Of a DNA stretch of 32,212 bases, positions 1-32,212 are shown one piece after another (the first letter of the stretch is position 1; each line of letters starts with the position of its first letter). The translations under genes and the position numbers were made by a program. Location: positions 1 through 32,212 of the forward strand of contig CAMBDK010000021.1 of assembly GCA_945865315.1 (NCBI GenBank), given 5' to 3'. The notes beneath the pieces were generated by a model. The model made no database searches and was not told where the DNA came from. It saw nothing but the letters and a program-made list of their open reading frames with translations. Source of the DNA: Chitinophaga pinensis (lineage in GTDB: Bacteria > Bacteroidota > Bacteroidia > 2-12-FULL-35-15).

Positions 1-567
1 GAATATATTAAATAATGCAATACAATGAACAATGGTAATTATTAAACCATCCAACATCCAAACATTATCTTTAGGAGAAAACCCAATTATATAAGTTCTA
101 TTTAAAGCAACTAAAAATACAATAGATAAATCAAATAATAACCAACCGCAAACTACACTTTTGTTTGTCCATCCAAAATAAACACTTTCCTTTTTAAATA
201 AAATGGAAGACAAAAATTTCATAGTTATATAACTCAAGATTCCTTCTAACAATAAGAATCCGTGGTCTGCAATATAATTCAATCTATAAGAATCACATTC
301 GTAATCGGGACGGAAGAACCAGTCAATATAATTCATTCTGCCGTGCCAAATAGCTCCACACATTTTAAGCATTTGTTCTCTAAAAGCTTCTTGACCTATA
401 AATAAAGTAAAAATGTTTTTAAGAATAATTTCTAAAAGTATACCCCAAATAATGAACCCAACAATAAGCACTATTATTTTAACTGGATTTGTTTTAGGTT
501 GGTTCGGTTTGTCTAATGAAGTTTGTAAATTTTCATTTGTAACATTAGTCGAATCTATATTTTCCAT
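1..567 (-). CDS. Partial hypothetical multi-pass membrane protein (3' end outside window)
   Basis: An open frame of 189 codons runs from an ATG at 567 leftward through the window edge without a stop. The N-terminus (about residues 1-28) is polar and Asn/Thr/Lys rich. It is followed by a hydrophobic segment near residues 29-50 (KIIVLIVGFIIWGILLEIIL), a Trp/Tyr/Cys-containing loop with CGAIWHGR and DWFFRPDYECD, and at least three further hydrophobic stretches. This pattern indicates an inner-membrane protein. I do not recognise the family, and the C-terminus is missing. The upstream side holds the palindrome pair at 685-743, and the gene reads like an accessory gene rather than part of the neighbouring operon. 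I am confident that it is coding because the reading frame is uninterrupted and the amino-acid pattern is membrane-like. Function is unknown. Confidence 0.7.
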   Translation of the reverse strand, partial: MENIDSTNVTNENLQTSLDKPNQPKTNPVKIIVLIVGFIIWGILLEIILKNIFTLFIGQEAFREQMLKMCGAIWHGRMNYIDWFFRPDYECDSYRLNYIADHGFLLLEGILSYITMKFLSSILFKKESVYFGWTNKSVVCGWLLFDLSIVFLVALNRTYIIGFSPKDNVWMLDGLIITIVHCIALFNIF

Positions 568-1047
568 TTTCTTTTTGCGTAGTCGCCACATTTATTTTCT
601 TGCTTACTCTTTCCGGTTTTCAGCTTTCCCCTTTGGGTTAAAGGTTCGTCCGCATTTCGCTAAACTTGCCCATAACATCTCGCTAAACGCTATAATAGCG
701 TATACATATTATTTCCGGTCCTGTATACGCTATTATAGCGTTTATTTTGTAATTAGGTGAATAAGGTAATGGGTCAAAAAAAACGAAATTTTTATTATTT
801 CCTTTATAGGTTTTCAATTTACCCTAATCTTTTATTGTATTAAGAGAATATTAAACCAGAATAATTAATCTGAAGCAAAATCAGCATGTTTTCACCAAAA
901 TAGAACATGATAAATGAATTAACAAACATTCAAAAGTTGTAGTATTTGTTAATTTTTCTGTTTTTATTGAGTTTTAAGTGGCTAAAATTTTCTGAATATA
1001 GTATAAGTTGGCCTCCCACCTCTTAAAATAAGAAGTTATAAACAAGT
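568..1047. other. Gene-free spacer
   Basis: About 480 bases lie between the left-edge membrane-protein gene and the DoxX gene. The spacer contains the long inverted repeat at 685-743 and, near 600-690, a less AT-rich patch. From about 745 onward it is AT-rich, with no convincing open frame on either strand. A CATGTT/AACATG pair near 889-910 is too weak to name. Confidence 0.6.
685..743. repeat. Perfect 22-nt inverted repeat built from two 15-nt palindromes
   Basis: The arms at 685-706 and 722-743 are exact reverse complements separated by 15 nt. Each arm contains its own palindrome of the form ACGCTATWATAGCGT, at 687-701 and 727-741, with centres 40 bp apart. The structure could act as a cruciform or RNA hairpin, a paired operator, or a recombination or element boundary. 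No gene in the window is clearly controlled by it. Confidence 0.8.
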
Positions 1048-1494
1048 TTAATTGGTTTGTTTCTTTATCATTTTACCAATTAAATGATCCAAGCTTAATT
1101 TGCCAGCGCCATTAAAAACCAATACAATTAACATTATCATATAATATAATGGTATTTCGAATCCATTATCTGATGCACTAAAACCATTTCCCCAATGAGC
1201 AGTTTTTATTGCTACAAACATGGTTATAATAAGTGGGATAGAGATAAACCTTGTGGCAAAACCAAGCGCTAAGAAAATAAAACCAAAAAACTCTGTATAG
1301 GAAGCTAGATAAGCATTAAAATGAGGCCATGGTAGTTCAATACTTTCAAACCACTCTGCTATAAGTCCTATATCATTTAATTTTTTCATTGCAGGATCAT
1401 AAAACCCATATGCAAGAATTAAACGCAGAATTAAAAGTGGTATATAATTAAGGTTTTTTAGTTGGTCAATAACTTTAAAATAAATTGTTTTCAT
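1048..1494 (-). CDS. DoxX family membrane protein (HvfX-like)
   Basis: This 148-residue protein has four predicted membrane spans (roughly residues 17-35, 60-82, 84-100 and 112-128) and the DoxX-type pattern of a short N-terminal stretch, LRLILAYGF, a loop with YTEFFGFIFLALGFATRF, and a KTAHWGNGF segment. DoxX proteins are small integral membrane proteins. A DoxX member is the usual fourth gene of hvf/buf copper-binding peptide operons, where it is thought to help with redox handling or maturation at the membrane. Here it is on the same strand as the hvfABC-like genes but lies about 400 bp beyond the DUF922 gene, separated by the palindromic element at 1752-1908. It may have its own promoter (TAACTTTG at 1560-1567). 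Family assignment is firm. Membership of the peptide system is inferred from context. Confidence 0.8.
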   Translation of the reverse strand: MKTIYFKVIDQLKNLNYIPLLILRLILAYGFYDPAMKKLNDIGLIAEWFESIELPWPHFNAYLASYTEFFGFIFLALGFATRFISIPLIITMFVAIKTAHWGNGFSASDNGFEIPLYYMIMLIVLVFNGAGKLSLDHLIGKMIKKQTN

Positions 1495-1900
1495 TTTTTT
1501 AAAGATTTAAGGTTAATAATAAAAGTTATCAGTTTAATGTTATGTAAATTGAATTATTACAAAGTTAAATCATTTATCAAAATAGCTTTTAAAACTATTT
1601 TTAAAAGAGTGAAGCAAATTAATAATTTAATAGTTTAATTTATTAATAATATAATAGAGCAAAAAATATTTATTAAAAAAAGTAACAGCTAAAATGTTAT
1701 AGGTGCTTCTATTATTATTAATTTATTAAAACGTAATTTTAAAAACCCAGCTTAATTAGTGTCTGTCCATAGAGTCGAGAGTCTGAACTATAATGTTCGA
1801 GTTCGAGGCTTTCGTAGTTTTGAAAATCAGGAGTTTACATTGGTAAATGACTGGTTTTCAAAACAATAATAACGAAGAAATCGGACATTATAGACAGACT
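1495..1900. other. Spacer holding a palindromic element and a possible promoter
   Basis: No coding frame is visible. From 1752 the spacer is occupied by the imperfect palindromic element described separately. The rest is AT-rich and contains a TAACTTTG box (minus strand, 1560-1567) upstream of the DoxX gene and a small AAAATAG/CTATTTT hairpin near 1580-1602. Confidence 0.6.
1560..1567 (-). promoter_or_regulatory. Possible -7 box for the DoxX gene
   Basis: The minus strand reads TAACTTTG, matching the Bacteroidota -7 consensus TAnnTTTG, about 65 nt before the DoxX start at 1494. No well-spaced -33 TTTG is present, so this is a tentative call. Confidence 0.3.
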
Positions 1901-1908
1901 TTAATTAA
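1752..1908. repeat. Imperfect palindromic element, MITE- or REP-like
   Basis: The ends TTAATTAgtGTCTGTCcATA (1752-1771) and its near reverse complement (1889-1908) form 20-nt arms with three mismatches. Inside, 1817-1830 pairs with 1851-1864 (14 bp with one G-U), and TTTAC (1834-1838) pairs with GTAAA (1843-1847). The whole 157-nt unit can therefore fold on itself. It encodes nothing. The right end covers the stop codon of the DUF922 gene (TAA at 1901-1903). It resembles a non-autonomous mobile repeat. A second copy is not seen in this window, so mobility is inferred. Confidence 0.6.
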
Positions 1909-2467
1909 ATCTTAAAGTAAATTCTGTATCCTTAAATTTATTAAGTTTCTTAATTTCAAGTAAAATATTGCTATTCCAAATAATTTGTTGATTACTATTC
2001 ATAGACCCCTCCGTTTCATCATCATATTTATTATGATAATTATCCATTTCAATGTCAATAATAGAATATAAGGAATCGCTTATTATTTCAATATTATCAA
2101 TTGAAATATCTTTATTTTCAATTAATAATTTACGATACTTACGTGAAAACAGTTCTACTATATCAAAATGTCTTTGTTCATGAGTAAGGATGAAATCGCT
2201 AATCCAACTTTTCTTTTTCCATGATTTATTGCAGAAAAATACTGCTTGTACTTTAATAATAGCAGCTTCTTTATTTAATACATTAATAGTTTTTATTATA
2301 TCATAGCTGGTAGAAGCTGCAGCAAACCTTTTTGCAGGTTTTCCTTTAAAATCATTCCAAGTTAAAGCTCTACCTTGTTCCCAAATAATAATGTCGTTAT
2401 TATATAGGAGAAAGGATGAAAAAATAAATATTAAGACCGGCATTAAAAATAATAGATTTCTTAACAT
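1901..2467 (-). CDS. DUF922-like secreted or anchored HExxH zinc protease-like protein
   Basis: This 188-residue protein begins with a signal peptide or signal anchor (residues 2-22, LRNLLFLMPVLIFIFSSFLL). It continues with ALTWNDFKGKP (about 34-44), which matches the start of DUF922 domains, and has HEQRHFDI at 96-103. That motif fits both DUF922 and the HExxH zinc-protease signature (H96, E97, H100). A late YDDETEG segment (148-154) corresponds to the place where relatives usually have a YD..T.HG motif, and here that His is absent. The gene lies 47 bp downstream of the DUF2063 gene on the same strand, so it is probably co-transcribed with the copper-peptide genes. A role in trimming or clearing the secreted peptide is possible but is inference from position only. 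The stop codon lies inside the end of the palindromic element, so the C-terminus may have been altered by insertion. Confidence 0.65.
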   Translation of the reverse strand: MLRNLLFLMPVLIFIFSSFLLYNNDIIIWEQGRALTWNDFKGKPAKRFAAASTSYDIIKTINVLNKEAAIIKVQAVFFCNKSWKKKSWISDFILTHEQRHFDIVELFSRKYRKLLIENKDISIDNIEIISDSLYSIIDIEMDNYHNKYDDETEGSMNSNQQIIWNSNILLEIKKLNKFKDTEFTLRFN

Positions 2468-2514
2468 TTTACTTGACGTAGTATTAAAATAAATTCATAT
2501 TTAATTAGTACAAA

Positions 2515-3264
2515 TTATTCAATAGCAATTACAAACTTTTTTGTAATCATTGATTTAATAAATAAAATTGTGTTTGTTTTTAATTCATCAATTGAAATAT
2601 TAGAAAATAATTGTGGCGCGTAATTTAATATTTGGTTTATTGTTAAATCATTTTGGCTCACTTGTTCAATAAGAAATGAGTACCAAACAGATAAATCTAC
2701 AAATTGGATTTTACCGGATTCTTTTTCACGGAATAAAAGAACAAAATAATTCCCCTTTTTTTCAGTAGCTATTGTCGGAGGGTATATATGAATAGGGAAT
2801 TCTAAAGGTAATAATATAAATTCTGGATTAAATTTAATTTTATCATTGATTATATCGCCCTCAAAGCTCCCATAATTGTATGGCTTATCAGCCATGTTAT
2901 ATAGCTCCATTTCAGCCCATTCAAAATTCAAAAGGTCTGTTAGATAATGGATTTCATGCTTTTTGGCATAATTATTATCAATAACAAAATCTACAAATTC
3001 TTTAGGCAATTTCCATACCTGATAATTTTGACATGGATGAATAGAGAAAAAATCATACACTAGTTCCTCCCAAATTTCAGCAGGTAAATATTTATATGCA
3101 ATAGGAAATGCATTCTCAATGTTATCTTTAATAATATTAAAGACTAACCTGCGGTATTGTGATAAACGATTAGGGGTTAATCCAAGAAGGTCAACAGCTA
3201 TGCCATCACGGCAATATTTTGCAAGTTGGCTTTGGGCGGTATATGTATCAAGCGATAAGTTCAT
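2515..3264 (-). CDS. hvfC: DUF2063 / HvfC-like RiPP maturation partner
   Basis: This 249-residue protein matches the DUF2063 family. It has an N-terminal helical domain with YRRLVFNIIKDNIENAFP and WEELVYDFFSIHP (about residues 38-76), LPKEFVDFV, and a central DLLNFEWAEMELYN segment (about 110-123), followed by a less conserved alpha/beta C-terminal part. In characterised hvf/buf/chr systems this protein partners the DUF692 oxidase and helps it engage the precursor peptide. Older annotations call the family a putative DNA-binding protein. The start codon at 3264 lies inside the end of the DUF692 gene (17-nt overlap), which implies translational coupling and a fixed ratio of the two subunits. 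The symbol is given by family and context, not by close sequence identity. Confidence 0.85.
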   Translation of the reverse strand: MNLSLDTYTAQSQLAKYCRDGIAVDLLGLTPNRLSQYRRLVFNIIKDNIENAFPIAYKYLPAEIWEELVYDFFSIHPCQNYQVWKLPKEFVDFVIDNNYAKKHEIHYLTDLLNFEWAEMELYNMADKPYNYGSFEGDIINDKIKFNPEFILLPLEFPIHIYPPTIATEKKGNYFVLLFREKESGKIQFVDLSVWYSFLIEQVSQNDLTINQILNYAPQLFSNISIDELKTNTILFIKSMITKKFVIAIE

Positions 3265-4075
3265 GTTTTTTACTCCATCTTAAATTTGTTATCGCCTTTA
3301 ATTTATTTATCTCTCCTTGTAATTCAATCATTTCAGGAATATTAAAATCACGTTCTAATAAAATGGGAACAGGCTGAATTTTCCCAGCAGTATAGTCAAA
3401 TAAATCAAAAACAGGGTCAATAATAGCTTCTCCGTGTGTATCTATTATTAAATCATCGGAAATTTGAAGATGGCCAGCCATATGAATATATGCAACCTTA
3501 TCAAGTAATAAGCCATCAATAAAACTTTTTGCGTTATAATTATGGTTAAATGAATTTACGTAAACATTGTTAACATCAAGTAACAACTTACAACCCGATT
3601 GCTCCAGAATGGCATTAATAAATGTTAATTCGTCCATTTCAGCAGCTACAGGCGTATAATAAGAAACATTTTCCATGATGAACGGACGTTCTAAATAATC
3701 TTGAACAATTTTTATCCTTTCAACTATATGTGTTACCGCATCTTCTCTAAAAGGTATTGGCAATAAGTCATACAAGTGTGCATTATCACATTTAGCATAA
3801 CTTAAATGTTCTGAATAGATGTCAATATTATATTCTTTCAAAAATGCTTTTAAATTTTTAAGAAAAATAAAATCTAATGGATCTGGACTACCTATAGACA
3901 ATGACAAACCATGACAAGCAATTTTATACTTATCAGCAATTTGATTAAATTGTTTTTTCCAATAGCCGCCTATTCCTATCCAATTTTCTGGAGCAACCTC
4001 CACAAAATCAGGTTTAATAATAGAGCCGCTAATAAATTCTTCGGCAAAATCTCTTCTATATCCTAATCCAATCAT
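3248..4075 (-). CDS. hvfB: DUF692 MNIO-family RiPP oxidase (HvfB-like)
   Basis: This 275-residue TIM-barrel enzyme carries the DUF692 signature run: GLGYRRDF (3-10), DFVEVAPENW (23-32), ACHGLSLSIGS (53-63), YSEHLSY (87-93), ENVSYY (135-140), LLLDVNNVYVNSFNH (164-178), YIHMAGH (196-202), DTHGEA (212-217) and LLERDFNIPE (239-248). The His, Glu and Asp residues in these motifs (H55, E89, H90, E135, D167, N169, H178, H198, H202, D212, H214, E241) match the metal-binding set of multinuclear non-heme iron oxidases. Relatives such as MbnB and HvfB oxidise Cys residues of precursor peptides to thioamide- or oxazolone-type copper ligands. Length is normal for the family. It follows the precursor gene by 44 nt, with a hairpin between, and overlaps hvfC. 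Assignment is strong, but the exact modification is inferred. Confidence 0.92.
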   Translation of the reverse strand: MIGLGYRRDFAEEFISGSIIKPDFVEVAPENWIGIGGYWKKQFNQIADKYKIACHGLSLSIGSPDPLDFIFLKNLKAFLKEYNIDIYSEHLSYAKCDNAHLYDLLPIPFREDAVTHIVERIKIVQDYLERPFIMENVSYYTPVAAEMDELTFINAILEQSGCKLLLDVNNVYVNSFNHNYNAKSFIDGLLLDKVAYIHMAGHLQISDDLIIDTHGEAIIDPVFDLFDYTAGKIQPVPILLERDFNIPEMIELQGEINKLKAITNLRWSKKHELIA

Positions 4076-4085
4076 AATTATAAAA

Positions 4086-4117
4086 TTAAGGGAGGCTTTT
4101 TAAACCTCCCTTTAATT
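4086..4117 (-). terminator. Intergenic hairpin between precursor and oxidase genes
   Basis: GGGAGG (4090-4095) and CCTCCC (4105-4110), extended by AA/TT and by an outer AT pairing with one bulge, form a stem with a nine-base loop between the hvfA stop (4120) and the hvfB start (4075). On the minus strand it is followed only by a broken U run. It therefore looks like a leaky terminator or a 3' RNA-stabilising hairpin that would give more precursor than enzyme, the usual need in RiPP operons. That effect is inferred. Confidence 0.55.
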
Positions 4118-4119
4118 AA

Positions 4120-4557
4120 CTACTTAGGTTTTTTCTCACCACATTTAGCATCTTTTGCTTTTCCATCTGTTTTATGCTCGCCGCATTTTCCTTCACCACA
4201 TTTAGCATCTTTTGCTTTTCCTTCTGTTTTATGCTCACCACATTTAGCATCTTTTGCTTTTCCATCTTTTTTATGCTCACCGCATTTTCCTTCGCCGCAT
4301 TTAGCATCTTTTGCTTTTCCATCTTTTTTATGCTCACCGCATGTTGCATCTTTTGATTTAGCATCTTTTGCAGCGCAAGTTAATTCATAGGCATTGATAG
4401 CGTCAGATGGATTTCCTAGTAATCCTGTTCTTACTTCTGCTCCTGAACCTAAAGAACTATAATTAGATAATGAATTAGCATCCACATTTGCATTTGTCAA
4501 TGCAAGTATAGCACTTGTAATTACTGATCCTGAAAGGATAAATTTTTTGTTTTCCAT
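4120..4557 (-). CDS. hvfA: HvfA/bufferin-like secreted Cys-rich RiPP precursor
   Basis: This 145-residue protein has a signal-peptide-like N-terminus (MENKKFILSGSVITSAILAL, residues 1-20). It then has a Ser/Asn-rich leader containing LGSGAEVRTGLL (36-47), a segment I recall as shared with HvfA-type precursors. A Lys/Asp/Gly/Cys-rich core follows. There are eight Cys, at 61, 73, 87, 92, 106, 120, 125 and 139. The last seven are each followed by Gly-Glu, and two sit in the EGKCG motif that HvfB modifies in Haemophilus. Cys spacing is 14, 5, 14, 14, 5, 14, reflecting a 33-residue tandem duplication (residues 73-105 and 106-138). Export would place the modified peptide in the periplasm or outside as a copper binder. 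It directly precedes the DUF692 and DUF2063 genes and has a good promoter. Function by family and context is likely; metal specificity is not shown here. Confidence 0.88.
   Translation of the reverse strand: MENKKFILSGSVITSAILALTNANVDANSLSNYSSLGSGAEVRTGLLGNPSDAINAYELTCAAKDAKSKDATCGEHKKDGKAKDAKCGEGKCGEHKKDGKAKDAKCGEHKTEGKAKDAKCGEGKCGEHKTDGKAKDAKCGEKKPK
4144..4341 (-). repeat. Two 99-bp tandem repeats in the precursor core
   Basis: Units at 4243-4341 and 4144-4242 encode residues 73-105 and 106-138 of the precursor and differ at only a few codons (for example Lys/Thr and Asp/Glu). Each 99-bp unit contains shorter internal repeats of about 42 bp, each encoding one CGE-bearing block. The repetition also keeps other frames and the opposite strand open. 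Confidence 0.85.
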
Positions 4558-4601
4558 ATTTTAAAAAAATTAAAGGGTTAAATAATTTATTTAATTGTAT
4601 T

Positions 4602-4632
4602 CAAATATAATAATATTTTTTTTAAAAGCAAA
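4602..4632 (-). promoter_or_regulatory. Bacteroidota-type promoter of the hvfABC-like operon
   Basis: On the minus strand TTTG (4632-4629) is followed after exactly 19 nt by TATATTTG (4609-4602), a full match to the TTTG / TAnnTTTG consensus of the phylum's primary sigma factor. The predicted transcript would start near 4596, leaving a leader of about 40 nt before the precursor ATG at 4557. No metal-regulator operator is obvious. Confidence 0.65.
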
Positions 4633-4788
4633 TAAATAAAGATATTTTTTATAAAATATATATGAGGTAGTAATCTGTGGGGGAAATTAAAAATTATTTG
4701 TAATTATTCTAAATAAACTATAAATTAATTAATAAATATAGATTTCTTTTTATATAAAAAAATGGAGCTTAAATAAATCATATATATA

Positions 4789-6879
4789 TTACTCATTGCA
4801 TACTATTTTTTTATAATACATTTCCCCTTCCTTCAGTATTTTCATAAAATAAATGCCGCTAGGTAAAGCTATATCTAGCTTTCCGGACTGAATATCCAGC
4901 ATATTTTTAGAATAAATTTTCTCACCAAAAACATTGAAAATATTAAACGCCAAATCCTTATCCAAATAGTTAAATTTCAAACTAAAAAATCCATTGTTGG
5001 GATTAGGATAAATAATTATTTCGTCTTCTAAACCATCCGCTAAAGCCGATGTTTTAATTTCTGTTGTAATAACATTAAAATCTGAAGAGCTTGCCGAACA
5101 TGAATTTAAATCTGTAACAGTCAAACTATAATTACCAATTTGAGTAAACGTATAACTTTGAAATATACCATCGATAATGATATTACCATTTAAATACCAT
5201 TGATTACCGGTGGTAGCACTTGAATTTAGAACATTTCCATTTTGAGTAATTTGTGGTGTAGCCGGTAATGGATTTACAGTAATCCAAATAGTATTAGAAT
5301 TTGCAAAACAACCGTTATCATTCGAAACTACTAGTGAATAATTACCCGAACTGGAAACATTAATTGTTTGATTTGTAGCTCCGTTGCTCCATGTGTAAGT
5401 TGAATAACCTGCACCTGCATCTAAAGTTAAACTTTCTCCCTGACAACAAGTTGTTATTCCGCTTGAAGTAGTAATTGTTGGCGCTAACAAAAGCGCTGGT
5501 AGGGTAAAACTACTTCCTTCTGAATGAATATAGCCATTAAAAATCCGCCAGTAATAAGTTGTGCCTGGTGAAAAGGACAAAGAGCTAGGGGTACATGGTG
5601 CAAATCCATTATCGCACTGGAAGTTAGATGGACCAGAAGTTGATGTTACATTAGAAATATCTTTATGATAGTAAAAACTGAAATTTGGATCAGGTGAAAT
5701 ATCAATCCACCATCCATTGTCGGTGTTTGTCCAATTGAAATTTACATTACCGGAACAGTCCGGAGCTACCTGTAATTTTGTTGCATAGCAATTCACCTGA
5801 TTTTTAAATGCATTAAAAGAGTTTTTTTGGTCGGAAGAAGTAAAATTACCCTGTTCATAAATACCCCAGTAATTACCTGGGAAATCCATTAAACAGAACC
5901 AAATTGCTAAAGCAATTCGCGAATCATTTTTTAATATATTGAACGAAGTTGTTAGGTTATCCGCCTGTCCAGAATTACCTACCAAGTTTGACTGCCAACC
6001 AATTTCCGACAACCAAATTTTTTTGGAAGTGTTACCCTCGTAGTTGGTAACATTATTCCAGAAGCCATCAATATTTGCGTTTATTGCTGATGTTATTGTT
6101 GAAGCGTCAGAACTTCCCTGTTCGGCATATATATGCATACCGAGGCCATCTAATGGATAGGAGCCCGTTTGCTGATGTATCCAGCTCCATGCTAAATTAT
6201 TTATACCTTCGTAATAGGTATCGTTAATGTACTGTCCACCATCGCCTCCATTTCCAATATCTGAAGTAAAAAGTGGACCCGAAACTAAAGTAACTTGCCA
6301 GGATTGATCGCCCCCGTGATTATTAAAATATTTTGTATTCAGATAAACGTCTTGTAAAATTTTTGCAAACCAATGTGGATGTACTTTTTGCATCGTGCCG
6401 CCTTGCCAATCATTAGGTTCATTATAAGACTCATAAACCCTAATTCTGTCTTTAAAATAATCAACTACTTTTACAAAATTAATAGTGTATTGCTGAATCC
6501 AGTTATCTGCATCCGTTGTATTTATTCCAGGATATTCTCTCAAAATATCATTAGGATCTCCATTACATTCTGAACCTATTACTCCATAAATCTCAATACC
6601 TTGCTTTTCAAAACCGTCCACAATTTCATCATAAGTTTGTTTCCATGTTTTTCCGTTATGAAGCGTCTGATCTTCTGGTGACGACCAAGGGCCTAAAATG
6701 AAATTTAAACGTACCCACTGCGTGCAGGTATTAGCAACAATATCAACTGTGGCATTTGCATTAATTTCCCCCGTATTTATATCAATGGGTTGCATGCAGT
6801 CAATACCAATACCAGTTTGGCTATTCATTTTTATTATATAAAAGAAAATAAAATATAAAATAAAAATATTTTTTTTCAT
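4789..6879 (-). CDS. Secreted clan-A-like glycoside hydrolase with type IX secretion sorting domain
   Basis: This 696-residue protein has a signal peptide (1-20). A TIM-barrel hydrolase-like domain follows (about 25-365), with an acid/base candidate E154 in SYNEPN and a nucleophile candidate E292 in LSEIGW, an arrangement typical of clan GH-A. A fibronectin-III-like segment (about 368-463, with PGTTYYWRI) is followed by two Ig/PKD-like modules typical of Bacteroidota surface proteins (about 466-536 and 537-605, each with GNYSL.V). The C-terminus (about 622-696; YPNPNNGFFSL, LPSGIYFMKI) is a type A type IX sorting domain. The protein should be exported by Sec and then delivered across the outer membrane, where it probably cuts a plant or microbial polysaccharide. 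The precise GH family and substrate cannot be told from this reading. It stands alone as a gene. Confidence 0.8.
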   Translation of the reverse strand: MKKNIFILYFIFFYIIKMNSQTGIGIDCMQPIDINTGEINANATVDIVANTCTQWVRLNFILGPWSSPEDQTLHNGKTWKQTYDEIVDGFEKQGIEIYGVIGSECNGDPNDILREYPGINTTDADNWIQQYTINFVKVVDYFKDRIRVYESYNEPNDWQGGTMQKVHPHWFAKILQDVYLNTKYFNNHGGDQSWQVTLVSGPLFTSDIGNGGDGGQYINDTYYEGINNLAWSWIHQQTGSYPLDGLGMHIYAEQGSSDASTITSAINANIDGFWNNVTNYEGNTSKKIWLSEIGWQSNLVGNSGQADNLTTSFNILKNDSRIALAIWFCLMDFPGNYWGIYEQGNFTSSDQKNSFNAFKNQVNCYATKLQVAPDCSGNVNFNWTNTDNGWWIDISPDPNFSFYYHKDISNVTSTSGPSNFQCDNGFAPCTPSSLSFSPGTTYYWRIFNGYIHSEGSSFTLPALLLAPTITTSSGITTCCQGESLTLDAGAGYSTYTWSNGATNQTINVSSSGNYSLVVSNDNGCFANSNTIWITVNPLPATPQITQNGNVLNSSATTGNQWYLNGNIIIDGIFQSYTFTQIGNYSLTVTDLNSCSASSSDFNVITTEIKTSALADGLEDEIIIYPNPNNGFFSLKFNYLDKDLAFNIFNVFGEKIYSKNMLDIQSGKLDIALPSGIYFMKILKEGEMYYKKIVCNE

Positions 6880-6976
6880 CTTAAAGTATTTGAAGTTGTG
6901 TTTTTAAAAAGTGCTTTTTTTCGATCTCTAAAACCTTATAAGCCAAAATAAAAAAAATCAAATTATTTATAAATGT

Positions 6977-6998
6977 GCCTATTTTACTTAAAATAGGC
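6977..6998. promoter_or_regulatory. Perfect 9-bp stem-loop in the leader of the glycoside hydrolase gene
   Basis: GCCTATTTT (6977-6985) and AAAATAGGC (6990-6998) pair perfectly around a 4-nt loop, about 100 nt upstream of the start codon at 6879. It could be a leader hairpin, an operator or an old terminator; no U run follows on the minus strand. Confidence 0.45.
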
Positions 6999-7442
6999 CT
7001 CTCAAATTTATTAATTTTATACCGCATTTCTAATAGTATGTATGCCATATATCTAAATGTGCGTGGCATCAAAAAAGTGAAAAGACTATTTTCCTATTTA
7101 GAAAGCTTTTAATAAAAAATAAATTTAATGAAAATGTATTGTATGATTATTAAATTAAACTTGCCACCAAAGTATTGCAAAATAAAGAAAATATTGAATA
7201 TGCTGCCAAACTTCATTTAAAAGTATCTTGGTTAAAACTACATAAAATTTTCGATAAATGCAATACCCAATATTTTTTTCTTAAAATAATTTTATTCAAG
7301 TACTTATTTCTTTATTATTACTTTTAAAATACATTTAAAACAAACTTTATCATTAGAAGATATATGTTTGCAAAGCGCAATAAATTATTTGCAATTTTTT
7401 TGAGATCCAATATTTTCCTTCTTCCACATCTTTTTTACTTAT

Positions 7443-7450
7443 TAACTTTG
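7443..7450 (+). promoter_or_regulatory. Possible -7 box for the PhnA gene
   Basis: TAACTTTG matches TAnnTTTG but has no properly spaced -33 TTTG and lies about 184 nt before the start codon. This is a weak call. Confidence 0.25.
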
Positions 7451-7633
7451 CTACCTTTAGCATCTTAAAATATAGATGAAAAGACATTGTAGTCTAAAAA
7501 AAACGCTAGTAAGCAAGGTGTATTTTTTAAGAATCGATTTTTTTATTTATCGAAATATGAAATAAATAATGATGGCAAAAGCTTTTTTCTATAGTTTTTA
7601 TTCGAAATTGTAATTTTTAAAAATTCATTAATA

Positions 7634-8194
7634 ATGTCGGCAATCAAAGAAGAATTAAAAAAAAGGAATCAGGATTTATGCGAATTATGTAATGCAGAAA
7701 TTGCAAGCATTGCATATACAGTGAGTCCAAAAAGTGATGAATCAATTGAAAACCAAGTAGCTGTATGCGATGTTTGCATGAAAGCGACGGATGATAATAA
7801 TTCAGGATTTCACTGGCGATGTGTAGAAGGGAGCATTTGGAGTCCTTATGCCAGTGTTCAGGCATTGAGTTTCAGGATTCTAAATCAATACAAGGAAGAG
7901 GCATGGGCGAATGACCTTATCAGCTCAGTGGATCTTGACGAAAATACCATTCAGTGGGCATTAAGTGCATTTGAAGTTAAAGATATTCATAAAGACGCAT
8001 TTGGAAATGTGCTTGTGACAGGAGATAATGTGGTGCTTACCCAAGCACTTAATGTAAAGGGAACAAATTTTACTGCTTCAAAAGGTACGGTAGTAAAGAA
8101 AATTAAGCTAGTACATGACAATGCTGAGCAAATTGAAGGTAAAATCAACGATCAAGTAATTGTAATACTTACCAAGTTTGTGAAGAAAGGTTAA
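7634..8194 (+). CDS. phnA: PhnA-family zinc-ribbon protein
   Basis: This 186-residue protein has an N-terminal zinc ribbon made of CELC (C16, C19) and CDVC (C45, C48). The C-terminal PhnA domain (about 117-184) contains the diagnostic run DAFGNVLVTGDNV followed by a small SH3-like barrel ending in ILTKFVKK. E. coli PhnA (also YjdM) gave the family its name from its position near the phosphonate operon, but it is not required for phosphonate breakdown and its real function is unresolved. No phosphonate genes are present here. The gene stands alone, convergent with the anti-sigma gene, and ends 28 nt from it. The start at 7634 fits the family N-terminus. Confidence 0.85.
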   Translation: MSAIKEELKKRNQDLCELCNAEIASIAYTVSPKSDESIENQVAVCDVCMKATDDNNSGFHWRCVEGSIWSPYASVQALSFRILNQYKEEAWANDLISSVDLDENTIQWALSAFEVKDIHKDAFGNVLVTGDNVVLTQALNVKGTNFTASKGTVVKKIKLVHDNAEQIEGKINDQVIVILTKFVKKG

Positions 8195-8222
8195 GGATTT
8201 TATTATTATTGTTAATATATAA

Positions 8223-9758
8223 TTACTTGATTTTAGCCAATGCTTTAGTAGCTCTCGATTTGTATTTAGCACTGGTCTTAATTATTGCCTCCAATAAAAT
8301 TTTAGCCTCTGTAATTTTATTTTGTTTTATCAATGCTTTTGCTTTATTAAAACGTGCTCCATCATAATAAATTATGGCTGCTGAATTAATAAGCATATCA
8401 AATTGAACAATAGCCATTTCAGGTTTACTTAGTTTAAGGTAAGCGCAGCCAAGGAAATACAATGCTTCTGGATCGGCTGGTTTTATTTGAAGTACTTTTG
8501 TAAAATGCAATACGGCCTGCTCATACTCTTTTGATTCATATCTTTTTTTTCCTTTTCTAATTTCTGTTTGATAAGCCTCTGAGTCCATTTTTGTTTTTTT
8601 AGTTGCAATACTATTAAGGCTTTCACCCTCAGAATTTTTCAACATGGAAATAGTTTTTTCGCCTGTATTACTCTCAGGAGCCATGCTTGGAATATCCTCC
8701 AGGTTGGTACTTTCTTTTGCCTCAGGTGATTGAGGTGCTGCAGCGTAACCAACATTATCCGAGCCATTCACAAAGTTTGCCCCTTCAGATAGCTTTTGAT
8801 GTTTAGCAGTTTCCAAATTTTCATGTTCCCCTTTTTCCGATTGGTTTAGTGCAAGCCCCATCTCTTCTAAATCAGCCGCCTCTGCTTTTTTAGATTTTTT
8901 ATTATTATGGCTTTCAGCAAGCCCCTGTGATTGAACCGGTGCTTGCGCTAAATTATCTTGCGCAATAATTCTTGTGGGAATGGATCCAGGCAATTCACCA
9001 TCCGTTTTTGAATCTTTTTCAATCATTATTTTTTGTTCCGATTGCTTTTTTATAAATGCTAATTTCGAGGGCTCATTCGTTATAGCATAATTCAATTTTG
9101 GTTTTTCTTCTTGAAGTGCTGCTTGAGGTGCAGGGGCATCAGCAGCTCTCAGTAAATCAGATTGTGTGTTTTTTCTGCTTTGTTTTTTACTATCATCTCC
9201 ATTATTAGTTTGTTTTTGGCCAGCATCTTTAGTTGTAAGTATTTCTGAATCTTCAACAATTACAGTCTCTACTTCCTTGGCCTCTATATCATTAGCCTTA
9301 AGGCGATAGGCGTCTGTGTCTTCTGATGTAGTTTTAAAATTTTCTTCTTTTGTAGCTGTTGATTTACCAATAACTTCCTCTGGTATTAAATTATCACTTA
9401 GCATTCCTCTATCGTTCGATTTATTCAAATTGTTGTTAAAAAGGAAAAACAATCCGATGAGTAATGCAAGTCCGGCAGCAATAGCTATTAAGGGATTCCT
9501 CCATAATATAATTGGTTTGGATTTTTCGCTTGCTATAGTAATTTTTTTATCTATATTTAGTAAAATATCTTCTAATTTTGAAGCTTCTTTCATTTGCATT
9601 GCCCCATCCAAAGCATCGGCACACAGCTCACATGCAAGGCTATGTTTTTCCACCGCATGTTTTTCTTTGGCTGTAAGCTGATCGTTCATATAACGCAACA
9701 GCATATCCCTCGAAAGGCACTCCCCCTTATTAAATATTATATGTTGTTTATCAATCAT
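8223..9758 (-). CDS. Anti-sigma factor with zinc-finger domain, one membrane span and C-terminal TPRs
   Basis: This 511-residue protein has an N-terminal ZAS/zf-HC2-type domain. H39, C43 and C46 form the Hx3Cx2C motif, and C14 may contribute. A single membrane span follows (about 89-107, IAIAAGLALLIGLFFLF). A long polar, low-complexity region (about 110-390), rich in Lys, Glu, Ala, Pro and Gln, lies on the far side of the membrane. The C-terminus (about 396-511) contains tetratricopeptide repeats (KKRYESKEYEQAVLHFTKVL; DPEALYFLGCAYLKL). The N-terminal domain should hold the cognate ECF sigma at the membrane, and the TPR end may sense or bind a periplasmic partner. Its ATG abuts the sigma stop codon (TAAATG), so the pair is surely co-transcribed. 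The TPR extension is unusual for a simple anti-sigma factor. Confidence 0.8.
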   Translation of the reverse strand: MIDKQHIIFNKGECLSRDMLLRYMNDQLTAKEKHAVEKHSLACELCADALDGAMQMKEASKLEDILLNIDKKITIASEKSKPIILWRNPLIAIAAGLALLIGLFFLFNNNLNKSNDRGMLSDNLIPEEVIGKSTATKEENFKTTSEDTDAYRLKANDIEAKEVETVIVEDSEILTTKDAGQKQTNNGDDSKKQSRKNTQSDLLRAADAPAPQAALQEEKPKLNYAITNEPSKLAFIKKQSEQKIMIEKDSKTDGELPGSIPTRIIAQDNLAQAPVQSQGLAESHNNKKSKKAEAADLEEMGLALNQSEKGEHENLETAKHQKLSEGANFVNGSDNVGYAAAPQSPEAKESTNLEDIPSMAPESNTGEKTISMLKNSEGESLNSIATKKTKMDSEAYQTEIRKGKKRYESKEYEQAVLHFTKVLQIKPADPEALYFLGCAYLKLSKPEMAIVQFDMLINSAAIIYYDGARFNKAKALIKQNKITEAKILLEAIIKTSAKYKSRATKALAKIK

Positions 9759-10337
9759 TTAATTAGCCCCCTCCATACAAATTTTTAAATTTCTTTTACC
9801 ATTCTGAATAAAACTTTTTACATCATTCATTGTAAAGCCTGTTTCATCTACTACTTCCTGGTAACACTTCTCTTTAATAAAAAAAAGATCCACTGAAATG
9901 CGCTGTTTTTCATTCAGTTTGCCTATGCAATCTTCCAGTTTGGTAAGTGTTTTTTCTTTATTATTTCCACTAATCAGATGCTCATCATGTATTGTTTCCA
10001 TAAAAAAGGAAGCATCTTTTTTAAATTCTTTTTGTTTTTCCAACAAATTCTTCGCCGCTCTAAGCTGCATTAAACAATTGTTTTTTGATACCATGTATAA
10101 CCAAGCCTTAAAATTAGCAATTGAATGTTTTTTAAGGTCGGTAAGTAACTTTTCAAATATCTGCATCACAGCATCCTGTGCTTCATCCTCATCTTTTAAG
10201 TACTTCATACATACGCCAAAAACAAGGTGAGTGTATCTTTTAAATAACACACCTACTATTGAATTGTCGCCAAGTTCCTTATAGCGTTCAATTAATTCAA
10301 GGTCAGTAAGGTTTTTTATGTTAGAATTTAAAGTCAA
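9759..10337 (-). CDS. ECF-type RNA polymerase sigma factor
   Basis: This 192-residue protein has region 2 near residues 25-90 (VFGVCMKYLKDEDEAQDAVM, then FKAWLYMVSKNNCL) and region 4 near 137-187 (KLNEKQRISVDLFFIKEKCY followed by a helix-turn-helix with TMNDVKSFIQNGKRNLK). Length and domain order are normal for ECF sigmas. It directs RNA polymerase to its own set of promoters when released by the membrane anti-sigma encoded immediately downstream. It is divergent from the alpha-2-macroglobulin gene across a 116-bp spacer, so that gene is a reasonable candidate target. No shared promoter motif could be confirmed by eye. Confidence 0.9.
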   Translation of the reverse strand: MTLNSNIKNLTDLELIERYKELGDNSIVGVLFKRYTHLVFGVCMKYLKDEDEAQDAVMQIFEKLLTDLKKHSIANFKAWLYMVSKNNCLMQLRAAKNLLEKQKEFKKDASFFMETIHDEHLISGNNKEKTLTKLEDCIGKLNEKQRISVDLFFIKEKCYQEVVDETGFTMNDVKSFIQNGKRNLKICMEGAN

Positions 10338-10453
10338 TTTTTAAAAAGATAAAATAAAATTCAATTTATTTTTTTTGATTTTATGGAATTTAAATTATTC
10401 CATCATCTAACAATTAAATAGGATACAAAATTAAACTAATAAAAACCATAACC

Positions 10454-13400
10454 ATGAAAACTCAAACAAAAAAAATTACAGGAACAGTGTTAGCTGCCAC
10501 TGGCCTTATGGCACTAGCAAGCTGGATGATACCAGAAAATTATCGCATAGCAATAGAGAATGACTTAATTGCCAAGCTCAAAAAAAAATCCTCGCTTTTT
10601 ATGGAAAGACTTCCTGAAGATCGAATTTATCTTCAATTCGACAAACCCTTTTATGCATCGGGGGAGACTATTTGGTTCACAGTTTTTGTACGCGATGGGG
10701 AATTGTTTAAAGCAAGCGGACAAAGCGATTTGGTTTATGTTGATCTTATATCTCCTAAAGGAACCATCGAAAGAACAATTACAGTTATCGCTAAAAATGG
10801 CATGGCGCAGGGTGATTTCTCATTAGGTACTGATGTTCTTGGAGGAATATATAAAATTAAAGCCTATACCAATTGGCAAAAAAATGATATCGCCATTGCA
10901 GGGTCAAGCTCCGAAAAATACGGTTTCGAAAAGGAAATACAAGTGCAGGATATTGTATTGCCGAATTTAAAAATGAAATTAGATTTTGTTAAAAAAGCAT
11001 ATGGTCCTGGTGATGAGGTAGAAGCTAAAATTGAAATAAATACGAATGAAAATAAACCGCTAGCCAATTATAAGTTAAAATATGTGGCAAATATTAATGG
11101 TAAACAAGTGGTGAACGAAATTGCAATGACCAATTTGGATGGTATAAAAACAGTGAAATTTAAACTTCCAGAAAATTTAATAAGCAATGATGGATTAGTT
11201 AATATCGTGATCGATTATAATGGCAGCGCCGAAAGTATTTCGCGTTCTATACCTATTGTATTGGGGAATATTGATCTTGTTTTTTTTCCTGAAGGTGGAG
11301 ATATTATTTCTGGATTACAGGAAAATATCGCTTTCAGGGCATTGAACGAATTTAACAAGCCTGCCGATATTGAAGGTATCGTAAAAGATACCGATGGGAA
11401 AGAAGTTGCAAAATTCAGCAGTTTCCATATGGGGATGGGCGCATTCAGTTTTAAGCCTGTTGCTGGTGAAAAATATATTGCTGTGATAACTAAACCCGAA
11501 GGAATAAAAAAAGAATACGAATTGCCGGAAGCATTAGCAAAAGGATATGCTTTGAGCGCAGATAATTCTGTTAATACCGAAATAACTCTAAATATAGAAA
11601 GTACAGAGAGCGATGAACTTTCTATTATTGGGCAGGTTCGTGGCAAAATTTATTACGCAACAGCAATAAATGTGAAGCCGGGGCAAAATAAATTAGTTAT
11701 ACCCATTAGCAATTTCCCAATTGGAGTAGCCCAATTTACTTTATTCGATGGTAAAGGTATCGCTCGCGCTGAGCGTTTGACTTTTGTAAATAAAAACAAA
11801 CAGCTGCACATTGATGTTCGTACAGATAAAGATAAATATTTACCAAGGGAAAAAGTAAAAATGACAGTTTCTGTTGTGGATGATAATGGTGTACCCATGC
11901 CAGGTAATTTTTCGATGAGTGTGGTGAATGACCAGCTGCTTTCTTTTGCTGATGATAGATCAGGGAATGTTTTATCAAAAATGCTTTTGGAATACGATAT
12001 AAAAGACAACGTAGAAGAGCCTTCATTTTATTTCGATAAAACAGAAAAGAATGCCGATAAAGCATTAGATTATTTACTGATGACTTCAGGATGGAGAAGG
12101 TTTGATTGGGCAAAAATAATAAATGATGTGGCACCCTTGTTAGCTTATCAGCCTCAGCGTGCCATTGTTTCCGGACAAGTTATGGATGCTGCTACAGGAA
12201 GACCAATTGCTAACGTTGATATTAAATTAGCATCAAATGGAAATACATTTAAAACGGACGACCAGGGGAAATTTATTTTCAATAAAATAGATCTTTCACA
12301 GGTAGAAGGATTCAATTTGTCTGCTGCAAATTACAGAACTCAAAACCAAACCGTTAATGCTTACGGACAAAATCTAGTTTATTATTTATACGGAAATAAT
12401 TATATGGAAAACTATTATTCCTCAGTACCATCTTCAAATGACAGAATATTAGAAGTGCAATCGAGAAATAATCCAGAGGCTGTTATGGGAGCTGCACCGA
12501 TGAAGGATAGGCTAATGAAAAACGAGGGCCGACAAAAAGATGGAATGCCTTTACATTCTGAAAAAGCAAATTTCAAAAAAGATAAGGATCCCCAAATAGC
12601 TGCAGATTTCAAAATAGCCCTTGCAGATCAAAAGCAGGAAAAAAATAATGCAGGTATGGACATCAATGAAAATCGAAAATTTAAAGTTAAGGATGATCGC
12701 AGCAGCAGACTGGAAATGGCAGATGAAGAAGAAGATGCTGGGATCAATCGTCAGATAAATAATAATGGCATAATTTATTATCGTGCAAAACAATTTGCTG
12801 CTCCAATTTACGACAAACAAGAAACTATTGCCGAACGCAATGATTTCCGCAGTACTATTTATTGGAACGGAAATGTGGAAACAGATCGTACGGGGAAAAA
12901 GACAGTTGAGTTTTATAACTCAGACGATATATCTTCTTTCCGCGCAACAGTAGAAGGTTTCGCTGCTGATGGAATGGTAGGTAGGACAGAAAAAAAATAT
13001 TTTACACAACTACCATTTTCTTTAAGTATCAAAATTCCGGTGGAAGTGGCAACAGCAGATATTGTTTCCATCCCTGTTACTTTAAAAAATAATACGACGA
13101 AGGAGATTTATGGTATACTTGATGTTTCTGCTCCTTCAACTTTAAAATCACTGTCAACAATAGAGAAACTTTATACCATAGCAGCAGGGAAAGCAAAAAC
13201 CTTGTACCTCGATTATAAAGTGCTGCCTGCAATTGGTGAAGGTGATTTCTCAATATCTTTTAAAGCCTGCGGATTGAGCGATGCTTTCAGACAAAAAATA
13301 AAAACAGTATCCAAAGGATTTCCGGTTAACCTTTCCTTTAGTGGAAATGAAATAAAATCGGAATACACTTTCGATATTAATAATCTTGTTGAAGGTTCCC

Positions 13401-14905
13401 TGAATGTTCATTTTACTGCATTCCCTTCCGTAGTAAGTGATCTAATGACAGGTGTGGAAGGGATATTACGTGAGCCATCAGGGTGTTTCGAGCAAACATC
13501 CATGAGTTCCTATCCCAATATCATGGCCTTGGACTACATGCAAACAACAGGAAATACAGATACAAAAACGATGGCTCATGCCGCTGAACTCATCGATCGT
13601 GGTTATAAACGTTTGGCTACTTTCGAAACATCGCAAAAAGGTTACGAATGGTTTGGAGCAGCACCCGCCCACCAAGGTTTAACAGCCTATGGTCTGATGC
13701 AATTCAACGACATGAAAAATGTATATAATGGTGTGAATAAGGACATGATTGACCGCACAGCAAAATGGTTGATGAGTCAGAAAGATGGAAAAGGGGGATG
13801 GGCGCGTAACACTATCGCTTATCACAGTTTTGGTCAGATAAGCGAAGACATCATGAACGGGTATATTGTTTATGCTCTTACTGAAGCTGGGTACAAAGAT
13901 TTCAATACTGAATTAGATCATTCTACCAACAAAGCATTGGAAACAAAAGACCCTTATCAAATGGCTATGATGGCAAATGCATTGATAAAATCTAGTGACC
14001 CTCGTGCTGAAAATATGATGAAGCAATTGTTGAAAACTCAAAATGTGGATGGTTCATTTACTGGCACCACACACTCCATAACCTATTCACAAGGACAATC
14101 GCTTACTGTTGAAACAACAGCAATTGCAATTATGGCGATGCTGAAGAAGTCCTCTAATTATGCTGTTGCTTTAAATAATGCAGTAAAAGCTTTAGTAAAA
14201 ACACGAAGTGGTTATGGGGTATTTGGTAACTCACAAGGTACAGTTCTGGCATTAAAAGCGCTTACTGAATATGCTAAACAAAGCAAAAAAATAGCAGAAG
14301 ATGGAACAATAGAAATTTATTCGGGGAATAAAAAAATCGCTGAACAAACATACAAAGCAGGAGAAACAGGGACCATAAACATTGATAGTATTGGAGAATA
14401 TTTTGCAGCAGGAAAGAACACTATCAAAGTAAAATTTGTAGGAACAAAAACTGCTCTTCCGTATTCTATTGGTATAGATTATAACACTTCCCTTCCGCCA
14501 AGTTCAACAGAGTGCAATGTAGTAATCACAACTAAATTAGCTAATAAAATAGCTTATGTTGGTGAAACAGTTCGTTTGAGTACCACATTAAAAAATTGTA
14601 AAAACGAAGGATTGCCAAGTACCATGTGTATCGTTGGCATTCCGGCAGGTATGACGGCACAACCTTGGCAGTTAAAAGAATTGCAGGATAAAAAAGTGAT
14701 CGCATATTATGAAGTGCTGGGGAATAATGTAATATTCTATTTCCGGAACATGGCTCCAAATGAATTAAAAGAAATTAATCTTGACTTGAAAGCCGAAATG
14801 CCTGGTGATTATGATGCTCCGGCTTCATCAGCGTATTTGTATTATACAAATGAATTTAAATCCTGGTGTGGCATGGATAAAATATCAATTAAAAAACCAA
14901 TGTAA
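10454..14905 (+). CDS. Bacterial alpha-2-macroglobulin family protein with thioester motif
   Basis: This 1483-residue protein has an N-terminal export signal or anchor (about 7-25). It starts its macroglobulin part with RIYLQFDKPFY at residue 57, the MG2-type opening. A carboxypeptidase-regulatory-like beta-sandwich is inserted at about 570-643 (VSGQVMDAATGRPIANVDI). A Lys/Glu/Asn-rich region (about 655-790) sits where a protease bait region could be. The A2M core follows from about 803 (YWNGNVETDRTGKKTVEF). The thioester motif is Cys1011-Phe-Glu-Gln1014 within EPSGCFEQTSMSSYPN, and an alpha/alpha-toroid domain follows (WFGAAPAHQGLTAYGLM). The C-terminal beta domain resembles the receptor-binding part. 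Such proteins trap attacking proteases in the periplasm by covalent linkage. The divergent ECF sigma/anti-sigma pair suggests envelope-stress control, which is inference. Confidence 0.88.
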   Translation: MKTQTKKITGTVLAATGLMALASWMIPENYRIAIENDLIAKLKKKSSLFMERLPEDRIYLQFDKPFYASGETIWFTVFVRDGELFKASGQSDLVYVDLISPKGTIERTITVIAKNGMAQGDFSLGTDVLGGIYKIKAYTNWQKNDIAIAGSSSEKYGFEKEIQVQDIVLPNLKMKLDFVKKAYGPGDEVEAKIEINTNENKPLANYKLKYVANINGKQVVNEIAMTNLDGIKTVKFKLPENLISNDGLVNIVIDYNGSAESISRSIPIVLGNIDLVFFPEGGDIISGLQENIAFRALNEFNKPADIEGIVKDTDGKEVAKFSSFHMGMGAFSFKPVAGEKYIAVITKPEGIKKEYELPEALAKGYALSADNSVNTEITLNIESTESDELSIIGQVRGKIYYATAINVKPGQNKLVIPISNFPIGVAQFTLFDGKGIARAERLTFVNKNKQLHIDVRTDKDKYLPREKVKMTVSVVDDNGVPMPGNFSMSVVNDQLLSFADDRSGNVLSKMLLEYDIKDNVEEPSFYFDKTEKNADKALDYLLMTSGWRRFDWAKIINDVAPLLAYQPQRAIVSGQVMDAATGRPIANVDIKLASNGNTFKTDDQGKFIFNKIDLSQVEGFNLSAANYRTQNQTVNAYGQNLVYYLYGNNYMENYYSSVPSSNDRILEVQSRNNPEAVMGAAPMKDRLMKNEGRQKDGMPLHSEKANFKKDKDPQIAADFKIALADQKQEKNNAGMDINENRKFKVKDDRSSRLEMADEEEDAGINRQINNNGIIYYRAKQFAAPIYDKQETIAERNDFRSTIYWNGNVETDRTGKKTVEFYNSDDISSFRATVEGFAADGMVGRTEKKYFTQLPFSLSIKIPVEVATADIVSIPVTLKNNTTKEIYGILDVSAPSTLKSLSTIEKLYTIAAGKAKTLYLDYKVLPAIGEGDFSISFKACGLSDAFRQKIKTVSKGFPVNLSFSGNEIKSEYTFDINNLVEGSLNVHFTAFPSVVSDLMTGVEGILREPSGCFEQTSMSSYPNIMALDYMQTTGNTDTKTMAHAAELIDRGYKRLATFETSQKGYEWFGAAPAHQGLTAYGLMQFNDMKNVYNGVNKDMIDRTAKWLMSQKDGKGGWARNTIAYHSFGQISEDIMNGYIVYALTEAGYKDFNTELDHSTNKALETKDPYQMAMMANALIKSSDPRAENMMKQLLKTQNVDGSFTGTTHSITYSQGQSLTVETTAIAIMAMLKKSSNYAVALNNAVKALVKTRSGYGVFGNSQGTVLALKALTEYAKQSKKIAEDGTIEIYSGNKKIAEQTYKAGETGTINIDSIGEYFAAGKNTIKVKFVGTKTALPYSIGIDYNTSLPPSSTECNVVITTKLANKIAYVGETVRLSTTLKNCKNEGLPSTMCIVGIPAGMTAQPWQLKELQDKKVIAYYEVLGNNVIFYFRNMAPNELKEINLDLKAEMPGDYDAPASSAYLYYTNEFKSWCGMDKISIKKPM

Positions 14906-14927
14906 ATGAAATTTTAATCTTCAGTTC

Positions 14928-15010
14928 GAAGTTTTTTGCGAGGGACTTTTGCACGCTTGATCTCAAAAAAAATAATTAATGAGATAGCTTAGTTCCTCGC
15001 AAAAAATTTC
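14928..15010. terminator. Long inverted repeat after the macroglobulin gene
   Basis: The 20-nt arms at 14928-14947 and 14991-15010 pair with only two G-U-type mismatches. They carry a T6 run on one side and an A6 run on the other, and an inner ATCTCA/TGAGAT pair. The position 23 nt after the stop codon suggests a transcription terminator or 3' RNA hairpin, though the 43-nt loop is long for a standard terminator. Confidence 0.5.
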
Positions 15011-15064
15011 AAAAAATAGTTTTATAAATATTTTTAATTATTGCATTTTTTTAGATAATCTATT

Positions 15065-15349
15065 ATGAATAATATATTTTTAATATTACTCTTTTTTCCT
15101 TTTTTTGCTTTTGCACAGTTGCAGGATAAGCAGGATAAAAATAACATGTCGTATTGCGGAGATTGCGATGAAATAAAAAAAATAAAGAAACAGCAAATGG
15201 CAGAGCGTCTTTCTTCAAATGCTTACAGAGGGAAAAAGAAAAATCATTATTTGCAACATGTTTACTTTCGAAATTCGAGAATTATAAAAAAAGTTTTTAA
15301 AAAACACAATAAAAAAATAGATTATCATAATAGTTGTTTTGTGTGGTAG
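15065..15349 (+). CDS. Small secreted Cys-containing hypothetical protein
   Basis: This 94-residue protein has a clear signal peptide (1-17, MNNIFLILLFFPFFAFA). The mature part is highly basic and contains SYCGDCDEIKKIKK, with a CxxC pair at about residues 31-34, and ends in HNSCFVW with one more Cys. I do not recognise a family. It lies downstream of the macroglobulin gene on the same strand, but the hairpin at 14928-15010 separates them, so it is probably independently expressed. The signal peptide supports its being real; otherwise it is short and unsupported. A role in metal binding or disulphide chemistry is only suggested by the CxxC. Confidence 0.5.
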   Translation: MNNIFLILLFFPFFAFAQLQDKQDKNNMSYCGDCDEIKKIKKQQMAERLSSNAYRGKKKNHYLQHVYFRNSRIIKKVFKKHNKKIDYHNSCFVW

Positions 15350-15440
15350 GGTAGGGTCCAGTTTTTTTATTATATGATAGCCGTGCATCAGCTTTTGAAG
15401 CTGCGTATTTGCTCTATGGATAAGGTACAATTTTTTTAAG

Positions 15441-15470
15441 CTTGGTAATTGGTATCTTTGCCCTAGTTTT
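15441..15470 (+). promoter_or_regulatory. Promoter of the LuxE-like gene
   Basis: TATCTTTG (15463-15470) matches TAnnTTTG fully. CTTG (15441-15444) matches three of four bases of the -33 TTTG at an 18-nt spacing. Transcription would begin near 15476, leaving about a 75-nt leader to the TTG start at 15552. Confidence 0.5.
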
Positions 15471-15551
15471 TCTTTTTACAAACTTTGAATGGAAATATAA
15501 AATATATACTAATTTCACAAGCAATAAATTTTATAAATAAAAAAAATAAAA

Positions 15552-16532
15552 TTGAAACCAAGCATTGATAAGATATTTAAAATAAAAACACTAGCAGAAT
15601 TTAAACTGATGGCTTTTGCCGTCTTTGATTATCAATATAATAACAATGAGGTTTACAGGGAATATATAATTTCTTTAAAAGTAAATACTAATAATATTAA
15701 AGAGCTGGACCAAATCCCTTTTCTGCCAATTGAATTTTTTAAAACTCATAGCGTAATATCAGATGTTAATGAAAATGACCGTTCGGCACTATTTACTAGT
15801 AGTGGCGATATTAAGAGTAAACATTATGTGAGTGATGTATCTATCTATGAAAATAGTTATCGCAAAGGATTTGAATATTTTTATGGTAATATCAAAGACT
15901 ATATTGTCCTAGCCTTATTACCATCCTATTTAGAACGTTCAGGGTCTTCATTAATATACATGGCAGAAGATTTAATAAAAAGGAGTAAAAATTCATTGGA
16001 GGGTTTTTATTTAAACAATTATAATGAATTAATAATACGGCTTAATGAACTTGAACAACAAGGGCAAAAAACTTTATTATTGGGTGTAAGTTATGCATTG
16101 CTTGATTTAATTGAGAAGGAGAAATTCCAATTAAACCACACAATTGTTATGGAAACGGGAGGAATGAAGGGAAAACGTTCAGAAATGGTGAGGGAGGAGT
16201 TGCACGGTATTTTATGTAAAGGTTTTGGCCTGAAGCAAATACATAGTGAATATGGAATGACAGAGTTATTATCGCAAGCGTATTCAACAGGAGCTGGCAT
16301 TTTTAATTCACCTCCATGGTTAAAAATTATGATCCGTGATATGAATGATCCTTTTTCTTTTTTACCCAATAATAAAACTGGCGGCATTAATATTATCGAT
16401 CTTGCCAATATTAATTCCTGTTCATTTATAGCTACGCAAGATTTAGGTAAAACAATTTCAAAAAAATCATTTGAAGTGCTTGGACGCTTTGATAATAGTG
16501 ATATTAGGGGATGTAATTTGTTGGTGGAATAA
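15552..16532 (+). CDS. LuxE-type acyl-protein synthetase
   Basis: This 326-residue member of the LuxE/acyl-protein synthetase branch of adenylate-forming enzymes has FAVFDYQYNNNEVYREY (about 23-39), IPFLPIEFFKTHSV (about 56-69), the Ser/Gly-rich LFTSSGDIKSKHYVSD (about 79-94), LPSYLERSGSSLIYM and a late HSEYGMTELLSQAY segment (about 235-248). LuxE enzymes activate a fatty acid with ATP and pass the acyl group to a protein. Non-luminous bacteria use relatives in lipid or surface-glycan modification, and the substrate here is unknown. The start is TTG at 15552. An in-frame TAA lies at 15534-15536, no ATG or GTG lies between, and the next ATG falls inside the conserved N-terminus. Length is somewhat shorter than the roughly 370-residue LuxE of luminous bacteria. 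Confidence 0.8.
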   Translation: MKPSIDKIFKIKTLAEFKLMAFAVFDYQYNNNEVYREYIISLKVNTNNIKELDQIPFLPIEFFKTHSVISDVNENDRSALFTSSGDIKSKHYVSDVSIYENSYRKGFEYFYGNIKDYIVLALLPSYLERSGSSLIYMAEDLIKRSKNSLEGFYLNNYNELIIRLNELEQQGQKTLLLGVSYALLDLIEKEKFQLNHTIVMETGGMKGKRSEMVREELHGILCKGFGLKQIHSEYGMTELLSQAYSTGAGIFNSPPWLKIMIRDMNDPFSFLPNNKTGGINIIDLANINSCSFIATQDLGKTISKKSFEVLGRFDNSDIRGCNLLVE

Positions 16533-16607
16533 TGGGAAAAACTGGATTGAAATAAGAATTACAAAAAAAAATGCATTTGTCTTTACTATAATGTATCCTA
16601 AGTTTGG

Positions 16608-16626
16608 TTTGGATTTGCAATCCAAA
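16608..16626. repeat. Small perfect stem-loop
   Basis: TTTGGATT (16608-16615) and AATCCAAA (16619-16626) pair around TGC in the spacer between the convergent LuxE-like and fadB genes. Together with the next hairpin it may help end transcription. Confidence 0.4.
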
Positions 16627-16641
16627 TCTATTTATTTGCTG

Positions 16642-16678
16642 ATTTTAAATCCCTGCCTCTATGATCGGGATTGAAAAT
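16642..16678. terminator. Possible terminator between convergent genes
   Basis: The arms at 16642-16653 and 16667-16678 pair over 12 bp with one mismatch and a 13-nt loop. AT-rich ends on both sides make it a candidate bidirectional terminator for the LuxE-like gene and fadB. Confidence 0.4.
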
Positions 16679-16815
16679 ACCTACCAGCAGTGGTAATTAG
16701 GTTTGAAATAAAAAAATAGAAAATAGCACTTTTCTTCACTACATTGTATTCGCCCAATAGTATTGTGGGATAATTAAGTTAAATTGTTTAATTAATTAAC
16801 GCAGCCAGTTATTTA

Positions 16816-18966
16816 TTAAATAATTTCCAGCACTTCAGCTTTTTTGTCTTGATAATAATATTTTCCTTTTACAGCCATTTCTTTCATTTTAGAGGTAGGC
16901 TTGAAGCGTTTGCCATATTTTTTAGCTAGCAGGTTGCAATCAGCCACAAATTTCTTTAATCCTATGGTATCAATATAAGAAATTACGCCTCCTGAATAAG
17001 GAGCAAATCCCCATCCTAATATTGAACCAATATCAGCATCGGCAGGTTTATTTACAATTTTCGACTCTATACATTTAACAGCTTCAAGCGACTGGATGAA
17101 TAATAGTCGCTTTTTAATCTCTTCTACTTCCGGTTGCTTTGATAATTGAGGGTATACATCGGCAATTCCCGTCCATAATACTTTTTTGCCACCTTGCGGA
17201 TAATCATAAAATCCTTTTTTAGCTTTTTTACCAGGTCGGTCTAATTCTTCAAAAAATTTATTAATTACTGATATTGCAGCGTCGTTCCTTATTTTTCCTG
17301 TATCCAATTCTGTTTGTTTATTTATTTTATAACATAGTTCCAGGCTTAATTCATCGGCTAATGCTAAAGGTCCTACTGGCATGCCGGCCATTTTACCTGC
17401 ATTTTCAATTAGTGCTGGAGAAACACCATTAGCAAGGCATTCCAGTCCTTCAAATATATAAGTTAATACCACTCTAGTGGTATAAAATCCCCTACCATCA
17501 TTCACAACTATAGGAGTTTTTTTTATTTTTTTTACCAAGTCAATTGCCATGGCAATAGCATAATCAGAAGTTTTAGCACCTAAAATAATTTCAACTAGCT
17601 GCATTTTATCAACAGGAGAGAAAAAGTGAATGCCAATAAAATTTTGAGGTCGTGCCGAAGCTTTTGCTAATCCTGAAATGGGTAGGGTAGAAGTGTTGGA
17701 TGCAAAAACAGCATTGGGTCCAAGCACTACTTCAGATTCTTTGGTAACAGCCGCTTTTAATTCACGATTTTCGAAAACTGCTTCAATCACCATATCACAA
17801 TCGGCAATACCAGAAGGGATATTTGTAGTTACTATTCGAGCCAGTATTTCGTCATACTTTTCTTTGCTAAGTACATTATTAGCAAGTTTTTCATCTAACA
17901 ATTTAACAGAATATGCTTTTCCTTTTTCGGCAGCTTCTATTGTAACATCTTTTAATACTACATTTAAACCATTTGTTGCTGCTACATAAGCAATCCCTGC
18001 TCCCATCATTCCAGCTCCAAGAATACCAATTTTGTTAAGATTTGTTGGTGGAATGTCCGATGGTCTGGCAGCACCTTTATTTGCTTCATTCATATTAATG
18101 AACAGCGTACGGATCATATTTTTTGATTCAGAACTTAATACACAATGTGTGAAATATCTGCATTCTACAGTTAATGCCTTATCTATAGAAAGCTGTAAGC
18201 CCTCATAAATACAGTTTATAATGGCAATAGGGGCAGGGTAATTTCCATAAGTTTTTTTGAGGACCAATCCGGCAGCAGCAGGAAGGGCCATTAATAATTT
18301 AGGACTTTGTATCCCGCCGCCAGGAATAACAAATCCGCTCTCATCCCAAGGTTGTAAAGCCTTACCAACATTATTAATCCATTGTTTTGCAGCAATAATA
18401 AGTTGTTCGTTGGAATCAACCAATTGATTAATTAAGCCAAGTTTCAAGGCTTGATCAGGCCGTAGCTTTTTACCTTCGAGTAATAATGGCAATGCTTCTA
18501 ATACGCCTATCATGCGGGGTAATTTTTGAGTACCTCCTCCTCCAGGAAGCAACCCAAGCAATACCTCTGGCAATCCAATTTGAATTTTAGAATCATTAAC
18601 AGCGATGCGATAATGACAAGCAAGACACAGTTCGTATCCACCACCGAGGGCCGTTCCATTAATGGCTGCAACCACAGGTTTTCCTCCAGTTTCAGTTTTT
18701 CTTAGCACAGCATGAAGCCGATTGGTTATTGCCATGATTATTTTTGGTTCATCAATGCCCATTATCATTTTCAAATCAGCACCAAGCATAAAATCTTTTT
18801 TTGACGATGTAAGGATAATTCCTTTTACAGCTGTATCGGCAATGGCGTTACTAATGTTAATTTCAAAGTCGCCAAGAAATTCAGCATCAATTACATTTAC
18901 GTTTGATTTTGAATTATCAAAGCTTATGGTTGCAATACCATCTATGTCTTTTGTGTAGTGTATCAT
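16816..18966 (-). CDS. fadB: Bifunctional enoyl-CoA hydratase / 3-hydroxyacyl-CoA dehydrogenase
   Basis: This 716-residue fusion is of the FadB/FadJ type. The crotonase half (about 1-190) has GGYELCLACHYRIA with Glu112 and GLPEVLLGLLPGGGG with Glu134, the catalytic pair. The dehydrogenase half has the NAD-binding GILGAGMMGAG (glycines 317, 319 and 322) and FIGIHFFSPVDKMQLVE with catalytic His447, followed by two helical C-terminal dimerisation domains. It hydrates 2-enoyl-CoA and oxidises the 3-hydroxyacyl-CoA formed, the middle steps of fatty-acid beta-oxidation. The thiolase gene for the last step lies 110 bp upstream on the same strand, so the two probably form an operon. FadB versus FadJ cannot be settled by eye. 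Confidence 0.92.
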   Translation of the reverse strand: MIHYTKDIDGIATISFDNSKSNVNVIDAEFLGDFEINISNAIADTAVKGIILTSSKKDFMLGADLKMIMGIDEPKIIMAITNRLHAVLRKTETGGKPVVAAINGTALGGGYELCLACHYRIAVNDSKIQIGLPEVLLGLLPGGGGTQKLPRMIGVLEALPLLLEGKKLRPDQALKLGLINQLVDSNEQLIIAAKQWINNVGKALQPWDESGFVIPGGGIQSPKLLMALPAAAGLVLKKTYGNYPAPIAIINCIYEGLQLSIDKALTVECRYFTHCVLSSESKNMIRTLFINMNEANKGAARPSDIPPTNLNKIGILGAGMMGAGIAYVAATNGLNVVLKDVTIEAAEKGKAYSVKLLDEKLANNVLSKEKYDEILARIVTTNIPSGIADCDMVIEAVFENRELKAAVTKESEVVLGPNAVFASNTSTLPISGLAKASARPQNFIGIHFFSPVDKMQLVEIILGAKTSDYAIAMAIDLVKKIKKTPIVVNDGRGFYTTRVVLTYIFEGLECLANGVSPALIENAGKMAGMPVGPLALADELSLELCYKINKQTELDTGKIRNDAAISVINKFFEELDRPGKKAKKGFYDYPQGGKKVLWTGIADVYPQLSKQPEVEEIKKRLLFIQSLEAVKCIESKIVNKPADADIGSILGWGFAPYSGGVISYIDTIGLKKFVADCNLLAKKYGKRFKPTSKMKEMAVKGKYYYQDKKAEVLEII

Positions 18967-19076
18967 AATGTAAAAAAGTAGTTTCTAATGAAAGATTATT
19001 TGTAAATATTAGAATGATAGTATTTAATGATAATCAAAAAGGTAAAAAAATATTATTTAATAAAAAGCTTATATAA

Positions 19077-20285
19077 CTATACCCTTTCAATTATTGTAGC
19101 AATACCCATTCCACCGCCAATACAGAGGGTAATAAGTCCGGTTTGTTTATTAGTTCTTTCCAATTCATCTAAAATAGTTCCTAAAAGCATAGCACCAGTA
19201 GCACCTAAGGGATGTCCCATAGCAATAGCACCACCATTTACATTTACTTTATCAGGAGCAATATTTAGTTCTTCCATAAAGCGGAGAGGAACCACAGCAA
19301 AAGCTTCATTTATTTCGAATAGATCGATATCGGAAACGTTCATTTTTGCTTTTTTTAATGCCTTTAAGGATGCAGGATAAGGCGCCGTAAGCATGATGGT
19401 GGGTTCAGCACCAACCACAGCAAAGGATCGTATTTTTGCTCTTGGTTTCAGATTTAATTTAATGCCAATTTTTTTACTTCCAATAAGCACAAGAGAAGCT
19501 CCATCAACAATACCTGAAGAATTACCTGCATGGTGCGGATGCAACAATGTTTCCACTTCTGGATATTGCTGAATAGCAACAGCATCGTAACCTGCCATAG
19601 TACCAATGGATTCAAATGCTGGCTTTAGTGAAGAAAGTTTTTGAAGCGTAGTATCCGCACGCACAATTTCGTCTTTTTCAATGATAGTAATGCCATTCAA
19701 ATCTATAACAGGAACTATTGATTTTTGAAACCTGCCTTCATTCCATGCAGTAGTAGCACGAAGGTGCGATTCTACAGCAAATGCATCGAGAATGGAACGG
19801 TTATAACCATATTTGGTAGCAATTAAATCGGCTGATATGCCTTGAGGAACTATGTGATGCTTAAGAATCATATTGGGATCTGAGAATAATGCAAAGCCAT
19901 CAGCTCCCATTAAAACCCGCGACATAGATTCTACACCACCTGCAACTATGAGGTCTGTAAATCCTGACATAATATACGCTGCCGCTTGATTAATAGCTTC
20001 CAATCCAGAGCCGCAATAACGGTTCAATGAAACTCCTGCAGTATTATTGCTATATCCAGCAGCGATAGCAGCAGTTTTTGCAATGTCGGAACCTTGTTCA
20101 GCAATTTGAGTAACACAGCCGATAATAGCATCCTCTACATACGAAGTATCTAAATTATTCCTTTCGCGAATGGCGTTAAAAGTTGTTGTTAGTAATCGTA
20201 ATGCGGGAACTTCGTGTAGGGCTCCATCTTTTTTCCCTTTTCCTCTGGGAGTGCGGACTGCATCATAAATATAAGCTTCTGCCAT
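19077..20285 (-). CDS. fadA: Acetyl-CoA C-acyltransferase (3-ketoacyl-CoA thiolase)
   Basis: This 402-residue thiolase carries all three catalytic regions: nucleophile Cys91 in [15 protein letters not shown], His358 in [15 protein letters not shown], and Cys388 in CIGGGMG near the C-terminus. It cleaves 3-ketoacyl-CoA with CoA to release acetyl-CoA, completing each beta-oxidation turn. It could also run in reverse with short chains. Length is normal, and the ATG at 20285 gives the standard N-terminus ([16 protein letters not shown]). It is followed by fadB, in the order A-B. The 291-bp spacer upstream contains no clear promoter match. Confidence 0.94.
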
Positions 20286-20576
20286 TTTTATAGTTTATTT
20301 TTTCTTTATAAAAATAATTTATTATAATATTTTTTTGACCTAATAAAAACAAGATTTAAAATAATATATTAAAATTAAAAAAAGATGTTAATCTGAAAAA
20401 TTACAATCTATCGTAAATGTAATAATAATATTAAGATTTTTAAAAAAGTATTGAAATAGCGTTTAGGAACGAATATTTATTTAAATAAAAAATATATTTT
20501 AATTCCAAAAATAATGAGCTGAGGCAGAAAAAAAACTATAAATAGTATTGGAAAATCAGCTATTGTTATTTTATAT

Positions 20577-21554
20577 TTACTTATTGTTAGATGAGTAAAG
20601 TATAAAAGAAGCTTTACCAATTAAATGATTTTCCGGAACAAATCCCCAGTACCTAGAATCAATTGAGTTATAACGGTTATCGCCCAAAACAAAAAAATAA
20701 TTCATTTTAAAAGTGTACGTTTTAGCATATTTCCTATTTATAAAAACAGAGTCGTTTTTATTTTCAACAGTATTATTTTCGTGCTGCTCTATAATTTTTT
20801 TATAAAAAATTAAATTTTTATTATCTAATACAATGCTATCACCTTGCTTGGGAATATAGAGAGGCCCAAAATGATCTATATTCCATTTAACAGCTGCATT
20901 ATTCGGGAAATATTTAGAAGAATATGCTTCTTTTGGAGTGATATTTTTTTCGACAAAGTTTATATCCTTTAAATTTAATAGTGAATCCGCATTGTTTTCT
21001 GAAATAAAAACATGGTGCTTATTTCCTGTAAATCTGTTATTGGGTGCATAGTTTCTAAGTTTATTTAATACAATGGAATCAATATTATTGCCATTGCTAG
21101 TTATGGTATAGTTAAATAATATATTTTCAGTTTCTACCAATTTTTCACCATTTATAAATACCTGTCCATTATCTATTAAAATACTATCGCCAGGCAAGCC
21201 AACGCAACGTTTTACATATTCAGTAAGCTCATCTGTTGGAAGATTGTTAGGTATAGGAAGATTAAATACGATAATATCATTTTTTTTAACAGAGGAATAC
21301 CCCGGGATTCTCAAGTAAGGCAATTTTATCCAATCTAAAAATAAATGTTGGTTACCCCACGATAAGGAAAGCGGTGTAATAGGAAATCGAGGCCCGTAAG
21401 CTAATTTATTTACTAATATAAAATCACCTTCATGCATTGAATTGTGCATAGAGGGTGTATAAATTTGAAAGGTTTGGAAAATAAAAATTTTAGTAAACAG
21501 CCAAATTATAAATGCAAAAAAAAGGATTTGTAATATTTTATTTATTGTAGTCAT
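20577..21554 (-). CDS. lepB: Signal peptidase I
   Basis: This 325-residue protein has one N-terminal membrane span (about 7-27). The catalytic serine is S35 in YTPSMHNSM, and the catalytic lysine is K115 in EYVKRCVGLPGDS. The C-terminal signature is FVLGDNRYNSIDSRYWGFVP. It removes signal peptides from Sec-exported proteins at the outer face of the inner membrane. A large insert of roughly 110 residues between the GLPGDS box and the GDNR box is poorly conserved and rich in Asn and Asp, as often seen in this phylum. The gene stands alone. Start at 21554 places the membrane span directly at the N-terminus as expected. Confidence 0.95.
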   Translation of the reverse strand: MTTINKILQILFFAFIIWLFTKIFIFQTFQIYTPSMHNSMHEGDFILVNKLAYGPRFPITPLSLSWGNQHLFLDWIKLPYLRIPGYSSVKKNDIIVFNLPIPNNLPTDELTEYVKRCVGLPGDSILIDNGQVFINGEKLVETENILFNYTITSNGNNIDSIVLNKLRNYAPNNRFTGNKHHVFISENNADSLLNLKDINFVEKNITPKEAYSSKYFPNNAAVKWNIDHFGPLYIPKQGDSIVLDNKNLIFYKKIIEQHENNTVENKNDSVFINRKYAKTYTFKMNYFFVLGDNRYNSIDSRYWGFVPENHLIGKASFILYSSNNK

Positions 21555-21921
21555 TTTTTAGTTGAATCCAAGTTATTAATACTTAAAGTATAATTTTTTA
21601 ATAATGATAAGTTCATTGTTCGATTTTAAGATTAATTAAATTATTATACATATAGTTTGTAAAAAACACATATCTTTTATGCGTTGATGTAAAATAGGAT
21701 TTTGAGTAATTCGGTACAAACAATTATAATTAAATTAATCGAATAAAATTTAAAAAAACAGGAATTGATTATATTAAATGGTTGTAATATCATTTTAAAA
21801 GGATTTACAAGGTAAATACTTTATGTTTTTCATTGAAAAACCTAAAAAAGTGTTCATTAATTTACTAATTGAAATATTTTGATAGTATATTTGTAATGCA
21901 TATTTTTAGAATATAAATGAG
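21555..21921. other. Spacer between divergent genes
   Basis: This 367-base AT-rich spacer between lepB and the beta-barrel gene contains a -7 box at 21886-21893. No coding frame, RNA gene or repeat was seen. Confidence 0.5.
21886..21893 (+). promoter_or_regulatory. Probable -7 box for the beta-barrel gene
   Basis: TATATTTG matches the -7 consensus 29 nt before the start codon. A partial -33 (TTTA at 21861-21864) is present at 21-nt spacing. Confidence 0.4.
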
Positions 21922-22767
21922 ATGTATTATAAATTACCAATTCTCTTAATAGCTTTTTTGCTAATTAATTTTGAACTTTATTCACAAGATGAAATATGCA
22001 ACTGTCCGGGCCAAAATAAAGTTGGTAAAGGATCTATATATTTTATGTGGGGTTATAATCGAGACTGGTTTTCGAAAAGCGATATTCATTTCAAAAATAC
22101 TTCAGGAGAGTTCAACCCAGTAACCAATAATTACGATTCATACGATTTTACTCTCTTTGGCTTAAAAGCAGAAGATCGTCCAGGTTTTAAAAAACTTTTG
22201 ACTTCTGATTTAACCATACCACAATACAATTACCGCCTTGGATATTATTTTAATGATAAGAATGATTTAGGAATAGAAATAAATTTCGATCATACCAAAT
22301 ATGTGATGGTTAATTATCAAAATTTAAGATTGGAAGGAACCATTCGTGGACAATACTATAATCAAGACACAGTAGTACAAGCAGTGGATTTTTTAGCTTT
22401 TGAACATTCTGATGGAGCAAACTTTTTAATGTTAAATATAATTAAGCGACAACAATTTTTAGTTACTGCAAACAAGAAACATTGGGTAAGTGGCATTGTA
22501 AAAATTGGAGGAGGTATTGTAATTCCAAGAACAGATATTACCTTATTTGGACAGCGCTTAAATAATCGTTTTCATATTGCTGGATATTTATTTGGTATTG
22601 AAAGTGGAATACGATATGATGCTTTCAAATATTTTTTTATGGAATATACTGTAAAAGGTACTTGGGCAAATTACACAAATGTATTGGCTATTGGCAGTGG
22701 AAAGGTGAATCATAGCTTTTATACTTTGCAAAATATTTTATTATTAGGTGTTCAGTTTCCCCTGTAA
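21922..22767 (+). CDS. Outer-membrane beta-barrel-like secreted protein
   Basis: This 281-residue protein has a signal peptide (about 1-21, LPILLIAFLLINFELYS). The mature part begins with EICNCPGQN and then shows alternating hydrophobic and polar stretches with aromatic girdle residues, for example GSIYFMWGYNRDWF, YNYRLGYYF, NDLGIEINFDHTKYVMV, IAGYLFGIESGIRYDAF and YFFMEYTVKGTWANY. It ends in a strand with a C-terminal Phe-Pro-Leu. This suggests a small outer-membrane barrel. I do not recognise a specific family, and no neighbour hints at a ligand. The ATG at 21922 is preferred because the overlapping ATG at 21917 is out of frame. Confidence 0.65.
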   Translation: MYYKLPILLIAFLLINFELYSQDEICNCPGQNKVGKGSIYFMWGYNRDWFSKSDIHFKNTSGEFNPVTNNYDSYDFTLFGLKAEDRPGFKKLLTSDLTIPQYNYRLGYYFNDKNDLGIEINFDHTKYVMVNYQNLRLEGTIRGQYYNQDTVVQAVDFLAFEHSDGANFLMLNIIKRQQFLVTANKKHWVSGIVKIGGGIVIPRTDITLFGQRLNNRFHIAGYLFGIESGIRYDAFKYFFMEYTVKGTWANYTNVLAIGSGKVNHSFYTLQNILLLGVQFPL

Positions 22768-22854
22768 TTGAATGGATAAATTATTATAGAGGATGGTTTG
22801 GCCCATATAGCTTTAATAAGGCTGGGCTGATTAGCAAAAAAAATTGACAATTAT

Positions 22855-23298
22855 CTAATTACTCAATAATTCCTTAACAATTGCCGAAATAGTTTTACCA
22901 TCAGCCTTACCAGCTAATTGTTTAGAAGCAATACCCATTACTTTACCCATATCTGCAGCCGAAGAAGCTCCAACTGCTATAATGATTTTGGAAATTTCAG
23001 ATTTTATTTCTTCAGAACTCATTTGTTTAGGCAGATAGGCTTCAATAATACCTGCTTGAAACAATTCCACATCGGCTAAATCTTTACGATTTTGAGTTAT
23101 ATATATTTCAGCGGTTTCTTTACGTTGTTTTGCCATTTTTTGAAGGGCTTTTAACTCTGTATCATCATTATAGCCTTCGGCAGAGGTTTTTAATAATAAT
23201 ATAGCAGATTTTACAGCACGTAGCGCTTCTAATTTAGCAGCATCTCTTGCTAGCATAGCCGTTTTGATATCCGAATTTATTTTTTCCTCTAATGCCAT
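22855..23298 (-). CDS. yqeY: GatB/YqeY domain protein
   Basis: This 147-residue stand-alone YqeY-type protein has an N-terminal helical half with MALEEKINSDIKTAMLARDA and EALRAVKSAILLLKT. The C-terminal half has the tail-domain motif ASSAADMGKVMGIASKQLAGKADGKTIS in two parts (about 110-137). The family shares the tRNA-binding tail domain of the GatB amidotransferase subunit. Its cellular role is not settled, but it is widespread and probably tRNA-related. Length matches the family. It lies 116 bp downstream of the deoxynucleoside kinase gene on the same strand, so co-transcription is possible. Confidence 0.9.
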   Translation of the reverse strand: MALEEKINSDIKTAMLARDAAKLEALRAVKSAILLLKTSAEGYNDDTELKALQKMAKQRKETAEIYITQNRKDLADVELFQAGIIEAYLPKQMSSEEIKSEISKIIIAVGASSAADMGKVMGIASKQLAGKADGKTISAIVKELLSN

Positions 23299-23414
23299 TA
23301 TATAAATTTTTAATTATTTATTTATTGTTTATTATATATTTATTGAATTTAAAAACCATATAAATTTCAAATAATATCTCTTTAAATATTTGTATGATTT
23401 AATAGACTATTTTT

Positions 23415-24041
23415 CTAAAACAATCCATTAATTTCAGCATCAATTTTATTGATAATAAGTCCCAGATCTTCTTGTTTTTCAAGGAAATTAATATTGTCAA
23501 CATCCACAATTAAAAGTTTCGCACCAGGATGATTTTGGTCATAGGAACTTATAAATGCTTCATAACGTTCATTCAATCGTTTTAAATAGTCTAATCGAAT
23601 TGCATTTTCATAATCACGCCCACGTTTTTGAATTTGATTTACCAAGGTAGGTATGGATGCCCTCAAATAAATTAATAAATCGGGAGGAGAAATAAAAGAT
23701 TCCATCAATTTAAACAAAGCAAAATAATTTTCAAAATCACGGGTAGTCATTAAGCCCATAGCATGCAAATTTGGTGCAAAAATATAAGCATCTTCATAAA
23801 TCGTCCTGTCTTGAATTACTGTTTTACCTTTGCTCCTAATTTGTTGTATTTGTCCAAAGCGGCTATTTAAAAAATACACCTGTAAATTAAAAGACCAACG
23901 TTGCATGTCTTCGTAAAAATCATTCAGGTAGGGGTTGTCGTCGGCATCTTCAAAATGCGGCTGCCATTTATAATGTTTTGATAAAAGTGTAGTAAGTGTA
24001 GTTTTACCCGATCCTATGTTACCTGCTATTGCTATGTGCAT
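23415..24041 (-). CDS. Deoxynucleoside kinase
   Basis: This 208-residue kinase has the P-loop GNIGSGKTT (7-15), followed by FEDADDNPYLNDFYED (substrate region), WSFNLQVYFLNSRF, the conserved IQDRTIYEDAYIFA box (DRS-type motif), LLIYLRASIPTLVNQIQKRG with the arginine-rich lid (QKRGRDYE), and a C-terminal YDxxxP-like SYDQNHPGAKLLIVDVD. It phosphorylates deoxynucleosides (deoxyguanosine/deoxyadenosine or deoxycytidine type) in the nucleotide salvage pathway in the cytoplasm. Exact base preference cannot be told. Length is typical. A TATATTTG -7 box lies about 36 nt upstream at 24077-24084. Confidence 0.9.
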   Translation of the reverse strand: MHIAIAGNIGSGKTTLTTLLSKHYKWQPHFEDADDNPYLNDFYEDMQRWSFNLQVYFLNSRFGQIQQIRSKGKTVIQDRTIYEDAYIFAPNLHAMGLMTTRDFENYFALFKLMESFISPPDLLIYLRASIPTLVNQIQKRGRDYENAIRLDYLKRLNERYEAFISSYDQNHPGAKLLIVDVDNINFLEKQEDLGLIINKIDAEINGLF

Positions 24042-24432
24042 ACTTAATTTAAATAATTTTTAGTAAATTAATTGTTCAAATATATTGTTATTTTTTAGAT
24101 GTATCCTCCTTAATTGATAACGAAAATACAAAATCTAGAAGTTTACTGTTATAAAAAAATGAAATTGTGAATAAGTTTTTTAAAATAATATTTTTTTTAA
24201 AAAATAAGATAGTTTATAACATTTACTTTATTTAATACAACTTTTAGAATTATTAATAAAAATCAAAATAACACATCATTTTAGTTCCTTTAAAGGATAT
24301 ATAAAAATATATTATAAAAAGTAAAATATAGCAATATAGGCTATGCTATTGGATTGGTATCCTATAAAAATAAAATAGTTGTAATATTTTTAAAAAAAAA
24401 TTAATAAAGTATTTCCTCCATTGGCCACAAAA
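24042..24432. other. AT-rich spacer
   Basis: These 391 bases lie between the kinase gene and the next gene upstream. They hold a -7 box for the kinase (minus strand, 24077-24084) and otherwise only AT-rich sequence. No coding frame, hairpin with a U run, or repeat was recognised. Confidence 0.5.
24077..24084 (-). promoter_or_regulatory. Possible -7 box for the deoxynucleoside kinase gene
   Basis: The minus strand reads TATATTTG, a full -7 match, about 36 nt before the start codon. A clear -33 TTTG at the right spacing is lacking. Confidence 0.35.
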
Positions 24433-25236
24433 TTATTGGATTCTATAAATTGAAATTGATTTAGACCCTTGAAGTATTAAAACATCCATTTCCAATCTAA
24501 AATTTTGGAATTCAATTTCAGGAGTTTCAAACTGCAATGTTTCGGTAGTTTTTAAATTATAGGACAACACTTTTTTATCAGAAATATAATATATCATATC
24601 TCCTATAGCCTGGAAATGTTTTATATTTTTTTCAAAAAAAGTTTTATAATAGGTGCCATAAATATCGAAAATTAAAATGCCCGAGGATGGGTTATTAAGA
24701 TAAATTCTATTGTTGTATTCCATCAAATAATTTGGCAGTAAATCTATGTTTATTAAATTACTAAGATTCCCAGATTCTTGGGTTATTTCATTAGATTGAT
24801 TCATCCGCAATATTTCCATGTTCTGTTGATTGTATAACCATATTCCATTATTAAATGAAGAGCAGACCAATTGAGTTTGTTGGTAATTAATTTTGTCGAG
24901 GGCTAGTGGCTCGCCGTTGATACTCAATGTATTATCTAAAAAAATGATTTGTGAAAATTTTCTGTAAAATACCAATAAGCGTAGCATGTTGGAAGCGTCA
25001 ACAAAATCGATATTCCCTAAATTTTTATTGCTATATTTATATAGTAATTTTCCATTTTTATCAAATTTAATAAGCTCATCCCCCTTAATTACATAAATAT
25101 TACTTTGGTTGTCGCTTGTAAAAAAATCGGCTTCTATATTAATTGTTGAAATTAGGCTATATTTATTTTGTGCAAAGCTTGAAGAAATGCATAAAAAATA
25201 CAAAAAAAAGAAATAGTATTTTTTGATTGCATCCAT
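24433..25236 (-). CDS. Secreted propeller-like hypothetical protein
   Basis: The open frame begins at 25272, but the second Met, at 25236, gives a standard signal peptide (KKYYFFFLYFLCISSSFAQ). I therefore place the start there, giving 267 residues. The mature part shows repeated short beta-rich blocks of the type NIYVIKGDELIKFDKNGKLL, GIWLYNQQNMEILRMNQ and ILIFDIYGTYYKTFF. The pattern resembles a six-bladed beta-propeller or NHL-like fold. It lies 35-71 bp downstream of the GH3-family gene on the same strand, so they may share a transcript. Similar proteins near housekeeping genes are common in the phylum, but I cannot name a function. Confidence 0.65.
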   Translation of the reverse strand: MDAIKKYYFFFLYFLCISSSFAQNKYSLISTINIEADFFTSDNQSNIYVIKGDELIKFDKNGKLLYKYSNKNLGNIDFVDASNMLRLLVFYRKFSQIIFLDNTLSINGEPLALDKINYQQTQLVCSSFNNGIWLYNQQNMEILRMNQSNEITQESGNLSNLINIDLLPNYLMEYNNRIYLNNPSSGILIFDIYGTYYKTFFEKNIKHFQAIGDMIYYISDKKVLSYNLKTTETLQFETPEIEFQNFRLEMDVLILQGSKSISIYRIQ

Positions 25237-25306
25237 TTTCTGATGGGTTTTATTTATAAAAAAGCTTTTCATCTAATTGTTTTAAACTGCTAAAAAAATA
25301 TTTTTT

Positions 25307-26833
25307 TTATATAGAATTAGATTTAATAAGTGCAAGTAGCTCTTCCAAAAATTTCCTGTCATTGGATAACCGTGGCACCTTATTTTGTCCACCTAATTTT
25401 TTTTTGCTTTCAAACCACTTATAGAATGAGTCTTTTGGCAGTGATCTAATGATAGGCATTTTTAATATCAAATTTTGGTAACGTTTGGCTTCATAATCAG
25501 AATTTATGGATTTCAAAGCATTATCAAGCATTTCAGAGAAATATGCTATTGAATTTGGTTGTATTTCAAATTCTATGAGCCATTCATGAGCTCCCTTTTC
25601 ATCCCCTTCCATAAAAACTGGCGCAGCTGTATATTCTTTTATTTGAGCACCAGTTTTTTCACAAGCTATCCCCAATGCTTTGTCGGCATTATCAACAATT
25701 ATTTCTTCGCCAAAAGCATTCATAAAATGTTTGGTACGCCCATTAATAATAAAACGAAATGGGTATAAAGATTTAAACATAATAGTATCTCCCAGCATAT
25801 AGCGCCATAAACCTCCATTGGTAGATATTACCAATGCATATGTAACACCTATTTTCACTTCATCTAATGATAAAGTTTTACAATCAACATCAACTAATTC
25901 TTTGAAAGGTATAAATTCATAATATATACCATAATCGAGCATCAACAATAAATCATGGGAATCTCGCTGATCCTGAATTCCAAAAAAACCTTCTGAAGCA
26001 TTATATAATTCTAAATAATTAATGTCAGATTTATCGAAAACAGTATTAAATTGTTCCTTATAAGGTGCAAAATTTACCCCACCATGAAAATACACTTCGA
26101 GATTAGGCCACACTTCGGATATAGATTTTTTATTTGTAATTTCCAATAAGCGTTTCATTATTAACAACATCCAAGAAGGTACACCAGCAAGGCTTACCAT
26201 ATTTTCAGTAATTATTGCTTTGGATAATTTCTCTACTTTTTCATCCCAATTATCCATTAAGGCAATAGATAAATCTGGTGAACGAAAGAACTCAGCCCAT
26301 ATGGGTAGGTTATTAATTACGATAGCAGATAAATCACCATTTTGTGATTCATAATCACCAAAATTATCTGTTGCCAAGCTCCCTCCTAAACCTAAATTTT
26401 TCCCTGTAAATAATTTGGTATCTGGATAAAGCGAACAATAAATTGCTAACATATCTCTCCCTCCATTATAATGACAATCCTCTAATGACTCCCTACTAAC
26501 GGGTATAAACTTACTTTTATCGTTGGTAGTACCCGATGATTTCGCAAATAATTTTATTTCGGTATTCCATAAAATATTTTGCTCCCCCCTGCGTATTCTG
26601 TCAATATATGGTTTTAGAGATTCGTAATTCTGAATAGGGACATTCCTTTTAAATTGTTCGTAATTATTTATATTTTTAAAGTTGTACAATTTACCCCATT
26701 CGGTATCCTTTGCCGAATTTATTATTTTGCGCAAGGTCTCCTGCTGTATATCATGCGGATACTTAATAAAAAGTTCTATTTGGTGCATTCGTTTTTTTAT
26801 CCACCAAAAGGCTATTGAATTTAATATAGGCAT
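25307..26833 (-). CDS. GH3 auxin-responsive promoter family acyl-adenylating enzyme
   Basis: This 508-residue protein is of the GH3 family. It has an N-terminal helical part and an ATP-binding loop KLFAKSSGTTNDKSKFIPVS (about 94-113) with the expected SSGTT. It also has VYFHGGVNFAPY, YLELYNASEGFFGIQD, a GGLWRYMLGDTI motif, FIINGRTKHFMNAFGEE and a smaller C-terminal domain. Plant GH3 proteins join amino acids to plant hormones through an acyl-adenylate. Bacterial relatives share the chemistry, but their substrates are largely unknown. Length is close to the usual bacterial form. It lies 107 bp downstream of yggS on the same strand. Confidence 0.88.
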   Translation of the reverse strand: MPILNSIAFWWIKKRMHQIELFIKYPHDIQQETLRKIINSAKDTEWGKLYNFKNINNYEQFKRNVPIQNYESLKPYIDRIRRGEQNILWNTEIKLFAKSSGTTNDKSKFIPVSRESLEDCHYNGGRDMLAIYCSLYPDTKLFTGKNLGLGGSLATDNFGDYESQNGDLSAIVINNLPIWAEFFRSPDLSIALMDNWDEKVEKLSKAIITENMVSLAGVPSWMLLIMKRLLEITNKKSISEVWPNLEVYFHGGVNFAPYKEQFNTVFDKSDINYLELYNASEGFFGIQDQRDSHDLLLMLDYGIYYEFIPFKELVDVDCKTLSLDEVKIGVTYALVISTNGGLWRYMLGDTIMFKSLYPFRFIINGRTKHFMNAFGEEIIVDNADKALGIACEKTGAQIKEYTAAPVFMEGDEKGAHEWLIEFEIQPNSIAYFSEMLDNALKSINSDYEAKRYQNLILKMPIIRSLPKDSFYKWFESKKKLGGQNKVPRLSNDRKFLEELLALIKSNSI

Positions 26834-26940
26834 AAAAAAATGTCAGTATTTAGTTTGCAACAATCTTTAAAATTATAAATAAAATGTTGTAATGAGAGCT
26901 TTATTTTATTTTTAAAAGCCTATTAAATAAATGTATCCAG

Positions 26941-27594
26941 CTATATACGATTCCCGAAAATAGAACTTCCTAGCCTAATTAAGGAACTACCATTTTCTAT
27001 TGCTATAGTATAATCGGAACTCATTCCCATGCTTAATATTTGGATAGATGGATTTGAAATTTGAAGTTTTTTAAAAAACGTATTTAATGTAAAAAATTCA
27101 TGTTCTATTTGACTTTTATCATCCGTATTACTTGCCATGCCCATTAAACCGATGATGTTTATATTTTTTAATTTCTTTATATCTTCCGAATAAAGTAATT
27201 GCTCTACCTCCGGATAATTAAATCCGAATTTTGTTTCTTCTTTAGCGATATATAATTGTAATAGGCAATTTATTATCCTGTTATTTTTTTGTGCTTGTTT
27301 ATTTATTTCCTGTAATAATTTAAAACTATCAACCGATTGTATTAAGTCTACAAAAGGGGCTATGAGTTTTACTTTATTGCTTTGCAAATGCCCAATTAAG
27401 TGCCATTGAATATTTTTAGGCAGTTGTTCGTATTTATCAAGCAGCTCCTGCACCTTGTTTTCACCAAAAATAAAATGCCCGGAATCATAAACTTCCATTA
27501 TTTTTTTTACTGCTTGTGTCTTGCTAACAACCACAAGTATTACGTTTGCAGGGATGGATGATTTTATTTGATTTGTTTTTTCGGTAAGCGACAT
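26941..27594 (-). CDS. yggS: YggS-family pyridoxal phosphate homeostasis protein
   Basis: This 217-residue single-domain alanine-racemase-like barrel has PLP-binding Lys25 in VVVSKTQAV, then FIFGENKVQELLDKYEQL, IQWHLIGHLQSNKVK, LIQSVDSFKLL, LMGMASN, and ILSMGMSSDYTIAIENGSSL near the C-terminus. The family binds pyridoxal 5'-phosphate without known catalytic activity and keeps PLP levels and amino-acid pools in balance. Length is standard. Its ATG follows the stop of the DUF1015 gene by 16 nt, so it belongs to the serA-DUF1015-yggS run. Confidence 0.94.
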   Translation of the reverse strand: MSLTEKTNQIKSSIPANVILVVVSKTQAVKKIMEVYDSGHFIFGENKVQELLDKYEQLPKNIQWHLIGHLQSNKVKLIAPFVDLIQSVDSFKLLQEINKQAQKNNRIINCLLQLYIAKEETKFGFNYPEVEQLLYSEDIKKLKNINIIGLMGMASNTDDKSQIEHEFFTLNTFFKKLQISNPSIQILSMGMSSDYTIAIENGSSLIRLGSSIFGNRI

Positions 27595-27610
27595 TGTATT
27601 AAATTTTCCC

Positions 27611-28876
27611 TTAAGTATTTGTTTTATTTGTTAAACTGTAAATTACCAACCCGCTTCTCATTTTAGGTTCTATCCAAGTAGTTTTAGGTGGCATCATATT
27701 GTTGGTATCAGCAATGTGCTTAAGCTGCTCCATTTCTACTGGGAATAAACCGAAAGCTACTTTATATTTGCCGCTATCCACCTGTTTTTTTAACTCTTCC
27801 ATTCCTTTTATTCCCGCAACAAAGCTTATTCTTTTGTCAGTTTTTAAATCCTTAATATTTAAAATGGATGCAAGTATATTTTCGGTAAGGATATAAGCGT
27901 CTAAACTACCAACAGGATCTTCGTTATTAACAATTTCTTTTTTTGCTTCTAAGGCATACCATTTGTTATCCAGGTACATAGTAAAGTTATGTTTTTTAGA
28001 TGGACCTATACATTTAGCTTCATCCACTTTTTCTATTATAATAAATTTTTCAGATAATTTTTTTATAAATTCTTCAGTAGATAAGCCATTCAAGTCTTTT
28101 ACAACCCTGTTAAAATCGAAAATCTTTAATTGTGTTTCCGGGAAAAATATTCCCAAATAATAATTAAAAGGTTCTTTGCTATTGTATTGCGGGTTTTCCA
28201 TTCTGCGTGATTTCCCAAGTAATGCAGAAGATGCGGAGCGATGATGTCCATCAGCGATATATACAGCAGGAATTTTCAAAAAACGTTCTTGAATTTGTTT
28301 TATTAGAGGTTGTTCTGTTACCACCCATAGTTTATGACGTACTTTATCTGAAGTTGTAAAATCATTTGCAGGAGCTATTTGCATTGATTTTTCTGTTAGT
28401 TCATTAATTATTTTATCGTCAGGATAACAGAACAAAACAGGCTCAGCATTATAATCACAAACTTCTAAATAGTGTTTTAATTTATTCTCCCTTTCAGTAA
28501 GTGTTTGCTCATGAATTTTTATAATTCCATCAAAATAATCATCAATACTAGTACATCCAATAATTCCAGTAAAAGTTGTTGCTTCCTTTGTTTGCTGATA
28601 AATATAATAGCCAACTTGCTCATCACATTTCAAAATATCTTCCTGAATAAAATTTAAATATTTCGATTTTATTTTTTTTAAACGCTCTTCCGACCCAGGT
28701 TTTGTTTTTTCCTCTTCATTAAAATCGGGATTAATAATATGTAAAAATGTATATGGATTATTCAATAATTTTTCATTTAGTTGAGCCGTACTATAGTTAT
28801 CAACGCTGCGAGATGCTACTAAATGAACTTTATCATTTGCGGGACGAATACCTTTGAAAGGAATTATATTTGCCAT
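27611..28876 (-). CDS. DUF1015 family protein
   Basis: This 421-residue protein matches DUF1015 through IIPFKGIRPANDKVHLV at the N-terminus, GYYIYQQTKEATTFTGIIG, the conserved VYIADGHHRSASSALLG box and FDFNRVVKDLNGLS. The DGHHR box resembles ParB/Srx-type nucleotide-binding motifs, and a serine-kinase-like role has been proposed for relatives, but I would not assert it here. It lies 75 bp downstream of serA on the same strand and 16 nt before yggS. In this phylum DUF1015 commonly sits beside serine biosynthesis genes, which supports a link to serine metabolism. Confidence 0.9.
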   Translation of the reverse strand: MANIIPFKGIRPANDKVHLVASRSVDNYSTAQLNEKLLNNPYTFLHIINPDFNEEEKTKPGSEERLKKIKSKYLNFIQEDILKCDEQVGYYIYQQTKEATTFTGIIGCTSIDDYFDGIIKIHEQTLTERENKLKHYLEVCDYNAEPVLFCYPDDKIINELTEKSMQIAPANDFTTSDKVRHKLWVVTEQPLIKQIQERFLKIPAVYIADGHHRSASSALLGKSRRMENPQYNSKEPFNYYLGIFFPETQLKIFDFNRVVKDLNGLSTEEFIKKLSEKFIIIEKVDEAKCIGPSKKHNFTMYLDNKWYALEAKKEIVNNEDPVGSLDAYILTENILASILNIKDLKTDKRISFVAGIKGMEELKKQVDSGKYKVAFGLFPVEMEQLKHIADTNNMMPPKTTWIEPKMRSGLVIYSLTNKTNT

Positions 28877-28951
28877 TTTTTTTCGGACGATGTAATTGAA
28901 TAGCGTATTTCAGCTTTTTAAAAAAGTAAATAATGTAATAACATCATTCAT

Positions 28952-29905
28952 TTAACTAATTTGAGATATAATAAGTTCCGCTAATTCAATACCTATACGT
29001 TCCTGAGCCTCTTCAGTAGCAGCTCCTATATGCGGTGTTAAGGATATTTTAGGGTGTTCCAACAATTCTTTTTTAGGGCTAGGTTCATTTTCAAAAACAT
29101 CTAAGGCTGCATGCATTACTTTTCCTGAGTTTAAGGCTGCAATTAAATCGGTTTCATCAATAACACCACCTCGCGAAGCATTTACAATGCAAACGCCATC
29201 CTTCATCAAATCAAATTCTTTTTTAGTTATTACATTACCACCTGGAACATGCAGGCTAATAAAATCACTTTCAGCAAGTAATTTTTCAAGAGAAATGGTG
29301 ATAATTTTTACTTCTATTTTTTGTTTTATTCCTTCTATCTCTATATTGATTGTAGCTTCTGGCAGAAAGGGGTCAAAGGCAATCACCTTCATGCCACATC
29401 CTAATGCAATTTTCCCTACCGCTTGTCCTATACGACCGAAACCTATGATGCCAATAGTTTTACCTTTTAATTCAATTCCTTTAGCATATTTTTTTTTCAA
29501 GTCGTTAAACTGTATCCCACCATTAACAGGCATTTTACGATTGCTATCGTATAAAAAACGCACACAGTTAAATAAATGTGCGAAAACCAGTTCTGCTACA
29601 GAATGAGACGATGCGGCCGGTGTATTCACCACTGCCAAGCCTTTGGCACGGGCATAAGCAACATCAATGTTATCCATGCCTACGCCACCCCTGCCTATTA
29701 ATTTTAAATCCGGACATCCATCAATAACATCTTTGCGCACTTTGGTTGCACTGCGAACAGTTAGGCCTATATAATTGCAATCGTTGATCGACTTAATTAA
29801 ATTTTCTTGTGGTACATTTTCTGTTATTACAGTAAAACCTGCCTTTTCAAGTAAGGCTTTCCCTTGCATATCAATGCCGTCGTTAGCGAGAATTTTTTTG
29901 CTCAT
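28952..29905 (-). CDS. serA: D-3-phosphoglycerate dehydrogenase, short form
   Basis: The open frame extends to 29947, but the Met at 29905 (MSKKILANDGID) fits the family start, giving 317 residues. It has the substrate-domain RGGVGMDNID, the NAD-binding loop GIIGFGRIGQAVG, the catalytic Arg in NASRGGVIDETDL, the Glu in DVFENEPS, and the His in LTPHIGAATEEAQ. It oxidises 3-phosphoglycerate to 3-phosphohydroxypyruvate, the first step of serine synthesis. It lacks the C-terminal ACT domain that mediates serine feedback in E. coli SerA (about 410 residues), so it is likely not serine-inhibited. Another D-2-hydroxyacid dehydrogenase specificity is possible, but the DUF1015 neighbour supports SerA. 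Confidence 0.86.
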   Translation of the reverse strand: MSKKILANDGIDMQGKALLEKAGFTVITENVPQENLIKSINDCNYIGLTVRSATKVRKDVIDGCPDLKLIGRGGVGMDNIDVAYARAKGLAVVNTPAASSHSVAELVFAHLFNCVRFLYDSNRKMPVNGGIQFNDLKKKYAKGIELKGKTIGIIGFGRIGQAVGKIALGCGMKVIAFDPFLPEATINIEIEGIKQKIEVKIITISLEKLLAESDFISLHVPGGNVITKKEFDLMKDGVCIVNASRGGVIDETDLIAALNSGKVMHAALDVFENEPSPKKELLEHPKISLTPHIGAATEEAQERIGIELAELIISQIS

Positions 29906-29947
29906 ATTTTTTTTATAGAACACAATTTTACTTAAAAAAAAGGACAT

Positions 29948-30266
29948 ATTCCCCTTTTTTAATTTTTTTTAATTCAATTTGTTGGAAAATGAAAAACAGA
30001 AAGAAACACTTTTTAAACTTTATTAGTTTTTTTAAAAAAGTGTATTAAAAAGGCTTTAAATTGCCTTAGCGTTAAATAGTTTGAATAGCTTGACTGCGAT
30101 AATAAGTCCTTAGGGAAGCTTTCAAAATTATTTAGACAAAACAGATGTATTAATAAAAACAGATGATTTCAATTTGATTGTATGACAGGAGCCGCATGAA
30201 GTGAGAGCTTCAAGTGCGTTTCTGTGAGAGGCTTAGGGTGAGATTCAAAAGAAGCGTCGCAAATCC
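29948..30266. other. Spacer with hairpin and group II intron remnant
   Basis: These 319 bases hold a stem-loop at 30006-30043 (ACACTTTTTAAA with its near complement) and the group II intron domain V/VI remnant from 30189. No open frame of note lies between. The stretch 30050-30188 shows no recognisable intron domains I-IV and no reverse-transcriptase fragment. Confidence 0.6.
30189..30250 (+). mobile_element. Degenerate 3' end of a group II intron (domains V and VI)
   Basis: Positions 30189-30222 form a 34-nt hairpin with exact domain V geometry: a 9-bp lower stem (30189-30197 with 30214-30222), a two-base AA bulge (30212-30213), a 5-bp upper stem and a GAGA tetraloop (30203-30206). The AGC catalytic triad (30190-30192) is present, but its C faces U at 30219 where G is expected. 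The following GTGAGAGGCTTAGGGTGAG resembles the usual start of domain VI, whose second strand is then lost or altered. No reverse transcriptase is nearby, so this is a fragment and is presumably inactive. Confidence 0.75.
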
Positions 30267-30455
30267 CTAATTTAATATCATCTGAAAATAATCGTATTTT
30301 TTTGATTTAAGAATGCTCAAAGCCTTGGAGTAATTTAGAATTGTATTAACAACATTATTTCCTGGCTCAAAAAGAAATTCATCCTTGCTATCAACTTTTT
30401 CTTTCATTTTTATATTTGAGGAACTTGATTTTTTTTTAGTAGAGTTTTTATTCAT
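30267..30455 (-). CDS. Small basic protein with conserved-looking C-terminus
   Basis: This 62-residue protein has a Lys/Ser-rich N-terminal half (NKNSTKKKSSSS) and a C-terminal half NTILNYSKALSILKSKKYDY followed by FQMILN. I recall that kind of small C-terminal module (ILNYSKAL...LN) from short uncharacterised Bacteroidota proteins. There is no signal peptide or Cys. The gene lies downstream of the ECF sigma gene on the same strand but beyond the terminator at 30532-30556, so it needs its own promoter. Its last codons abut the intron remnant on the opposite strand. It is probably real but uncharacterised. Confidence 0.5.
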   Translation of the reverse strand: MNKNSTKKKSSSSNIKMKEKVDSKDEFLFEPGNNVVNTILNYSKALSILKSKKYDYFQMILN

Positions 30456-30531
30456 GCATTTAAGATTAATTGGTTATAACAATTCTTAAACGAAATCAAT
30501 TTTAGTTTATTGTATTTGGGGAAAATAAAAA

Positions 30532-30556
30532 ATCCCGACAAAATTATTGTCGGGAT
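30532..30556 (-). terminator. Rho-independent terminator of the ECF sigma gene
   Basis: ATCCCGACAA (30532-30541) and TTGTCGGGAT (30547-30556) form a perfect 10-bp stem with a 5-nt loop. On the minus strand it is followed by TTTTTTATTTT, a clear U tract. It lies about 150 nt past the sigma-factor stop codon. Confidence 0.85.
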
Positions 30557-30656
30557 AAAATACAATTTATGTTTTTTAACTCAATTTACTTTTATCAGGC
30601 AAATGAATCAATGAATGAATGATTTAGAACAATTAAAATTTCATCAGTTACTTATT

Positions 30657-30701
<45 letters not shown>

Positions 30702-30707
30702 CACTCA

Positions 30708-31310
30708 TTAATAAGTAACTATAATTTCTTTTTCTTCTATCATTTTTCGTAAATTAATGAGGGCGTATCTCATGCGGCCCAAGGCTGTATTTATACTTAC
30801 ATTCGTCTGCTCGGATATTTCTTTAAAACTCATATCGTAATAATAGCGCATCATTAATACCTCACGTTGTTCTAAAGGTAAATGTTCAACTAATTTTCTT
30901 AAGTCATTTCGTATTTGATTTTGGATTATTTCCTGTTCAATAGAACAATCGTGGTGACCTATTAAGTTAAAGATATCGAAATTTTCGCCATCCTGATTAG
31001 TCCCTCCACTAATGGTAGGCATGCGTTTATCTTGCCGGAATGAATCAATAATTAAATTATGAGCAATGCGCATTACCCAAGGTAAAAATTTACCTTCTTC
31101 ATTATAATTACCTTTTTTTAGGGTGTTAATTACTTTAATGAATGTATCTTGAAAAACATCTTCAGCAGCTGCCTTATCTTTTAAGGTATTCATTATATAA
31201 CTGAAAATTCTACGCTTATGACGCTTAATTAGTGTGGAAAGGGCCGTTTCATCACCACTGATATAATTGTTAACGAGTATTTGGTCGTCAATTACTTGCT
31301 TTGATAGCAT
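30708..31310 (-). CDS. ECF-type RNA polymerase sigma factor
   Basis: This 200-residue protein has sigma region 2 (about 22-95; LIKRHKRRIFSYIMNTLKDK, AAEDVFQDTFIKVI, FLPWVMRIAHNLIIDSFRQD) and region 4 (about 137-190; LPLEQREVLMMRYYYDMSFK and the helix-turn-helix NVSINTALGRMRYALINLRK). It is a normal-length RpoE-like ECF factor. No anti-sigma gene lies immediately downstream, so it is either controlled by an unlinked partner or at the level of expression. It has its own terminator and a strong ribosome binding site. Confidence 0.93.
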   Translation of the reverse strand: MLSKQVIDDQILVNNYISGDETALSTLIKRHKRRIFSYIMNTLKDKAAAEDVFQDTFIKVINTLKKGNYNEEGKFLPWVMRIAHNLIIDSFRQDKRMPTISGGTNQDGENFDIFNLIGHHDCSIEQEIIQNQIRNDLRKLVEHLPLEQREVLMMRYYYDMSFKEISEQTNVSINTALGRMRYALINLRKMIEEKEIIVTY

Positions 31311-31600
31311 AGGTACCTCCTTTTTTATTTGTGGGTTAATAATAAAAAAGTAGAGTGTATGCTATATCAGGGTCTCCTTATTTTTAAATTTTGATGCTAT
31401 GCGCTATCAAAACATTATGAATACTAAAAAAATTGAACGGATTTTAAAATTTTTAAAAAGACAATTTTTAAAAATTGAAATACATTTAAATACAAATATA
31501 TAAAATTTTATTTAAAAAACCTAATACTCCTTATTTTTAAAAAAGAAGTTTAATAAATAAACGAACAGACTTGGGATTTTAAAAATACAAAAATATTGTT
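31311..31600. other. AT-rich leader region of the ECF sigma gene
   Basis: These 290 bases lie between the DHS-like gene and the sigma gene. They contain the ribosome binding site and a short imperfect palindrome GATGCTATGCGCTATC near 31392-31407. No other feature was recognised. Confidence 0.4.
31316..31321 (-). promoter_or_regulatory. Strong Shine-Dalgarno sequence
   Basis: The minus strand reads AGGAGG five bases before the ATG at 31310. A full Shine-Dalgarno match is rare in this phylum and contrasts with the other genes in the window. It supports the chosen start and suggests efficient translation. Confidence 0.7.
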
Positions 31601-32212
31601 TTACCATCCCAAAATCCAAGCAAACATTAATGGCACCACTATGGTAGCATCTGATTCAACAATAAATTTTGGTGTGTTTACATCTAATTTCCCCCAAGTG
31701 ATTTTCTCATTGGGTACCGCCCCTGAATAGGAGCCATAACTTGTTGTGGAGTCCGAAATTTGACAAAAGTAGCTCCAAAAAGGTATGTTTTTTATTTCCA
31801 TATCCTGGTAAAGCATTGGAACAACACAAATAGGGAAATCACCAGCTATGCCACCACCTATTTGAAAAAAACCTACCCCTTTACCGCCAGAATTCTTTGG
31901 ATACCAATCTGCTAGCCAAACCATGTATTCAATTCCTGATTTCATGGTGGAAGCTTTAATTTCATTTTTAATTACGTAGGATGAAAAAATGTTTCCCATG
32001 GTAGAGTCCTCCCAGCCTGGCACTACCATAGGCAAGTTAAGCTCGGCAGCAGCAAGCATCCATGAATCTTTTGGGTCTATTTCATAGTATTGTTGTAACT
32101 CACCACTCAATAATATTTTATACATGTATTCGTGAGGGAAAAAACGTTCTCCATTATCATCGGCATCTTTCCATATCTTATGAATATGTTTTTGTAATCT
32201 TCTAAAGGCTTC
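31601..32212 (-). CDS. Deoxyhypusine synthase family protein, C-terminal part
   Basis: The frame is open to the right edge, giving 203 residues of the C-terminal part. Key pieces are AAELNLPMVVPGWEDSTMGN, the NAD-binding-type GVGFFQIGGGIAGDFPICVV, SYGSYSGAVPNEKITWGKLD, and a final segment ESDATIVVPLMFAWILGW. The Lys in the WGK motif corresponds to the active-site lysine (Lys329 of the human enzyme) that accepts the aminobutyl group. Eukaryotes and archaea use deoxyhypusine synthase on eIF5A/aIF5A, whereas bacteria have no such target. Bacterial family members are therefore suspected to act in polyamine metabolism, for example on spermidine, putrescine or agmatine. The N-terminus lies outside the window. 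Confidence 0.85.
   Translation of the reverse strand, partial: EAFRRLQKHIHKIWKDADDNGERFFPHEYMYKILLSGELQQYYEIDPKDSWMLAAAELNLPMVVPGWEDSTMGNIFSSYVIKNEIKASTMKSGIEYMVWLADWYPKNSGGKGVGFFQIGGGIAGDFPICVVPMLYQDMEIKNIPFWSYFCQISDSTTSYGSYSGAVPNEKITWGKLDVNTPKFIVESDATIVVPLMFAWILGW

Follow-up and report, generated by a model that had tools for sequence, protein, structure and literature searches.

In the oxazolin system of Haemophilus influenzae, HvfBC convert six repeat cysteines of the precursor HvfA to 5-thiooxazoles, with four electrons (−4 Da) removed from each, to give a copper-binding product (PMC13419390). The same chemistry was described for fontiphorin and gonophorin, and the class was named captophorins (PMC13097082). 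Proven 5-thiooxazole substrates are HvfA, which carries three AEGKCGEGKCG repeats, and FonA, which has seven sites (PMC13419390; PMC13097082), and the EGKCG-class precursors found in the literature range from 31 to 506 residues (PMC12452194). In the MNIOs of Lys-Cys captophorins, substrate selectivity and the catalytic base have been assigned to residues that correspond in FonB to Arg15/Arg16 and Asp249/Phe250, and whether EGKCG products undergo further cutting is an open question (PMC13097082).

The window analyzed in this work is the whole stretch of 32,212 nucleotides, in which a preliminary description had placed a "HvfABC/bufferin-like" operon whose precursor was said to have a longer core, so that its product would probably not have been described. 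Our analysis indicates that this is very probably an HvfABCX-type operon making an oxazolin/captophorin, that is, an EGKCG-type product with 5-thiooxazoles.

Gene organization of the locus

The four genes named in the preliminary description were all found on the minus strand within positions 1048-4632. These are hvfA, coding for an HvfA-like precursor of 145 aa (4120-4557), hvfB, coding for the MNIO (DUF692) cysteine-modifying enzyme of 275 aa (3248-4075), hvfC, coding for a DUF2063 partner of 249 aa with an RRE-like C-terminal domain (2515-3264), and hvfX, coding for a DoxX-family membrane protein of 148 aa (1048-1494). The reported overlap between the genes of the DUF2063 partner and the MNIO amounts to 17 bp. 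A fifth gene, absent from that description, is located between hvfC and hvfX on the same strand (1901-2467) and encodes a DUF922-like HExxHxD protein of 188 aa with an N-terminal hydrophobic segment; it is separated from hvfX by a gap of 406 bp that contains a repeated element. No known RNA family or riboswitch was found in the operon region.

The phylum promoter announced for this operon is also present. An exact match to the pattern TTTG-N19-TATATTTG lies at 4602-4632 on the minus strand, 45 nt 5′ of the hvfA ATG and in the right position for the precursor gene, with 0.61 matches being expected by chance on both strands of the whole window.

Directly 5′ of hvfA, a gene on the same strand (4789-6879) encodes a secreted protein of 696 aa with a T9SS C-terminal sorting domain, which is not kept beside hvfA in relatives. 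Farther along the window there are an ECF sigma factor gene followed by one for a membrane/TPR protein whose N-terminal part is zinc-finger-like (8223-10337) and, divergent from them, a gene for a 1483-aa protein resembling a member of the alpha-2-macroglobulin family (10454-14905), all of them unrelated to the operon.

The MNIO enzyme, its precursor and partner proteins

Comparison with family models, as proposed in the preliminary description for the precursor and the DUF692 protein, gave scores above the cut-off in both cases. HvfB reached 384 bits with the NCBIfam HvfB equivalog (cut-off 360) and an E-value of 2.2e-97 with Pfam PF05114, and the precursor matched NF050137, the NCBIfam model of the HvfA-family KCGExKCG domain, in three stretches (39.5 bits, cut-off 19.5). 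HvfB was also aligned with the solved MNIOs 3BWW (4.8e-69), TglH and MbnB. Twelve residues (H55, E89, H90, E135, D167, N170, H198, H202, D212, H214, E241, and D243) are invariant among 72 HvfB sequences, and several of them line up with 3BWW, TglH and MbnB; the invariant His, Asp and Glu positions are presumably the multi-iron ligands, a role that we take from the family. Judged from the sequence, R7-R8 and D243-F244 of HvfB appear to correspond to Arg15/Arg16 and Asp249/Phe250 of FonB, and the second Arg of the R7-R8 pair is often Lys within the Bacteroidota clade. Neither a second MNIO nor a second such precursor was found in the genome.

With NF050188, the stricter HvfA equivalog of NCBIfam, the precursor attained 33 bits, under the cut-off of 95, so what places it in the HvfA family is the repeat domain, and it does not count as an HvfA equivalog. 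Its calculated mass is 15,031.8 Da in full length and would be 12,228.6 Da after cleavage behind Ala27. Six of its eight cysteines belong to KCG motifs (two EGKCG proper and four DAKCG), one to TCG and one to TCA. When aligned with 42 related precursors, it could be seen by eye to have a hydrophobic, signal-peptide-like N-terminus followed by an A-x-A-like site. Of 43 Bacteroidota-clade precursors, 42 have, behind the signal-like N-terminus, a LG[ST]GxxVR segment (LGSGAEVR in the window) that is a candidate recognition site for HvfC, and an extra Cys ahead of the repeats (C61 in the window) is nearly invariant in the alignment of this clade. The 43 precursors measure 93-181 aa and contain 3-9 KCG motifs, a range that includes the window precursor with its 145 aa and 6 motifs and rules out an exceptional length or repeat number. 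The longer core, and the new product deduced from it, are therefore unsupported; a product that had probably not been described is likewise at odds with a precursor that passes the curated HvfA-family domain model.

HvfC matched Pfam PF09836 (1.5e-15; 57.7 bits, cut-off 27.2) and gave 110 bits with the NCBIfam HvfC equivalog, under the cut-off of 142. Its structure model (pLDDT 92) matches TglI (8hi7_A), NGO1945 (3DEE) and MbnC, which are known MNIO partners. HvfX passed the NCBIfam HvfX equivalog with 127.7 bits (cut-off 80) and matched Pfam PF07681 (5.1e-18). Since both HvfC and the precursor are under their equivalog cut-offs, the operon is assigned to a diverged branch.

Comparison with known systems

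The same four gene families and repeated KCG motifs are found in the oxazolin operon hvfABCX of nontypeable H. influenzae, whose Sec-type precursor would have a counterpart in the signal-peptide-like one of the window. Unlike the precursor of that organism, the one encoded in the window has in its backbone the LGSGAEVR segment and DAKCGE and GEGKCGEH repeats, and the operon differs in its diverged HvfC, in the extra DUF922-like gene and in a MITE-like repeat before hvfX. With the captophorins fontiphorin (fonABC) and gonophorin, the window operon shares the Lys-Cys precursor class and, apparently, the Arg-Arg and Asp-Phe residues of the MNIO; these systems are from Pseudomonadota, and FonA has seven modified sites, whereas the window precursor has six KCG motifs, one TCG and one TCA.

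Bufferins of the types Buf1/GIG (DUF2282) and Buf2 (6/12-Cys) resemble the operon in their MNIO, DUF2063 and DoxX partners and in their relation to metal stress, and ECF sigma factors are also present in Buf1 clusters. A bufferin, either DUF2282 or Cys-Lys, was rejected on the grounds that the precursor had no Pfam DUF2282 match and that the MNIO gave 264 bits with the BufB model, whose cut-off is 310. The chryseobactin (ChrH) and methanobactin (MbnB) systems have the MNIO superfamily in common with the operon and differ in partners and products; the window MNIO reached 53 and 42 bits with the respective NCBIfam models (cut-offs 600 and 325). Hence, the HvfABC part of the preliminary assignment is borne out by the curated models, the active-site residues, the gene order and the HvfC fold, and its bufferin part is contradicted by the model scores.

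Distribution and regulation of related loci

A scan of genome contigs yielded 76 loci encoding HvfB relatives, about 50 of which are from Bacteroidota or fall inside their clade in the tree, in a sample that leans to the window's own clade because peptides of its HvfB were used for the scan. The order hvfA-hvfB-hvfC is found in about 50 Bacteroidota-clade loci, mostly with hvfX following. The window groups with locus L002 (81% HvfB identity, support 100/94) and next with L003 (99/92). The presence of a close HvfB in the genus is patchy, with only 2 of 36 genomes encoding one, that of the window and G006, which appears to be the organism of L002. No plasmid-borne relatives were found.

In 36 of 52 Bacteroidota-clade loci, hvfA is directly preceded by genes for an ECF sigma factor and for a small anti-sigma protein, and the sigma factor is present in 34 of the 43 clade loci having at least 2.5 kb of upstream sequence. 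Examples of this pair with an antisigmaE-type protein are those of L003 (983-1853), L016 (3596-4467), and L005 (3626-4499); anti-sigma proteins of the clade scored 46-51 bits in three examples against the NCBIfam antisigmaE model (cut-off 50). In L030, a protein that by eye is MerC-like is encoded between the anti-sigma gene and hvfA (3586-4194).

The pair is missing from the window, from L002 and from several Chitinophaga and Pedobacter loci. Whole-genome searches gave no match to the clade sigma factor at E ≤ 0.001 and none to the clade anti-sigma family, such empty searches being weak evidence. The nearby ECF sigma gene (9759-10337) was considered as the missing regulator and found unsupported, given that the clade-sigma search of the genome returned nothing. 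Because the sigma/anti-sigma pair is missing in this lineage, the operon is probably driven here by an ordinary Bacteroidota promoter.

Between hvfA and hvfB there is a terminator-like hairpin (4088-4112, minus strand; z = −2.9 in the window). Across 45 loci, the 60 nt located 3′ of hvfA had a mean z of −3.9, with z < −2 in 39 of them, compared with 2 of 45 for a control segment upstream of hvfA. Since hairpin sequences vary among loci, it is the structure that recurs and not the sequence. Most simply, the hairpin would be a leaky terminator keeping precursor mRNA above enzyme mRNA.

The DUF922-like gene and the repeat before hvfX

The DUF922-like protein carries the motif HEQRHFD and matches Pfam PF06037 weakly (E 0.015; 15.8 bits, cut-off 27), the orthologue at the same place in L002 reaching 33.3 bits. 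Among related loci, only the window and L002 have this gene between hvfC and hvfX, and more distant homologues within the genus belong to genomes without a close HvfB. A sequence search against solved structures found no relative of this protein, and a structure model built from two sequences had a pLDDT of 42. It may be a secreted metalloprotease trimming the product, or a passenger. In L003, the slot between hvfC and hvfX is taken by a DUF4833 secreted protein (3922-4479), unrelated to the DUF922-like one, as if this slot were tolerant of insertions.

Upstream of hvfX, between this gene and the DUF922-like gene, lies a dispersed MITE-like repeat of about 155 nt with inverted arms (1753-1908), of which the genome has about 40 near-full-length copies. 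At this place, L002 has only about 45 bp.

Discussion

The gene content and order of this operon, the family membership of its products, the conservation of the active site, the promoter and the conserved hairpin are established by the comparisons described above. For the chemistry, export and copper binding of the window product, we infer a scheme by analogy with the described systems. HvfB would be a multi-iron TIM-barrel oxidase working with its partner HvfC, which would hold the unprocessed precursor via its N-terminal region, and the two proteins would act in the cytoplasm and oxidize each KCG cysteine of HvfA to a 5-thiooxazole, with a loss of 4 Da. Modified HvfA would then leave by Sec, with cleavage of the signal peptide, and the exported product would bind copper(I) via the thiooxazole sulfurs in the periplasm or outside, where it would buffer copper or oxidative stress. 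HvfX may be an inner-membrane helper, and the hairpin after hvfA would ensure that precursor mRNA exceeds that of the enzyme.

The same chemistry could serve another role, in which the product would bind another soft metal or guard against oxidants instead of buffering copper. No copper gene was found in the operon or adjoining it, the only CopA-type ATPase found being on another contig; gold, copper, and oxidants act as inducers in relatives (PMC13097082; PMC5413113), metal specificity is called open in the literature, and the protein that is MerC-like by eye is encoded upstream in L030. Since the EGKCG products characterized to date bind copper (PMC13097082; PMC13419390), we regard this alternative as possible but unlikely.

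Another alternative concerns the DUF922-like gene. Its HExxH product could be a dedicated maturation protease that divides the modified precursor into metallophores of repeat size, and the product of this lineage would then be a set of small peptides. This reading is in line with a gene inside the operon, in a position common to the window and L002, with the hydrophobic N-terminus and HExxHxD motif of the protein and with the room left in the literature for further cutting of EGKCG products (PMC13097082). However, the gene is missing from every related locus except L002, its homologues in the genus sit in genomes without a close HvfB, the window protein is under the Pfam cut-off and poorly modeled (pLDDT 42), and L003 has an unrelated DUF4833 protein in the same slot, all of which makes such a protease very improbable. 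A broader scenario would start from a Bacteroidota captophorin branch of its own, under ancestral control by an ECF sigma factor and a zinc-finger anti-sigma protein encoded directly upstream; the lineage of the window would have lost this switch and recruited a secreted DUF922-type metalloprotease cutting the modified precursor into small metallophores. We hold this combination to be highly improbable. Finally, an operon in decay or without function in this genome, as might be read from the lack of a detectable clade sigma or anti-sigma orthologue, from the repeat of about 155 nt that would split off hvfX and from the rarity of a close HvfB in the genus, is most improbable, because no reading frame is broken, the active-site residues and precursor motifs are retained and the promoter is exact.

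The operon interpreted here as HvfABCX-type is thus a gene set of a common, known type with a few unusual details, namely the extra protease-like gene and the lost regulator pair. Work on Haemophilus, Fontimonas, and Neisseria has already explained the core system. The main texts on the class that were searched by term deal mainly with Pseudomonadota, and the operon speaks for a branch of the oxazolin/captophorin class in Bacteroidota. It also raises side questions that can be tested, concerning the roles of the hairpin, of the near-invariant LG[ST]GxxVR segment, of the sigma/anti-sigma pair and of the lineage-specific HExxH protein.
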